Shown here: piece by piece, positions 1 to 64,000 of the stretch
Layout of the letters: each line of letters begins with the position of its first letter
Position numbering within the stretch: the first letter of the stretch is position 1
Source: Deltaproteobacteria bacterium
GTDB lineage: Bacteria; Desulfobacterota; Desulfuromonadia; Geobacterales; Pseudopelobacteraceae
DNA: 64,000 nt
Direction of reading: 5' to 3'
Assembly: GCA_016182975.1 (NCBI GenBank)
Contig: JACPFJ010000006.1
Location: forward strand, 1 to 64,000
Program-made: the position numbers and the translations under genes
The notes under the pieces: generated by a model
What the model was told of the DNA's origin: nothing
The model's input: the letters and a program-made list of their open reading frames with translations, nothing else
The model's database searches: none

Positions 1-460
1 ATCGTGGCGCCGCTGTCGCCGTCCGTGGCCAGGGCCGTTACGCCCACTACCGTGCCGTTGGCGGCGTTCTCGGCCACGCTGTTGGCGGTGGCGTTGCTGT
101 CGGTGATGGCGCTGACCGCGTTGTCATTGACGTTGGTTACGGCAATCGTGAAGTCACCGGTGTTGGTAGAGCCGTCGGAGCTCGTGGCCAGGACGGTGAC
201 GGTGTGGCTCGTGGCGGCTTCATAGTCGAGCAGCGTGCCGTCGGCCACCGTGATCACGCCGGTCGCGGCGTTGATGGCGAAGCGGCCGCCGGCGTTGTCG
301 GTCAGGCTGTAGCTGATCGTGGCGCCGCTGTCGCCGTCCGTGGCCAGGGCCGTTACGCCCACTACCGTGCCGTTGGCGGCGTTCTCGGCCACGCTGTTGG
401 CGGTGGCGTTGCTGTCGGTGATGGCGCTGACCGCGTTGTCATTGACGTTGGTTACGTTCA
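1..460 (-). repeat. Two cadherin-like repeats, 315-bp period, nearly identical DNA core
   Basis: About 142 bp at the left edge recur from 316 without a mismatch that I could see, an offset of exactly 315 bp (105 codons). They encode the same segment, including NDNAVSAITDSNATANSVAE. More copies may lie beyond the left edge. Confidence 0.9.
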
Positions 461-3400
461 AGGTGACATCCACCGCTGTCGACCAGTTGCCGGCGGCATC
501 GCGGGCCTGCATTCCGTAGGTGAAGATGTTGGGAGTGGTTTCGTAGTCGTTCTGCGCCACGCTTGCCGCCACACCGGCGGCGGTGATGCTGATCTGACCA
601 TTGCCGGCAATGGTGAAGTAGTCGTCGCTGCTGGTGGTGCTGCTATTGGTGCTGAAGCGGAAGCCGGTGACGCCAACCGCATCGGTTGCCGCTACCGTGC
701 CGACCACGGCGTTCGCGCTCTGGTTCTCGGCGTAGCTGAAGTTCTGGCCGGAGGTGACCACAGGCGCTGTCGTATCCGACAAAGTCACCTGTATCGCCTG
801 ACTATCCGTAGCTGCAATTCCGTTAACGCTCGTGGTTGCCGTAAGGGTATAGGTTCCAACGGGCAGCGCGGTGGATGAGTAATCATAACTCCACGCCCCG
901 TTAACGCCGGCGGATACATTCTGGGTGAATACGGTTGCGTTGCTTGCATTCTTCAAGGTCAATGTGACAGTGCTGTTCGGGTCCGCAGTACCGTTGAATA
1001 CCAGATTCGCGTCAGAGGTGATGAAATCGCCTGCCGTGCCGGTGTCATCGGTAATGCCGGAGATTTCGACCTCAGGGAGGTTGTTGAGCGTAATCGTGAT
1101 GTCCTTTTCGTAGGAGGCGCCCCACTGATCAGTGGCCCGAATGCGGACAGTGCGGGTGGACTGCGTTTCGTAATCCAGGTTGGCGCCGGAAGCCACGTAG
1201 AGCTTGTCGCCCGAGAGGGTAAAGCGACCACCGTCATCATTAACAAGGGTAAAGGTATGAGTGTCACCGGCGTTGGGGTCCGTGGCAAAGAGCGACCCGG
1301 AGACCGGCGTATTGGCTGCCGCGTTCTCGTTGACCCTGCCGACCGCCTGCACCGCACCGGAACGGACCTCCCAGGCGAAGACGCCGGCCTGGCTGGGGTA
1401 GAGATTGGAAGCCGACTCGACAGTGAGCAGGTTAGCCGTACCCGAGCCGGTGACCTCGCCATAATGCACGGTGTCGCCCGCTGTCCAGCCGGCGGTCCCA
1501 AATGCGCTTGAACCTGATTTTGCCCATTCAACATCGGCGTAGCGGATCTCGATCCCGAAGTCGCTGGTTCCCAGATTATACAGCCTGATCTGATAGGAAT
1601 TCCGCTCGGAACCCGTTCCACCAGCAGGTGTTTCGTATGGCGCAACGTCCTTGTAGGTGATCGTGACCACGCCATTGGTACTATCCCGATCAACATAGAT
1701 GTTTCCGCCCTTCGATATGTCGATATCCGTGAAATGGGCGGCGATCATGGGGGTTGTAACGCCGGAGATTCCGGATGGGTCATAAGTCTCAAGACCGGAG
1801 TCAAAGGTAACGTATCCGTTGGAGCCAACAAAAAATTTATCCGTGGCGCTGTAGTTGGTTCCGAAGAAGTTAAATCCCGAGGGGAAAACCGATGAAACGT
1901 CGACCTGCCAGTAGGTGTCGTCAAGACTGCCCATTGTCATGTTGGAGCTGTTCAATTCCAGCTCTCCCAGGCCCGCAGAGCCCCCTAGTCCAGTGCTCAA
2001 GGCATTGCCTGCGGGAATGGTGTAGGAGATATCCTCCACCAGTTGAATGTTTGTCGGCGGATCGTTGCTGATTATGGTGACCGAAACGGTTGTCGTGGCA
2101 GTGACAGACGCATTCCCCGCATCATCGGTGGTGCCGAAAGCAAAGGTGCGGCTGCCGGCGGTGCTGCTGCTTCCGGCGACGTTCTGGTACTGGATGTCGC
2201 GGATGACGGCCTGGACCTCGGCGGCGGTCAGGTCGGCGTAGTTGTACTTCTGGATGGTGAAGACGCCGCCGGTATAGGTGACGTTGACCCGCACGCCACC
2301 GACGGTAATGTCGCTCTGAGAACCGGAGGTACCGTTCGCGGCGACGGTGGTGCTGCCGAAGATCAGTTTTTCGTTGGCCCCGTCTTGCAGCCCCGCGACC
2401 GTGATGGCGATGTTGTTCAATTTGTCCGATGCCTCGACAACTGTCGCGGCATCACTATTGTCGTCAAGACTGACTGCAGCACCATTGGCGCTGGTGACGC
2501 TGTGATTGATGCTGCTGCCATTTGACGGGTCGAGGTCAATGACCGGCGCGGTGGTGTCCTGTATGGTCAATTCGTTGCTGGTGCTGTCGGAAAGCATATT
2601 GCCGGCGGTATCTTTAATAGTGGCGGTGACGGAGTAGACCCCGTTGAATCCCGCATCGGCGCTGGCAGGTGTGAGGGCATCCGTCGCCGGGACAGTGAGG
2701 GTCCAGTTGCCGCCGGTGAGGGTCAGGTTGCCGTCGCCGACGGTGTAGGTCTGGCCGTTGATGGAGACCGAGAGCGACTCGCCGGCGCCCACGGTCGCCG
2801 TGCCGGTGATCGTCGGCGTGGTGTCGGCGGTGGCCTGGTTGACGACCGTGACCGGGCCGGTGGGGGCGGTGGTATCGATGACGATGTTCTGGCTGGCGGT
2901 AGCGCCGCTTACGGCCTGGAGCGAGTAAGTACCCTCCGCCAGGGTGGTGCCGGTGTAGTCATAGGTCCAGACGCCGCTGCCGTTGGCGGTGACGTTGGTC
3001 TGGAAGACCTGGGCGCTGGTGCCGGTATTGGTAAGGGCCAGTTGAACATTGGCCCCGGCAGTGGCCGAACCGCTGAAGACCAGCGTCTGGTCCCTGGTGA
3101 TGAAGTCGGACAGCACGCCGGTGTCGCTGCTGATGCTGTCGATGGTGACCGTGCCCGCCTTGTCGTGCAGGACCGAGGCGGAATCGGCGTAGGTGTCGCC
3201 GGTATCCTCGGTGTAGGCGGCGGTAACGGCGATGACGCCGTTTGCCATGCCGCTCAGATTGAGCGCCGCCAGCTGCCACGTGCCGTTAGCCGCAACCGTG
3301 GCTGTGTCCATTATGGTGATTGTGCCGTCAGTAATGGTTACGGCAAGGGTGCTTCCGGCGGAAATGCCGGTGGTACTCCCCTGTATGACTACCGCGTCGT

Positions 3401-6400
3401 CTTCGCTGGCGGACAGATCACCGTCTCCAATGGGCTCAGTCACCGTCACCGTGGGGGCACTGGCGATCTCTATTGCCTTGGAGGCGCTGGCCGAGTTGCC
3501 GACCGCATCGCTGCCGGAGGCGGTGACGCCCAGCGTGTTGCCGAGAGTATATGTTACCGGGCCACCTTGTCCGCCAGGAACCGCTGTTGTGGTATCAACG
3601 CTCCATGTGCCGCCGGTTTGCACCGTCGCGGTATAGGTGTAGGTCGTGCCGCCCACCACATTATCAGGGTCAACGACAATTGTTAACGTCGAGCCCGCCG
3701 GCAGGTCCGTAGTGCCCGTAATAAGCGGGGTTGTGTCCGGTGTCTTGCTGTTTGACGTAATGGCGATCACCGGCGGGGTGACGTCCACGGTCAGCGTCTG
3801 CGTGTCCGTCCCCACGTTGCCGGCCGGATCGGTGGCGGTGGCGGTGAGCAGGACTGGGCCGCTGAGCCCGGCGCCGGGGAAGGTGCCGCTGTACGGCGTC
3901 GCGCTACCGGTATCCACCGACCAGCTTCCGTCGGCCTGCACCGTGGTCTTGTAGACGATGTCGGTGTCGCCGTCGTTGTCGGTGTCCAGGTTGAGGGTCA
4001 GAACGGTGCCGGCCGGAATGCCGCTGCTGGTTCCGGAGATGAGCGGGGTCGAATCGGCGGTGGTGTCTGCGGTGGCGCCGCCGGAGATGGTGACCGTGGC
4101 GAGGGTGTCGACGGTCAGTTCGGACGAGGTAACGTCGGTCTTGGTAGTGCCGCTCCGGTCTACGGTGGCGGTAACGCTATAGGTGTTGTCCGCCAGGGCG
4201 AGAGTCGGCGTCAGCGACCAGCCGGTGGCGGTGACGTTCAGGTTGCCGCTGGCGACCGAATAGGTGACGCCGTTGACAACCACGGAAAGAGTATCGCCCG
4301 TTATCTGGGTCCAGGCGCCGGTCAGGGTCGGCGTGCTGTCGTTAGTTGTCAGGCTGGTTACAGAGGGCTTGTTGAGCCCCACGGCGCTGGTGCTGTTGCC
4401 GTAGGCGTTGGTGGCCGTGGCCGTTACCTTGGCGTACGTGGCAAGGCCGTCCGCCGGCAGGGTTCCGGAGGTGGGTGTCACGCTGCCGATGTCCAGGCTC
4501 CAGGTGCCGCCGCTCTGTACGGTTGCGGAGTAGGTCAGGTCCGTGTCGCCGTCGTTGTCACTGTCAATGGTGATAACGATAGGTGCCCCGGCCGATAGGC
4601 TGGTGGTGCCGCTTATGACCGGAGTAGTGTCGGAGGCCAAGTTGTCGGTGTTGATGGTGACCGTGGGAGCAGCGGCGGCTCCGGTGGTGTTGAATGCTTG
4701 GGTAACGCCGGCATCGGCGTTGCCGCGGCCGGTATTTACGCCGGTGGCGACACTGCTGTTCACGCTCACGGTGATGTCGCCGCTGCTGCTAGATGTGGGG
4801 GAGACGACCAGGGTATAGGTGTCGGCATCGACCGTAGTAAACGTGCCCTTGGAACCGTTGTTGACGGTAATGTCAGTGGTATCGAAATCTGTTACTCCCT
4901 CGCTGAACTGGAAGGTGAAGGTGACATCGCCGGAGGCGGTGCCGGGGACGTTGTCGGTGATGGTAAGGGTGGGGGTCGCAAGGGATAGTGATGGGAAAGC
5001 AACATCAGATACTATGATGCCGCCATCATTTACCGACGCGATGACCGTCAAAGGTCCGTTCCTCAGTTCCTTAACGTCGGCGGTTGCCAGTGTTGCGTTC
5101 CAGCCGGAGGATGAATTGCTGTTCACGGTAGCCGTTTTGGTTAATACACCGTCCGTTACGGTCACGCTAAAGGCCGTCGTAAGCGCGGTGTTGAGTCCGG
5201 ATGACGTAATCCCGGTGATGCTGACTCCGCTTCCGATTTCATCCACCAAAATGACGTCGTTGCTTACATCACCAGCAATAGTTTGAATGGTGATGGAGTT
5301 CACGCTCGCATTAGGCGTGGAACTGATGGTTTTCGTAGTCTGCTGGGAAATATTTCCCGCAGCATCGGTCGCGGCCGTCGTGGAGAAGGCACGGATCTCG
5401 TATTGTGCCGCATTACCTATATTTCCAGCATTCACCGACCAATAACCAGTCGAGTCGACCACCACATTGGTAGCACTGAATTTCTGTGTAGCGCCATCGT
5501 AAACCTGAACCGTAAGGTTCGTTCCTGATGGCAGGTCGGATCGACCTGTTATTAACGCATCGGTCTTTTTTATGGGGGAAGGGGCCGTGATATATATTTG
5601 CGGCGCCGTCTTGTCATGAGTCACCGAGGTGTTGGTCGCACTGAGGCTGGTACCGGTAAGGGTTGCCGTTACCGTCAGCGTGCCGTTATCGAGACTGGAT
5701 AAATCCTTGTTGGTCGCCGACCAATTGCCACTGCCGTCCACCGCGACGTTGTTGTATTCGAGTGAGTTGCCGCTGGCGTCGACGATGACGAGGTCAACCG
5801 TAAACCCGGTGGTCGCGGTGCCGGAAATAGTCACCGTGTTGTCCTCGGTTATATTGAGCCATGCAGCGGCCCCTCCAGAGTTGTTAACAGTCGCGTAACC
5901 ATCGCTCGACGCCGTGCTGGTAATACTGCCGATGGCTATGCTGGGGGTGGTAACGGTCAGCACCTGGGTGTCGGACACCGCGCCGGTGCTGTCGGTGGCA
6001 AGGATTCCGTTGGCGCCGATGAAACCGGCGCTCGGCCTGGTGCCGGAGATAGGTGTGGCGCTGCCGGTGTCCAGCGTCCAAGCTCCTCCAGCCGTTGTGA
6101 CCGAGTAGGTCACGGCGTCGGAGAGGTCGCCGTCGTTACTGGGGTCGAGGCGCACGATGACAAACCCGCCCGCGTTGGAGGAGGTGCCGGTGATGGACGG
6201 CGTGGGGTCGGAACCGCTGGCCGTGGCCCCCCCTGTGATATCTACTGCCACCACCGCTGTGTTGGTGATGGTGAGCTCGTTGTCGGTAGTGTCGCTCACG
6301 CTGCTGCCGCGGGTGACGGTGGCGGTCACGGGATAGGTGGCGGCGCCAAGCGCACTGCCGCCCGGTATGGTCAGTGTCCATGCATTGCCGCTGACCGCCA

Positions 6401-8876
6401 GGTTTCCGTCACCGGCCGTGTAGGTGGTGCCATTGACCGCCACCGTGAGGGTGTCGCCGGTGATATTGGTCCAGGTGCCGGTGATGGCCGGAGTTGTGTC
6501 ATTGGTGTTCAATGTATTGACGGTTGGATGGTTGATGGCTGTTGCCGTGGCGCTGTTGCCGGCCGAATCCGTGGCGGTGGCAGTGACCTTGCTGTAGCTG
6601 TAGAGTCCGCCGTTGGGCAGTGTGCCGGAAGTTGGCGTAGCCGTAGCCGTGTTCAGAGACCATACGCCACCGGAACCTACAACCACCTGATAGACGATGC
6701 TGTTTGACGTGCCGCTGTTGTTGTCAGGATCTATGGTGACGCTGATCTGCGAACCTACCGGCAGATCGGTTGTTCCGGTAAATGTGGGGGTTCCGGAAAT
6801 GGCCGTGCTCAATTGATCAATGGTAATAGCCGGTGGTGTCTTGTCGTGCAGAACGCTCGCCGTGTCGGTCGGATCGGCAGTGCCTGCGTTGCTGTCATTG
6901 TATGTCGCCGTTACGGTAAGTGTGCCGTCGTTCAGGCCGGAAAGATCCAGGTTCGCCACAGACCATGCGTCATTGCTGACCGTGCCGCTGCCGGAAACGG
7001 AGTTTGTGCCGTCGCTGACCGTGAGGCTGATGGTGGTGCCATTGTTCAGGCTGGTCGACGTACCGCTGATGGTCACGCTGTTGTCCTCGGCGTCATTCAG
7101 GACGCCGCCGCTGATCGGCTCGGTCACCGTTACCGTCGGCCCGGCCGGAACCGGGTTGCTCGCCGTCATCGGCGCCGTAATCGCCCCCAGCGAGGCGAAG
7201 GTGCCGTTCTTGTCGTAGTTGGCGCCGACGCCGTTCAGGTCGCCGTTGATCGGGCCGGGCTGGGTCTGGGTGAAGTTGACATACTGGACGGTGGTGTCCT
7301 TGGTGAATCCGGCGATCCCGGCCGTGCCGCGCGGCCCGACGACGCCGGAGCGGTCGGTGGGCGAAGGCTTGGCCAGTACGGCTGCCAGGTCGGCGACGGG
7401 GATCTTCCAACTGACGAAGACGTCTGTCTTGCCGTCGCCGGTCAGGTCACTGCCAGCATTGGTGACACCTGGTACCGTCGAAGGTCCCCAGTTGGGGTCG
7501 GTAGCTGCCGAGACGGCGCTGACGTTGTAGATGGCGGTGTTGGAGAAAGGATATATTCCGTTGTTGGGGAGCCAACCGGTGGGAAGCGGCGAGGTGGAGG
7601 TGGTGCTGGGCGAGATGTTGGCGTCGGTGCCGGGGTCGAGCAGACGCACCGCCTGGGTGTTGTTGCGGCCGTCCACCGACATGAAGAGATCGACCCTGCC
7701 GTCCTGGTTGGCGTCCATGCCGACGATGCCAACGCCGCCGAAATACTCGCTGCCTGGAGTGCTACTTGTCGGGTTGTCGATCCGCATCCGGAAGGCGAGA
7801 TAGTCATCCGTCGTGGTGGCGGTGCCGTTGTCGTCATAGGCGGTGTAGAGGGAGCCGTGGGCGGAATCGCCGATGATGTCGGTATCGGCCGCGCCGGCCT
7901 GGCTGTCGCCGTCCGGGTCTTTGCTGGCGCCGTACATGATGGCGGTCCAGCCGCTGCCGCCTGAGAGCGAGATGGTGGAGAGGCGCGCCTGGTAGGCTGC
8001 GGCCCCCTCGGCCGTCATCAGTCCGGCCGCCTCGACCGGTCCGGTGACGGTCTCCAATACCCAGTTGCCCCCCAGCGTGGCCGCGCCGGTCTTGTCACCG
8101 GAGGCCGCCACGTCCGCGCCGGTCACGTTGCTCAGAGACTGTACGAATTGCTGGCCGATGCTCCCCTTGGCCACGTCGCAGCCATAGATGAGGACGTCGG
8201 CGTTCTCGGTCAGGTTGGCGCGCCAGGCGGAGATGTCGTTGGCGCGTGCGGCCAGGGTGTCGCTGTTCAGCTCGGTGGCGCCCAGGAACAGGTCGCCGGG
8301 GGCGCCGTGGCTGACGATGTGGATCGCCGACACCTTGCCTGCATCGCGCAGCGCCTGGGTTACCTGGGTCACGCCGTCCCTGTCCGGATCGAGGACGAAA
8401 ATCTTGACCCCCGGCTTGATGCCGGCCAGCAGGGTCTGGATGTCGGGCACGCGGGCATCGACAAAGGCGACCTCAACCCCGGAGGCGGAAGCAGAGGCAT
8501 CCGCGACCGGCGTGACCACGCTCTTGGTGAGGGCGCTGATGATCTCCGCGTTGGTGCTCTCTTGGGTGTCCGAGACGGTCTTGTCCGCAACGGGAGGGGC
8601 GGCGGCGTCATGATTCCTGTCGGCCACCGCGTCCACGGTGGCAACGCCGGCGGCGTCGAACATGAAACGCGGCTCAAGCGCCATGAAGTGCGAGGAAATT
8701 CGCATGCCACTATCGGCGGGATAGCCGTCGGGCCTGCGCCGGGCGCGTCTGTCGGTCTCTGCGGCGGAGGCGGCCATGGTTACTGCCGGCCGGCCCCCTC
8801 TCCCCTGGACGATCTCGGCCGCCATGACCCAGGCTTCCCTGGCGACGCTCCAGACATGACGATAGGCTCGGTTCAT
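1..8876 (-). CDS. Giant LEPR/DUF4347 cadherin-like adhesin (partial, 3' end off window)
   Basis: The frame is open from ATG 8876 (preceded by AAAGGAG) to the window edge, at least 2,958 codons without a stop. The N-terminus resembles an extended signal peptide region (MNRAYRHVWSVAREAWV), followed by a LEPR box at residues 67-70 (ALEPRFMFDAAG). A DUF4347 domain lies at about residues 120-270, with HIVSHGAPGD near 183 and YGCDVAKG near 231. After a stretch resembling an FG-GAP/VCBS-like region come many Ig-like Thr/Ser/Gly/Asp-rich repeats (SGTTDLPAGS, TATDPAGN, SVLHDK). A nidogen-like segment follows at about residues 2295-2462, then cadherin-like repeats (VNENAAANT, SVAENAANGTVVG). Such proteins are usually exported surface adhesins. 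No dedicated secretion genes are visible here, and the C-terminus, which would show the secretion route, is missing. Confidence 0.85.
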   Translation of the reverse strand, partial: MNRAYRHVWSVAREAWVMAAEIVQGRGGRPAVTMAASAAETDRRARRRPDGYPADSGMRISSHFMALEPRFMFDAAGVATVDAVADRNHDAAAPPVADKTVSDTQESTNAEIISALTKSVVTPVADASASASGVEVAFVDARVPDIQTLLAGIKPGVKIFVLDPDRDGVTQVTQALRDAGKVSAIHIVSHGAPGDLFLGATELNSDTLAARANDISAWRANLTENADVLIYGCDVAKGSIGQQFVQSLSNVTGADVAASGDKTGAATLGGNWVLETVTGPVEAAGLMTAEGAAAYQARLSTISLSGGSGWTAIMYGASKDPDGDSQAGAADTDIIGDSAHGSLYTAYDDNGTATTTDDYLAFRMRIDNPTSSTPGSEYFGGVGIVGMDANQDGRVDLFMSVDGRNNTQAVRLLDPGTDANISPSTTSTSPLPTGWLPNNGIYPFSNTAIYNVSAVSAATDPNWGPSTVPGVTNAGSDLTGDGKTDVFVSWKIPVADLAAVLAKPSPTDRSGVVGPRGTAGIAGFTKDTTVQYVNFTQTQPGPINGDLNGVGANYDKNGTFASLGAITAPMTASNPVPAGPTVTVTEPISGGVLNDAEDNSVTISGTSTSLNNGTTISLTVSDGTNSVSGSGTVSNDAWSVANLDLSGLNDGTLTVTATYNDSNAGTADPTDTASVLHDKTPPAITIDQLSTAISGTPTFTGTTDLPVGSQISVTIDPDNNSGTSNSIVYQVVVGSGGVWSLNTATATPTSGTLPNGGLYSYSKVTATATDSAGNSATATAINHPTVNTLNTNDTTPAITGTWTNITGDTLTVAVNGTTYTAGDGNLAVSGNAWTLTIPGGSALGAATYPVTATVTRGSSVSDTTDNELTITNTAVVAVDITGGATASGSDPTPSITGTSSNAGGFVIVRLDPSNDGDLSDAVTYSVTTAGGAWTLDTGSATPISGTRPSAGFIGANGILATDSTGAVSDTQVLTVTTPSIAIGSITSTASSDGYATVNNSGGAAAWLNITEDNTVTISGTATTGFTVDLVIVDASGNSLEYNNVAVDGSGNWSATNKDLSSLDNGTLTVTATLTGTSLSATNTSVTHDKTAPQIYITAPSPIKKTDALITGRSDLPSGTNLTVQVYDGATQKFSATNVVVDSTGYWSVNAGNIGNAAQYEIRAFSTTAATDAAGNISQQTTKTISSTPNASVNSITIQTIAGDVSNDVILVDEIGSGVSITGITSSGLNTALTTAFSVTVTDGVLTKTATVNSNSSSGWNATLATADVKELRNGPLTVIASVNDGGIIVSDVAFPSLSLATPTLTITDNVPGTASGDVTFTFQFSEGVTDFDTTDITVNNGSKGTFTTVDADTYTLVVSPTSSSSGDITVSVNSSVATGVNTGRGNADAGVTQAFNTTGAAAAPTVTINTDNLASDTTPVISGTTSLSAGAPIVITIDSDNDGDTDLTYSATVQSGGTWSLDIGSVTPTSGTLPADGLATYAKVTATATNAYGNSTSAVGLNKPSVTSLTTNDSTPTLTGAWTQITGDTLSVVVNGVTYSVASGNLNVTATGWSLTPTLALADNTYSVTATVDRSGTTKTDVTSSELTVDTLATVTISGGATADTTADSTPLISGTSSGIPAGTVLTLNLDTDNDGDTDIVYKTTVQADGSWSVDTGSATPYSGTFPGAGLSGPVLLTATATDPAGNVGTDTQTLTVDVTPPVIAITSNSKTPDTTPLITGTTDLPAGSTLTIVVDPDNVVGGTTYTYTATVQTGGTWSVDTTTAVPGGQGGPVTYTLGNTLGVTASGSDAVGNSASASKAIEIASAPTVTVTEPIGDGDLSASEDDAVVIQGSTTGISAGSTLAVTITDGTITIMDTATVAANGTWQLAALNLSGMANGVIAVTAAYTEDTGDTYADSASVLHDKAGTVTIDSISSDTGVLSDFITRDQTLVFSGSATAGANVQLALTNTGTSAQVFQTNVTANGSGVWTYDYTGTTLAEGTYSLQAVSGATASQNIVIDTTAPTGPVTVVNQATADTTPTITGTATVGAGESLSVSINGQTYTVGDGNLTLTGGNWTLTVPATDALTPASADAGFNGVYSVTATIKDTAGNMLSDSTSNELTIQDTTAPVIDLDPSNGSSINHSVTSANGAAVSLDDNSDAATVVEASDKLNNIAITVAGLQDGANEKLIFGSTTVAANGTSGSQSDITVGGVRVNVTYTGGVFTIQKYNYADLTAAEVQAVIRDIQYQNVAGSSSTAGSRTFAFGTTDDAGNASVTATTTVSVTIISNDPPTNIQLVEDISYTIPAGNALSTGLGGSAGLGELELNSSNMTMGSLDDTYWQVDVSSVFPSGFNFFGTNYSATDKFFVGSNGYVTFDSGLETYDPSGISGVTTPMIAAHFTDIDISKGGNIYVDRDSTNGVVTITYKDVAPYETPAGGTGSERNSYQIRLYNLGTSDFGIEIRYADVEWAKSGSSAFGTAGWTAGDTVHYGEVTGSGTANLLTVESASNLYPSQAGVFAWEVRSGAVQAVGRVNENAAANTPVSGSLFATDPNAGDTHTFTLVNDDGGRFTLSGDKLYVASGANLDYETQSTRTVRIRATDQWGASYEKDITITLNNLPEVEISGITDDTGTAGDFITSDANLVFNGTADPNSTVTLTLKNASNATVFTQNVSAGVNGAWSYDYSSTALPVGTYTLTATTSVNGIAATDSQAIQVTLSDTTAPVVTSGQNFSYAENQSANAVVGTVAATDAVGVTGFRFSTNSSTTSSDDYFTIAGNGQISITAAGVAASVAQNDYETTPNIFTYGMQARDAAGNWSTAVDVTLNVTNVNDNAVSAITDSNATANSVAENAANGTVVGVTALATDGDSGATISYSLTDNAGGRFAINAATGVITVADGTLLDYEAATSHTVTVLATSSDGSTNTGDFTIAVTNVNDNAVSAITDSNATANSVAENAANGTVVGVTALATDGDSGAT

Positions 8877-8905
8877 GCGATTGCTCCTTTTTATACTTAT
8901 GGGCC

Positions 8906-8931
8906 GCTAGTCGCTAGCAGCTAGCCGCTGG
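8906..8931. repeat. GCTAGNN heptad repeat
   Basis: GCTAG words start at 8906, 8913 and 8920, with GCTGG at 8927, giving an exact 7-bp period. It lies in the leader of the giant adhesin gene. The same CTAGCNG words form the core of the 48-bp palindrome at 46576. Confidence 0.6.
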
Positions 8932-8971
8932 AATTACCCGCCCCGCTTAGCACAAGAATGTTTGAAAAGGA

Positions 8972-8985
8972 TTGACCAAAGTCAA
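8972..8985. promoter_or_regulatory. Crp/Fnr-like palindrome upstream of the adhesin gene
   Basis: TTGAC-N4-GTCAA is a perfect 5-bp dyad about 96 bp upstream of the adhesin start. Half-sites of this kind are typical of Crp/Fnr-family regulators. No clear -10 element is visible, so the role is inferred. Confidence 0.35.
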
Positions 8986-8989
8986 ATAA

Positions 8990-9244
8990 TCAAATTTCGA
9001 CCCTGCCCTTTTCACGGCAATATATCGGACAGTATCTGAATTCACCGCCGCAGACGGAAATTATCTTGGGGATGCTCATACTGGAGATGTTCCTGCAGTA
9101 ACAACCGGGAAAAGGTTTCCGCAAAAATTTGCACACCTGGGCCTGCGTTGCAGCAGCAGACCTGTCCTTTATGTGATTCGTTTCCGGCTGCATGGGATAC
9201 CTCGCCTGAGTGATCGGGTATTCAACATAGCCGTTTTTATGCAT
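8990..9244 (-). CDS. Small cysteine-rich hypothetical protein
   Basis: This 84-residue protein starts at ATG 9244 (an in-frame TTG lies 3 bp upstream). The C-terminal half has five cysteines spaced as VCKF...PGCYCRN...SVCGG...YCPIYCRE, which suggests a small metal-binding or redox-active domain. There is no signal peptide or membrane segment and no good Shine-Dalgarno sequence. It sits between the sigma-54 regulator and the giant adhesin, on the same strand as both. I do not recognise a named family and infer no function. The orderly Cys spacing argues against a chance frame. Confidence 0.5.
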   Translation of the reverse strand: MHKNGYVEYPITQARYPMQPETNHIKDRSAAATQAQVCKFLRKPFPGCYCRNISSMSIPKIISVCGGEFRYCPIYCREKGRVEI

Positions 9245-9388
9245 CAAGAATGCCGCAAGCTCATCATGCTGATATCATTACGTTAAGATAAATGGGATCG
9301 AAAAAATCCCGTCCAAAATGGATAGTTACAGCGTTGTATGTATAGCCAAAATGGCTAGTGGCGGGTGAGAGGCCGCTGGTGGGCAGCA

Positions 9389-10741
9389 TCACAGCCCGTA
9401 CTTCTCCAGCATGCGTTTGAAACGACGGTATTCGACATCGAGCAGGCGGGCGGCCTGTGTCTTGTTTCCGTCAGCGGCATCCAGCGCCTGCCTGACGGCC
9501 TGCTGCTCCAACTCGTCGAGGGTCTGGAGCCGGGGGGAACAGGTTTGAACCTCCCGGTCAGACACGAAGAGGATGCGGGAAAGGGCTTCAGCGGTAAGCG
9601 TTTCTCCGGCAAACAGGGCGGCGCGCTTCATGGCGCTCTTCAGTTCGCGGACATTGCCGGGCCAGGGGTGCCTTGCGAGCATCGTCTCCACATCACGCTG
9701 GATGCGAGGCGGAACCCTGTTCAACTCCAGAGCGGCCTCAAGCAAAAACGTCCGGGCCAGGACGGGGATGTCCCCGATTCTCTCCCGCAGCGGCGGAACA
9801 GTAAGCACCAGATCGCCGAGACGATAGCATAGGTCCTCCCGAAAGCGCCCCTCGCGGGTATCCTTGAACAGATCGCGGTTGCTGGCGGCAATGATACGCG
9901 TATCCACCTCCGAGGCCACCGTGCTCCCCACGGGATAAAAGCGTTTCTCCTCGACCGCGCGCAGAAGCTTGGCCTGGATGGCCGGGGGAGCGCAGTCCAC
10001 GTCGTCGAGGAATAGCGTGCCGCCGTGGGCGGCCTCGAATAGCCCTTTCCTCGAACGGACCGCGCCGGTAAACGCCCCCCTGGCATGCCCGAAGAGCTCG
10101 CTCTCGACCAGTGATTCCGGGATGGAGCCGAGGGCAACGGGTACGAAGGGGGCATCCTTGCGGGCGCTCATGCCGTGGATCAGCGCGGCGAGGTGCGACT
10201 TGCCCACCCCGGTCTCGCCTTGGAGGATGATCGAGAAGCCGGTTGCGGCTATCTTTTGCACCTGCCGGATCACCTCCCGCATTGCCGGGCTTTCGCCCAG
10301 TATAAATCCGAGCGAGGCCTTTTCGCGCTGCCGCGCACGTTCCAGCTCGATCCTCTGCAGAATCGGGGTCGCGGCATGTGTAATGGTCTCCATCAGTTGC
10401 CGGCTGTCGAGCGGTTTGCGTACATACGCGCAGACGCCCAGTTCGATGGCCTTGAGCAGATAGGCCGTCTCCGTGAAAGCGGTACAGATGATGACAGGGA
10501 CATCCGGCGCGGTCTCCCTGATCCGCTGCGTCATCTCCAGCCCATCCATCACCGGCATGTTTATGTCGCTGACAACGATGTCGGCCCGCTCGCGAAGGAA
10601 GGTATCCAGCCCCTCGCGCCCGTTGCAGGCGGTGAGCACCTTGTCGAAGTGCATCTCCAGCACGATGCCGACGCGTTCACGCAGATAAGGTTCGTCTTCA
10701 ACATAAAGGACTTTCAAGGGCAAGGTGTCGTTCGATTCCAT
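9389..10741 (-). CDS. Sigma-54-dependent response regulator (NtrC family)
   Basis: This 450-residue transcriptional activator carries an N-terminal receiver domain (residues 1-120) with the phospho-acceptor Asp in VVSDINMPVMDG. An AAA+ domain at about 140-380 has a Walker A motif (GETGVGKS), the sigma-54-contacting GAFTGA loop and a Walker B-like LFLDDVD. The C-terminal Fis-type helix-turn-helix includes NKTQAARLLDVEYRRFKRML. The start ATG follows GGAGACGAG. It lies directly downstream of the 7TM kinase gene on the same strand, so the two are probably a kinase-regulator pair. Once phosphorylated it should drive open-complex formation at -24/-12 promoters. Its targets are not evident here. Confidence 0.93.
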   Translation of the reverse strand: MESNDTLPLKVLYVEDEPYLRERVGIVLEMHFDKVLTACNGREGLDTFLRERADIVVSDINMPVMDGLEMTQRIRETAPDVPVIICTAFTETAYLLKAIELGVCAYVRKPLDSRQLMETITHAATPILQRIELERARQREKASLGFILGESPAMREVIRQVQKIAATGFSIILQGETGVGKSHLAALIHGMSARKDAPFVPVALGSIPESLVESELFGHARGAFTGAVRSRKGLFEAAHGGTLFLDDVDCAPPAIQAKLLRAVEEKRFYPVGSTVASEVDTRIIAASNRDLFKDTREGRFREDLCYRLGDLVLTVPPLRERIGDIPVLARTFLLEAALELNRVPPRIQRDVETMLARHPWPGNVRELKSAMKRAALFAGETLTAEALSRILFVSDREVQTCSPRLQTLDELEQQAVRQALDAADGNKTQAARLLDVEYRRFKRMLEKYGL

Positions 10742-10770
10742 CTCGTCTCCATCCGGATAATGTTACCATC

Positions 10771-10821
10771 GTAGAGACGCGCCGTTGGCGCGTCTGAGAC
10801 GTCCCAGCGGGACGTCTCTAC
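10771..10821. repeat. REP-like double hairpin
   Basis: Two adjacent dyads, AGACGCGCC-GTT-GGCGCGTCT and GAGACGTCCC-AGC-GGGACGTCTC, lie inside outer arms GTAGAGACG/CGTCTCTAC. Alternative pairings therefore exist. It sits in the 92-bp gap between the kinase and regulator genes, where an extragenic palindrome could lower downstream expression. Confidence 0.75.
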
Positions 10822-10833
10822 AGGTACATGTCG

Positions 10834-13146
10834 CTATTCCGCATTCAACTCTATCATGAACACGGTCCCGTCGGGACCGCTCCGGAAATTCAGACTCCCT
10901 CCCATGCTCTCCTCGATGATCAGCCTCGACATGTAGAGCCCGATGCCGGTCCCCTCCCCATCGGACTTGGTAGTGAAATACGGTTCGAACACCTTGTCGG
11001 CGATCTCCGGGGATATGCCGCTGCCCGTATCCCGCACCTCGATTGCTATTTTCCCCCCGTCATTGGAGACGGAGAGGTTGATCGTGTCATCCGTGCCGGC
11101 AATCATGCCGGCCCGCGAAGGCATCAGGCGGCGTTTAAGGATCGCATCGCGGGCATTGCTGACCAGGTTGAGGACTGCCTGCTTGAACTCATTGGAATAC
11201 CCGCTGACCTCCACCTGTTCCGCGGAATCATCGTCCACCCGCAGGCGAATGCCCGAGTTGGCGAATTGTGCCTCCACCAGCCGGACGACCTCATGGAGCT
11301 TCCCGCTGACGATGAAACGCTCGATCTCCTTCGTCGGCCTGAAGAAATTCCTGAACCCCTCGATGGTATCCGACATGTACTGGAGCTGTCTTTGCGCATC
11401 GGCCTCGGCCCGCTCCATGAAGGCGCCGTCCAGGCGCTGCCGTTCCCATGCCATTCTGATGCTCTGGATCGTTACGCCGAGCGTGGCGAGAGGTTGACGC
11501 CACTGATGGGCGATGGCGCCGATCATCTCCCCCATGGCGGCCAGGCGGGCATTGCGCGCCAGCAGACGCTCGTGCGCGAGGCGTTTCTCGGTCTCCTCCT
11601 CCACCTGCTGGGTGAGGGTGAGGTTGAGCTCCTTGAGCTTGGTCTGGGTCGCCTGCAGCCGGTCAAGGGCATCTTCAAGCTTCTGTTTCTCGGCCACCAG
11701 TTTCTCTTCAACCAGCTTGCGTTCCGAAATATCCCGGATGGCGCCGATATAGCCGACAATGGCGCCACCGGCGTCGCGCAGCGGGTTGGAGTTTATCTCC
11801 GTCCAGATGAACCCTCCACTTTTCCGCCTCATCTGTATCTCGCAACGCAGCGATCCGGTGCGAATCCCCCGTGATTCCTGTTCGAGCCGCTCCCTGTTGA
11901 GCCTGCGCACCATCTCCGCCCCCTCGGCGTTGAGCATGTCGAAGACGGAACGCCCGACGACCTCTTTCCGCGTAAAGCCCCGCATGGCCTGATCCGCATT
12001 GCTGATATAGGTAAAGTGGAAATCCCGGTCTATCTGCCAGATGCTGTCGGCCGAATTCTCGGCCAGGGTGCGGAACCTCAACTCACTGTACCTGAGCTCT
12101 TCCTGTGCCTGGCGAAGTGTGGTGATGTCACGCAGCGCAATGATCCAGCCATGAAGGTTGCCGCCCGACTCGATGCGCGTCCTGATGACATGCCACGAGC
12201 GATTCGACACCCCTTCGTCCAGCATGCATCCTTTACAGGGCATGCATCCTTGACAGGCATCCGCGGCGCCGGTCAGCAAATCCTTAAGTTGGGGATATGG
12301 CGCCAGGAGCGTCGAAACCGGAATGCCGATGGAGTCCTTGGGGAGCAGGAAGAGCTCGCGCGCCGCCAGGTTGGCGGTTGCGAGGCGTCCCTCCCTGTCC
12401 AGAACGAGAACCGGCTCGCTCATCATCTCAAAGAGGGTGTCGCGCGCCACCGGCACAAGATCGAGAAGGCGGTGGCGGAAGATGGCCGCGCTGTAGCAGA
12501 TGCCGGAAATGAACAGTGTCGAGGTTGTCATGCTGAACCCCTTGACCGGCGCGATTTGCAGAAGATCAACCAGCACGGGAATGATCGTCGCCGCGATCAT
12601 CAGGGCGAAGCGCGGCCATTCGCTGCGCGGCGAGCAACGGAAACCGCCGGCGAACAGCACGATGGCAAGGCAATTGACCAGATAGGTGTACAGCAGATGC
12701 ACGAGGAAATACGGGCCGTTCTTGAACCCCAGCAGCAGGAGAGGGCCACTCCGCAGAAGGTGGAGATCGTAGCGCACAAGGGTGTGAAGTCCATTTGTCC
12801 AGCTCAGCAGCAGCATACCGAACGGAATAAGACTCGCCAGCGCGAGTCTGCGCCGCGTCAGCCATTCGCCCCGGCCGACCGACTCCATGGCCAGCGCCAG
12901 GACGGAAGGGATAATGATGCAGACGAACGTGGTTCCCAACTTGAAGCAGAGAATCTTGATGGTCAATGATGTTGCGGCGGTGTTGAGGGCGTAGGCGAGA
13001 GACCAGCCCGACATGCCGACCATGAGCCAGAAAAGCGGCAGGGCGGCGGGCACATGCCTGCGCCGCCGGGCAAAGGCCGCCAGACAGGCATTGACCACGG
13101 CAGAGAAGAGCGGCAGGATTATGTAGGGGGTGAAATAGAAGGGCAT
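10834..13146 (-). CDS. Membrane sensor histidine kinase with 7TM input and PAS domains
   Basis: This 770-residue kinase starts with about 225 residues containing seven predicted hydrophobic segments, the layout of 7TM-type kinase input domains. Two PAS regions follow (about 235-350 and 352-480), then a coiled coil. The HisKA site is AIAHQWRQPLATLG near residue 543. The ATPase domain has an N box (NLVSNARDA) and G boxes (DTGSGI, GEGTGIGLYMS). The first PAS region contains an unusual four-cysteine CxxCxxCxxC insertion near residues 297-306. It probably phosphorylates the sigma-54 regulator encoded immediately downstream. The input signal is unknown. Confidence 0.9.
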   Translation of the reverse strand: MPFYFTPYIILPLFSAVVNACLAAFARRRRHVPAALPLFWLMVGMSGWSLAYALNTAATSLTIKILCFKLGTTFVCIIIPSVLALAMESVGRGEWLTRRRLALASLIPFGMLLLSWTNGLHTLVRYDLHLLRSGPLLLLGFKNGPYFLVHLLYTYLVNCLAIVLFAGGFRCSPRSEWPRFALMIAATIIPVLVDLLQIAPVKGFSMTTSTLFISGICYSAAIFRHRLLDLVPVARDTLFEMMSEPVLVLDREGRLATANLAARELFLLPKDSIGIPVSTLLAPYPQLKDLLTGAADACQGCMPCKGCMLDEGVSNRSWHVIRTRIESGGNLHGWIIALRDITTLRQAQEELRYSELRFRTLAENSADSIWQIDRDFHFTYISNADQAMRGFTRKEVVGRSVFDMLNAEGAEMVRRLNRERLEQESRGIRTGSLRCEIQMRRKSGGFIWTEINSNPLRDAGGAIVGYIGAIRDISERKLVEEKLVAEKQKLEDALDRLQATQTKLKELNLTLTQQVEEETEKRLAHERLLARNARLAAMGEMIGAIAHQWRQPLATLGVTIQSIRMAWERQRLDGAFMERAEADAQRQLQYMSDTIEGFRNFFRPTKEIERFIVSGKLHEVVRLVEAQFANSGIRLRVDDDSAEQVEVSGYSNEFKQAVLNLVSNARDAILKRRLMPSRAGMIAGTDDTINLSVSNDGGKIAIEVRDTGSGISPEIADKVFEPYFTTKSDGEGTGIGLYMSRLIIEESMGGSLNFRSGPDGTVFMIELNAE

Positions 13147-13310
13147 GGTTCGGCATTATTCAGCCGAATCTTTCGCGAGGTCAACAACAATCGCATCAAA
13201 ACGAACACGTTTCACATACAGTGCCGGAAAGTGAAGAAGGATTGGCCCGCGCCATCGGAGAGAGCCGCCGTCGCCATACCCGCCGGCCCATCCGGGTAAA
13301 AGGGAGGCTG

Positions 13311-15392
13311 TTACCAGGTTTCGGGTGCATGGTTGTGTGTCCGGCCCGTGATGTTGTTATGACACGTGCCGTTGCACGACACCACCCCGCCCACCCTCGT
13401 GAAGGTCATGCCCGTCAGGGTCGCATCGGCTCCACCGGAGAAGGCCAGGGACACCTCGTTGAAGCCCTTGGCGACGCGATTGCTGTTTCCATGGGTTGCA
13501 GCACCCGTTCCACCCCCACTATGACATATGGCGCAGCCCACCACATGGGAGTCGGGATTGGAGTGGCTTCGCGCCGCATTGGGGAATGCCGTCCCATTCG
13601 GCCGGCCGGCGTTTGAATTGACATCATCGGCCGCGGCGCCGTGGCAATCGGAGCATTGCGGATCGCGCCCCGGGTTGGCGGCGAGGTGGCAGGAACGGCA
13701 GTTGGGAGGCGTTCCGGCCGGCACCGGATAGGGGTCGCCCGGCGCACTGACGGCATGGCACGCCGTACATCCCGTGGAAGATCCTTTATGCGCCGAGCCG
13801 GGGTTGGGAAAGGCGTGCACCCCTGGTGAGAGGTCAATGACGCCGTTGACGTGCCTGCCCGGATCGCCGAAGCCGTCGTTGGAGGCGCTCACATGGCCAT
13901 GGCACCCGTTGCAGGGTGTGTTGCCGGTGAAGCCGCCATGGACGGCGTTGGCTGGCGGGAAGCCGTGGCAGCGGCCGCAGCGCGTCCCCGCCGGGTATGG
14001 CGAATTCCAGGTCGGTGACAGGATGACCGCTGCCGGGGGAGGCGAATTGCTGGCCAGTGTCGTTCCATGGCAATAGGTGTTGTCGCAGCGCAGGGTTGCA
14101 AGGGTGAAGGAGGGCGCAGCCCCGCCGGCCCTGCTCAGGAGGCCGCCGAATGCCACCGGGCCGCCCTGGACGCCGGCAGTCCCGGCCCTGGCGCGGTTGA
14201 AGTGGTCGAGGGTGCCCGTGCCGAGCCCCTGGTGGCATTCGCCGCACAGTGCGCCCGCGGCCACGTTCAAGGCGGCGTGGCTGGTGTGTGTATTGCCGTT
14301 GTTCGGGTAGAGCGTGCCGTTGGGCGGTTGGCCGTGACAGGAGCGGCACTGGTTGATGGTCGTGGGCAGCGCGCTCACATGGCATTTCCGGCAGCGCGAT
14401 GCCCCCGGCACGCCGTTGACGCCGTCAAGGTCGGCTCCATGGCACAGCTTGCAGGCATCGAAGTTGGTTGCCGTACCGTGCCGGAACCAGGGGGTGCCGA
14501 GCGGGTCGGGGCTGGAGATGCCGAAGACGGCGGGGATCTGCATGACCGGCGGATGTGCCGTGAGGGCCTTGTGGCAGGTCTCGCAACCGGCCGACAGCCG
14601 GCCGATGGCAACATTGAAGCGTGGGTTGCTCCCTGGGCCGCCGCTGGGGTTGTCGGCGTGGCAGCGCTGGCAGAAGATCAGGTTGGCCTTGGCCGCGGCG
14701 CCGTGCTGAGCGGGATTGATCCATCCACTGGGATGCAGGCTGCCGTGGCAGAGGGTGTTGTTGAAGCATCCGGGCGCAGTCCCGCTCGGCTGCGGCGGCG
14801 GTGGCGGGAGATTTGTCAGAAACCTGCCGCCGGCATGGCACTGGGCACAGGCCGGGGCATTACCGGGGTCGGTGGTGGTGTGCGCGTGGACGGTACTGGC
14901 GGCCCAGTTGGCGGCATGCGGAGCGCCGATGCCATGGCAGCCGAAGGCAGGGTCGGACAGGGACGCCGACGAGGAGCACGACACCCCGGAGAGGAGGCCG
15001 CCCGCGTATCGGCTGCCGTGGCACCCCTGACAGCGGCTCAGGCCGAGGGATACGCCGAAGCCCTTGGCGTCGGCGCCGTGACTGCCGGGGTTGCGGTAGC
15101 CCGTGGGGTGAACGTGGCAGGAGCGGTCGCCGAAGCCCTGGCCGAAACAGCTCACCTTGGCGATGCCACCCCTGAGATCGCCGCCGTGACACTGGCTGCA
15201 GATGCTGCCCCTGGCCACCTCGGGGTTGTCGATCGCCCCGGGGAGGCTCCTGAATGCCTCGCGGTGGTCCACGATCCAGTTGGCGGGATGCCTGCCGAAT
15301 ACGTCCACTATGGTGGCGTTGTCGTTGGCCTTGCTGCATCCCCACACGGCGATGATGATCCACAGCATGACGCCGTGTCGTTGTATCCCCAT
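13311..15392 (-). CDS. Multihaem c-type cytochrome lipoprotein (about 15 haems)
   Basis: The protein has 693 residues. The short N-terminal hydrophobic segment ends in a lipobox-like AVWGCS, so it is probably an outer-membrane-anchored lipoprotein. I count 15 canonical CxxCH motifs (CSQCH, CQGCH, CAQCH, CQRCH, CETCH, CKLCH, CRKCH, CRSCH twice, CGECH, CGRCH, CNGCH, CTACH, CSDCH, CAICH). There are also spaced Cys-CH pairs: CX9CH, CX12CH, CX5CH, CX4CH and CX3CH. This mixture is typical of Geobacter CX4CH/CxxCH cytochromes that carry electrons across or outside the outer membrane. The N-terminal GRHPANW segment matches GRHPAGW of the cytochrome at 58673, so the two are paralogues. It lies 16 bp downstream of a kinase gene. 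Confidence 0.9.
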   Translation of the reverse strand: MGIQRHGVMLWIIIAVWGCSKANDNATIVDVFGRHPANWIVDHREAFRSLPGAIDNPEVARGSICSQCHGGDLRGGIAKVSCFGQGFGDRSCHVHPTGYRNPGSHGADAKGFGVSLGLSRCQGCHGSRYAGGLLSGVSCSSSASLSDPAFGCHGIGAPHAANWAASTVHAHTTTDPGNAPACAQCHAGGRFLTNLPPPPPQPSGTAPGCFNNTLCHGSLHPSGWINPAQHGAAAKANLIFCQRCHADNPSGGPGSNPRFNVAIGRLSAGCETCHKALTAHPPVMQIPAVFGISSPDPLGTPWFRHGTATNFDACKLCHGADLDGVNGVPGASRCRKCHVSALPTTINQCRSCHGQPPNGTLYPNNGNTHTSHAALNVAAGALCGECHQGLGTGTLDHFNRARAGTAGVQGGPVAFGGLLSRAGGAAPSFTLATLRCDNTYCHGTTLASNSPPPAAVILSPTWNSPYPAGTRCGRCHGFPPANAVHGGFTGNTPCNGCHGHVSASNDGFGDPGRHVNGVIDLSPGVHAFPNPGSAHKGSSTGCTACHAVSAPGDPYPVPAGTPPNCRSCHLAANPGRDPQCSDCHGAAADDVNSNAGRPNGTAFPNAARSHSNPDSHVVGCAICHSGGGTGAATHGNSNRVAKGFNEVSLAFSGGADATLTGMTFTRVGGVVSCNGTCHNNITGRTHNHAPETW

Positions 15393-15408
15393 ATCCAGCC
15401 CCTATCCT

Positions 15409-16698
15409 TCACGTGACAACCGGCAGTCTGACCGTGAAGGTCGTTCCCTTGCCCACCGTGCTCTGAACTTTTATATCGCCGTTGTGCTTCTTGACGATGT
15501 CATAGGAGATGGAGAGTCCCAGGCCGGTCCCCTTGCCCACCTCCTTGGTGGTGAAAAATGGTTCGAAGATCCTGCGCTGGGTCTCCTCCGGGATGCCGCA
15601 GCCGGTATCCGCGACGGAAACATGGATGAAGCCGGCATCGCTCCAACTCCTGAGCGTTATCTCCCCCTGGCTGTCAAGGGCATGCGAGGCGTTGACAAGG
15701 AGGTTGAGGAACACCTGGGTAAGCTGCTGGGGGTAGCACTTGATCGGCGGCAGGTCGCCCAGTTCTTTCCTGAGGATGGACTTGTACTTGATCTCGTTCC
15801 AGACGATGTTGATGGTGCTTTCCAGGCACTCGTTGATATCCGCGCGCTTGAACTCCGCCTCGTCCAGGCGGGAGAACGTCTTGAGATCCTGGACGATCTT
15901 GCGCACCCGGTCGGTTCCTTCGAGGGATTCGCGAATGAGATTCCTGGCGTCTTCCATGACGTAGTCGAGCTTGAGACCCCCTTTTTTCTCCTCCAGTTCC
16001 CGGAGAATTTCAGGCCGAGCTATTGAGCGGAGCTTTTCTTCCTGGCAGGCGATATATTCAAACATCTTTGTCACATATTTGTCGAGAGTGCTGAGGTTGC
16101 TCGACACAAAACCGATGGGATTGTTGATCTCATGCGCAACCCCGGCCGCAAGCTGGCCGATAGAGGCCATCTTTTCCCGCTGCAGAAGCTGCACCTGGGT
16201 TGCCTTCAACTCGGCATTGGCGTGCTGCACCAGTTCCCGTTCGGCACGCAATTCTTCCTCCGCCCGTTTCCCCTCCGTGGTGTCCTGGAAGGTTTCAATG
16301 GCTGCAACCAGTTCACCCTGACTGTTGCGGACGGGAGCCGCGGTAAAACAGAGATAGCGATCCCTGCCGCCCAGATTCCGATACCACCCTTCCGCCTGCA
16401 AGCCTCCGGGAATCAGGGAAGACCTCGAACAAACCGAGTAAAGGGCGTCCATTTCAGCTTCCCGCCCGTCGATGACCAGATCCGCGAGGCCGGGACGTTC
16501 ACGATCATAGAAGGGCTTCCAGTGACCATCGGTGCCGAGTACTTCCGCTGCGGGTACGCCGGTCAGCTCTTCGCAGGCCCTGTTCCAGATGATGACCGTG
16601 TGCTGCGCATCGACAACAAAGATCGGTACCGCGGCGTTGTTGATGAACTCCCCGACGATCATTTCCGCTGTCAAACAAACCGTAAACTGTTTCATCAC
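15409..16698 (-). CDS. Cytoplasmic PAS sensor histidine kinase
   Basis: This 429-residue kinase has no membrane segment. An N-terminal PAS domain (residues 15-140) is followed by a short coiled coil, a HisKA site ([15 protein letters not shown] near residue 190) and an ATPase domain with [19 protein letters not shown] and [11 protein letters not shown]. The start follows GGGGGGTAGGGTG. It is 80 bp downstream of the hybrid kinase gene and 16 bp upstream of the multihaem cytochrome gene, all on one strand, so these may be co-transcribed. No dedicated regulator is adjacent. The receiver of the hybrid kinase is one possible partner. Confidence 0.9.
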
Positions 16699-16778
16699 CC
16701 TACCCCCCGCGGCGTTCGCACGCTGAAGGTCGCGCCCTTACCCGCTTCCCTGTTCACAAGGATATTCCGTTGTGCAGC

Positions 16779-18878
16779 CTATCCATCAAGGGCCTCTCTA
16801 ACTTTCCGGGCAAGATCGGACGGCACGAACGGCTTCAGCAGAATATCCGAACCACGCTCGCAGAGTCCCTTGCTCTGGAGAAGGTCCTGGCTGTAGCCGC
16901 TCATGAAAAGCGTCCTGGCATCGGGCCGCAACCTCTTTATCTCCTTGCTTGCCTCCCACCCGCTCTTCCTCGGCATCAGCATATCCAGGAGAGCCAGGGA
17001 GATCCTTTCGCTGTTGGCCCGGAACTCCTCGACGGCCTCAACGCCGTCTTTCGCCAGGATCACGTCATAACCGTAACTGCGGAGCCTGGACTCGACCAAC
17101 TTCCGTATTGCCGGATCATCCTCCGCAACAAGGATGGTTTCCGTACCCCCGGCGGGTACGGAAAAACGCTCGTCGGATTCGGCATGCGACTCACCACTGA
17201 AGAGTGGTATCAGAATCTTGAAGGTGCTTCCCATGCCCGGTTCGCTGTACACATTTATATGTCCTTTGTGTTGCTGAACGATCCCGTAAACAACCGAAAG
17301 GCCAAGACCGGTCCCCCTGCCCACCTCCTTGGTCGTAAAAAATGGGTCGAAAATCCTCTTTTGGGTCTCTCCATCCATTCCGGTACCGCTGTCCGATACG
17401 GTCAGAAGGGCATAAGGCCCTGGCTCGCCATAACCGTAGGCCTGGATGAATCCTTCGTCCAGTTCATGCAGTTGCGTCTCAATGGTCAGGACTCCGCCGT
17501 TGGGCATAGCATCCCGGGCGTTGGCCGCCAGGTTCATCAATATCTGCTCCAATTGGCCGCAGTCGGCGTATATCCTGAAACGATCCGGCGCACAGTTGGT
17601 TATGAGCTGAATGTCCTCGCCGATAATCCTCCTCAGGAATTTTTCCACATTCCGGACAATATCGTTCAAGTTGATCGCCTGTGGGGTCATAACCTCCTTG
17701 CGGCTGAAGACGAGCAAGCTGCGGGTCAGATTGGTCGCCCTTTCCGCCGCGGTGAGCACCTGATCGATACTCTCACGCTGGGGATCATTCTCGTTGAAAT
17801 TCTCCTGGACCTGGGTGCCATAACAGAGGATTACCGTAAGGATATTGTTGAAGTCATGGGCGATGCCACCGGCCATCTGGCCGATGGCCTCCATCTTCTG
17901 CGCATGCCGCAGCTGCTCTTCCAGGTGCTTGCGCTCGGTGATGTCTTCCTTTACCACCATATAGTTCGTGACGGCGCCACGTTTGCTCCGTATGGGAGAT
18001 ACGATCGCATGTTCCCAGAAAAGCTCTCCGTTCCTCTTTTTACCGAGGATTTCCCCTTCCCACGTGTTGCCGCGCGAGATGGCATGCCATATCTCGTCAT
18101 GGATCTCGGGCGGCGTGTAACCCGATTTCAGTATGCCCGCCGTGTTTCCGATCGCCTTTTTGGCCGAATAGCCGCTCATTTGAGTGAATTTCGGATTGGC
18201 GAATTGGATGATGCCCCTGGTGTCGGTTATGACGATAGAAACCGGGCTCTGTTCGACCGCATGGGAGAACTTGAGGAGCGACTCCTCGGCCTTCTGCCGC
18301 TCCTCTATCTCCTCTTCGAGCATGCGCGCCTGCTCTCGGAGCAGCATCTCCGCCAGCATGCGTTCGGAAATGTCGAGGATGATCCCGTCATAGCTGAGGA
18401 GCCCCCCCTGGGCATCACGATGCGGAACGAGGGTGTTTCGCACCCAGTGAATACCGCCGTCCTTGTGGTGGATGCGGTGCCTGACGGTCATTGGCGATGT
18501 CTCGCCAAGGATGCGCTCCGCGGCGTCCAGCACCGCCGGGCGGTCCTCGTCATGGATCATCCGGAACCACAGGCCGGGATCGGCGGCGTAATCCTCCGGC
18601 GTAAAACCGGTCACCGCCTCGCATCCCTGGCCATGGGAGGTCGCTACGGGCTCCCCTTCCCGTATGGTCACGGTATAGACATAGCTGGTCACGGATTCAA
18701 GCAGGCGCTTGTAACGCTCCTCGCTCTCCTTGATCTGTCGGCACATTTCCACGAGCTCCGAGGAATGCAGCTTACATCTGCCTTGATAGCGCTCAATCTC
18801 CTTGCGCTGGAGGTACAGATCGCGCAAGAGCTGCGCCTTGCTCCGCAGCAACAGCGGTGCTTTTCCTGGAGCGGGCAT
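16779..18878 (-). CDS. Hybrid PAS histidine kinase with C-terminal receiver
   Basis: I place the start at ATG 18878 because GAGGTG lies just upstream; an in-frame ATG at 18899 lacks a ribosome site. The roughly 699-residue protein begins with a coiled-coil stretch and two PAS domains (about residues 60-180 and 200-320). The HisKA region reads [14 protein letters not shown]. The ATPase domain has [20 protein letters not shown] and [16 protein letters not shown]-terminal receiver (about 575-695) has the acceptor Asp in [12 protein letters not shown]. No transmembrane segment is visible. The STAS gene ends 58 bp upstream on the same strand, which suggests a shared signalling operon. Confidence 0.9.
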
Positions 18879-18936
18879 CGTTACCACCTCTATCCTCATA
18901 AATATGACGTTCCCTCCGCCGGTTCAGGTGTCGGGG

Positions 18937-19323
18937 TTATACGGGATGATCCCACTGCCCAGGGCGTTCTTCCCGGCAATTTTGACCCCAGCGTCCATCG
19001 GCAAGGCGCCGTCCAGACAGTTGCTCGTTTTCAAAAACCTGCATGATACCCAGCCGTTCCTGGGCATCACGCATCCAGTCCGGCATGTTGACCAGTTTGG
19101 GGCGCACCCCACTCAGTTGAATGCAGTGAAGCCAGACATAGAGCAGTTGGAAACCGCTCAGATCGATTCCATCGATGCCGCTGCAGTCGATAACAACGGT
19201 GGCGCCAGGGCTGGCTCTAAGGAATTGCAATTCCGTCAGCAGGGCCGCCTGCTGCACGACCCCAACAATGGTCCAATCTCCGAGCAAATGTGTTGTTGCT
19301 GTATATGAATTGGTGACTTCCAT
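18937..19323 (-). CDS. STAS-domain protein (anti-anti-sigma-like)
   Basis: This 128-residue protein is essentially one STAS domain with the core strand VVIDCSGIDGIDLSGFQLL. The Ser in DLSG corresponds to the site phosphorylated in SpoIIAA-like antagonists. The last 25 residues (SGRRLADGRWGQNC...) look poorly conserved and may be a neutral extension. ATG follows GGGGGAT. In Geobacter-type genomes, single STAS proteins often accompany chemoreceptor or kinase clusters, and here it lies between MCP and kinase genes. Its partner is not evident. Confidence 0.8.
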   Translation of the reverse strand: MEVTNSYTATTHLLGDWTIVGVVQQAALLTELQFLRASPGATVVIDCSGIDGIDLSGFQLLYVWLHCIQLSGVRPKLVNMPDWMRDAQERLGIMQVFENEQLSGRRLADGRWGQNCREERPGQWDHPV

Positions 19324-19412
19324 GGTCTATCCCCCTTCAGGGAGTGCGGCGGGCAAGGCGACGGCTGAAATGTTCTTGTTTTGACCGATCTGCCCTATAG
19401 ATAGGCTTCCTC

Positions 19413-21410
19413 CTAGTAATTCACGAATTCCTGGTCAAATTGGTCGGGGCCGGGTTTATCTCCCAACTGAAGTTTAACGCCGCCATCGACCGCCTTCTTC
19501 TCCGGGGCTGCCGCCGCCTTGCGGCCGATGCGAGCCACCTGCGCATTGTGCCGCGGAATGCGCACGGCGCTGGATGTCTGCCGCATCATGCCGACATCTA
19601 ATTTGAAGAAGCTGATCGTATCTTTCAACTGTTCGGCCTGGCCGGTAAGCTCTTCCGAGGTGGAGGCCATCTCCTCGCTGGCCGAGGCGTTCTGCTGGAT
19701 GACCGAGTCCAACTGCTGGATCGCCTTGTTGATCTGCTCGGCGCCGCTGTCCTGCTCGCGGCTGGAGGCCGAGATCTCCTGGACCAGCTCCGCGGTCTTT
19801 TGAATGTCCGGCAGCATCCTGTCCAGCATCTGGCCGGCCTGCTCCGCTATGGCCACACTGCTGGTGGAAAGCTGACTGATCTCCCCGGCCGCGGCCTGGC
19901 TCCGTTCGGCCAGCTTCCTGACCTCGCTGGCGACCACGGCGAACCCCTTGCCGTGCTCCCCGGCCCGGGCCGCCTCGATGGCGGCGTTCAGGGCCAGCAG
20001 GTTGGTCTGGCGGGCGATCTCCTCGATGATCGAGATCTTGGTGGCGATCTCCTTCATGGCCGAGACGGTGTCGGCCACCGCCTTGCCCCCCTCCCTGGCG
20101 TCGGCGGCGCTTCTGACGGCAATCCGCTCGGTCTGGGAGGAGTTGTCCGCGTTCTGCCGGATGCTGGAGGTCATCTCCTCCATGCTGGAGGAGACCTCCT
20201 CGGCGGATGCCGCCTGCTCGCTGGCGCCCTGGGAGAGCTGTTGGGCCGTGGCGGAGAGCTGCCGGCTGCCGGAGGCCACGCTGTCGGAAACCGTCTTGAC
20301 ATTTGCGATCACATCCCTGAGCTTGGCGACGAGCCGGTTGATGCTTGCCGACAAGGCGCCTATCTCATCCCCGCTCTCATGGTCGATGCTCACCATAAGG
20401 TCGCCGTTCGCCATTTCATCCATTTTTGCGGCGATCTGTGCAGTGGGACGGACCACGGCCCTGTTTATCACCACCACGAAGGCCGCCGCGATGAGGGCGA
20501 ATATGATCAGGATGATAGCGATGTTGAGCCAGAATGATTTCATCCCCGCCGCCAGAAGTTGCGAGGCGTCCTGGGATATCATCAGGACCCCGACAACCTC
20601 ACCGGCGGCATCCTTGAAAGGACCGGCGCCGCTCATGAAATATCCGCTGTCGAGATTCACATCGCTGACCGTAAACCCTTTCAACCCCTTTTCAATGTCC
20701 GTTTTCGCGGTGATCTCCACGGCGCGTTTATCATCGGTGGATTGGAGAACGGAAAACCCTTTGACCTTATCCCCCTTGATTGTCGCCGATTTTTTCTGGA
20801 TGAACTCGTTGGCAAGGAATATGGTGGCATCATTTTTCGTCAGTTCCTTGAACACCGGAAAGATGTGGTCGATCTCCTGGCCGACCTCTATATAGCCGAC
20901 AAGCGCCCCCTTGTAGCTGACCGGCTGAATGGCCCGCAGTGAAAAGAAATACTTGCCCATCTCGATTCCGCTTGCGATCTTGCCTGTTCTTTGGGCCTCT
21001 TTGAAGGTTATGGTCTTTTTATCGTCGCCGAAATCCTTGGGGTTGTGAATCCGGCGTATAATTTTACCGGAAGGCTCGACGAAGTAGAGATGGGTAATCC
21101 TGAATCGTTCCTTGAGCTCGTCGAAGAGCGGTTTGGCCTTTACGTATAGCCCTTCGCCGTCCTTTTTCGACATCAGCTCCAGAAACTCGTCTATCCTGGA
21201 GATGCCGGCGAGGGTCTTGGCCAGGGCCTCGCGGTCACTCTCGATATAGGAGAAAAAGACCTTGTAGGAACTCTCGGCCTTTTCCTCCATGGCGTTCTTC
21301 AACTTGATCTTTTCGCTGCGGTAGTTGATGGCGGCGAAGAGCGCCACCCCGACAATGAACAGGGAAAACAGAACACACAGCAACTTGCCCTTGATGGTTT
21401 TTACTTTCAT
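19413..21410 (-). CDS. Methyl-accepting chemotaxis protein, Cache-type sensor
   Basis: The start is ATG 21410 because AAGGAGG lies 9 bp upstream; a longer frame from 21488 has no support. The 665-residue receptor has TM1 (about residues 9-28), a periplasmic Cache-like sensor of about 270 residues ([32 protein letters not shown]), TM2, HAMP, and a cytoplasmic signalling domain with the hairpin tip [21 protein letters not shown]. It ends in EFVNY, like the other two receptors here. A dCache_3-like fold is my best guess. It is the last of three tandem receptor genes, and the cheW fragment lies just upstream. Confidence 0.92.
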
Positions 21411-21487
21411 GGCCGATCCTCCTTTTTGGCTTTGATCATATCGTCCGTTGCCGCAAGCACCGTCTGAGCAGGCTGAACACCCCGTCA

Positions 21488-21562
21488 TTAAGACACAAAG
21501 ATCTCCTCCTCCAGCTTGAAGGTCAGGTACTGGGTCGTTTCCGTAATTTGCGCGACGCTCAT
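21488..21562 (-). pseudogene. Truncated cheW (24 codons)
   Basis: Starting at ATG 21562, the first 22 residues ([20 protein letters not shown] then IF) are identical to the intact CheW at 23643-24131. The frame then diverges to VS and ends in TAA. It lies 10 bp after the stop of the NIT-type MCP, the same place the intact cheW holds after the 4HB-type MCP. This is a remnant of a tandem [mcp-cheW] duplication that lost most of the second cheW. Confidence 0.9.
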
Positions 21563-21571
21563 GGCCACCTC

Positions 21572-23617
21572 CTAGTAATTCACGAATTCTTCGTCGATGT
21601 GGTCAGCATCGGATCTGTCAGCCAACCGGATACGGACACCTTCGCCGCCCGTCTTCTTCTCATGGCCGCCCCCGCCCTTGAGGGGGATGCGGACCGCCCC
21701 TGCCTTGTGCCTGCTTGAGCGTTGGGGAGGCAATGACTGCCTGACGCCGCTTTCGTCCATCCTGAAGAAGTCGATGGTATCCTTGAGTTGCTCGGCCTGG
21801 CCGGAGAGTTCCTCCGAAGTGGAGGCCATCTCCTCCGAGGAGGAGGCGTTTTGCTGGATGACCTGGTCCAGTTGCTGGATGGCCTGGTTGATCTGCTCGG
21901 TTCCGATGGTCTGTTCCCGGCTTGCGGCGATGATCTCCTGCACCAGGTCGGCGGTCCTTCGGATGTCCGGCACCATCCTGTCGAGCATCTTCCCGGCTGT
22001 CTCGGCAATCTGCACGCTGCGGGTGGAAAGCACGCTGATCTCTCCGGCCGCGGCCTGGCTCCGTTCGGCCAGCTTGCGCACCTCGGAGGCCACTACCGCG
22101 AAACCCTTGCCGTGCTCCCCGGCCCTGGCCGCCTCGATGGCGGCGTTCAGCGCCAGGAGGTTGGTCTGGCGGGCGATCTCCTCGATGAAGCCGATTTTGG
22201 CGGCGATCTCCTTCATGGCCGAGACCGTCTCCGTGACCGCCTTGCCTCCTTCCTCCGCATTGGCCGCCGACTGGATCGCTATCTTTCCGGTCTCTTGCGC
22301 ATTGTCGGCATTCTGGCGAATGCTGGCCGCGATCTGCTCCATGCTCGCCGATACCTCCTCGGCGGCCGACGCCTGTTCGGTTGCCCCCTGCGAAAGCTGC
22401 TGGGATGCGGCGGAGAGTTGCTGACTGCCGGCGGTCACGTTTCCGGCCGCGGTTTGAACGTCGCCGATGACTACCTTCAGCCGCTCCACCATGTTCTTCA
22501 TGGCGGCATATATCCCGATTTCCGTTTTGCGGCCGGAGGCCATGGAGATGGTCAGGTCACCGGCAGCCAGCCTGTCGGCAATGGCCGCAATGACGCCGGG
22601 TTCATCCCCCAGCTGCCTGAGAATCGAGCGCAACAGCGTAATGCCCAACCCCAGCGATATCGCAACGAGAAGCACCGTCAAAACGGCACTGAACACCAGG
22701 GCAGCCTTGCTCTTTCCTTCGTACATATCCGCGGTTTTTATGAGGTGCGCGCAAAGCCTGTCCTCCACCTCTTTCATGGCGTCGATCTTCTCGGTTATGG
22801 TGGCGAACCAGGCCTCGGGCGCTACGCCAAAACCGCCTTGGGTTCCCTTCGCAAGCGCGATTGCGCGCATCTCTTCCACCTTTTTTGCAGCGGCGGAGCT
22901 CAGCTTTTCACGGGTGAAATCCGTCTGTTCCTTTGTTGCGTACTTGTCGAAAAACCCCAGAAAGGATTCCTGGGCGGACACGATCTTCAGGAATCGCTGA
23001 AATGACTCATCATCGAAGCGATCCGCGCTGAACACGGCGTTCAGGGTGGCCCGCTCGCGTCCCGCATATTCCTTGGTGCTGACAAAGGCAAGCATAGCCG
23101 TGGCGTCGCCCGCCAGATCGGCGTTGGAGGTCATGCGCCCGGCGGCGCCGATCACATCCAGGTAGGCGGCAATCAGACCGCTGTAGTATGAGAAGGACTC
23201 TTTTCCCTCCAGCTTCAGGGCGTCCGCGGCCGAGCGTGTCCCGGCCAGCTTGTTCAGGGCTCCTGTCGCCGTCTCCAGTGCGGGCTTGACCAACTCGACG
23301 GCGGCTTTGTCCGAGGTAAGGGAGTCTGTGAGGCGCTTTATGGCAGCCGAGGTTTCCTCCCGCTGTTTGGAAAGCTCGGACCTGTATCGCTCACCCCTGG
23401 ATGCGATCAAGCCGGCTGTCATGCCCCGTTCCTTCTGCAGTTCATGGATCAGCCCACCGGCAGAAACCGCCAGGGCGGAGAGGGATTTGGTGCGCTTCAT
23501 GTCCCGCACGGCGCTCATCTTTTCGTTCACGTCGAGGATGGAGAAAAAGAGGAGCCCCAGGATGGCCGGAGTCAGCATCAGCAGGAGTTTGTGACTGATT
23601 TTCATGATATTGAACAT
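21572..23617 (-). CDS. Methyl-accepting chemotaxis protein with NIT sensor domain
   Basis: This 681-residue receptor has TM1 near residues 9-27, then a helical periplasmic region matching the NIT (nitrate/nitrite-sensing) family. Its hallmarks are [18 protein letters not shown] and later [20 protein letters not shown]2 (about 310-330), HAMP, a signalling domain with [18 protein letters not shown], and a C-terminal EFVNY follow. The start ATG has AAGGAGCG upstream. The signalling half is nearly the same as in the two neighbouring receptors, while the sensor halves differ. NIT domains of characterised proteins sense nitrate or nitrite, but that ligand is only an inference here. Confidence 0.92.
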
Positions 23618-23642
23618 TGTGATCGCTCCTTTTTCTGGTGTA

Positions 23643-24131
23643 TTACTCCGTTTCCCCCGCCGTAACCGATGCCAGCTCGTCGCTGGAAAATACCCGGTCG
23701 ATATCCAGGATCATCACGAAACAGCCGTCGTGTTTTCCCATACCCCTGATAAAATCCGTGTTGAGTTGCGTGCCGATGCGGGGTACTGCCTCGATCTGGC
23801 CCGGCTCCATCTCGTTCACCTCCTGCACCGAGTCGGCCAGTGCCCCCAGCAGGATGGTCTCATCATCCATGCCCACCTCCGCCACGATGATGCAGGTATT
23901 GATGGTCTGCTCCGTTTCCGTCATCCCGAACTTCAGGCGCAAGTCGATCACCGGCACCACGCTGCCCCGCAGGTTGATGACACCCCGCATGAAATCGGGG
24001 GTCCGGGGCACCTTGGTGACCGTGGTGTATTCCAGGATTTCGCGGACCTTGGCAACGTCGAGGGCAAAGATTTCCTCCTCCAGTTTGAATGTAAGGTACT
24101 GGGTCGTTTCCGTAATTTGCGCGACGCTCAT
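23643..24131 (-). CDS. cheW: CheW-like chemotaxis coupling protein
   Basis: This 162-residue protein consists of one CheW domain: [22 protein letters not shown] at the start, then [27 protein letters not shown]. CheW links receptors to the CheA kinase. It lies 10 bp after the 4HB-type MCP and 25 bp before the NIT-type MCP, so the three are surely co-transcribed. No cheA, cheR, cheB or cheY is in this window, so these receptors must use an array encoded elsewhere. Confidence 0.95.
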
Positions 24132-24141
24132 GGGCTCCCTC

Positions 24142-25809
24142 CTAGTAATTCACGAATTCCTGGTCTAATTGATCGGGGTCGGGGCTGTCTCTCAACTGGA
24201 GGTGAACGCCGCCTTCGACCACCTTCTTCTCCGCAACTCCCGCCATCTTGCGATTGATGCGGGTCGCCTGAGCCTTGTGTCGCGGAAGGCGTACAGGCTG
24301 CCGCATCATCATGACGGCATCAATATTGAAGAAGCTGATCGTGTCTTTCAACTGTTCCGCCTGACCGGAGAGCTCTTCCGAGGTGGAAGCCATCTCCTCA
24401 CTGGCTGAGGCGTTCTGCTGGATGACCGAGTCCAGTTGCTGGATCGCCTTGTTGATCTGCTCGGCGCCGCTGTCCTGCTCGCGGCTGGAGGCCGAGATCT
24501 CCTGGACCAGCTCGGCGGTCTTTTGAATGTCCGGCACCATCCTGGAGAGCATCTCGCCGGCTGATTCGGCCACCTGCACGCTGCGGCCAGAGAGTGTACT
24601 GATCTCCCCGGCCGCGGCCTGGCTACGTTCGGCCAGCTTCCTCACCTCGCTGGCGACAACGGCAAAACCCTTGCCGTGCTCCCCGGCCCTGGCCGCCTCG
24701 ATGGCGGCGTTCAGCGCCAAAAGGTTAGTCTGGCGGGCGATCTCCTCGATGATGCTGATCTTGGTGGCGATCTCCTTCATGGCCGAGACCGTCTCAATGA
24801 CCGCCTTGCCACCTTCCCTGGCGTCGGCGGCGCTCTTGTTGGCGATCTTCTCGGTCTGGCCGGAGTTGTCGGCGTTCTGCTTGATGCTGGAGGTCATCTC
24901 CTCCATGGAGGAGGAAACCTCTTCGGCACTGGCGGCCTGCTCGGTGGCGCCCTGGGAGAGCTGCTGGGCCGTGGCCGAGAGTTGCCGACTGCCCGATGCC
25001 ACATTGTCGGCGGCGCTGATCACGTCACCTACAACCTGCTTCAGTTTCTCCACCATGTTCCGGATCGCCCCCAGCAACTGGCCGGTCTCGTCCTTGCTCC
25101 TGACCTCGACGTTCACGGTCAGATCGCCGCCGGCCAGACTGTTGGCGACACCAACCGCCTCATTGAGCGGACGCACGATACCGCGGGTCGTGAAGAAGGC
25201 AATCCCGATGGCACTCAGAATTGCCGCACTGCCAAGCACCAGCATGATCGTGATCAGCTTGCCCACCTCCTTGACCGTATCGAGCGAATTCAACTTGGCC
25301 TCATCAGTCTGGCCCTTCTGAAGTTTCTCGACCAGGACCGTCAGTGCCTCGCGCGTGCGGTCGAACTCATCCATTACCTTGTTGCCCGCCTCCATTCCCT
25401 GACTGATGTAGACATTGGCCGTGCGCCTGCCGAATTCATGGTAGCGGTCGAATGCCGCGCCAAGCTCTTCAACCTCCTTGACTCCTTTGGCATCGTTTTC
25501 TTTCCTGAACATCTCATGAAAGACCGCAAGGGACTCCTTGAACTGTTTTGCGGCCTTCTCGGCCTCCTTGAACCCCTCGGGCCGATGGGTCGCCGCCACA
25601 TCCGTCAAAACCTCACCAAGCTCCACCAGGGCGATATCCATCTCATAGGCGGCCATAAGCGACGGGATGGATTCCACTGCAACCTGTTTCGATTCGCGCT
25701 CGATCTGCCTTAGCTTTACGAACGAAATCGCCACCGTCACCACAAAAATGGCCAAAACCAGACCAAACCCCAATCCCAAACGTGTTCCGATCATCATATT
25801 CTTGAGCAT
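24142..25809 (-). CDS. Methyl-accepting chemotaxis protein, four-helix-bundle sensor
   Basis: ATG 25809 ([16 protein letters not shown]) is the better start, with AAAGGGGGC upstream; the longer frame from 25845 lacks a ribosome site. The 555-residue receptor has TM1 (about residues 8-30), a helical periplasmic domain of about 150 residues resembling 4HB_MCP ([19 protein letters not shown]), TM2, HAMP, a signalling domain with [18 protein letters not shown], and the tail EFVNY. It is the promoter-proximal gene of the mcp-cheW-mcp-(cheW')-mcp series. The ligand cannot be deduced. Confidence 0.92.
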
Positions 25810-25856
25810 GGCGAGAGCCCCCTTTCGTTTATAGATAGTGTCCAATCATCATATTC

Positions 25857-25937
25857 TCAATATGCCGCCAACATCCCATGAAGCACAGGCGCACTGCATG
25901 CCGAATGGGTCTGATCGGAAAGTGTTTCATCGTCCAT
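25857..25937 (-). CDS. Possible 26-residue leader peptide upstream of the MCP
   Basis: ATG 25937 is preceded by a strong AGGGAGGTGA and overlaps the end of the HD-GYP gene by sequence context only (its stop is at 25941). The frame encodes MDDETLSDQTHSACSAPVLHG and a short tail, then TGA 48 bp before the MCP start. There is no homology that I can recognise. The ribosome site is the only support, so it may be a leader peptide or chance. Confidence 0.25.
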   Translation of the reverse strand: MDDETLSDQTHSACSAPVLHGMLAAY

Positions 25938-25940
25938 CAT

Positions 25941-27899
25941 TCACCTCCCTCTCTCATTTGGCTGCTTGCCCTGGAAGATCAATGTAGAAAACATCTTCAC
26001 TATCGCCGGATCAAAGCTGGCGCCGGACTCGTTAAGTATGTATTCCCGTGCCTTTTCGGCCGGCCAGGCGGGGCGGTAGGGACGATCCGAACACAAGGCG
26101 TCCCATACGTCCACAATCGTGAAGATACGGGCCGCCAGGGGTATCACCTCGCCTTTCAAACCACGCGGATATCCGCTGCCATTCCATTTTTCATGATGGT
26201 AATAGGGGATATCCAAGGCCGGTCGCAGAAACTCGATCGGTGAGAGGATGCTGAAGGCGATCTCGGTATGCCGCTTCATGATCTCGAACTCCTCGTCGGT
26301 CAGTTTGCCCGGTTTCAGCAGAATACCGTCGGGAACTCCCAGTTTGCCGATGTCATGGAGCAATGCGCCGCGACGGATATGGGCCAGCTTATCCTTGCCG
26401 ATACCCATTGCCTGGGCAAGACGGATAGTCAGGTCCGTCACCCGCTGACTGTGCCCTTCCGTCTCCATGTCACGGAAATCAAGTGCGCGCGACCATCCCA
26501 CTATGGTGGTGTCATAGGCAAGCAGGAGTTCACTGTGGGACCTCTGCACACTGTCATACAGTTCCGCATTCTCCAGGGCGATGGCGGCCTGTCCGGCCAG
26601 TGCCTCCACAAAATCGAGCCACTCCTGGTCGGGATTGAGCGGAGCCCGGTGAAATATCTCAAGAACCCCCTTGACCTGTCCCTTTGCAATGAGCGGAATC
26701 CCAATGAACGCCTTGAAACCCTCCTGTTCAATGAGCGTTTTCGGAGTAGCAGCCTCTTCAAAGGAATCGATAATGCAAAAAAAGCGATTGTCGTGTCCCC
26801 AGGTGCTGCAACCTTTGAAGCTATCGGCGAGGCGGACAGGGGTGAAGCATGCTTGTTCGGTGGCAAAGCCCAGTCCCGATGCATATTCGAGCATCAGGCT
26901 GTGAGGATCTAGCAGGAACACACAGGCAGCATCGATATTCAATTGCATCAACGTCTCACGCATGAACACGTTCAGGGTGATGCCCAGATCGAGGCTGCCG
27001 CTGATTGCCTGGTCGATGTTGTGCAGGGCGGCCAGATTACCCATATGCCGTTTGAGCTTTTCCTCCGCCAGTTTGCGCCCGGTTATGTCGGCGATGATGC
27101 CGTCGTAGGAGAGGAGGGCGCCCTCCATATCAAGGGAGGGAACAAGGGTATTCTTGACCCAGCGTATCGACCCGTCCTTATGGAATATACGGTGTTCGAA
27201 ATCCAGGTTTGCGGGCGCAGTCAACATACGTTGCGTCATGCCCATGACCATGGGCCTGTCATCCGGGTGCACCACCCTGTTCCAGAGATCGGGGGCGGCA
27301 ACAAACTCCTCGCCGGTAAAGCCGGTTACCTTCACGCATCCGGGACGATGTACGGTCTCTACGGGCATGCCTCCTTCGACAGAGACGGTATAGACATAAC
27401 TGGTCACCGATTCCAGGAGTCTCTGATAACGCTCTCTCCCCTCACTGAGATCCCGAGTCTGGGCTTGTACCCGCTCCTCCAGCTGTTCGCGGTAACGACG
27501 GTTTTCGGCCTGCAGCCGAAGACGTTCAAGAGTGCGTCTGATGGTGAGCTCCAGAACTTCTTCGTCGAAGGGTTTGATCAGATAATCCCAGGCCCCCCGG
27601 CGGACCGCCTCTATGCCGATCGGCAACGTCCCTTTCCCCGAGATAACGATGACCGGTACGTTTATATATTTGATGTTCAATTCGGCGATAAAGGTCAATC
27701 CGTCCATTTCAGGCATTTCCAGATCGGTCAGGACGATATCCGGCCTCTCGCGATCGAATACCTCCAGACCTTCCCTGCCATGAGCCGCATCGAAGACACG
27801 ATAATCCGTATTCTCCAGGATGGACCGCAGGTATGTGCGGACCGATTCCGAGTCATCGACAATAAGTACTGATATCGGATCATTCATTGGTTTGCCCAT
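25941..27899 (-). CDS. Response regulator with PAS, GAF and HD-GYP domains
   Basis: This 652-residue protein has a receiver (about residues 5-120, acceptor Asp in IVLTDLEMPEMDG), a coiled linker, a PAS domain (155-280), a GAF domain (300-450) and an HD-GYP domain. The latter has HDIGKLGVPDGILLKPGKL and the HHEKWNGSGYPRG signature, so the HD-GYP core is intact. HD-GYP proteins hydrolyse cyclic-di-GMP. The receiver suggests that the activity is switched by phosphorylation. An alternative ATG at 27887 (MNDPISVLIVDD) is equally likely. It precedes the chemoreceptor genes on the same strand. Confidence 0.92.
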   Translation of the reverse strand: MGKPMNDPISVLIVDDSESVRTYLRSILENTDYRVFDAAHGREGLEVFDRERPDIVLTDLEMPEMDGLTFIAELNIKYINVPVIVISGKGTLPIGIEAVRRGAWDYLIKPFDEEVLELTIRRTLERLRLQAENRRYREQLEERVQAQTRDLSEGRERYQRLLESVTSYVYTVSVEGGMPVETVHRPGCVKVTGFTGEEFVAAPDLWNRVVHPDDRPMVMGMTQRMLTAPANLDFEHRIFHKDGSIRWVKNTLVPSLDMEGALLSYDGIIADITGRKLAEEKLKRHMGNLAALHNIDQAISGSLDLGITLNVFMRETLMQLNIDAACVFLLDPHSLMLEYASGLGFATEQACFTPVRLADSFKGCSTWGHDNRFFCIIDSFEEAATPKTLIEQEGFKAFIGIPLIAKGQVKGVLEIFHRAPLNPDQEWLDFVEALAGQAAIALENAELYDSVQRSHSELLLAYDTTIVGWSRALDFRDMETEGHSQRVTDLTIRLAQAMGIGKDKLAHIRRGALLHDIGKLGVPDGILLKPGKLTDEEFEIMKRHTEIAFSILSPIEFLRPALDIPYYHHEKWNGSGYPRGLKGEVIPLAARIFTIVDVWDALCSDRPYRPAWPAEKAREYILNESGASFDPAIVKMFSTLIFQGKQPNERGR

Positions 27900-27992
27900 T
27901 GAAGTGGTTTATCGGCCCGCCAATCCCGCACGTGCATTAGATTAAACCTCACAAAAAATTGTTTACAATGATGGCATTGTGCCGACAGGCGC

Positions 27993-28079
27993 GTAGGAAA
28001 GGGATTACAAGCGCCTATGGGAAAAATCCGAATATTTACGCTGACAGCCGGATTGCGGTTTGTAGGAAAGGGGATATAC
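27993..28079. promoter_or_regulatory. Paired GTAGGAAAGG motifs upstream of the LuxR-type regulator gene
   Basis: GTAGGAAAGGGATTAC (27993-28008) and GTAGGAAAGGGGATATAC (28062-28079) are direct repeats 69 bp apart in the 240-bp gap before the regulator gene. TAGGAAA is the complement of the TTTCCTA heptamer bound by BvgA-type NarL-family regulators. They are candidate sites for the regulator encoded downstream. Confidence 0.4.
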
Positions 28080-28139
28080 TTCTGAAGTTCAAAATGGCGC
28101 TTCGCGACTCCATCAATAGTCAACAATGGAGCTGATGGG

Positions 28140-28799
28140 ATGAAGATACTTATCGTGGATGACCATGCCGTGGTGCGGGCCGGCACCCGTCTTCTATTGC
28201 GTGGGATCGGGGATGAGGCGCTCTTCGATGAGGCCGGAGGTGGTCGCGAGGCCCTGCGGAAGGTTCGCGACAATGACTACGATGTGGTTCTGCTCGACCT
28301 GACGTTACCCGATATGAGCGGATACGAGGTGCTGGAGGGGATCAAGCGGGAAAAACCGAGCCTTCCCGTTGTCGTAGTCAGCCTGCATGGAGAGAAACAG
28401 TACGTCCTCAGGGCCTACTCCCTGGGGGCCGATGGTTACGTCAGCAAGGATGACGCGCCGTCAGATTTCATCCGGGCCATGAAAAGGGTAGTGCGGGGGG
28501 GTAAGTATGTCAGCGAACATCTCATGGATGAAGTGGTATCGGGGCTGAGTATCGGCAACATCGCCGAAAGGGCTCTGCCGAACACTAAGGCCCTTTCCAG
28601 GCGGGAAAAACAGGTCGCCGGGATGCTGGCTTCCGGGGCAACAAACAAGGAAGCAGCCTGGCAGCTTTCAATAAGCGTGAAGACGGTCAGCACGTACAAG
28701 GCCAGGATCCTCAACAAGTTGAACCTCAAGAACCTGGCCGAACTCGTCAGATACGTGCTTGCCGACAACAACCCGAATCAGGTAGAGGGCGGCAATTGA
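28140..28799 (+). CDS. LuxR/NarL-family response regulator
   Basis: This 219-residue protein has a receiver domain (residues 1-120; Asp in DVVLLDLTLPDMSG) and a C-terminal LuxR-type helix-turn-helix (LSRREKQVAGMLASGATNKEAAWQLSISVKTVSTYKARILNKL). GGAG lies 8 bp before ATG. It is divergent from the HD-GYP gene and has no adjacent kinase on its own strand, so its partner may be one of the orphan kinases in this region. A strong terminator follows. Confidence 0.93.
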   Translation: MKILIVDDHAVVRAGTRLLLRGIGDEALFDEAGGGREALRKVRDNDYDVVLLDLTLPDMSGYEVLEGIKREKPSLPVVVVSLHGEKQYVLRAYSLGADGYVSKDDAPSDFIRAMKRVVRGGKYVSEHLMDEVVSGLSIGNIAERALPNTKALSRREKQVAGMLASGATNKEAAWQLSISVKTVSTYKARILNKLNLKNLAELVRYVLADNNPNQVEGGN

Positions 28800-28826
28800 C
28801 CTGTGATTGTTGACAGGGCAAGAATG

Positions 28827-28856
28827 CAAGAAGGGCGGCCATTAGCCGCCCTTCTT
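28827..28856. terminator. Bidirectional rho-independent terminator
   Basis: The stem CAAGAAGGGCGGC / GCCGCCCTTCTTG closes a 4-5 nt loop, with T-rich sequence on the + side. It sits between the convergent LuxR-type regulator and leuA genes. Confidence 0.85.
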
Positions 28857-28878
28857 GTTTCCACGGAAGATATTCCCG

Positions 28879-30432
28879 TCACAGGCTCTCGATCAACCGT
28901 GTCTGCTTGTAGTTGAGGCGGTTCAAGGCGTGGATATAGGCCTTTGCCGACGCCTCGATGATATCGGTGGATGATCCCTTGCCCACAACGGTGTGAGTCC
29001 CTTCGGCCACGCGCACAGTGACCTCGCCCTGGGCGTCGGTGCCGCTGGTGATGGCGCCGACGTTGTACTGCATCAGCTTGGCCCGGGTCTTGGTCAGTTT
29101 TTTGATCGCCTTGAGGGTGGCATCGACCGGACCGTCACCCAGTTCGGCGGTGCGTACCGGCTGGCCGTTGATCTCCAGCTGCACGGTGGCGGTGGCCACG
29201 GCAAAGGAACCGCAGGTGACCGTGATGTGTCCCAGCTTGTACTTCTCGTCCTCCCGCGACTCGTCGGCCACGATGGCGTCCAGGTCCTCGTCGAAGACCT
29301 CCTTTTTCAGGTCGGCCAGGGCCTTGAAGCGGTCAAAGGCCTTGTTGAGCTTGTCGTCGTCCAGGTCGTGCCCCAACTCTTCCAGCCGTTTTTTGAAGGC
29401 GTGTCGGCCGGAGTGTTTGCCCAGCACCAGGGCGCTGGCGGACAGCCCGACCGATTCGGGGGTCATGATCTCGTAGGTGGACTTCTCCATCATCACGCCG
29501 TGCTGGTGGATACCGGCCTCGTGGGCAAAGGCGTTGGCCCCCACGATGGCCTTGTTGGGCTGCACCATGATGCCGGTGATGGTGGACAGCAAACGGCTGG
29601 AGGGGGTCAACTGGTCGGTCGCCACGTTGGTGGCGTACGGCAGGATGTCTCCGCGTGTCTTGAGGATCATGACGAACTCCTCCAGGGAACAGTTGCCGGC
29701 ACGCTCGCCGATGCCGTTGATGGTGCATTCCACCTGGCCTGCGCCGGCCTGGATGGCGGCGATGGAGTTGGCCACGGAAAGCCCCAGGTCGTTGTGGCAG
29801 TGCACCGAGATGATCGCCTTGTCGATGTTGGGGACATTATCCTTCAGGTATTTGATGATGTTGAAATACTCGAAGGGAATGGTGTAGCCGACCGTGTCCG
29901 GGATGTTGACCGTGGTGGCGCCGGCGTTGATCACCGCCTCGACCACCTCGGCCAGGAACGGCAAACGGGTACGCACCGCGTCCTCGCAGGAAAACTCCAC
30001 GTTGGGGGTGTAGGAGGCGGCCCTTTTGACCGCCTTGACCGCCGCGGCCAGTACCTTGGCCGGCTCCATCTGCAGCTTGTACTTCATGTGGATGTCGGAG
30101 GTGGCGATGAAGGTGTGGATGCGCCCCTTGTCGCCGGCGTATTTCAGCGCCTCCCAGGCGCGGTCGATGTCCTTGTCGCTGGAGCGGCACAGGCCGGCGA
30201 TCTCCGGCCCCTTGATCGTCTGGGCCACCTTTTTCACCGCCTCGAAATCGCCATCCGAGGCGATGGGGAAACCGGCCTCGATCACGTCAACGTTCAGCTT
30301 CTGGAGTTGACGTGCAATCCGCAGCTTCTCCTCGATGTTCATGCTGTTGCCCGGGGCCTGCTCGCCGTCGCGCAGCGTGGTGTCAAAAATCCTTATCAGT
30401 TGGCGTTCGTCCTGCTTCTTTGCCTTTGCCAT
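28879..30432 (-). CDS. leuA: 2-isopropylmalate synthase
   Basis: LeuA condenses acetyl-CoA with 2-oxoisovalerate, the first committed step of leucine synthesis. The 517-residue length fits the bacterial enzyme. The N-terminal TIM barrel has RIFDTTLRDGEQAPG and the metal-binding SVHCHNDLGLSVAN. The C-terminal regulatory domain (about 390-517) should give leucine feedback inhibition. I place the start at ATG 30432, with AAAGGAG upstream; the frame to 30537 runs into the T-box leader. The leader provides transcriptional control by tRNA-Leu charging. The remaining leucine genes are not in this window. Confidence 0.95.
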   Translation of the reverse strand: MAKAKKQDERQLIRIFDTTLRDGEQAPGNSMNIEEKLRIARQLQKLNVDVIEAGFPIASDGDFEAVKKVAQTIKGPEIAGLCRSSDKDIDRAWEALKYAGDKGRIHTFIATSDIHMKYKLQMEPAKVLAAAVKAVKRAASYTPNVEFSCEDAVRTRLPFLAEVVEAVINAGATTVNIPDTVGYTIPFEYFNIIKYLKDNVPNIDKAIISVHCHNDLGLSVANSIAAIQAGAGQVECTINGIGERAGNCSLEEFVMILKTRGDILPYATNVATDQLTPSSRLLSTITGIMVQPNKAIVGANAFAHEAGIHQHGVMMEKSTYEIMTPESVGLSASALVLGKHSGRHAFKKRLEELGHDLDDDKLNKAFDRFKALADLKKEVFDEDLDAIVADESREDEKYKLGHITVTCGSFAVATATVQLEINGQPVRTAELGDGPVDATLKAIKKLTKTRAKLMQYNVGAITSGTDAQGEVTVRVAEGTHTVVGKGSSTDIIEASAKAYIHALNRLNYKQTRLIESL

Positions 30433-30463
30433 GTCATGCGCTCCTTTCGTGATCGTGGTCCTG

Positions 30464-30716
30464 AAATAGAAATGCCTCCGCCCCAGACAGGGACGAAGGC
30501 TTAGGCTTCGCGGTACCACCCCGATTTGCCCGACCACGCTTTTGAACGGTCGGACCTCGTTGCACCCTTGACGCGGGAGGACGGCATCAACTACCGGTAA
30601 TTCGCTGATGCGGCTCCGAGGCGAGTTCGTCGTTTGTGCTTACCGGTTCGCACCACCCACCGGCTCTCTGGAAAGCCCGAAACGACTACTACTCCTCATC
30701 ACAGCCTTTGAATATT
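30464..30716 (-). promoter_or_regulatory. T-box riboswitch of leuA
   Basis: On the minus strand the leader carries the T-box signature GGGGTGGTACCGCG (30509-30522). At the 5' end it carries the stem I motif GATGAGGAGTAGTAG and the GGTGG/GCGAACCGG elements. A CTC leucine codon at 30623-30625, in GAACTCGCC, is the likely specifier. Downstream, an 11-bp terminator stem (GCCTTCGTCCC/GGGGCGGAGGC, 30464-30500) is followed by ATTTCTATTT. Uncharged tRNA-Leu would stabilise the antiterminator and allow leuA transcription. Confidence 0.9.
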
Positions 30717-30722
30717 TCAAGC

Positions 30723-30752
30723 ATAGTAAAAAAAAGGGGAATGTAAAGTCAA
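30723..30752 (-). promoter_or_regulatory. Sigma-70-type promoter of leuA
   Basis: TTGACT (30747-30752), an 18-bp spacer and TACTAT (30723-30728) precede the T-box leader, placing the transcript start near 30716. Confidence 0.75.
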
Positions 30753-30834
30753 GTTGTTTTATTTCGGCATCATTGGTGGCAGAGGCGGAAGCTTTCCATG
30801 GAGGCGTTCTGCTCCACCAGCATGATGGAAAGCT

Positions 30835-31116
30835 CTATTCCCCTTCAGTGCGGCATAGCTCTTCAATTAGATCTCTGGACAGCCATAGACCGGAACCGCT
30901 GAGCTTTGCAAATGCATCCCGCAACGAAGGAAGCAGACCTCTGCGTTTGGCAAGCACCACTATTCCGGCTGTTCCCTTGCCGGGAACCGTGACCTCTTTG
31001 ATGACGGCTGCCGGTACGACAATGTGCTTGAAAATCTGCGGCAACAAGTCATGGAGGCCGCTCTTGAAGAGGCAGATCAACGGAGAAGCGTTGACAACGA
31101 TCCGCTCAATCGGCAT
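30835..31116 (-). pseudogene. Internally deleted DUF3368 PIN-like toxin
   Basis: Starting at ATG 31116, the 93-residue product begins like DUF3368 proteins (MPIERIVVNASPLICLFKSG, VVPAAVIKEVTVPGK). It then jumps to the family's C-terminal end (GTAGIVVLAKRRGLLPSLRD, LWLSRDLIEELCRTEGE). Full-length relatives are about 150-160 residues, and the missing middle holds the conserved GEAEAIALA and DDRxAR acidic segments. The deletion is in frame, so a stable but probably inactive protein is possible. ATG overlaps the upstream antitoxin gene by 11 bp. The family is usually thought to be a toxin nuclease; that is not shown here. Confidence 0.75.
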
Positions 31117-31363
31117 CGGACAACTCGTCCAACACCTCACGGGCGCTGTACTGGAAGGGGGAAACCCGGAAACGGCCAAGCTCACCCACGAAGTCCGCCC
31201 GTGACACTCCTGCTATCTCGGCAGCCTTTTCCTGCGAGATAAGTGTCATTTCGTACCATTTCACGGCCGCCGCCATGCGCATCTCCTGAACAAATTCATC
31301 AGGACTCTTGCGCAGGGCCGAGAATACCCCATCCGGCAATTCCATTTTCAAGGCAACTGACAT
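31106..31363 (-). CDS. UPF0175-family antitoxin-like protein
   Basis: This 85-residue protein matches the UPF0175 pattern: a short N-terminal strand (VALKMELPDGVFSAL), then AAAVKWYEMTLISQEKAAEIAGVSRADFVGELGRF, and an S-P-F-Q-Y segment. The helical middle looks like a small DNA-binding helix-turn-helix. The start follows CAGGAG. It precedes and overlaps the DUF3368 gene, the standard order for this toxin-antitoxin pair. With a damaged toxin, it may now act alone. Confidence 0.8.
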   Translation of the reverse strand: MSVALKMELPDGVFSALRKSPDEFVQEMRMAAAVKWYEMTLISQEKAAEIAGVSRADFVGELGRFRVSPFQYSAREVLDELSDAD

Positions 31364-31470
31364 GGCTTGCTCCTGTTGACTGTCCGGTAACTACCATTAT
31401 CCCCAATGAAATCTACCATAGACCCCCGAACCTTGCCAACTGTTTCCACTCGGCTCACACTTCTCTTGAT

Positions 31471-32175
31471 TCACTCCCCCAAATACGCCCGCCTGACCTC
31501 CGGGTTGCGGGCCAGTTCCCCGGCGGCGCCGGAGAGGACCACCTCGCCGCTCTCCAGCACGTAGGCGCGATGGGCCACGGCGAGGGCCATGGAGGCGTTC
31601 TGCTCCACCAGCAGGATGGTCGTGCCGTCGCGGCTGATGGCGGCGATGATCTCGAAGATCCGTTCCACCAGGAGCGGCGCCAGCCCCATGGATGGCTCGT
31701 CCAGGAGCAGAAGGCGTGGACTCGACATCAGCGCCCGCGCGATGGCAAGCATCTGCTGCTCGCCGCCCGAAAGGGTCCGTGCCGCCTGCCGGCGCCTCTC
31801 CGCCAGGAGCGGGAAGAGGGCGAAGGCCCGCTCGATCCCCCGGGCGAGCTCCTTCCCGCCGGCGAGGGTATAGCCCCCCATCTCCAGGTTTTCCTGGACG
31901 CTCATCCGGCCGAAGACCCGCCGTCCCTCGGGCACCTGGCAGACCCCCCGGGCCACGATCCGGTGGGGCGGCTGGCGGGTGATCTCCTCCCCCTCGTAGC
32001 CGATGGAGCCGCCCAGCGGGCGTACGATCCCGGAGATCGTGTTGAGTATGGTGCTCTTGCCGGCGCCGTTGGCGCCGATCAGGGCCACGATCTCCCCCCC
32101 GCCGACGTGGAAGGAGACGCCGCGCAGGGCGCGAATGGCGCCGTAGCTGACGGAGAGGTTCTCCACGACAAGCAT
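31471..32175 (-). CDS. livF: Branched-chain amino acid ABC transporter ATP-binding protein LivF
   Basis: This 234-residue ATPase starts at ATG 32175 (MLVVENLSVSYGAIRALRGV), overlapping the livG stop by one base (TGATG). Walker A is GANGAGKST, the signature LSGGEQQM, and Walker B LLLLDEPSMGLAP. LivF and LivG power the LivHM permease for uptake of leucine, isoleucine and valine or related substrates. It is the last gene of the livHMGF operon. Confidence 0.95.
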   Translation of the reverse strand: MLVVENLSVSYGAIRALRGVSFHVGGGEIVALIGANGAGKSTILNTISGIVRPLGGSIGYEGEEITRQPPHRIVARGVCQVPEGRRVFGRMSVQENLEMGGYTLAGGKELARGIERAFALFPLLAERRRQAARTLSGGEQQMLAIARALMSSPRLLLLDEPSMGLAPLLVERIFEIIAAISRDGTTILLVEQNASMALAVAHRAYVLESGEVVLSGAAGELARNPEVRRAYLGE

Positions 32176-32945
32176 CAGTTCATCGCCCCCTTCCCCAGAT
32201 AGGCCTCGATCACCGCCGGGTCGCTGCGCACCTCCTCCGGCCTCCCCTCGGCGATCTTGACCCCGTGGTCCAGCACCGCGATCCGGTCGGACAGCCCCAT
32301 GACGAAACGCATGTCGTGCTCCACCAGGAAGACGGTCACACCGCTGGCGCGGATCTCGCGCAGCATTGCAGCCAATGACCGCTTTTCCTGGGGATTCATC
32401 CCGGCCGCCGGCTCGTCCAGGAGGATCAGGGCCGGCTCGATGGCCAGGGCGCGGGCGATCTCCAGGCGGCGCTGCTCGCCGTAGGGGAGGTTGCCGGCCG
32501 CCTCGCAGGCCTTGTGGGCCAGGCCCACCCTGGAGAGGCAGTGGGCGGCCAGCTCCAGGAGCCGCCCCTCCTCGCGGCGCACCGCCGGGAGGAATTGCAG
32601 CAGCGCGCCTGCAAGGTTCCACACCCCCCTGGTGTGGGCGCCGATCAGGCAATTGTCAAGAACGCTCAGCTCCCTGAACAGGCGGATGTTCTGGAAGGTG
32701 CGGCCGATTCCGGCGGCTGCGATGAGGTGCGCAGGCAACCCGGCGATATCCCTCCCCCTGAAGCGTATACCCCCTTCGCTTGGGGTATAGACACCGGTGA
32801 CCAGGTTGAAGATGGTGCTCTTGCCGGCGCCGTTGGGGCCGATCAGCGCCATGATCTCCCCCTCCTCCACCCTGAGGCCGACGCCGTTCACCGCCACCAG
32901 GCCGCCGAAGCGGATGCCTGCGTTATCGAGGGTAAGCAGCGCCAT
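32175..32945 (-). CDS. livG: Branched-chain amino acid ABC transporter ATP-binding protein LivG
   Basis: This 256-residue ATPase has Walker A GPNGAGKST, the variant signature LPYGEQRRLEIARAL typical of LivG, and Walker B LILLDEPAAGMNP. The C-terminal end (GRPEEVRSDPAVIEAYLG) matches the family. Its start overlaps the livM stop by one base and its stop overlaps the livF start, indicating tight translational coupling. Confidence 0.96.
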   Translation of the reverse strand: MALLTLDNAGIRFGGLVAVNGVGLRVEEGEIMALIGPNGAGKSTIFNLVTGVYTPSEGGIRFRGRDIAGLPAHLIAAAGIGRTFQNIRLFRELSVLDNCLIGAHTRGVWNLAGALLQFLPAVRREEGRLLELAAHCLSRVGLAHKACEAAGNLPYGEQRRLEIARALAIEPALILLDEPAAGMNPQEKRSLAAMLREIRASGVTVFLVEHDMRFVMGLSDRIAVLDHGVKIAEGRPEEVRSDPAVIEAYLGKGAMN

Positions 32946-33856
32946 CAGCTGCCCTCCCGCGGGGGGAGCGCACAGCGGCGCCGCAGTCCCAGCTTGCGCA
33001 GCAGCATGGCGGCGGAGTCCACCCCCCCAAGGAGCCCGTTGGGGCGGAAGACCATCAATGAAACCAGCAGGGCGCCGTAGACCAGCATGCGGTACTGGGC
33101 CATGAAACGCAGGAACTCCGGGGCGGCCGAGAGGAGCGCGGCCCCCAGGAGTGCGCCGGGGATGCTCCCCAGCCCCCCCAGCACCACCATGCAGAGCATG
33201 TCCACCGACTTGTGAAAACCGAAGTCCGAGGGATTGATGTACCCCAGGAAATGGGCGTAGAGAGAGCCGCCGACACCGGCCATGAAGGCGCTGATCGCGA
33301 ACGACTGCACCTTGTAGCGGGCGCAGTTGATACCCATCGACTCGGCGGCGATCTCGTCGTCACGGATCGCCGTCAGGGCCCGGCCGAAGCGGGAATTAGC
33401 GATGAAGGCCGAGGCGACGATGGCCAGGCAGACGCAGATCAGCACGGTCAGCGGCATCGGCAGGGGAGAGCGCGGCGGGGGTACGCTCAGGCCGAGCGCC
33501 TTGTTGGTGATCTCCAGGTTGAGCAGGCACACCTTGACGATCTCGGCGAAGGCGAGGGTGCAGATCGCCAGATAGTCGCCGGTCAGCCGCAGGATCGGCC
33601 AGCCGATGACGGCCGCGGCGGCCGCGGTGACGGTCCCGCTCAGGAGCAGATTGATGGAGAAGGGGACGCCGGTCTTGAGGGACAAAAGCGCCCCGCTGAA
33701 GGCGCCGATGCTCATGAAGGCGGCATGTCCCAGGGCGAGCTGGCCGGTCATGCCGGTGATGACGTTCAGGCCCAGCGCCAGGATCACCGCGATGCCGATG
33801 TTGACCAGGATCTGGAGGATGTAGGGGTCGATGGAGTTGATCAGGCCTTCCAGCAT
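32945..33856 (-). CDS. livM: Branched-chain amino acid ABC transporter permease LivM
   Basis: This 303-residue inner-membrane permease has 8-10 hydrophobic segments. Family landmarks include GLNVITGMTGQLALGHAAFMSIGAF near residue 30 and GRALTAIRDDEIAAESMGI, the cytoplasmic loop that contacts the ATPases. It starts 2 bp after the livH stop. Confidence 0.95.
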   Translation of the reverse strand: MLEGLINSIDPYILQILVNIGIAVILALGLNVITGMTGQLALGHAAFMSIGAFSGALLSLKTGVPFSINLLLSGTVTAAAAAVIGWPILRLTGDYLAICTLAFAEIVKVCLLNLEITNKALGLSVPPPRSPLPMPLTVLICVCLAIVASAFIANSRFGRALTAIRDDEIAAESMGINCARYKVQSFAISAFMAGVGGSLYAHFLGYINPSDFGFHKSVDMLCMVVLGGLGSIPGALLGAALLSAAPEFLRFMAQYRMLVYGALLVSLMVFRPNGLLGGVDSAAMLLRKLGLRRRCALPPREGS

Positions 33857-33858
33857 GT

Positions 33859-34734
<876 letters not shown>

Positions 34735-34920
34735 GGAGTCTGCCCCGGACTGCCGGAAGTCGGTGAAAAACCGCTGTTGTTTATCACGGGAAGCATAGTA
34801 CTGCAAGCGCATTGGCGCAGAGTGGAAAAAAACATCTGTTGTGCCGGAGCGAAAAAGGCTCTATCCTTTCCCGGCTGTTTCATTCATCCGGCAGCCAGAC
34901 CCTGCCCGCGAGGTTCGACC

Positions 34921-35502
34921 ATGAAAACCAAGTGTAGCATACTACTGATCATGTTGCTTTGCGCCGCGCCACTTTGGGCCACGGCGGCGGAAACCGCCCC
35001 CGCTGACGGCCCGAAGGGCCAACCTGCCCCTCTGGCCGCGGCGCAACCCGTGCGAATCGGTTATGTGGATATCAATCGCATTGCCGGCGAATCAGCCCTG
35101 GGTAAGTCGTCCCAGGCACAGGCCAAGGAGAGGCAGGGGAAATTCCAGGCCCGGATCGAAACCAAGCGGAAGCAACTCGACAAGCAGAAGGCCGCCCTTG
35201 AGGCCAAGTTCGCCACCCTCACCCCCCCGCAACGGGAGGCCAAGGCCAAGGAGTTTCAGAAGAAGGTGGAGGAGTTCCAGAAGTTCGTCATGGATGCCGA
35301 AAAGGAGCTCCAGAACATACAGGAGGGGCTCAGCAAGGCCCTTTTCGAGGCGATCGAGCAGGCCGCTGCCGAATACGGCAAGGCCAACGGACTGGCGCTG
35401 GTAGTAGTCAAGCGGGAGCTGCTCTATCTGGCAAGCGGGGTGGATAGCCGGGATGTGACCGAGGGCATCCTCGCGCTGTTAAACGAAAAAGTCAAAAAAT
35501 GA
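34921..35502 (+). CDS. Skp/OmpH-family periplasmic chaperone
   Basis: This 193-residue protein starts at ATG 34921 with a signal peptide (CSILLIMLLCAAPLWATAAE). The mature part has IGYVDINRIAGESALGKSSQ, then a long charged coiled coil (residues 75-150, AKERQGKFQARIETKRKQLDK), and a C-terminal segment (YGKANGLALVVVKRELLYLA). This is the Skp/OmpH layout of trimeric chaperones that carry unfolded outer-membrane proteins. It is divergent from livH and 60 bp upstream of an FKBP isomerase gene, so both may serve envelope protein folding. Confidence 0.88.
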   Translation: MKTKCSILLIMLLCAAPLWATAAETAPADGPKGQPAPLAAAQPVRIGYVDINRIAGESALGKSSQAQAKERQGKFQARIETKRKQLDKQKAALEAKFATLTPPQREAKAKEFQKKVEEFQKFVMDAEKELQNIQEGLSKALFEAIEQAAAEYGKANGLALVVVKRELLYLASGVDSRDVTEGILALLNEKVKK

Positions 35503-35562
35503 CACGGTGGAAACATGGTGTATCTAAACGCCATATATTATGAGCAAGGGAGGTAGCAAGCG

Positions 35563-36003
35563 ATGAAGGGTTTGATGAAATCGGTAACGGCCATCGTGCT
35601 GACGGTGCTGCTGGCAGTGCCGGCCTTCGCAGCGGCAGTGGAAGAGTCAAAGGGGGGTAAAGCCGTCACCACCGCCTCGGGTCTCAAGTACATCGACCAG
35701 GTGGTAGGCAAGGGAGCAATGCCGGTGAAAGGGAAACAGGTCAAGGTGCACTATACCGGTACCCTGGAGAACGGCAAGAAGTTTGACAGTTCCGTGGACC
35801 GCAGGGAGCCGTTCGTGTTCGTGATCGGGGTGGGCCAGGTCATCCCCGGCTGGGACGAGGGGGTCATGAGCATGAAGGTGGGGGGCAAGCGCAAGCTGAT
35901 CGTTCCCGCCAAGCTCGGCTACGGCGCCAGGGGCGCCGGCGGCGTCATCCCTCCCAACGCCACCCTGCTCTTCGATGTGGAACTGCTGGACGTGCAGAAG
36001 TAG
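35563..36003 (+). CDS. FKBP-type peptidyl-prolyl isomerase, exported
   Basis: This 146-residue protein has a signal peptide (AIVLTVLLAVPAFAAA) and one FKBP domain with VKVHYTGTLENGKKFDSSVDR, VIPGWDEGVMSMKVGGKRKL, GYGARGAGGVIPPNATLLFDVELL. The active-site aromatic and VIPGW residues are present. GGGAGGT precedes ATG. It follows the Skp-like gene and ends at a terminator. It should catalyse prolyl isomerisation during folding of exported proteins. Confidence 0.95.
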   Translation: MKGLMKSVTAIVLTVLLAVPAFAAAVEESKGGKAVTTASGLKYIDQVVGKGAMPVKGKQVKVHYTGTLENGKKFDSSVDRREPFVFVIGVGQVIPGWDEGVMSMKVGGKRKLIVPAKLGYGARGAGGVIPPNATLLFDVELLDVQK

Positions 36004-36029
36004 TTTTCGTCCCTTCCTGCTTAAGCATG

Positions 36030-36060
36030 AAAAGCCCGCATTGCGCGGGCTTTTTTGTTT
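36030..36060 (+). terminator. Rho-independent terminator after the FKBP gene
   Basis: AAAGCCCGC-ATT-GCGCGGGCTTTTTTGTTT: a GC-rich stem followed by a T tract, 27 bp after the stop. Confidence 0.9.
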
Positions 36061-36126
36061 AATTCCGTCAAAATATCCGTGGAATACCAGCAGCAGGTCT
36101 GGTAATTAATCCGACGGCGGTTATGC

Positions 36127-38013
36127 CTACCTCAACGCCTCCAACTCCTCCCAGCGGGCATATGCCCCGGCCAACTCCCACTCCAGCTCCGACAGCCGGG
36201 CGTTGAGCACCGCCACCTCGCTTCCGGCGCTCTTGTAGAACTCCGGATCGGAAAGCCGCGTATGCAGCCTTTCCTGTTCCTCCTCCAGGGCGGCGATCAG
36301 CTCCGGCAACGCCTCCAGCTCGCGCTCCTCCTTGAAGGAGAGCTTGCGGGGGCGTTCCTTCTGCGGCCTTGCCTTTTCCTGCACCGGCATTGCCGCCGTC
36401 GATGCGGCGGAGGTCTCCACGGCCGCCTGCCTGAGCCAGTCGTCGTACCCACCCACGAACTCCCGCACCTCGCCGTTACCGCCCAGAACCAGCGTGCTGG
36501 TGACCACGTTGTTGAGGAACTCGCGGTCGTGGCTGACCAGGAGCAGCGTGCCGGAGTACTCCATGAGCAGGTCTTCCAGCAGATCGAGGGTCTCGGCGTC
36601 CAGGTCGTTGGTCGGCTCGTCCATCACCAGGATGTTGGAGGATTTGCTGAAGAGCTTGGCCAGGAGCAGGCGGTTCCTCTCGCCGCCGGAGAGGATGCCG
36701 ACCGGCGACCGGGCACGCTCCGGCGAGAAGAGGAAGTCCTGCAGGTAGCCGATGATGTGGCGCGGCCGGCCGTTGATCACCAGGGTGTCGTTTCCCTCCC
36801 CCACGTTCTCCTGCACGCTCTTCTCCAGGTCGAGCTGTTCGCGCATCTGGTCGAAGTAGAGCACCTCCTGGCGGCTGCCCAGCTTGATTGCCCCCGACTG
36901 GGGCGTCAGCTCCCCCAGGAGCAGCCTGAGCAGGGTGGTCTTGCCCGAACCGTTGGGGCCGATGATCCCCACCCGGTCGCCGCGTATGATCGTGGCGGTA
37001 AAATCCTTGATTACGGGCCGACCGTCAAAGGCGAAAGAGACCCCCTCGGCCTCCACCACCAGTGCGCCGGAGCGCTCGGCCTCATGCAGCTGGATACGGG
37101 CCGTGCCTTGACGTTCCCGGCGCTGCCGCCGCTCCTCGCGCAGCTTCTTCAGCGCCCGCACCCGCCCCTCGTTCCTGGTGCGGCGGGCCTTGATCCCCTG
37201 CCTGACCCAGACCTCTTCCCGGGCCAGCTTCCTGTCGAACAGGGCTTGGCGGGTGATCTCCGCCTCCAAAAGTGCCTCGCGCCGCTCCACGAACTGGTCG
37301 TAGCCGCAGTTGAAGGCGTAGATCCTCCCGCGGTCCAGTTCGGCGATGCGGTTGGAGAGCCGCCGGGCAAAGGCGCGGTCGTGGGTCACGAAGAGTACGG
37401 TCCTGACGTTTTTCAGCAGGAACTCCTCCAGCCAGCAGATGGTCTCGATGTCCAGGTGGTTGGTCGGTTCGTCCAGCATGAGGATGTCGGGGGCCGCGAC
37501 AAGGGCCTTGGCAAGCAGCACCCGGCGCTTGGTGCCGCCGGAGAGAGCGGAGAAGTCGGCATCGGCATCCAGTTGCAGGCGCTTCAGCACCCGTTCCACC
37601 TCCTGGTGAAGGCTCCAGCCTCCGGTCTCCTCCAGCGCGTGCTGCAACGCCTCCAGCCGCCCGAGCAGTTCTTCGTCCCCATCCAGCGCCAGTTGATGAG
37701 CCACGTGGTGGTACTCCGCCAGGAGCGCGGCGGCATTGCCCATGCCGGAGGCCACCACGTCGAAGACGCTCCCCTCCACCCCCTGGGAGATCTCCTGGGA
37801 GACCAACGCCACCCGCAGCCCCTGCTGGCGCTGGATCTCGCCCCCTTCCGGCGGCAGTTCGCCGTCGATCAGTTTCAGCAGGGTCGATTTGCCGCTGCCG
37901 TTGCGCCCCAAGAGGCAGAGCCGGTCGCCCGGCTCGATTTGCAGGTTGATGCCGTCGAAGAGCGGCGGACCGCCAAAGGCCAGGGTTATGTTGCGAAGGG
38001 AGATGAGTGCCAC
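36127..38013 (-). CDS. uup: ABC-F ATPase, Uup-like
   Basis: This protein of about 628 residues is read from GTG 38013 (VALISLRNITLAFGGPPLFDGIN); the open frame to 38109 lacks homology. It has two ABC cassettes without membrane segments: GRNGSGKST, LSGGTKRR, LMLDEPTNHLD in the first and GPNGSGKTT, LSGGERNR, LVMDEPTNDLD in the second. Between them is the charged ABC-F linker with the Uup-like REEVWVRQGIKARRTRNEGRV. A C-terminal coiled coil (LSFKEERELEALPELIAALEEE) supports Uup, which acts on ribosomes or branched DNA in E. coli. Confidence 0.9.
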   Translation of the reverse strand: MALISLRNITLAFGGPPLFDGINLQIEPGDRLCLLGRNGSGKSTLLKLIDGELPPEGGEIQRQQGLRVALVSQEISQGVEGSVFDVVASGMGNAAALLAEYHHVAHQLALDGDEELLGRLEALQHALEETGGWSLHQEVERVLKRLQLDADADFSALSGGTKRRVLLAKALVAAPDILMLDEPTNHLDIETICWLEEFLLKNVRTVLFVTHDRAFARRLSNRIAELDRGRIYAFNCGYDQFVERREALLEAEITRQALFDRKLAREEVWVRQGIKARRTRNEGRVRALKKLREERRQRRERQGTARIQLHEAERSGALVVEAEGVSFAFDGRPVIKDFTATIIRGDRVGIIGPNGSGKTTLLRLLLGELTPQSGAIKLGSRQEVLYFDQMREQLDLEKSVQENVGEGNDTLVINGRPRHIIGYLQDFLFSPERARSPVGILSGGERNRLLLAKLFSKSSNILVMDEPTNDLDAETLDLLEDLLMEYSGTLLLVSHDREFLNNVVTSTLVLGGNGEVREFVGGYDDWLRQAAVETSAASTAAMPVQEKARPQKERPRKLSFKEERELEALPELIAALEEEQERLHTRLSDPEFYKSAGSEVAVLNARLSELEWELAGAYARWEELEALR

Positions 38014-38128
38014 AAGGTGTCTTCTTTCAATTGCGTTGTTTTGAACGGCCTGAAAACTGGCAGCGTAGGGAGAATACGGTGACTTCTCCCAGTGCCCGAC
38101 CTGCTGCAACAGAAACCGGTAAGTCTAA

Positions 38129-38338
38129 TTAGTTTCCATCCGGAAACTCCGGATGTGAAACTGTTGGTTTCCGATTCGGAAAGCGGGGATAGGGAGAAGT
38201 TCTGCCTACATTCGCAACCGGCTTGTTTCTCGCGTCCGATTCAAACCGCTCTATCTCGTCCATAACCGCCTCGCCACGCCACCTTTGATACTCCGAAGCA
38301 GAATCAGCTGCCGTTTTGCGTGCCAAGTGCGGCGCCAC
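38129..38338 (-). CDS. Small hypothetical protein
   Basis: A 69-residue frame from GTG 38338 encodes LARKTAADSASEYQRWRGEAV and DEIERFESDARNKPVANVG. Composition is protein-like, but I recognise no family, and the ribosome site is poor. It lies 6 bp downstream of another short frame and may be the frame-shifted continuation of it. Confidence 0.3.
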   Translation of the reverse strand: MAPHLARKTAADSASEYQRWRGEAVMDEIERFESDARNKPVANVGRTSPYPRFPNRKPTVSHPEFPDGN

Positions 38339-38343
38339 ATTGG

Positions 38344-38457
38344 TTATTCCCTGTTGAACTCCTCTTCAAATCCCCTGACTCCGTCAAGTATCTGCTCAAA
38401 CGGCGGCGGTTCATCGAGGAACATGGCCGTCTGCATCCTTCGTAATCCTGCTTCCAT
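38344..38457 (-). CDS. Small hypothetical protein
   Basis: A 37-residue frame from ATG 38457 encodes MQTAMFLDEPPPFEQILDGV followed by RGFEEEFNRE. It is acidic and protein-like but of unknown family. With the frame at 38129 it occupies the 400-bp gap between the uup and KilA-N genes. Either may be a remnant. Confidence 0.25.
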   Translation of the reverse strand: MEAGLRRMQTAMFLDEPPPFEQILDGVRGFEEEFNRE

Positions 38458-38513
38458 GCCTGCATATCTACACCTGCCGGCATCAGACATCCGGCATCAT
38501 ACCTGAACAGATT

Positions 38514-39332
38514 TCACTTCAGCTTTTTGATCTCAGCCGTTGAAGTCAGCACCTGCATCTGGCGGATGGCGATTTCGTTAAGACGCTTGAGCCGCTCACC
38601 CTGCGTCAGACCCATGTGAATCAGTTCCGCGTTCATGCTCTCGATATTCGCCAGCACCAGAAGCTGCTCGACTGTCGCATAGTCACGCATATTCCCATCT
38701 GCCTGAGGATTTCTGTCACGCCACTCTCGTGCTGTCTGGCCGAACAGGGCGACATTCAAGATATCAGCCTCGTTCGCATAGGTGATCGCGGCCTGGGCGG
38801 CAGACACTTCAGCAGGAACAAGGTGCAGCTTGATGGCGTCAGTGTGAATGCGGTAGTTGAGTTTGGAAAGAGTACGGTTCAGATTCCAGGCTAGCGAAAG
38901 CCGCCTGTTCTCATCCTCTTTGAGTCGCTGAAACTCCTTGATCAGGTAAAGCTTGAATTCCGGACTGAGCCAGGAACCGAATTCCAGGGCAATATCGCTA
39001 TGGGCATATGTGCCGCCGTAACGGCCGGCGCTGGCGATCAGTCCTTTTGCGCCGGTCAGTTGTATCCACTTCTTTGCCGAAAGAAAGAAACTGTTCCGTC
39101 CGGCCTCACTTTTAATTCCCTCGAATTCGAGGGAATTAAAACCTGGATTGTTGATACGCTCCCAGACACCGAGAAAAAGAACCGTATCCTTGTTCTTCAG
39201 CCACTGTTCGATCAGAGCGCCACCGCCGTCAAAGTTGCGAACCATATCGGTCAGGGAGATGTAATCCCCTTCTGGTTGAGAAATGATACAGATGGCGGTT
39301 CCCTGAACTTCAATAGTATTTCTTTTTGCCAT
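38514..39332 (-). CDS. KilA-N domain protein
   Basis: This protein of about 272 residues has an N-terminal KilA-N domain (residues 1-120): DYISLTDMVRNFDGGGALIEQWLKNKD, FLGVWERINNPGF, GGTYAHSDIALEFGSWLSPEFKLYLIKEF. The C-terminal half is helical and includes YANEADILNVALFGQTAREW, a segment seen in phage-type Bro/KilA relatives. KilA-N is a presumed DNA-binding domain common in phage and plasmid proteins. ATG 39332 has GGAG 5 bp upstream. It begins 2 bp after the stop of the AbiEi-like gene, so the two are an operon. Confidence 0.88.
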   Translation of the reverse strand: MAKRNTIEVQGTAICIISQPEGDYISLTDMVRNFDGGGALIEQWLKNKDTVLFLGVWERINNPGFNSLEFEGIKSEAGRNSFFLSAKKWIQLTGAKGLIASAGRYGGTYAHSDIALEFGSWLSPEFKLYLIKEFQRLKEDENRRLSLAWNLNRTLSKLNYRIHTDAIKLHLVPAEVSAAQAAITYANEADILNVALFGQTAREWRDRNPQADGNMRDYATVEQLLVLANIESMNAELIHMGLTQGERLKRLNEIAIRQMQVLTSTAEIKKLK

Positions 39333-39334
39333 TG

Positions 39335-39937
39335 TCACTCCTTGTTGCCGGCAATATACCGCAAAAAGGGATGCATCCAGGCCGGCGCTTGAGGCAGATC
39401 CTGCAGCAGGCGCTGCCGGTCTTCCGGAGTCAGGAGCTGACGCAGATGGGTGATCTGCTCCTGGGTCACATAGCGTTTGCCCAGCCCCCGCAGCGCCGCG
39501 AATACCAGGCCGCTCATCTTGCCCGCGGTCGCCATTTTGCGCGGCGCCCGCCGCCGGAACTGGATGGTGAGCGTTCCGACCTTGATCTTTCGTGGCGGTC
39601 CGTCTGTCTCGTAGACTACCCTCATCGGGACCTGCTCGGACAGGTGCAGCATATTGGCAGCCGCAGCCTCGGACGGCTGCAGCCGGACTCCGTCGCGGCG
39701 GGCAAATGCCTCGGCGATCATATCCACGGAAGGGGACAAAAGCCCCAGCTTTTCATGCCTGCGCGGAAAATCGTAAAGCCCCCTGGCCAGACGGCGGATC
39801 AGACCGCCTCGAACCATCCGGATCAGCGCCATCCCTACGGTGTGCGGAGAGCCGAGATCAAGAAAGTCCGCCGGTGAAAACACCCATCCGGGACCGTGCC
39901 CGTGAATTCGGTTTTCGATCTGCTTGCTTACGGTCAT
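39335..39937 (-). CDS. DUF6088/AbiEi-like regulator
   Basis: This protein of about 200 residues has a winged-helix-like N-terminus (GPGWVFSPADFLDLGSPHTVGMALIRMVRGGLIRRLARGLYDFP) followed by the family's LQPSEAAAANMLHLSEQVPMRVVYETDGPPRKIKVG. These match DUF6088/AbiEi-type proteins, usually the antitoxin and repressor of a two-gene system with an AbiEii nucleotidyltransferase toxin. Here the next gene encodes a KilA-N protein instead. I use ATG 39937; a TTG at 39955 is possible. The 36-bp palindrome directly upstream is a likely operator. Confidence 0.82.
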   Translation of the reverse strand: MTVSKQIENRIHGHGPGWVFSPADFLDLGSPHTVGMALIRMVRGGLIRRLARGLYDFPRRHEKLGLLSPSVDMIAEAFARRDGVRLQPSEAAAANMLHLSEQVPMRVVYETDGPPRKIKVGTLTIQFRRRAPRKMATAGKMSGLVFAALRGLGKRYVTQEQITHLRQLLTPEDRQRLLQDLPQAPAWMHPFLRYIAGNKE

Positions 39938-39955
39938 AGCGGCAGTTTCTATCAA

Positions 39956-39991
39956 TTTTGTTAAAAAAACAAGCTTATTTTTTTAACAAAA
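39956..39991. promoter_or_regulatory. 36-bp near-perfect palindrome, candidate AbiEi-like operator
   Basis: Arms TTTTGTTAAAAAAA / TTTTTTTAACAAAA flank an AAGCTT centre; 17 of 18 position pairs are complementary. It abuts the 5' end of the DUF6088/AbiEi-like gene. AbiEi-family proteins are known to bind inverted repeats in their own promoters. Confidence 0.65.
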
Positions 39992-40188
39992 TGAGATCGG
40001 CACGAAAGGGGTCCAGCCACCCATTTCATGTTGCAATCCGTCACGAATTCACCATAATGCCTGGCAAATAGCTTGTTATCCCACCGCAACTCCGCCTTTA
40101 CTGCGTCGCCGATGAAGCTTTCCTCGATCGCCTCCCGCGCCCACGGCTCCTTGCAGCAGGCCGGCACCCGGGCCGCACCTTCGGCCAT
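39961..40188 (-). other. Unassigned open frame, possible gene remnant
   Basis: A 75-codon frame encodes KEPWAREAIEESFIGDAVKA and ELRWDNKLFARHYGEFVTD, which looks protein-like but belongs to no family I know. Its 3' end overlaps the palindrome. The frame is also open upstream of its first ATG. The 39992-40404 interval holds nothing else convincing. Confidence 0.2.
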
Positions 40189-40404
40189 CGCCGGTACATC
40201 GCACCAGAGGGCGTTGCGGATGCGTCCGCCGTGGCCTTACACCCCTTGGCCAACTCCCTCTGCGGTCTTCATTTTCACGTTGGCTGTTTTCACCCTGTCG
40301 GTCCCATCATCTCGGCCACATCACCCACCCGCCAGACTGTGACATCGCTGCGCTGTTGCCGTTCCGAGCCGCCGCAGTATGACCATGGGGGGAAAATTGC
40401 AAGT

Positions 40405-40635
40405 TCAACTTTCAGATTTTCCCACCCACTCAAATCTCGGCACCAGCCGCCCATCCACCAGCACATCCTCCGCAAACATGGCCAGCGGCCGGACCCACAG
40501 GGAGCGGTCACCGTACAGGCAGCGGTAGACCACCAGCCACTCCTCGGTCTCGCTGTGCCGCGCCGTGCCGATCACCTCGTACTCGTTTCCCTTGTAGTGC
40601 CGGTAGCGGCCGGGGCGAATCGTTTCCGCCGTCAT
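40405..40635 (-). CDS. DUF1653-family protein
   Basis: This 76-residue protein has the family pattern: IRPGRYRHYKGNEYEVIGTARHSET, then EWLVVYRCLYGDRSLWVRPLAMFAE. The function is unknown. ATG 40635 overlaps the stop of the YdcF-like gene (ATGA), so the two are translationally coupled. Confidence 0.85.
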   Translation of the reverse strand: MTAETIRPGRYRHYKGNEYEVIGTARHSETEEWLVVYRCLYGDRSLWVRPLAMFAEDVLVDGRLVPRFEWVGKSES

Positions 40636-41399
40636 GTGGCCCCCTGGCCGCCCAGCCGGTAGAAGAGCAGCCCCAGGTACTCCCGCATGGCGGTGGCCGT
40701 GCCGTGCAGGGATGCTGAATCGGGCAGAAAGTCGGCCCAGACGGCTGTGTGCCCAGCGCTGGTGACGAAGCCGGCGGGGAGCGGCGTCACCATCACCCCT
40801 GCCCGCCGGAATGCCTCCAGCGAGCGGCGCATGTGAAAGGCCGAGGTTACCAGCAGCGGTTGACGGAAGCCGTGCCGCCTGATGATCTCCCGGCTGAAAC
40901 GGGCGTTTTCCATGGTGTCGCGGCTCTTGTCCTCCAGGATGATCCGCCTCTCCGGCACCCCCAGGTCCATGAGAAAGCGCCGCACCACGGGGGCCTCTGC
41001 GGTGCGGCCTCCGAAGACCGCCCCGCCGGAGACGAGGATCGGCAGATCGAGCCGGCGTTGCAGACGGACCGCCGTTACGATCCGGGTCATCATCCCCGCG
41101 GATGGGGCTCCGCTCCCGGTCAGGTCGGGCACCTTGTCGTGGAGTCCGCCCCCCAGGAGCACGATCACGTCTCCCTGGGGCTGCCTGGGGATGGCGAATC
41201 CCCTTTCGAGCCGTCCCATCAGCATCTGGGATACCTGAGCCGTGGAAAGCGACCAGGCCAGCAGGGCCAGAAGAAGGGCGCCAACGGCCGTAACCCGGCG
41301 GCGGAGACGCCAAGACCACAACCCCGCGGCCAGCAGGATCAGGACGAGGATGCCGGGGGGAAGCAGGAAGGCGGCGATGCACTTTTTCAGAATGAACAT
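40632..41399 (-). CDS. YdcF/ElyC-like membrane protein (DUF218)
   Basis: This 255-residue protein has two N-terminal hydrophobic segments (residues 8-28 and 37-55) and a DUF218 domain: GDVIVLLGGGLHD, LPILVSGGAVFGG, RIILEDKSRDTMENARFS, LLVTSAFHMRRSLEAFRR. Relatives such as ElyC and SanA are linked to envelope integrity. The active-site-like acidic and Ser/His residues (EDKSRDT, TSAFHMRRS) are kept. It is followed without a gap by the DUF1653 gene. Confidence 0.88.
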   Translation of the reverse strand: MFILKKCIAAFLLPPGILVLILLAAGLWSWRLRRRVTAVGALLLALLAWSLSTAQVSQMLMGRLERGFAIPRQPQGDVIVLLGGGLHDKVPDLTGSGAPSAGMMTRIVTAVRLQRRLDLPILVSGGAVFGGRTAEAPVVRRFLMDLGVPERRIILEDKSRDTMENARFSREIIRRHGFRQPLLVTSAFHMRRSLEAFRRAGVMVTPLPAGFVTSAGHTAVWADFLPDSASLHGTATAMREYLGLLFYRLGGQGAT

Positions 41400-41507
41400 G
41401 CCGGCTTGCCCCCCCTTGTCGGCTCACATGGATATCCACGGCACCCCACTTTTACCCACAATCCGCCGTTATGGCAACCCGAAAGCGCCGTTGCGGTCCA
41501 GGGCACG

Positions 41508-41529
41508 AAAAAGCCCGCACTGGGCGGGC
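41508..41529 (-). terminator. Rho-independent terminator of msrB
   Basis: On the minus strand, GCCCGC-CCAGT-GCGGGC is followed by TTTTT, 28 bp after the msrB stop. Confidence 0.85.
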
Positions 41530-41557
41530 ACTCCGGCCGGTCGTTTAGTGAGGGGGA

Positions 41558-42091
41558 TTACCTGGCCTTGACAAAGCTGAGCGCAGCCGAGTTCATGCAG
41601 TAGCGCTTGCCGGTGGGGGGCGGACCATCGTCGAAGACGTGCCCCAGATGCGCGTCGCAGCGGGCGCAGAGGACCTCGGTGCGGACCGAGAAGAGTGAGC
41701 GGTCCTCCGCGGTGCGGATGTTTTCCTTGGCGACCGGCGCGGTGAAGCTCGGCCAGCCGGTCCCGGAATCGTACTTGGTCTCCGAGCTGAACAGGTCGAG
41801 CCCGCAAGAGACGCACTGGTAGGCGCCCTTCTCGTGGTTGTTCCAGTACTCGTTGGCAAAGGCCCGCTCCGTCCCCTTCTTGCGCGTCACCCGGAACTGC
41901 TCCGGGGTGAGCGCCCTTTTCCACTCCTCATTGCTCTTGACCACCCTCTCAGTCATGATGTACCCCCTCTTCTCCAGCGACCAGACGCGGATCTGCCCGC
42001 TGGTTCCCTTCTGCTCCAATGCCCCCCAGGCAACGGCGCAGAGCACAACGCCGGCAAGGAGCAATCCGGCCGCGACTCCGTACACCTTCAT
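41558..42091 (-). CDS. msrB: Peptide-methionine (R)-S-oxide reductase, exported
   Basis: ATG 42091 follows AGGTGTCGC. The roughly 177-residue protein has an N-terminal hydrophobic segment ([20 protein letters not shown]), then the MsrB fold: zinc-type CVSC and CARC pairs, [37 protein letters not shown]. The catalytic Cys is in RYCMNS. MsrB repairs methionine-R-sulfoxide. The membrane or signal segment indicates action in the periplasm. Confidence 0.95.
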
Positions 42092-42211
42092 GCGACACCT
42101 CACTCGTTTCATCGATCAGTCAAGTATAGCGGAGGGTGATTCTTTTTCAATTTCAATCATTGTATAATCAATTCATGAAGAGAAAGTCGCTAAAAAGGAG
42201 GTGCCGTTGTC

Positions 42212-42391
42212 ATGGTAAGCTTTTACGACCCCATGAACAAGTCCGATCTGGCCAGGGTGGAGCTGATCCTGAAAAATGAGGGTATCGGCTACTTCATGCG
42301 CCGGGAGACCGAAAAGGGGATCGGACCGTTGCAGATCCTGGTGTCCGAGGAGGATGTGCCCAGGGCGGAAGAGGCCCTCCTCAGCCACTGA
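42212..42391 (+). CDS. DUF2007-like small protein
   Basis: A 59-residue frame with a strong AAAAGGAGGT 8 bp before ATG: VSFYDPMNKSDLARVELIL and later ILVSEEDVPRAEEALL. The pattern (strand, helix, strand, then V-x-E-E-D-x-x-x-A) fits the DUF2007 putative signal-transducing family. The role is unknown. It is divergent from msrB and upstream of an ABC-F gene. Confidence 0.75.
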   Translation: MVSFYDPMNKSDLARVELILKNEGIGYFMRRETEKGIGPLQILVSEEDVPRAEEALLSH

Positions 42392-42489
42392 TGCGAATAA
42401 ATGTGCAGCCCCGGTAAAAACAGGTTGCCACCCGACAGCCGGCGTGCTATCAGGTTCAGTTTTCGATTTCTGCGCAGGGAGTTTTCAGG

Positions 42490-44115
42490 ATGATCCACCT
42501 TTCCAACATCAGCAAACAGCACGGCTCGCAAGCGCTCTTCCGCGAGGCCAGCTTCCAGATCCTGCCCGGCACGCGCAGCGGTCTGGTCGGACCCAACGGC
42601 GCCGGCAAGACGACCATCTTCCGCATCATAACCGGCGAGGAGGAGGTGGATGGCGGTGAGATCACCTCTGCCAAGCGGACCACCATCGGATACTTCTCCC
42701 AGGATGTCGGTGACATGGCCGGCAGAACGGCCCTGGAAGAGGTAATGGCCGGTTCGGGCGAGACCATGCGCCTGGCCGGCGAGTTGCAGGAGATGGAGGC
42801 GGCCATGTGCGAGCCGCAGTCGGACGATGAGATGGCGGCGTTGCTGTCGCGTTACGGCGAGGCCGTGGAGGAGTTCGAGCACCGCGGCGGCTACGATCTG
42901 GACAGCCGCGCCCAGACCGTGCTGACCGGCCTAGGCATCGGACCGGACCGTTTTCACCACCCGGTGGAGTCTTTCAGCGGCGGCTGGAAGATGCGCATCG
43001 CCCTGGCCCGCATCCTGACCCTCAAGCCGGACGTGCTGCTCCTGGACGAACCGACCAACCACCTGGACGTGGAGTCGATCATCTGGCTGGAGGAGTGGCT
43101 GGCCGGCGAATTCGACGGCGCCCTGCTCATGACCAGCCACGACCGCGCCTTCATGAACCGCATCGTGAACCGCATCATCGAGGTGGCCAACAGAACGGTC
43201 ACCACCTACGGCGGCGACTATGACTTCTACGAGCGGGAATGTGCAGTCCGCCGCGAGCAGCTCCTGGCCAGTCACAAGCGCCAACAGGAGATGCTCGCCA
43301 AAGAGGAGGAATTCATCGCCCGCTTCGCCGCCCGCGCCTCCCATGCGGCCCAGGTACAATCGCGTGTCAAGAAGCTGGAGAAGATCGAACGCATCGAGAT
43401 CCCGGCCGAGGAGCGGGTGGTGCGCTTCGAATTCAACGAACCGCCAAGGAGCGGCGACGACGTGGTGGTGATGGACGGCTTGGCCAAGAGCTGGCAACTG
43501 CCGGACGGGCGGGAGCATCCGGTTTTCAGCGGCATCTCCGGTATCATCCGGCGCCAGAACAAGATTGCCGTGGTCGGAGTCAATGGGGCCGGCAAATCCA
43601 CCTTCCTCAAGGTTCTGGCCGGGCAAACGGGACCCAGCAGCGGCACGGTCGCCCTGGGCGCCAACGTGGAGATGGGTTATTTCAGCCAGCACGCCATGGA
43701 GGTGCTGGATCCGCGGCGAACCGTCTTCGAGACCGTTCAGGAGGCCATGCCCCTGGCCAACATCGGCGTGATCCGCAACCTGCTGGGGGCGTTCCTCTTC
43801 CAGGGAGACGCCGTGGACAAGCGGATCGAGAACCTCTCCGGCGGAGAGAAGAGCCGGGTCGTGCTGGCCACGCTCCTGGCGCGGCCGGTCAATTTCCTGG
43901 TGCTGGACGAGCCGACCAACCACCTGGACATCAAATCCCGTGAAATCCTGCTAGATGCGCTCAGGAACTTCAGCGGCACGGTGGTCCTGGTCAGCCATGA
44001 CCGCCACTTCCTGCGCTCGCTGGTGGACCGGGTTTTCGAGATCGACCACGGCGAGATGCGGATCTACGAGGGGAACTACGAGTATTACCTGGGCAAGGTG
44101 AATGGGGAGGGATGA
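42490..44115 (+). CDS. ABC-F ATPase
   Basis: This 541-residue protein has two ABC cassettes, GPNGAGKTT / FSGGWKMRIALARIL / LLLDEPTNHLD and GVNGAGKST / LSGGEKSRVVLATLL / LVLDEPTNHLD. They are joined by a charged linker (HKRQQEMLAKEEEFIARFAARASHAAQVQSRVKKLEKI). There are no membrane segments. ABC-F proteins act on ribosomes. The linker lacks the long extra coil of Uup, and I cannot tell an EttA-like from a YbiT-like role. ATG follows AGGGAG. Confidence 0.92.
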   Translation: MIHLSNISKQHGSQALFREASFQILPGTRSGLVGPNGAGKTTIFRIITGEEEVDGGEITSAKRTTIGYFSQDVGDMAGRTALEEVMAGSGETMRLAGELQEMEAAMCEPQSDDEMAALLSRYGEAVEEFEHRGGYDLDSRAQTVLTGLGIGPDRFHHPVESFSGGWKMRIALARILTLKPDVLLLDEPTNHLDVESIIWLEEWLAGEFDGALLMTSHDRAFMNRIVNRIIEVANRTVTTYGGDYDFYERECAVRREQLLASHKRQQEMLAKEEEFIARFAARASHAAQVQSRVKKLEKIERIEIPAEERVVRFEFNEPPRSGDDVVVMDGLAKSWQLPDGREHPVFSGISGIIRRQNKIAVVGVNGAGKSTFLKVLAGQTGPSSGTVALGANVEMGYFSQHAMEVLDPRRTVFETVQEAMPLANIGVIRNLLGAFLFQGDAVDKRIENLSGGEKSRVVLATLLARPVNFLVLDEPTNHLDIKSREILLDALRNFSGTVVLVSHDRHFLRSLVDRVFEIDHGEMRIYEGNYEYYLGKVNGEG

Positions 44116-44118
44116 ACG

Positions 44119-44142
44119 AAAGGCCGGCGAAAGCCGGCCTTT
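44119..44142 (+). terminator. Terminator hairpin after the ABC-F gene
   Basis: AAAGGCCGGC-GAAA-GCCGGCCTTT: a perfect stem with a GNRA loop; short T run. It could also act on the convergent HTH gene. Confidence 0.75.
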
Positions 44143-44172
44143 ATCGCTCCTGGGGAGGCAGGCGGAGCGCCG

Positions 44173-44556
44173 TCAGGTTGCGGCGGCTGAGAGGCCGCCC
44201 ATTTCAAAGCGTCTGTCCAACCTCAATTTTCGTGTGCCGGCAGCGCGGGCATTCAGTGTAAGCGGCGTAGCCGGCAATTTCGGTTCAATACCGCCTGAAG
44301 CAGGGAGGCAGAGCATTTGCCGCGCCAGTTCGGCGGATTTACCTCCCAGCCGGTAGATCTTGCCGGCGTCGTCCCAGCGCACCATCCCCCGGCTTTCCAA
44401 CGTGACCAGCAGCAGAAGCGCATCGTTACGCCTCATGCAGAGCTTGTCCGCCAACGCCCCGATCGTGAGCCGCTCATTGCCGCCGGCCAGTATCTCCAGG
44501 AGTTCCAGTGTCTTTTCCGTTGCCTGCACCGTCAGCAGCCGCTTTTCCTTGCTCAT
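44173..44556 (-). CDS. IclR-type helix-turn-helix protein without effector domain
   Basis: This 127-residue protein begins with an IclR-like winged helix: VQATEKTLELLEILAGGNERLTIGALADKLCMRRNDALLLLVTLESRGMVRWDDAGKIYRLGGK. There is no C-terminal ligand domain; the remainder (residues 85-127) is basic and low in recognisable structure. A small DNA-binding regulator is likely. It follows the ribbon-helix-helix gene on the same strand. Confidence 0.7.
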   Translation of the reverse strand: MSKEKRLLTVQATEKTLELLEILAGGNERLTIGALADKLCMRRNDALLLLVTLESRGMVRWDDAGKIYRLGGKSAELARQMLCLPASGGIEPKLPATPLTLNARAAGTRKLRLDRRFEMGGLSAAAT

Positions 44557-44625
44557 TGCCTTTTCTCCGCTTCCTTGGTTGATATCCGCAACGGCGCACG
44601 GCGCCGATTCGCGTCTTCTCCACTG

Positions 44626-44796
44626 TCACCGCCTCTCACAGCGCTCCATCTTGAGCATCAACTCCATCGCCTCGCGCATCAATTGCGATACGCTCCGCCT
44701 GGTATGCCGGACAAAGTCGTCGAGCGCCTCCCGCTCTTCGTCACTGATCCTCAGACTGACCACGTTATAACGCGGGCTCTCCTTCATCGACCCCAT
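44626..44796 (-). CDS. Ribbon-helix-helix (CopG-like) protein
   Basis: This 56-residue protein starts at ATG 44796 after GAGGTGA: a strand (YNVVSLRIS), then DEEREALDDFVRHTRRSVSQLMREAMELMLK. This is the compact RHH fold of dimeric repressors and antitoxins. Inverted repeats at 44820 and 44857-44889 in its upstream region are candidate autoregulatory sites. No toxin gene is adjacent; the IclR-like HTH gene lies 69 bp downstream. Confidence 0.8.
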   Translation of the reverse strand: MGSMKESPRYNVVSLRISDEEREALDDFVRHTRRSVSQLMREAMELMLKMERCERR

Positions 44797-44819
44797 TGTC
44801 TCACCTCTTCTAACGGTGT

Positions 44820-44836
44820 ATTTCGCTAGGCGAAAT
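44820..44836. promoter_or_regulatory. 17-bp palindrome upstream of the RHH gene
   Basis: ATTTCGC-TAG-GCGAAAT, 7-bp perfect arms, 24 bp before the RHH start. Confidence 0.5.
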
Positions 44837-44856
44837 TCAATTCCTCTTTACAAAAC

Positions 44857-44889
44857 ATGTTTACAAGATAATGCACCCTTTGTAAACAT
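44857..44889. promoter_or_regulatory. ATGTTTACAA/TTGTAAACAT inverted repeat
   Basis: A perfect 10-bp inverted repeat with a 13-bp spacer; a third related half-site (TTTACAAAACATG) begins at 44848. It lies between the RHH gene and the divergent IclR gene, and probably overlaps the RHH promoter (TTTACA as a -35). Confidence 0.5.
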
Positions 44890-45102
44890 TTTTTTTCAAG
44901 ACGCCGTTCGGATCATCGTAACGCGGCAACAGCAACGAATCAGGCGCTGTTCAGGCGGATCGCGATCGGTCGGAGGTCTGTTTTCGCATGCCCCAATTTC
45001 GCTCTGTAAAACATCATTTTGCATCTAATTGCATTTGACTTCTCCCACTGTTTGTGCAAAACTGGCCCCTGTTTCGCAGAACGGAACAAACGGGGCGTTA
45101 AA

Positions 45103-45900
45103 ATGAGCAAGGAAACCACAAAACCGGACACGGTGAACGACCGCCAATCGGTTCGCGCCCTTGAGCGCGGGCTGGAGGTGTTGCGCTGCTTCAAGGCCGG
45201 GGACCGCTTTCTCGGCAATCAGGAGATCGCCGTGCGAACCGGATTGCCAAAACCGACCATCTCCCGCCTTACCCACACCCTGACCCGGCTCGGCTACCTC
45301 AGCTACTCGGAGCGGTTCGGCAAATATCACCTCGACTCGGCGGTCCTTGCCCTCGGCTACTCATACCTGGTCAACATGGATGTGCGCCGGATAGCCCGTC
45401 CGCTGATGCAGGAGTTGGCGGAGTACGCCCAGGCATCGGTATCGCTCGGCGTCCAGGACCGGCTAAGCATGCTCTACATCGAGGCATACCGCAGCAGCGC
45501 CACTGTCACCCTGACCCTGGACGTCGGGTCCCAGATCCCGATCGCCACCACCTCGATGGGGCGGGCGCTGCTCTGCGCCCTGCCTGAAGAGGAGCGGAAT
45601 TCCGTTCTCGCACAGGTACAGATCCGCAACGAGTCCGACTGGCCGCGGATCAAGGCGGGCATAGACCAGGCCAGCAAGGATTACGCCGAGCGGGGCTTCT
45701 GCCTCTCGCTGGGTGACTGGAAAAGGGATGTTCACGGCGTCGCCGCCCCGCTTGTCCCCACGGACGGGTCCCGCATCCTGGTCTTCAGTTGCGCCGGCGC
45801 CGCCTTTCAACTGCGACGCCACATGCTGGAAGACGATATCGGCCCCCGCCTGCTCAACCTGATCACCAATGTCAAGGACGCCCTAGACCGGCACTTATAG
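45103..45900 (+). CDS. IclR-family transcriptional regulator
   Basis: This 265-residue regulator is read from ATG 45103 (the frame is open to 45019). The N-terminal winged helix has VRALERGLEVLRCFKAGDRFLGNQEIAVRTGLPKPTISRLTHTLTRLGYL. The C-terminal effector domain has MQELAEYAQASVSLGVQDRLSMLYIEAYRSS, IPIATTSMGRALLCALP and RGFCLSLGDWKRDVHGVAAPL, as in PcaR-type IclR proteins. TTGACT at 45035 may be its -35 element. Its target operon is not adjacent. Confidence 0.93.
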   Translation: MSKETTKPDTVNDRQSVRALERGLEVLRCFKAGDRFLGNQEIAVRTGLPKPTISRLTHTLTRLGYLSYSERFGKYHLDSAVLALGYSYLVNMDVRRIARPLMQELAEYAQASVSLGVQDRLSMLYIEAYRSSATVTLTLDVGSQIPIATTSMGRALLCALPEEERNSVLAQVQIRNESDWPRIKAGIDQASKDYAERGFCLSLGDWKRDVHGVAAPLVPTDGSRILVFSCAGAAFQLRRHMLEDDIGPRLLNLITNVKDALDRHL

Positions 45901-46011
45901 CGCCAGGCCGCTCTTTTGTAACCCCACCTGCCCTCCCCTTGGTTTAAGGGGAGGGACGCTTCGGAGTGACGTCAGGTGGAACTTCCTGCTGAGATTACCG
46001 AACGGAACCAT

Positions 46012-46494
46012 ATGACGAACCTGATTACAGCGGAAGGACTGAAGAAACTGGAGGCGGAATACCACCACCTGTGGCGCGTGGAGCGACCCAAGGTTGTCCA
46101 GGGGGTGTCCGAAGCCGCGGCGGAGGGGGACCGCTCCGAGAACGCCGAATATATTTACGGCAAGAAGCGGCTGCGGGAGATAGACCGCAAACTGAAGCAC
46201 CTGGGAAGCAGGCTGAAGGTGCTCAGGGTGGCCTCTTCGCCCGCCAAACCCGGCGCGGTCTCATTTGGCTGCTGGGTGACCTATGAGGACGAGGAGGGGA
46301 GCGAGCGCTGCTATCAACTGGTCGGCCCGGACGAGATCGACGTCGCGCAGGGGCGCATCAGCATCGACTCCCCGGTCGGCCAGGCCCTGCTGCACAAACG
46401 ACTCGATGACGAGGTCCTCATCCGGCGCCCGACGGGCGAATTGGTCGTGTATATCACCGGCATCAGCGCCGTGAGGCCCGATTCCGCGGCCTAA
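46012..46494 (+). CDS. greB: Transcription elongation factor GreB
   Basis: This 160-residue protein starts with MTNLITAEGLKKLEAEYHHLWRVERPKVV. The N-terminal coiled coil carries the acidic tip EGDRSENAEYIYGKKRLREIDRKLKHL (D and E residues that enter the RNA polymerase channel). The C-terminal FKBP-like domain has YQLVGPDEIDVAQGRISIDSPVGQALL. GreB-type proteins stimulate cleavage of backtracked transcripts. The start is chosen over 45976 because the GreB alignment begins at MTNLIT. Confidence 0.94.
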   Translation: MTNLITAEGLKKLEAEYHHLWRVERPKVVQGVSEAAAEGDRSENAEYIYGKKRLREIDRKLKHLGSRLKVLRVASSPAKPGAVSFGCWVTYEDEEGSERCYQLVGPDEIDVAQGRISIDSPVGQALLHKRLDDEVLIRRPTGELVVYITGISAVRPDSAA

Positions 46495-46575
46495 CAGAAG
46501 TGCGGCCCGCACGCCCCGCCTCCACACAAATGACCATGCCCCCCCTGGCGAACTCCCCGATCACCAAGCCGATTA

Positions 46576-46623
46576 AAGCGGCGTCCCCAACTAGCCGCTA
46601 GCGGCTAGTTGGGGACGCCGCTT
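46576..46623. repeat. Perfect 48-bp palindrome with CTAGCNG heptads
   Basis: Arms AAGCGGCGTCCCCAACTAGC and CGCT meet at the centre, and every base is matched across 24 bp. There is no T tract, so a simple terminator is unlikely. Its CTAGCCG-CTAGCGG-CTAG core has the same 7-bp words as the repeat at 8906. It lies in the 199-bp gap after greB. Confidence 0.85.
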
Positions 46624-46693
46624 GCGAGGCCGCAAGGGTCTGCTACAATTCATGGCAGCCTCAAATCAACTTCATCTCGAAAGGAAGAATAAT

Positions 46694-47339
46694 ATGCGCC
46701 GACTCGTCGTTTCCGCCATGATTGCCCTGCTCGCTATCCCCGCATTCGCGATGAAAAAACCCTCTATGCCCTCGGCATGCTCGTATCCCGCTCACTCGCC
46801 GCCTTCCGCCTCACCCCCGCCGAGGTGGCGTTCGTGGCGCAGGGTCTTGCGGACTCCGCCACGGGCAAGACCCCGCAGGTGGAACTCAGCGCCTACAACG
46901 AGAAGGTCCAGGAGTGGGCCAAGGCGCGCCGCAAGGCCCAGGGTGAGAAGCATGCCGCCGCAAACAAGGAGGTCCTCGACAAGGCGGCCAAGGAGAAGGG
47001 TGCGGTCAAGACCGATTCCGGCCTGGTTTATCTCTCGCTGAAGGAGGGGAGCGGAGCCAGCCCGACAGCGACCGACACGGTCAAGGTCAACTACCGCGGC
47101 ACACTCACCGATGGCAAAGAGTTCGACAGCTCCTACAAGCGCGGTACCCCGATAGAGTTCCGGCTGAACGGCGTCATCAAATGCTGGACCGAGGGGTTGC
47201 AGAAGATGAAGGTGGGAGGCAAGGCCAGATTGGTCTGCCCCCGGCGATCGCCTACGGTGAGGCCGGCGCCGGTGACGTAATCCCCCCCAATGCCGCCCTG
47301 CTGTTCGAGGTAGAGCTGCTGGAGGTGAAGAATAAGTAG
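46694..47339 (+). pseudogene. Frameshifted exported FKBP peptidyl-prolyl isomerase
   Basis: A signal-peptide start (MRRLVVSAMIALLAIPAFA) is followed by an A6 run near 46750, where the frame must change to reach DEKTLYALGMLVSRSLAAF. The FkpA/Mip-like helical domain and FKBP domain (VKVNYRGTLTDGKEFDSSYKRG, GLQKMKVGGKARLVCP) follow in that frame. A second shift at a C5 run near 47238 is needed to restore PPAIAYGEAGAGDVIPPNAALLFEVELL. Both shifts are single-base losses in homopolymers, so either decay or sequencing error could explain them. Confidence 0.85.
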
Positions 47340-47370
47340 AAGGTGTCAAGCTGTTTGGGAGGAATTCGGC

Positions 47371-47571
47371 ATGATCTGGGAATACAAGATCGTCTTTATC
47401 GGCACGGAATCGGCGGACGAGGATGAGTACGAGACGCGCCTGCACGACGGGGTCCACATGTTGAACGAGCTGGGGAGCGAGGGGTGGGAACTGATCGGTT
47501 ATCTTCCGCACCGGATGCAGGGGCAACGCAACAAGTACCACGTCATCCTCAAGCGCCCCAGGGGTGAGTGA
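47371..47571 (+). CDS. DUF4177-like small protein
   Basis: This 66-residue protein fits the DUF4177 pattern: WEYKIVFIGTE, LNELGSEGWELIGYLPHRMQ, then NKYHVILKRPR. GGGAGG precedes the start by 8 bp. The function is unknown. It is followed by a terminator. Confidence 0.85.
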   Translation: MIWEYKIVFIGTESADEDEYETRLHDGVHMLNELGSEGWELIGYLPHRMQGQRNKYHVILKRPRGE

Positions 47572-47593
47572 GACGGAGTAACAAAACAGATGG

Positions 47594-47618
47594 AAAGGCC
47601 CGCGGCGAGCGGGCCTTT
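47594..47618 (+). terminator. Terminator hairpin
   Basis: AAAGGCCCGC-GGCGA-GCGGGCCTTT, followed by CCGTTT. Confidence 0.75.
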
Positions 47619-47694
47619 CCGTTTAAGGAGCCTGCATACAACCTGAAATCTGGTATATTTGTGGTGGAGTCATCTCAATTCCCGGGAGGTCAGC

Positions 47695-48207
47695 ATGCCG
47701 GAAACACCTTTATCCAGCGAGGAAACGCCACGCATCCGGGAGATGACCATCGACGACTTTCCCGAGGTCTTCCATATCGGCGAGGAGGTCTTTACCGCCG
47801 AGTATTCCCAGAGCCTCTACCGCACCTGGGACGAGTTCGAAATAACCACCCTCTTCAATTCGGACACGGAACTCTGTCTGGTGGCGGAGGCGGGGGAGCG
47901 GATCCTCGGTTTCGCCCTGGGGACGACGGTCAAGAAGCACAACTCGCCCTGGAAATACGGCTACCTGGTCTGGCTGGGGGTCCGCAGCGACATCCAGAAG
48001 GGGCGCGTGGGGAGCAGGCTGTTCAACGAGATCAGGCGCCGCATGCAGGAACAGGGGGTGCGGATGATCATCATCGACACCTCCGCCGATAACAAGCCGG
48101 CTATCCGTTTCTTTCAGAAGCAGGGATTCAACGACATCCAGGAGCATGTGTACATGTCCCTGAACCTGACCCGCAAGTCCAAGAAAAAGGGCGTGAAGAA
48201 ACCATGA
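47695..48207 (+). CDS. GNAT-family N-acetyltransferase
   Basis: ATG 47695 follows GGGAGGTCAGC. The 170-residue protein has the GNAT core: RIREMTIDDFPEVFHIGEEVF, LGFALGTTVKK, GYLVWLGVRSDIQKGRVGSRLFNEIRRRM (acetyl-CoA site), DTSADNKPAIRFFQKQGFNDI. It resembles RimI-like enzymes, but the substrate is not clear. It overlaps the M20 peptidase start by 4 bp (ATGA), so the pair are co-translated. An N-acetyl amino acid or peptide cycle with the peptidase is one idea. Confidence 0.88.
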   Translation: MPETPLSSEETPRIREMTIDDFPEVFHIGEEVFTAEYSQSLYRTWDEFEITTLFNSDTELCLVAEAGERILGFALGTTVKKHNSPWKYGYLVWLGVRSDIQKGRVGSRLFNEIRRRMQEQGVRMIIIDTSADNKPAIRFFQKQGFNDIQEHVYMSLNLTRKSKKKGVKKP

Positions 48208-49340
48208 ATGACCGACTTGAGAAGGTCTGGCACGCCATCAACCCCGACAGGCTGCGCGGGACGTTCCTCGATCTGTTGGATATCTACTCACCCTCCGGCA
48301 AGGAAGAGGACATCCAACTCTACCTGGAAGACATCCTCAGCCGGGCGGGCTTCAAAGTGGAACGCCAGACGGTGGAGCATGAGCGCTACAACCTGCGCGT
48401 CACCATGGGGAGCGGAGAGCCGCAGATCTACCTGGTAGGCCATGTGGACACCGTCCCTGCCTGGGATCTGGAGGAATTCGGGCCGCGGGAGGAGGACGGT
48501 GTCATCCATGGGCTGGGGAGCGCCGACATGAAAGGGGGGTGCGCCGCCATGGTCGAGGCCTGGCTGGCCCTGGCCGAGGCCCTTTCGCCGGCGGAGCTGC
48601 CGCAGGCCGGCCTGCTGCTGGTGGTTGGGGAGGAGGAAAACGGCGACGGCAGCGCCACCTTCCTCAACGATTGCCGCCCGCCGTGGGTGGTCATCGGCGA
48701 ACCGACCGGCCTGACTGCCTGTTTCGCCCATTACGGCTACATGGAGGCGGGCATCCTCACCCGCGGCCGCCGCAGCCACTCCTCGCTCCCCGAACTGGGA
48801 CACAACGCGGTGGAATCGATGCTGCGAGTCCTGCTGCACCTGGGGAAAGACCCCCTGTTCGACCGGGAGAGTTCGGAGATCGTCTATTCCATCCGCGAGA
48901 TGAGCTCCTCGCAGGCCGGCTTTGTCGTCCCCGATCGCTGCGAGGCGTGGATAGACCTGCATCTTCCTCCGGAGATGGACCCGGACACCCTTCAGCAGGC
49001 GATCCGCCGCATCCTCGCCAACGCCGGCCGCTCGATCCCGGACCTGGATCTGGACGTCAGCTTCGACTTCGCCTCCCGGGGCTACAACCTGGGGAGCGAA
49101 AACCCTCCGGCGCAGCTGTTGCGGATGATCTACCCCATGCTGGGACAACCGTTACAGCTGGATGCCTTCCGCTCCCACTCGGACGGGAACCTCTTTTTTG
49201 CGTCGGGCTCAAAGCCGCTGATCCTCGGTCCCGGTTTCCTGGAGACCGCCCATACGCCCGACGAGCAGGTCGTCTTCGATCAGGTGACGACCGCCGCGCA
49301 CATCTATGCGGCACTTTGTCTGTGGATGGGCAAGGAGTGA
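48204..49340 (+). CDS. M20-family metallopeptidase / deacylase
   Basis: This 378-residue enzyme shows the M20 motifs: VGHVDTVP (first metal His and catalytic Asp), GLGSADMKGGCAAMVEAWL (bridging Asp), GEEENGDGSATF (Glu general base and ligand), and LGPGFLETAHTPDEQV near the C-terminus (last ligand His). A dimerisation insert is present (RGRRSHSSLPELGHNAVES). Family members include ArgE, DapE and LysK. Exact substrate unclear. It is coupled to the GNAT gene. Confidence 0.9.
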   Translation: MNDRLEKVWHAINPDRLRGTFLDLLDIYSPSGKEEDIQLYLEDILSRAGFKVERQTVEHERYNLRVTMGSGEPQIYLVGHVDTVPAWDLEEFGPREEDGVIHGLGSADMKGGCAAMVEAWLALAEALSPAELPQAGLLLVVGEEENGDGSATFLNDCRPPWVVIGEPTGLTACFAHYGYMEAGILTRGRRSHSSLPELGHNAVESMLRVLLHLGKDPLFDRESSEIVYSIREMSSSQAGFVVPDRCEAWIDLHLPPEMDPDTLQQAIRRILANAGRSIPDLDLDVSFDFASRGYNLGSENPPAQLLRMIYPMLGQPLQLDAFRSHSDGNLFFASGSKPLILGPGFLETAHTPDEQVVFDQVTTAAHIYAALCLWMGKE

Positions 49341-49367
49341 GGGGTGAAGGGGAAAAACTGGCGCCGT

Positions 49368-50087
49368 TCAGGCCGACATCTCCTTCAATTCGCGGATGAT
49401 CTCCACCTGGCGCTGGAAGATGTAGTGCGAAATCTGCTGTTCCAAGGCCTTGTCGGGCGCTATGGAAAACTTGAGGAGATACGCCCCGTCAAGCTCCGTG
49501 GTTCCCAGATGCCGGGCAGGGGCCTTGACCTTGGCTAAGGTGTTCTGGATGATGTTGGGCAGCATGAATTGCAGCATGGTTTCGAAACCGTCCTCGAACG
49601 AAGGTGGCTGCTCAAAACGGACGGCCGCGCCGGACATGGAGAGATCCACCAGCCTCCCCTGCAGCGATTCCCCCTGGAGCTCGAATACGGCCTCGGTGGG
49701 GGGGTCCAACTCCAGCCGGATCGCGTTGCGGCGCTCGGCCATGAGCTCGGCAAAGAAGAATCCCTTCAGGGTTGCGGCCTGTTTCCTCACATTGACGTAG
49801 TGGACATGGGCGCCGACGACATGGGAAAACGCCGGGCAACGGATAAAGGCATAGCGGTCCTTGTTGATGGCAACGGCCTGCTGGGGGTGGATGTCCAGGT
49901 CGAGGACGTCCCGGTCCACGACCGCGATCGTGGCGGGATAGCTGATGGGAAGGCCCTTGTAGTAGTTGATCAGGGATACGCGCGTCTTCCCCTGCTTGAG
50001 GAGTTCCCTGAAACACGCCAGTATCCGCGTCTGATCATCGTCGTAGGTATTTTCGATCCTCGTGCTGTACAAAAAGGAGAAATCCAT
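49368..50087 (-). CDS. PilZ-domain cyclic-di-GMP receptor-like protein
   Basis: This 239-residue protein has a flagellar-brake-like N-terminal region (residues 10-110) and a C-terminal PilZ domain with the ligand motifs AERRNAIRLEL and DLSMSGAAVRF. These correspond to RxxxR and D/NxSxxG. Such proteins bind cyclic-di-GMP and modulate motility or surface functions. GGAG lies upstream of ATG. It is convergent with the M20 gene. Confidence 0.85.
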   Translation of the reverse strand: MDFSFLYSTRIENTYDDDQTRILACFRELLKQGKTRVSLINYYKGLPISYPATIAVVDRDVLDLDIHPQQAVAINKDRYAFIRCPAFSHVVGAHVHYVNVRKQAATLKGFFFAELMAERRNAIRLELDPPTEAVFELQGESLQGRLVDLSMSGAAVRFEQPPSFEDGFETMLQFMLPNIIQNTLAKVKAPARHLGTTELDGAYLLKFSIAPDKALEQQISHYIFQRQVEIIRELKEMSA

Positions 50088-50193
50088 GACTGCACTCCGT
50101 CGTCTTGGTCGAAGGGATCACAAGGGTTCAGGAAACGATTTTTGATTGTTGTAACACATATCCTTGATTGGATAAATGAAAAAGGAGGGTTCA

Positions 50194-50598
50194 ATGGAGA
50201 CACGGGAGCAGATCGAGCGTTTTCTCGCCTCACCGGCCTTCGGGGTCGTTGGGGCTTCAACAAACCGCCACAAGTTCGGCAACAAGGTGCTGCGCTGCTA
50301 CGCGCAGAACGGACGCCGGGTCGTCCCGGTCAACCCCAACGAGAGCGAGATCGAGCAGATCCCCTGCGTGGCCGGCATCTCTGACCTTCCCCCGGAGGTG
50401 AAGAGCATCTCCATGATCACCCCGCCGGCGGTGACCGAACAGCTCGTGCCGCTGGCCATCGAGAAGGGTATCGAGAACATCTGGATGCAGCCCGGCGCGG
50501 AGAGCCCGGGGGCGGTGGCGCTCTGCCTGCAGCACAACGTCAACGTCATCGCCGACGGAAGCTGCATCCTGGTGGTGCTCGGCTATCACGACCACTGA
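50194..50598 (+). CDS. CoA-binding domain protein (YccU-like)
   Basis: This 134-residue protein is read from ATG 50194 (AAGGAGG upstream). The Rossmann-type CoA-binding motif is FGVVGASTNRHKFGNKVLRCYAQNG; later parts are VVPVNPNESEIEQIP, IENIWMQPGAESPGAVALC and VIADGSCILV. It is a stand-alone version of the succinyl-CoA-synthetase CoA-binding fold. The function is unknown. Confidence 0.9.
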   Translation: METREQIERFLASPAFGVVGASTNRHKFGNKVLRCYAQNGRRVVPVNPNESEIEQIPCVAGISDLPPEVKSISMITPPAVTEQLVPLAIEKGIENIWMQPGAESPGAVALCLQHNVNVIADGSCILVVLGYHDH

Positions 50599-50616
50599 TC
50601 CTGAAAACGGCACTTC

Positions 50617-50771
50617 AACCACAGAGACACAGAGAACACAGAGGAATCACAGAGCTTTTTTAAATAGATTCATTCCCAAAAGGGTGAATTGCATAATCGG
50701 TGAGATGTATTCTAATGCTCTGTAAATTAAAAGATTTTCTCTGTGATCTCTGTGACTCTGTGGTGAGGTTT
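50617..50771. repeat. CACAGAGA-type inverted repeat element
   Basis: The 5' arm has ACCACAGAGACACAGAG then AACACAGAGG (50617-50654). The 3' arm (50735-50771) is its near complement, made of CTCTGTGAT and CTCTGTGAC words. Roughly 25 of 28 aligned bases match. The words recur every 8-9 bp. It fills the gap between the CoA-binding and LysR genes. Confidence 0.75.
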
Positions 50772-50788
50772 GCAGAATTTAGGCTGAT

Positions 50789-51676
50789 TCATCCCTCCAC
50801 GTATGCCGATGTCCGCTCCAGCAGGAAGTCGACAAAGGCGCGATTGGCCCGCGACAGGTAGGCGCCCCGCTTCCAGGCGATAACCAGGTCCAGGTGCAGC
50901 GGCGGGTCGAACGGCACGGCCGTCAGGTCATCATCGCCGGCCACGACCATGGCGAGGAAGGTGGAGATCCCCATGCCGCCGCGCACCAACGACTTGACCA
51001 GCGAGAACAGGTTGGTCTCAAGGACGATCCGCGGCTCGGTACCGCTCCCCTTGATCACCTCGAAGATCAGCTCCCGCAGGTAGTACCCCTCCTTGTAGAA
51101 CACCAGCGGTTCGCGGACGAACTCCGCGAAGGTAACCGACGGCTTCCGGGCAAAGGCATGGCCGCAGGGCACACAGACCACCACCTCCTCACGCAGGAAA
51201 TGGCGCACCTCCAGGGTGTCGGGAACGCTGCGCCCGGCAATGACACCCATGTCCAACTCCCCCTGGCCGATCATCTGCTGGATGCGCCAGGCCCCCTCTC
51301 CGTAGACCGACAGATTCAGATTCGGATAGCGCTTCTTGAAATCGCGCAGGATTGCGGGAAAGAAGTAGGCGCTCAGCATGGGCGGGATGCCGATACGCAC
51401 CTCTCCCTTGTTCAGACCTCGCAGATCGCCCATCTCCAGTCCCGCCACCTTTATCCCCTCCAGAATTCCGCGTGCGTGCTCCAGGAATATCTCCCCTTCG
51501 GCCGTCAGCGTTACCCGCTTGTCCTGGCGGTTAAAGAGGAGCAGTTCCAGTTCGTCCTCCAGCCTTTTTATGGCCACGCTCACGGCAGGCTGGGCGATGC
51601 GGAGCCGCTCCGCCGCCCTGGTGAAGTTCCCCGTTCGGGCAATCTCCATGAAGTATTTCAACTGTCGCACGTCCAC
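50789..51676 (-). CDS. LysR-family transcriptional regulator
   Basis: This 295-residue regulator has the N-terminal winged helix (MDVRQLKYFMEIARTGNFTR, AAERLRIAQPAVSVAIKRLE) and a periplasmic-binding-protein-like effector domain (residues 90-295; VRIGIPPMLSAYFFPAILRDFKKRYPNL, LVRGGMGISTFLAM). It is divergent from a methyltransferase-MFS operon, the usual layout for a LysR regulator and its target. Confidence 0.94.
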   Translation of the reverse strand: MDVRQLKYFMEIARTGNFTRAAERLRIAQPAVSVAIKRLEDELELLLFNRQDKRVTLTAEGEIFLEHARGILEGIKVAGLEMGDLRGLNKGEVRIGIPPMLSAYFFPAILRDFKKRYPNLNLSVYGEGAWRIQQMIGQGELDMGVIAGRSVPDTLEVRHFLREEVVVCVPCGHAFARKPSVTFAEFVREPLVFYKEGYYLRELIFEVIKGSGTEPRIVLETNLFSLVKSLVRGGMGISTFLAMVVAGDDDLTAVPFDPPLHLDLVIAWKRGAYLSRANRAFVDFLLERTSAYVEG

Positions 51677-51690
51677 AGGCGCCTCCCTTG

Positions 51691-51711
51691 ACGATAATCA
51701 ATTGTTATCGT
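51691..51711. promoter_or_regulatory. LysR-type binding site candidate
   Basis: ACGATAA-N7-TTATCGT, 7-bp perfect arms, 15 bp upstream of the lysR start in the divergent promoter region. Size and position fit a LysR recognition site. Confidence 0.5.
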
Positions 51712-51791
51712 AACTATAGTAATTATATATTTTAGTTATTACCAAGCAAGTGCTAATCTGGTCGTACATTCAAGAAAGAGGAGGTGCCGCC

Positions 51792-52553
51792 ATGGCCGAT
51801 TCAGCTCAGTTCAAGGACCATTTCTCCGGGCATGCCGACGCCTACACCCGCTACCGTCCCTCCTATCCACCGCAGATGTTCGCCTGGCTGGCCGGGCTGA
51901 CGAAGGGACACGACCTTGCCTGGGACTGCGGCTGCGGCAACGGTCAAGCCGCCGTCGCCATTGCCCCCTACTACCGGCTGGTTATCGCCACCGACCCCAG
52001 CCCACAGCAGATCGAGCATGCCCTGCCCCACGAGGGTGTTCGCTACAGCGTGGCCCCGGCCGAGGAATCCGGCATCGCGGGCGCGACAGTGGACCTCATC
52101 GTGGTGGCCCAGGCCCTGCACTGGTTCGATTTCGACCGTTTCTACGACGAGGCGCGGCGGGTGGCGCGGCGGGATGGGGTCATCGCGGCCTTCTCCTACG
52201 GCGAGGTGCGGCTGGACGGCCCGCCGGACGAGACGGTTTCCCGCTTCTACCACGAAATCATCGGCCCCTGCTGGCCCCCTGAGAGGCGCTACGTGGACGA
52301 GCACTATGCCACCATCCCCTTCCCCTTCCAGGAGATCGTCTCCCCTCCGTTTGCCATGGAGATCGACTGGAATCTGGAACACCTGATGGGATATCTGGGC
52401 ACCTGGTCGGCGGTCAAGGAGTACGAGAGACGCAATGGCAGCGATCCCCTGGCACTCATCGCCGGCGAACTGCGCTCGGCATGGGGCGATCCGCGGCAGG
52501 AGCGGCGCATCAGTTGGCCGCTTTCCATACGTGTCGGCCGGATAGCGCCATGA
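51792..52553 (+). CDS. Class I SAM-dependent methyltransferase
   Basis: ATG 51792 follows GAGGAGGT. The 253-residue protein begins FKDHFSGHADAYTRYRPSYPP, then motif I WDCGCGNGQAAVAIAPYY, ATDPSPQQIEHA, and post-motif DLIVVAQALHWFDFDRFYDEARRV. It is typical of methyltransferase_11/25-type small-molecule enzymes. The substrate is unknown. It overlaps the MFS gene by 4 bp (ATGA), so export of a methylated product or its precursor is conceivable. Confidence 0.9.
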   Translation: MADSAQFKDHFSGHADAYTRYRPSYPPQMFAWLAGLTKGHDLAWDCGCGNGQAAVAIAPYYRLVIATDPSPQQIEHALPHEGVRYSVAPAEESGIAGATVDLIVVAQALHWFDFDRFYDEARRVARRDGVIAAFSYGEVRLDGPPDETVSRFYHEIIGPCWPPERRYVDEHYATIPFPFQEIVSPPFAMEIDWNLEHLMGYLGTWSAVKEYERRNGSDPLALIAGELRSAWGDPRQERRISWPLSIRVGRIAP

Positions 52554-53776
52554 CCATGAGTGTCGCCGCCGAGAGCACGGCGCTGAACGAGGGACGGGTC
52601 AGCATCGGAACGACAACCTTCCGGCGCGCCAACCTGGCGTTATTCTGCGCCGGTTTCGTCACCTTCGTCACCCTCTACGACGTGCAGCCGCTCTTGCCGC
52701 TCTTCAGCCGCGAGTTCAACGTGCCGCCGGCCATGGGAAGCCTGCCGCTCTCGATCAGCACGGCCGCCATGGCAATCGCCATGCTGCTCGCCGGGACCCT
52801 CTCCGAGACCCTTGGTCGCAAGCCGGTCATGGCGGTCTCGCTGTTTCTCACCTCGCTTTTGGCCTGCCTGACACTATTCAGCCACAGTTTCTCCACGCTG
52901 CTGGCCTTGCGGCTGGCACAGGGGGTCGTCCTGGCCGGGGTCCCCTCGGTGGCCATGGCCTACCTGGGGGAGGAGATGGATGCCCGCTCCATCGGCGCCG
53001 CCATGGGGCTTTACATCAGCGGCAACGCCGTGGGGGGCATGATCGGGCGTATCGGCTCGGCCCTGCTCTGCGATTACCTCCCCTGGCACGCCGCCATAGG
53101 GATCATCGGCCTCTTCAGCCTGCTCTTGAGCCTAGTGTTCCTGAAGAGCCTCCCCCCCTCGGCCAGCTTCCGGCCACGCCCCTTCCAGGCGCGCTACCTG
53201 TTCACCTCCCTCCAGCAACATCTGCGGGACCCCGGCCTGCTCTGCCTGTACGGCCTCGCCTTCCTCGGCATGGGGGGCTTCGTCACCCTCTACAACTACA
53301 TCGGCTTCCGCCTGCTGGCGCCCCCATACGGCCTGGGCCAGTCTCAGGTCAGCCTGATCTTCCTGGTCTACCTGCTCGGTTCCTTCAGCTCCGGCGTCAT
53401 CGGCCGGCTGATCCACCGGTTCGGGCGCGGCCCCATGATACGGCTGACCCTCGCAACCATGTTCGCCGGCACGCTTCTCACCCTGGCGACACCGCTCCCC
53501 CTGATCGTGGCTGGTGTGGGGATCTTCACCTGCGGCTTCTTCGGCGCCCACGCCATCGCATCCAGCTGGGTGGGGCGACGGGCAAGGAGCGCCAAGGCCC
53601 AGGCCTCGTCACTCTACCTCTTCTTCTATTACCTGGGATCGAGCGTCTCCGGGACAGTGGGGGGGCTCTTCTGGGTACACCTGGGGTGGCCGGGGGTGGC
53701 GGCCATGATCGGCCTGCTGGTCCTCCTGGCGTTCCTCGTCTCCGCCCTGCTGCTGCGACTGCCGGTGATGGAATAG
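52550..53776 (+). CDS. MFS transporter, YnfM-like
   Basis: This 408-residue inner-membrane transporter has about twelve hydrophobic segments. MFS landmarks include TLSETLGRKPVM (loop 2-3) and GVIGRLIHRFGRGPMI (loop 8-9). YNYIGFRLLAPPYGL resembles the YnfM group. An arrangement with a divergent LysR gene also occurs for E. coli ynfM. The start overlaps the methyltransferase stop. A strong terminator follows. Confidence 0.9.
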   Translation: MTMSVAAESTALNEGRVSIGTTTFRRANLALFCAGFVTFVTLYDVQPLLPLFSREFNVPPAMGSLPLSISTAAMAIAMLLAGTLSETLGRKPVMAVSLFLTSLLACLTLFSHSFSTLLALRLAQGVVLAGVPSVAMAYLGEEMDARSIGAAMGLYISGNAVGGMIGRIGSALLCDYLPWHAAIGIIGLFSLLLSLVFLKSLPPSASFRPRPFQARYLFTSLQQHLRDPGLLCLYGLAFLGMGGFVTLYNYIGFRLLAPPYGLGQSQVSLIFLVYLLGSFSSGVIGRLIHRFGRGPMIRLTLATMFAGTLLTLATPLPLIVAGVGIFTCGFFGAHAIASSWVGRRARSAKAQASSLYLFFYYLGSSVSGTVGGLFWVHLGWPGVAAMIGLLVLLAFLVSALLLRLPVME

Positions 53777-53808
53777 CCGGCCGGCTGTCCGCAATATGCG
53801 CGCCGGAA

Positions 53809-53842
53809 AGAGAAAAGGCCTGCTTGCGCAGGCCTTTTCTCT
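53809..53842. terminator. Bidirectional terminator
   Basis: A perfect 15-bp stem, AGAGAAAAGGCCTGC / GCAGGCCTTTTCTCT, closes a TTGC loop. It separates the MFS gene from the convergent small Cys-rich gene. Confidence 0.9.
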
Positions 53843-53859
53843 TCTCTGTATGCAACGAC

Positions 53860-54027
53860 TCAATCTCCTAATACCCCTGCTTCGGGATACTGGACCGGAT
53901 CGCAGACGTTTGCCGGATCATGCGCCTTGGCGCCGCATCTGCCGCAGGTTACCAAGGCGTCGGCCGACAGGCTGCTGATCTTCGCCGCGTCGGTGATGTT
54001 ACATATCTTTTCGCTTTCGCTTGACAT
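53860..54027 (-). CDS. Small cysteine-containing hypothetical protein
   Basis: A 55-residue frame with AAGGGGG before ATG 54027: ICNITDAAKISSLSADALVT, CGRCGAKAHDPANVC, DPVQYPEAGVLGD. CGRC plus a later Cys suggests a small zinc-ribbon-like or redox site. No named family. A close terminator downstream and the ribosome site support a real gene. Confidence 0.65.
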   Translation of the reverse strand: MSSESEKICNITDAAKISSLSADALVTCGRCGAKAHDPANVCDPVQYPEAGVLGD

Positions 54028-54138
54028 GACCTAAACCCCCTTTCGGGAACTGCTTCAATACTTCCTGGGTGTATGATAGCGCAATTCAGGGAAAAGATAC
54101 ATCGGCTTCGTTGTTTTATCCTTGAAAAAGCAGTTCAT

Positions 54139-54270
54139 TAACGCAAAGACGCAAAGTTCGCAAAGAAACCAATCAGTTAATAGAAATCTGGTTGTCACCC
54201 CGCAGGTGAACGTGATTTCAGAATTATCTTAGTGTTTTTCCTAGCGTTCTTTGCGTCTTTGCGTTTCAAA
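54139..54270. repeat. CGCAAAGA-type inverted repeat element
   Basis: The 5' arm is AACGCAAAGACGCAAAG then TTCGCAAAGAAA. The 3' arm (54235-54267) is the near complement, CTAGCGTTCTTTGCGTCTTT then GCGTTTC. Words recur every 8-9 bp. It occupies the 258-bp gap between the small Cys protein and the diguanylate cyclase genes. Confidence 0.75.
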
Positions 54271-54285
54271 TGCCTTTTGGGCTTA

Positions 54286-55575
54286 TTATGACGAAGGGCG
54301 GCGTTTGGCCGGCTCGTTCCCCGTGTCCCGCGCCTGGGCGGGCTGTCCTGGAAGCGCTATCCCCTTGCGCCTGAATTTCTCCTTATACATCCTCTCGTCG
54401 CTGAGCTTGAAGGCGTGGGACAGATCTTCCTCACTTTCCGCGGTCGCGGCGCCCAGCGAGATGGTCACACTGAACTCGTTGTTTGCCCGATTGGCGTCGT
54501 CCTGGCATTTCCTGATCCTCTTGACCGCCTCTTCGGCGGCATTCGCGTCCGCCCCGGGGAGGAGCACGGCAAACTCGTCGCCGCCGATACGGGCCACCAT
54601 GTCCTCGGCGCGAAACGCGGCGATCAGGACCTGCGCGGCCGTTTGCAGCAGCCGGTCGCCAGCCTCGTGCCCCAGGCTGTCGTTGACGCTCTTCAGCCCG
54701 TCCAGATCGGCCGAGACGATGCTGACGGGGAATTGCCTGCCCCGCGCCAGCCTCTTCATCTCCTCCTCGAAAAACGCCCGGTTGTAAAGCCCGGTCAGCA
54801 TGTCGTGGGTGCTCACGTGACGCAGCTGCACCTCCACCCCCTTGCGGGCCGTGATGTCGCGAATGATCGCATGGATTGCGGGCCTGTTTTCATGGATGAA
54901 GGGACTCGACATAGCCTCCACGTCAACTGTCCCTCCATCCGGGCGAACCAGCTTCAGTTCCAGGATCGGGGATTCTTCGACTCCGGCAAGCAGCTTCTCG
55001 ATACTTTCCCGGACAAGGTCGTGATAATCCTCGTGGATAAAATCGAAGACCGACCTGCCGTAGGCGCCGGCCGCGTCTTCCAGCCCCATGAAGCTCAGCC
55101 CCGCATGGTTGACGAACACGATCCGTTCGTCCTGGTGGACACAGATGATGTCCGGGGAGAACTCCACCACAAAGCGGTATTTCTCCTCGCTTTCACGCAA
55201 TGCCTCCTCGGTTCGCTTGCGCTCGGTGATGTCCTCCTGGACGGCTATGAAGTGGGTGATCTCCCCCCGCCAGTTCCTGATGGGAGAAATCGTGGCCAGG
55301 GTCCAGAAGCGCTCCCCGTCCTTTTTCCTGTTGTGGAATTCACCCTGCCACTCGCCCCCTGCCGTAATGGTGTCCCACAGCTGCCGGTACACCTGCGCCG
55401 ACAGGTCGCCCGATTTCAGCATACGCGGCTTCCTGCCGATCAACTCCTCGGCGGCATAGCCGGTCATCTCGCAGAATTTGTGGTTAACGTAGACGATATC
55501 GCCGTTGGTGTCGGTAATGGCCACCAGGCAGGCGCTCTGTTCAAGCGCACGGGAGAGCTTGGCTTTCAGAAACAT
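54286..55575 (-). CDS. Diguanylate cyclase with two PAS domains
   Basis: I choose ATG 55575 (MFLKAKLSRALEQSACLVAI), which has ACGGAG upstream. The 429-residue protein has two PAS domains with PAC segments (residues 10-130 and 135-250) and a GGDEF domain with the intact active site RIGGDEFAVLLPG. It should make cyclic-di-GMP from GTP. No EAL domain or obvious inhibitory RxxD site before GGDEF was seen. No membrane segment; the signal is probably intracellular. Confidence 0.92.
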   Translation of the reverse strand: MFLKAKLSRALEQSACLVAITDTNGDIVYVNHKFCEMTGYAAEELIGRKPRMLKSGDLSAQVYRQLWDTITAGGEWQGEFHNRKKDGERFWTLATISPIRNWRGEITHFIAVQEDITERKRTEEALRESEEKYRFVVEFSPDIICVHQDERIVFVNHAGLSFMGLEDAAGAYGRSVFDFIHEDYHDLVRESIEKLLAGVEESPILELKLVRPDGGTVDVEAMSSPFIHENRPAIHAIIRDITARKGVEVQLRHVSTHDMLTGLYNRAFFEEEMKRLARGRQFPVSIVSADLDGLKSVNDSLGHEAGDRLLQTAAQVLIAAFRAEDMVARIGGDEFAVLLPGADANAAEEAVKRIRKCQDDANRANNEFSVTISLGAATAESEEDLSHAFKLSDERMYKEKFRRKGIALPGQPAQARDTGNEPAKRRPSS

Positions 55576-55724
55576 GATGCACTCCGTCAGGGACATTCGC
55601 AAATAAAACTGTCCTGTTACCTCTTGCCGCAGGTCCGGCCCCTGGTTAACTATACCTCCCCTTCTCTCGATTGTAAAATGCGGCCGGGCTTGGCAATGCA
55701 GCCGGGTGCGCTATACTTGTAAGT

Positions 55725-55787
55725 CAATTCTGAATTATGAATTTTGGATTTTGAATTTAATTCGAAATTAAGAATTCAAAATTCTCC
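55725..55787. repeat. AT-rich GAATTTTG-type inverted repeat
   Basis: GAATTATGAATTTTGGATTT then TGAATTTAATTCG is followed by the near complement AAATTAAGAATTCAAAATTC. Words of 8-9 bp recur, and the hairpin centre is near 55762. It is in the 233-bp gap between the divergent diguanylate cyclase and MBL-fold genes. Confidence 0.6.
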
Positions 55788-55808
55788 ATTTCCGTAATTG
55801 AGGCGGCC

Positions 55809-56807
55809 ATGACCCCGGTATTCCATCCGACCCTCGTCAACTCACCCTTCGAAGACCCCTGCCTCTACGTCGATTTCCTCTTTCACCGGCGTGCCATGCT
55901 ATTCGACCTGGGCACGCTCACCGCTCTCCCGCCGCGCAAGATCCTCCGCATCGGCCACGTCTTCGTCTCTCACGCCCACATCGACCACTTCATCGGCTTC
56001 GATCACCTGCTGCGCCTCTGTCTCGGCCGGGAAAAGCGGGTCCACCTCTTCGGTCCTCCCGGCTTTGTGGATCAGGTCTGGCACCGCCTGGCCTCCTATA
56101 CCTGGAACCTGGTGTACGCTTACGATACCGACTTCACCATCATCGCCAGCGAGGTCCATCGCGACGGCAGCGGCCTGTCGAGCGAATTTCACTGCCTGCA
56201 CGGCTTCAAGCCCGAGAGCACCATGGCGCAACACTTCGCGGGCAACCTGATCCACGACGAGGAAGGGCTTTCCGTCCGCACGGCAGTGCTCGACCACAAG
56301 ACAGCCAGCCTGGCTTTCTCCCTGGAGGAGAAGCTGCACGTCAACATCATGAAAAACCGTTTGGACGAGATGGGGCTTGTGGTCGGTCCCTGGCTGAAGG
56401 AGCTGAAAGCGGCCATCATGGCAGGGAAGGCGGACGACACGCCGATCAGGGCGGCAGGGAGAGAAGGGATCACCATACTGACGCTGAATGAGTTGCGGGA
56501 GCAGGCGGTCAGGGTCGAGGCAGGGCAGAAGGTCTGCTACGTGACCGACGCCGCCTTTACCCCGGACAACGCCGAACGGATCGTCGCCCTCGCCAGGGAC
56601 GCCGACTACCTCTTCATCGAGGCCTGCTTTCTGGAGGCGGATGCCGGCCGCGCCGCCGAGCGCTGCCACCTCACCGCCCGCCAGGCCGGGGAACTGGCCC
56701 GGCGGGCCGGAGCAGCCAGGGTGATACCGTTTCACTTCTCGCCCCGCTATTCGGGGCAGGGGCAGGAGTTGAGGGATGAGGTCGAGCGGGCGTGGCAGGG
56801 GGAGTGA
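55809..56807 (+). CDS. RNase Z-like MBL-fold hydrolase
   Basis: This 332-residue protein has the metallo-beta-lactamase signature VFVSHAHIDHFIGFDHLL, later HCLHGFKPES, VLDHKTASLAFSLEEK, VCYVTDAAFTPDN, and a final AERCHLTARQAGELARRAGAARVIPFHFSPRYSG. The order of ligands resembles RNase Z family nucleases, but the exosite is not obvious. The substrate is uncertain. Confidence 0.85.
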   Translation: MTPVFHPTLVNSPFEDPCLYVDFLFHRRAMLFDLGTLTALPPRKILRIGHVFVSHAHIDHFIGFDHLLRLCLGREKRVHLFGPPGFVDQVWHRLASYTWNLVYAYDTDFTIIASEVHRDGSGLSSEFHCLHGFKPESTMAQHFAGNLIHDEEGLSVRTAVLDHKTASLAFSLEEKLHVNIMKNRLDEMGLVVGPWLKELKAAIMAGKADDTPIRAAGREGITILTLNELREQAVRVEAGQKVCYVTDAAFTPDNAERIVALARDADYLFIEACFLEADAGRAAERCHLTARQAGELARRAGAARVIPFHFSPRYSGQGQELRDEVERAWQGE

Positions 56808-56871
56808 AACTATCAGCGGCGGCATTATCCATGTTGTGTGACAAACAAGTGCACGCAAGGAGCGCAAGCAG

Positions 56872-58191
56872 ATGAACGGATCGGCATGCCGGCCGGCGCT
56901 GGCGCTTGTCATGCTTCTCGGTGCCCTCCTCCTTCCCGCGCCCGCCGGCGCGGCCGAGCTGGGGGCTAATTCCACCACCCTGTTCAGGTTCGAGCAGCGG
57001 GCCGTCCCCGGCTTTGCCGGAGAGACGGCGGTTCCGGCCACCGAGTTCATCGGGGCGGACCTGGAGAAGCTGGGGGACGGCAATCTCTCCATGCACCTCT
57101 ACGGCTGGGGGAGGGCGGACCTGGCGGAGCGGAGCAGCGGCAAAGAGCCGAGCGAGGCCGACCTGGCCCATGCCTTCATGAAGTACCGCTTTCCCAGGGC
57201 GAACGGAGAGTTGCGGGCCGGGAGGGTCTTCGTCAGGGAGGGGGCCGCGGTGGAACGGATCGACGGGGTCAGCGCCAGGGCCGACCTGAGGGGCGGCCTT
57301 GCCCTGGCCCTGTTCGGCGGCGCGCCGGTCAGGCTCGACCGGGACGATGGCAACAAGGGGGAGTACATCGCCGGCGGCAGGGGGAGCTGCCGCCTCGGAG
57401 GGGTCCTGGAATTGGGGCTCTCCGGCCTGCACGAGGGGGGCATCACCCCGGACCCCGCCGGCGGCGCCAGGTCCGAGCGGCAACTGGTCGGGGGGGATAT
57501 CTGGCTGCTCCCCGATCCGCTCGTCGAGCTGAACGGCCACAGCTTCTACAACGCCGCCACCGACGGCCTGGCCGAACACAGCTACCTCGCCACGGTCAGG
57601 CCGGGCGATTCCCTGTCCCTGTCCGGCAGCTACAACGAGGTCCGTTTCCGCAACCTCTTCAACGCCACCACGATCCGCTAACTGTTCAATCCCGACGACA
57701 GCGGCGGGCAGCGGTCCTTTGGTGCGGCAATCACCTGGCGTGTCCCCGGCCCGCTGGAGCTGACCGCCGACTACCGGCGTCAGAACCGTTTCAGCTCCGC
57801 CGACAGCGCCGGCGCCGGCAACTCCCACCGCTACGGAGGGGAGCTGCGGGCGTCCCTGCTCTACAAGCAGCTCCGCTCCGGACTCTCCTATCACCGCAGC
57901 GACGGCGCGGGCGGCCTCAACTCCTATCACCAGGCGCGCTGGTACGGCATGTACGACGCGGAGCGCCACGTCGCCAGCCTGGATGCCATCGCCCAGTTCT
58001 TCGACACCCCCGTCTTCAAGCGGAAGGAGGCCATCGAGGTGATCGCCTCCCTCGGCTACCGCATCCGTGCGGAGCTGGCCCTGTCGGGGGAGCTCGTCTA
58101 CGCCCGCAACCCGCGTCTCGACGACGAGGTCAGGGGGGTGCTGCGGCTCAACTACAGCTATAGCTACACAGGCAAAGGGGTAACGAAATGA
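56872..58191 (+). pseudogene. Outer-membrane beta-barrel (porin-like) gene with in-frame stop
   Basis: The product begins with a signal peptide (ALALVMLLGALLLPAPAGAAE) and short alternating amphipathic strands (LSMHLYGWGRADLAE, ELRAGRVFVREGAAVERIDG). At 57679-57681 a TAA interrupts the frame after NATTIR. The same frame then continues LFNPDDSGGQRSFGAAITWRVPGPLELTADYRRQNRF to a natural end at 58191 (SYSYTGKGVTK). Full length would be about 439 residues. A Tyr codon TAC to TAA change is the simplest explanation. The true end overlaps the next cytochrome gene (ATGA), as expected for an intact ancestor. Confidence 0.85.
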
Positions 58192-58676
58192 GAGGGGCAA
58201 GGCTCTTGGTTCAGATCGCGCTTCTGGCCGCCATGGTCCCGCTGGCGGCGTGCAGTTGGATGTTCTCCCCGGAAACGTCCCTTCCCGGCCGGCACCCCTT
58301 TGATCTGGGAGAGGGGCGGGCGCTGTGCGGCGAGTGCCACGAGGGGCGGATCAAGGGGGTCGGCAAGCCGTTCGCCTCCTTCAGCCATTCGCCGGAATTC
58401 GTCCGGAATCACCGTCTCCGCGCGGCCAGGGACGAGCAGGTCTGCGTCCTGTGCCACCACGGCTCGTTCTGCAACGACTGCCACGCCGGCAAGACCGAGA
58501 TCAAGCCGTCCGTCAAGCTCGGCAACCGGCCGGACCGGGAGCTGATCCACCGCGGTGACTATGTCTCCCTGCACATGATCGACGGCAAGAGCGACCCGAC
58601 CAGTTGCTACAGGTGCCACGGCAGGGCCAACAACGAAAAATGCGCCGCGTGCCACCGGGGCGGGGGGAGACGATGA
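58188..58676 (+). CDS. Pentahaem c-type cytochrome lipoprotein
   Basis: This 162-residue protein has a lipoprotein signal (ALLAAMVPLAACSWMF; lipobox LAAC) and five CxxCH motifs: CGECH, CVLCH, CNDCH, CYRCH, CAACH. HSPEF precedes the second haem, as in many Geobacter cytochromes. Its start overlaps the barrel gene stop, and its stop overlaps the next cytochrome gene (ATGA at each), so the three form one coupled operon. It is probably the small partner of a porin-cytochrome module. Confidence 0.88.
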   Translation: MRGARLLVQIALLAAMVPLAACSWMFSPETSLPGRHPFDLGEGRALCGECHEGRIKGVGKPFASFSHSPEFVRNHRLRAARDEQVCVLCHHGSFCNDCHAGKTEIKPSVKLGNRPDRELIHRGDYVSLHMIDGKSDPTSCYRCHGRANNEKCAACHRGGGRR

Positions 58677-59980
58677 ACGGCGCTGGCATCCTTCCGGGGG
58701 CAATCCTGATCGCCGCCTTGACGGCCATCCTGTGGGGGTGCGGCAGCGCCGGCAAGGATGCCCCCGCCTTCGACATCGCGTCGGGGAGGCACCCGGCCGG
58801 CTGGGTGGACGCCGATGGCGGCGGCCACAGGAGTGGGTTCAATGCCGATCCCTCCCAGTGCCGGCAATGCCACGGGAGCGACATCCTCGTCCCCGGAGGC
58901 GGGGGAGGGATTAGCGGGGTGGGCTGTTCCTCCACCGGCTTCAACGCCCTGACCTGCCATGCAGACGGCCATCTGCCGAGGATCGCGCCCCACCCGCTGC
59001 CGTTCCGGGACCCGGCCCTCCACGGCCCCGCGGCCAAGCGGGATCTGACATTCTGCCGGGGATGCCACGCCGTCCCGTTCAGCGGCGCCCCCGGCGGTAA
59101 CCCCCGCTTCAACGCGAAGATCGGCTCACTGCTCAATGGCTGCGAGGATTGCCACAACACGGGGACGGCGCACCCCTCGTCGCCTGCGCCGGATTCCGTC
59201 CCCTGGCGCGGCCCGGTCAGCCATGGCGACGCCTCCAACCTGGCCGCTGCCTGCGCCCTCTGCCACGGCGCGAATCTGGACGGCCGCGGCGGGGTCGGCC
59301 CGGCCTGCTCCACCTGCCACAGCGCCGCCTCCCCCCTGAGCGCGCCGAATTGCGCCTCCTGCCACGGCGCTCCCCCCTCGGGAGCGGTCTTCCCCAACAT
59401 ATCGGGCAGCCACCGGGCGCACAACGCCCTGAACCTCGTCACCGGGGCCTGCTCCACCTGCCACGACAGGGCTGGGATCGGCTCGGCGGAGCATTTCAAC
59501 CAGACGGTGAACGTCGCCTTCTCCGCCCCCTTCAATGCCGGGTCCGGCGCGGCATCGTACGACCCGGCAAGCGCATCCTGCACGAACGTCAGCTGCCACG
59601 GCGGCCTGACGACGCCACCCTGGCGCGGCGGCACGATCGACGTGGACAGACAATGCAACCTCTGTCACCGCTCAAGGTTGCAGGAGCCGCCGGAGCAGTT
59701 CAACAGCTACTTCTCCGGGAGGCACGATTTCCACGTCTTCATCTTCGGGACCGTCCCGATGATCTCCCCGACCTGCACCCAGTGCCACGATACCGGCAAG
59801 CTGGCCCCGGGACATTTCGGCGGCCTCGGCACCGCCGCCTTCGAGCAGGCGCCGGCAGCGACCATCAGGGACGCGGTCAATTACGCGGGAGGCTCCTGCA
59901 CGCCGGACAACGCGCCGGGAAACTTCTCCATCGGCTGCCATCCCGCCCCGCCATTGACACGGGTGTGGGCAACGCCATGA
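58673..59980 (+). CDS. Multihaem c-type cytochrome lipoprotein (about 9 haems)
   Basis: This 435-residue protein has a lipobox-like ILWGCGS and nine CxxCH motifs (CRQCH, CRGCH, CEDCH, CALCH, CSTCH twice, CASCH, CNLCH, CTQCH). Spaced pairs are CX9CH, CX4CH and CX12CH, the same spacings as in the 13311 cytochrome. N-terminal GRHPAGW also matches that protein. An outer-surface or outer-membrane electron carrier is likely. It is the last gene of the barrel/cytochrome operon. Confidence 0.9.
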   Translation: MNGAGILPGAILIAALTAILWGCGSAGKDAPAFDIASGRHPAGWVDADGGGHRSGFNADPSQCRQCHGSDILVPGGGGGISGVGCSSTGFNALTCHADGHLPRIAPHPLPFRDPALHGPAAKRDLTFCRGCHAVPFSGAPGGNPRFNAKIGSLLNGCEDCHNTGTAHPSSPAPDSVPWRGPVSHGDASNLAAACALCHGANLDGRGGVGPACSTCHSAASPLSAPNCASCHGAPPSGAVFPNISGSHRAHNALNLVTGACSTCHDRAGIGSAEHFNQTVNVAFSAPFNAGSGAASYDPASASCTNVSCHGGLTTPPWRGGTIDVDRQCNLCHRSRLQEPPEQFNSYFSGRHDFHVFIFGTVPMISPTCTQCHDTGKLAPGHFGGLGTAAFEQAPAATIRDAVNYAGGSCTPDNAPGNFSIGCHPAPPLTRVWATP

Positions 59981-59993
59981 ACCCAAAAAAACC

Positions 59994-60171
59994 GTTGTCC
60001 ACGAAACATACGAAAATCACGAACGATTTCAAAATGCTACATCAGAGGATCTCCTCACCATTGAGGTGGAGTGTTATTCTTTCGTATCTCATTAATTTTA
60101 ATTCGTGTTTTTCGTGGATAACTGCCTTTTTCAGGTTCAATCTTTCGTGCCGTTTCGTGTCTTTCGTGGAC
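59994..60171. repeat. CACGAAA-type inverted repeat element, three copies
   Basis: A forward copy (GTCCACGAAACATACGAAAA, 59994-60027) faces two inverted copies: 60100-60120 (rc ATCCACGAAAAACACGAATT) and 60143-60171 (rc TCCACGAAAGACACGAAAC). Words recur every 8-9 bp. It fills most of the 289-bp gap before the CHRD gene. Confidence 0.75.
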
Positions 60172-60269
60172 CCGCCAGCCATTTTTAGGATACACTTAGA
60201 TCAGATAGATACATATGAAGCTGACATCCATCAGATACGATTTCGGACGACCCGAGACAGGAGGACGTC

Positions 60270-60809
60270 ATGAAAAACATCAATATAACGACATGGTTGC
60301 GGACCATGGCTGCCTGTGCGGTTATCGGCCTGTTCGCCCTGCTGGCGGCAGGCTGCGGCAGCGGGAGAGAAGGGGGAATGCCGGCGACGGAGACGATAGC
60401 GAGCGCGGTAGCGCCAACGACCCTGAACGCCGTGCTGAGCGGGGCCCAGGAGGTTCCGCCGGTCGTCTCCGCCGGTAGCGGCACGGCCACGGTCACGATT
60501 GACGCGGCCAGGACCACCATCACCGTAACACTCAACACGACCGGACTGACCGGCGTCACCGCCTCCCACATCCATGCCGGCGCCGTGGGGATTAACGGCG
60601 GCGTCATCTTCCCGCTCTTCGCCGCCCCGGCGGCCTTTCCGGCCACCCTGACCAAGACCCTGACCAGCGCCGATTTCACGCCCGACGCGGCCAACGCGGT
60701 CAACACCTTTGCCGACGCGGTGAACGCCATGCTGATCGGCAACACCTACATCAACGTCCATACCGTGGCACACCTGGGGGGCGAGATCAGGGGGCAATTG
60801 ACGCCATAA
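60270..60809 (+). CDS. CHRD-domain lipoprotein
   Basis: This 179-residue protein has a signal (ACAVIGLFALLAAGCGS; lipobox LAAGC) and a CHRD-like domain: LSGAQEVPPVVSAGSGTATV, TGLTGVTASHIHAGAVGINGGVIFPL, YINVHTVAHLGGEIRGQL. These are the characteristic AQEVPP, HIHAG and HxxxxxGGEIRGQ motifs. The function is unknown. A terminator follows at 60844. Confidence 0.9.
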   Translation: MKNINITTWLRTMAACAVIGLFALLAAGCGSGREGGMPATETIASAVAPTTLNAVLSGAQEVPPVVSAGSGTATVTIDAARTTITVTLNTTGLTGVTASHIHAGAVGINGGVIFPLFAAPAAFPATLTKTLTSADFTPDAANAVNTFADAVNAMLIGNTYINVHTVAHLGGEIRGQLTP

Positions 60810-60843
60810 CGGCATGCTATTCAGCCGCATGACAACCGCAACG

Positions 60844-60879
60844 GAAAGGCCCCGCCGGTGATACCCGGTGGGGCCTTTT
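60844..60879 (+). terminator. Rho-independent terminator after the CHRD gene
   Basis: AAAGGCCCCGCCGG-TGATA-CCCGGTGGGGCCTTTTT: a stem with one G-T wobble and a T tract. Confidence 0.85.
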
Positions 60880-60907
60880 TGTCTCTTACCCGGACGGGAT
60901 CGGGCTT

Positions 60908-62788
60908 TCAGCACAACAGCGTGACGATCCCCTCGGCAAGGGCGAACTCCAGGAACGGGCGCGCCTCTTCCTCCGGAATCCCGAGACGCTCGGTGATCCG
61001 GCCGGCCGGGGTGCGGCCGTCCAGCCCTTCCAGCAGGCGGAAATAGGGTTCGGCCAAGGACTCGGTGCGGACCCCGTCGGCGGCGGGGTAGATCACCGCC
61101 CGGGAGCCGCTCGGGGAGAGGCTGTCGGCAAGGGCCCGCAGGTCGGGCGCCCCCCCCTCCAGTATATCCAGGATCTCGTAGTGGAAGACGGCCAGGCGAC
61201 TGGAAGGCGCCAGGGCGAGTGGGGTATCCAGAATCCTTCTCGGTTTCCGCCGGGCGGGAAGGGAGGGCGGCGGTGCTTGCACGGCCGCGGCATAGTGATA
61301 GTGGTAGTCAACCAGATCGAGCACCAGCGGCAACAGGCGCCGCACCCCCTTGCCACTGAAGACCTTGGTCAGGAACGCCCGTTGCAACTCACGGATCTCG
61401 TGATCCGCCAGGTCGGCCTCGTTGACCTCCCCGCGTTCGGCCGCCAGCCACTCCCCAAAGGCGCGCAGGAAGGCCGACGGCTTCAGGCCGAGCGCGGCGA
61501 CTGCGGGGTTGAACCAGGCCACGGCCTTGCCCCTGGTGTAGAAGATGTCGCAGGCGCTTGCAAGTTGCCGGGCCAGGGCCATATCCTCCGCGCTGAAGCT
61601 CGGCGAGGAGATCAGGGTGTAGGGTGGATCGGGCAGGTGTTGCAGGCCCAGGGCGGCGCCGCGGCCGGCCAGGGCGGTTCCGGGGAGCACCGCCAGGGGA
61701 AAGATGTCCAGGTGGTTGGGGTAGAGCCCGAGGGCGAAATCGAGGCTCTGGCCGAATCCCTTCAGGGTGTCGCCAGGCAGGCCGTACATCAGGTCGAAGC
61801 CGAACACGGCGCCGCTCTCGTTCAGCAGATCGACCCTGGCAGCGAAGTCGTCCCGCCGGAAGGCCCGGCCGACATTCCGCAACACACCAGGATCGGCGCT
61901 TTGCAGGCCGATCTGCAGCGAGCAGGTGATCCGCGCGAAGAGGCGTGCCATCTCGCGGTCGATGAACTCGCAGCGCACCTCGAAATGGAAGTGGATGCGG
62001 GGGGCGATCCTGGCGATCAACCGCAGGATCGCCTTGGCGCGGCGGCTATCCTGATTGAAGGTGGAGTCGAGCACGAAGACCTGGGAGACGCCGGTTGCGG
62101 CGAAGTGGCGCAGCTCGGCCTCGACACGGTCGAGTGAAAAGCGGCGCACACCGCGGCTGCCGCGGGCATCGAAGCAGAAGTCGCAGGCAAAGCCGCAACC
62201 CCGCGCCAGCTGCCAGAGAACACCCGGATAGCGACGGGTGTCGAGGACGCCGCTCAGCCAGGGGGAGGGGATGACGTCCAGATCGAGCGGCTCACCGGGG
62301 GGCGTCGGCTGCGGGCCGTCCTTTCCCCCGGCCACGACTCCGGGGATGCCTTCGACGCCCTGGCCGGCCGCCAGCCGGTTGCACGCCGCCGCGAAGGGGC
62401 GCTCCCCCTCGCCGACGATCAGGAAGGCGAGGGGGGCCGCCGACAGCACCCCGCCCGGGTCGGCGGTCACCTCGGGACCTCCGGCGAAGATGGTTACCCC
62501 CGGCAGCCGCCGGGCCAGTTCACGGGCGATCTCCAGGCAGATGGCCCGGTTCCAGACGTACATGGAGAAACCGACCGCATCCGGTCGCAGCGCAACGATC
62601 TCGGCTGCGCAGTCGGCGGCCGCCTGTCCGGCGAACAGGTCGAGGAGCGTTATCTTCAGCCGGGCATCGTCCGCGAAACCCTTGAGAAAGGCGTTGGCGA
62701 GCGGCACGGCCTGGGGGGAGGGACATGGATGGATGGCAACGAGGGCGATGCGCAAGGATCGGTACCTTTCAGATGAAACAGTGGGCAT
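60908..62788 (-). CDS. B12-binding radical SAM protein
   Basis: This 626-residue protein has an N-terminal cobalamin-binding fold (residues 10-150; SLRIALVAIHPCPSPQAVPLANAF, VGFSMYVWNR, FAGGPEVTADPG). The radical SAM barrel has CGFACDFC (CxxxCxxC, 4Fe-4S) near residue 200, GVSQVFVLDSTFNQD and FDLMYGLPGDTL. The C-terminal DUF4080-like region (ITERLGIPEEEAR) is present. Substrate unknown. The start overlaps the YaiI gene stop (TAATG); an alternative TTG lies at L12. It is the last gene of the operon. Confidence 0.88.
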   Translation of the reverse strand: MPTVSSERYRSLRIALVAIHPCPSPQAVPLANAFLKGFADDARLKITLLDLFAGQAAADCAAEIVALRPDAVGFSMYVWNRAICLEIARELARRLPGVTIFAGGPEVTADPGGVLSAAPLAFLIVGEGERPFAAACNRLAAGQGVEGIPGVVAGGKDGPQPTPPGEPLDLDVIPSPWLSGVLDTRRYPGVLWQLARGCGFACDFCFDARGSRGVRRFSLDRVEAELRHFAATGVSQVFVLDSTFNQDSRRAKAILRLIARIAPRIHFHFEVRCEFIDREMARLFARITCSLQIGLQSADPGVLRNVGRAFRRDDFAARVDLLNESGAVFGFDLMYGLPGDTLKGFGQSLDFALGLYPNHLDIFPLAVLPGTALAGRGAALGLQHLPDPPYTLISSPSFSAEDMALARQLASACDIFYTRGKAVAWFNPAVAALGLKPSAFLRAFGEWLAAERGEVNEADLADHEIRELQRAFLTKVFSGKGVRRLLPLVLDLVDYHYHYAAAVQAPPPSLPARRKPRRILDTPLALAPSSRLAVFHYEILDILEGGAPDLRALADSLSPSGSRAVIYPAADGVRTESLAEPYFRLLEGLDGRTPAGRITERLGIPEEEARPFLEFALAEGIVTLLC

Positions 62789-63267
62789 TACACGGCACTC
62801 TTTTTATTTACCGGTTTCGCCTTCAGCATGCGGGTCAGCAGGCGGTCCAGGGAGGAGGCGAATCGCTGGCGGTCGGTCATGCCGAACTGGGCCGGACCGC
62901 CCTGCACGGCTCCGCCGGAGCGCAGCTCCTGCATCAGGTCGCGCATGCTCAGTCGCTCGCCCACGTTCTCCTCGGTGTACAACTCCCCACGCGGGTCGAT
63001 CCCCACCGCTCCCTTGGCCACGATCCGCGCCGCCAGCGGGATATCGGCGGTAATCACCAGGTCGTCCGGCGTGGCATGCTCGGCGATATAGTCGTCCGCC
63101 ACGTCGAAACCATCGGCCACCACCACCGAGGTCACCAGGCGGGAATGATGCTTGGACAGACCCTTGTTCGCCACCAGGCAGACCGGCACCTCCAGGCGCT
63201 CCGAGGCGCGGAACACGATCTCCTTGATGACCCGCGGACAGGCATCGGCATCGATCCAGATCTTCAT
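62788..63267 (-). CDS. YaiI/YqxD-family protein (UPF0178)
   Basis: This protein of about 159 residues starts at ATG 63267 ([19 protein letters not shown]), which has AGG upstream; an in-frame GTG lies at 63273. Motifs are [41 protein letters not shown] and [13 protein letters not shown]. These define the UPF0178 family, whose acidic-residue cluster suggests a PIN-like nuclease fold. Function unknown. Confidence 0.92.
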
Positions 63268-63269
63268 GG

Positions 63270-64000
63270 TCACCTGGCCTTCACGCAGAGCGCGTACTTG
63301 AGGTAGCGCCCCTCGGGAAAGGTGACCGGATAGGGGAAGTCCTCCGGCTGGCCGAAGATGGAGATCACGCGCAGGTCGCAGCCGGCCTGGAGGGCGCCGC
63401 GGCGCAACTCCTTGAGGTACTCGGCCAGTTCCACCCTCTGGTGGTTTGAGGATGCGATCAGGAGCCCGTTGTCGCTCAACAGCGGCAAGGCCGCGGCCAC
63501 CAGATCGGAGGTGCCGCCGCGGGTGGTGAAACGGCTCTTCGTAGTGGTGGAAAAGGAGGGGGGGTCCATCAGGCAGATGTCGTAGCTCTTGCGCGCCTGC
63601 GCCAGCTCATGCAGCACCGCCAGGCAGTCGCCGACGATGAACTCGTGGCGCCTGGGATTGATGCGGTTGACGCCGAAGTTTTCCCGGGCCCAGTCGGTAT
63701 AGCCGGGCGAGGCGTCCACACCGGTCACCAGCGCCGCCCCGGCAACAGCGGCGGCCACCGAGAAGGCGCCGGTATAGGCGAACAGGTTCAGGAACCGCTT
63801 CCCCGCCACCCGCCCCATCAGGTCACGGCGGTTCCTGCGCTGGTCCAGGAACAGTCCGGTGTTCAGCCCCTGCTCCAGGCTCACCAGGAAGGCGAGACCG
63901 TTCTCCCGCACCTCCAGCCGCTGCGGCGCCGGCCGGCCGGCCAGCAGGCGGCCGTAGTTCTTCGTTTCGCCGGCCGCCTCCAGTTCCCTGGTGTTACGGG
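63270..64000 (-). CDS. RlmI-like class I SAM methyltransferase (partial, 5' end off window)
   Basis: The frame is open to the right edge, beyond V63911, and continues upstream ([20 protein letters not shown]). Visible motifs: [30 protein letters not shown] (motif I), [27 protein letters not shown] (catalytic PP loop), LLIASSNHQ. RlmI and relatives methylate 23S rRNA cytosine, but the N-terminal PUA region is off the window. It lacks an obvious TCNP-type second Cys motif and could be an RlmK/L-like enzyme. It is the first of the three-gene operon seen here. Confidence 0.85.

Follow-up and report, generated by a model that had tools for sequence, protein, structure and literature searches.

Three genes for a porin-cytochrome conduit of the outer membrane lie on the forward strand of the window, by which we mean the whole 64,000-nucleotide stretch of DNA that was analysed, and the first of them is interrupted by a stop codon.

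56872-58191, forward strand: ExtE-type outer-membrane barrel gene, interrupted; 269 aa as written
57679-57681, forward strand: in-frame TAA; the aligned column holds Ser in 9 of the 9 nearest relatives
57682-58191, forward strand: barrel frame 3' of the TAA; 169 codons encoding 9 predicted strands, the first 89 without a start codon
58188-58676, forward strand: ExtF-type pentaheme lipoprotein cytochrome gene; 162 aa, 5 CXXCH motifs
58673-59980, forward strand: ExtG-type multiheme lipoprotein cytochrome gene; 435 aa, 9 CXXCH and 3 atypical CX4-13CH motifs

The original prediction, made from the DNA letters, described a porin-cytochrome operon with 4-bp overlaps and a nonsense codon about 61% into the barrel gene, and both descriptions hold. 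The three frames read as claimed, with ATGA overlaps of 4 bp each at 58188-58191 (barrel/pentaheme) and 58673-58676 (pentaheme/multiheme). The barrel frame comprises 439 codons, of which 269 are read before a single TAA at codon 270 (61%) and 169 stay open up to the TGA at 58189-58191. By inspection, the lipobox cysteine is residue C22 (LAAC) in the pentaheme protein and residue C23 (LWGC) in the multiheme protein. No promoter or terminator signal beyond chance was found for the operon. Directly 3' of it, at 59985-60171, inverted and direct TTTCGTGTCTTTCGTGG-like repeats precede a CHRD-domain gene (60270-60809).

Coding signal persists in the barrel frame beyond the TAA under a fourth-order periodic Markov model, and the nearest first possible start codon lies 89 codons downstream. 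Identity to the nearest relatives is 49-65% before the TAA and 43-56% after it, the latter along the whole post-stop length. The persisting signal and the full-length alignment of the post-stop frame point to an interrupted gene rather than to chance. The ratio of conservation after the TAA to that before it is 0.92 in the window, compared with 0.99 +/- 0.07 in other pairs; the post-stop part is thus nearly as conserved as the pre-stop part, suggesting that the mutation, if real, is recent. An open frame with coding signal is also what would be expected if the stop were read through or suppressed so that full-length barrel is made, but this is scarcely credible: no suppressor tRNA was found, although the 390 kb scanned gave only two tRNA genes (both Ser, with ordinary anticodons) and so make a weak test, and this column is free of stops throughout the nine nearest relatives, so that the site is no conserved recoding site. 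The column holds Ser in all nine, and Ser, Ala, Thr, Phe or Asn in a wider set. TAC (Tyr), which had been offered as the alternative codon at 57679, therefore finds no counterpart, as Tyr occurs in neither set.

Matches to the barrel were found in 101 of 141 genomes of the order, and nearly every one of the roughly 140 matches listed is intact. Among these, the only clear break besides that of the window is in G029, a one-contig genome, where a frame change splits the barrel into two overlapping frames (L103 5371-6692) with open pentaheme and multiheme genes downstream. A TAG in the G005 barrel, at one time counted as an interruption, was rejected as the gene's own end. Matches to the pentaheme protein occur in 48 of 57 related genomes if the weaker OmaB-like ones are counted, as well as in Geothrix, and each of the 34 pentaheme relatives checked retains the five heme motifs. 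A tree of 41 barrels places that of the window among ten that form a group here called type I, one operon of which lies near 2.13 Mb in G086 (5,136,364 bp).

In columns that are otherwise invariant, the window barrel shows 18 departures in 116, against 39 in 725 for the relatives together (Fisher p 4e-4). These departures are found both before the TAA (11/73) and after it (7/43), and the window pentaheme protein shows 3 in 61. Since the longer branch of the window is present in the pentaheme protein as well as in the barrel, it does not single out the broken gene and may reflect the age or rate of the operon rather than lost constraint on the barrel.

By sequence, the site of the operon is variable among congeners. 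In G001 both flanking genes are present with no operon between them; by inspection, an ion-channel-like gene lies in its place on the opposite strand (L118 2250-3515, contig G001:C155). In G003 the flanking radical-SAM gene directly adjoins the MFS gene. The four other genomes of the genus examined, three of them incomplete, yielded no type I barrel. A foreign origin by base composition was considered and rejected: the operon has 69% G+C and the sampled genome 60%, but the neighbouring genes also have 64-69%.

Neither Pfam nor NCBIfam yielded a family matching the barrel, and the PDB held no sequence relative of it or of the pentaheme protein. The barrel was folded with the TAA read as serine, for the model only. 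The resulting model has 22 strands, 13 before the TAA and 9 after it, with a mean pLDDT of 60 and values mostly of 70-87 at residues 281-420. It matches the structures of outer-membrane barrels, TonB-dependent receptors and Occ porins included, the highest Z being 18.6. A barrel fold is therefore predicted for the read-through gene, and the absence of predicted strands from the gene family, named beforehand as a ground for rejection, was not observed, about 22 being predicted.

The original prediction also proposed that the operon represents a separate type of conduit. This is not borne out: gene order and heme make-up match ExtEFG of Geobacter sulfurreducens (PMC6148476), and relatives are found in the published extEFG setting. 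As in ExtEFG, the barrel is followed by a pentaheme lipoprotein and a multiheme cytochrome; the third protein has 12 possible hemes, like ExtG, and it shares atypical heme motifs with GSU_2724, in which CX3-15CH motifs have been described (PMC4245776). The read-through model, with 22 strands, agrees with the approximately 21 of the ExtEFG barrel, but as written the gene is cut after strand 13, and the TAA at 57679 sets it apart from an intact ExtE. The window operon further differs from ExtEFG in that no OmcB cluster, YedY gene or hydrogenase adjoins it, and a lipobox is present in its third protein, ExtG by contrast being predicted to be periplasmic. The likeness to ExtEFG is one of gene order, hemes and the synteny of relatives, set against the published description of the G. 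sulfurreducens proteins.

In G. sulfurreducens, extEFG is GSU2726-2724, with genes for a YedY homologue and for a hydrogenase of Hox type downstream, and the omcBC cluster is GSU2739-2731 (PMC6148476); by these locus numbers, extEFG lies just beyond omcBC. In G064 (L096), the type I operon is preceded by genes for a TetR regulator, an OmbB-like barrel, an 8-heme OmaB-like protein and a multiheme OmcB-like protein, and is followed by a YedY-type molybdopterin oxidoreductase and then a HoxE-/HoxF-diaphorase-like pair, the OmbB, OmcB and Hox names being assigned by inspection of sequence and order. The synteny of this relative matches the published extEFG setting and so points to ExtEFG rather than to ExtBCD. 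An 8-heme OmaB-like gene also lies near the operon of a near relative in G053 (L105). G064 also contains, at L096 7914-9319, another OmbB-like barrel frame, which continues into a part resembling an OmcB-type C-terminus in a different frame; this looks like a collapsed second omb-oma-omc unit. Homologues of ExtEFG have been reported in Holophaga (PMC11748539).

Other named conduits fit less well. The ExtBCD part of ExtABCD (PMC6148476) likewise combines a barrel, a pentaheme lipoprotein and a 12-heme lipoprotein, but no gene for the periplasmic 12-heme ExtA stands beside the window barrel, the upstream gene encoding a metallo-beta-lactamase-fold protein, and 22 strands are predicted as against 18. 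Published ExtABCD clusters may lack a neighbouring extA, so that a missing ExtA alone is not decisive. OmbB-OmaB-OmcB resembles the operon in principle, as a barrel with two multiheme cytochromes, but OmaB-like proteins carry 8 hemes and are about 32% identical to the window pentaheme protein, and order and sizes differ. The Mtr conduit has a 28-strand MtrB and a decaheme MtrA, unlike the 439 residues, 22 predicted strands and pentaheme partner seen here. The window operon is thus a defective member of the known ExtEFG kind, and no new conduit type.

A second ExtEFG-type locus lies on another contig, C22, of the same genome; the window lies on contig C12. Its gene order is decaheme lipoprotein (MtrC/OmcA-like), barrel, pentaheme, multiheme, and its lesion and its decaheme gene are placed as follows.

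L008 596-3670: MtrC/OmcA-like decaheme lipoprotein gene, upstream of the C22 barrel gene
L008 5329-5729 (G000:C22, about 43,330-43,730): lesion of the C22 pentaheme gene, a 74-bp deletion with frameshift

The barrel and multiheme genes are intact, and the frame of the pentaheme gene is lost. A decaheme lipoprotein upstream of extE is a published ExtEFG variant (PMC6148476, Fig. 9 note c), shared by the C22 locus; the window operon has no upstream decaheme gene. With the pentaheme gene broken at C22 and the barrel gene broken in the window, neither ExtEFG-type copy is whole. The lesions are complementary and both third genes are open, such that the intact C22 barrel could serve the intact C12 pentaheme protein, giving one working conduit in trans from two half-broken loci. 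This is very improbable: two independent decays account for the same facts, the two barrels share only about 43% identity and fall in different clades, the C22 copy in a commoner one, and exchange of partners is hypothetical.

The TAA could instead stem from faulty base calling or assembly, or represent an allele of a minority strain, in which case the operon would be an ordinary intact ExtEFG conduit. The genome is a metagenome assembly, 66% complete, the TAA is one isolated substitution in a frame otherwise clean and conserved, and the barrels of nearly all relatives are intact among the matches listed. To look for other interruptions, 390 kb of the 2.45 Mb were scanned with the Markov model, which replaced codon log-odds scans with a retrained codon table that proved too unspecific. 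Among about 265 clear coding ORFs, the window barrel is the only clear interrupted coding frame, with other signals confined to low-complexity or weak cases such as C12:186930, suggesting that poor assembly in general is unlikely. The second copy is also broken, by a 74-bp deletion beyond what base error explains. Moreover, the barrel gene's 32 serine codons are all at least two changes from TAA, save two TCG codons for which one change gives TAG, and this codon usage makes a one-base error somewhat less likely. An error or minority allele is accordingly a real possibility but a doubtful one.

We consider it probable that this is a known ExtEFG-type conduit with a real nonsense mutation in its barrel gene, that the window copy is non-functional and that both copies are decaying under relaxed selection. 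The lesions in the sequence and the family are shown and the barrel fold is predicted; that the lesions are real in the organism, that function is lost and that selection is relaxed are all three inferred. Ordinary gene decay, or a lesion of a single strain, is at issue, rather than a new kind of conduit.

The BAM machine inserts outer-membrane barrels and recognises their last strand. Of about 22 strands, the TAA in the window would remove the final 9, among them the C-terminal one used for membrane insertion; lacking this strand, the 269-residue fragment is expected to be degraded, so that no pore should form and the copy should be non-functional. In intact relatives, the ExtE barrel would hold the ExtF pentaheme lipoprotein, and together with the multiheme ExtG they would carry electrons delivered by periplasmic cytochromes through the outer membrane and on to metal oxides; genetic studies in G. 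sulfurreducens indicate that the conduit proteins pass electrons across this membrane (PMC6148476). Both cytochrome genes of the window remain open, which counts against decay, and they may be translated without a pore, but their products would need acceptance by the C22 barrel to make up a conduit. Provided that both lesions are real, the bacterium has lost or is losing its ExtEFG-type conduits by two independent hits. It would then offer a natural counterpart to laboratory deletions of conduits, and a warning that the presence of conduit genes is not by itself a safe basis for scoring metal reduction.

Elsewhere in the window, at 13311-15392 on the reverse strand, a gene for a 693-aa multiheme lipoprotein resembling the ExtG-type third protein lies next to a sensor kinase gene; neither a barrel gene nor a pentaheme gene was found adjoining it.
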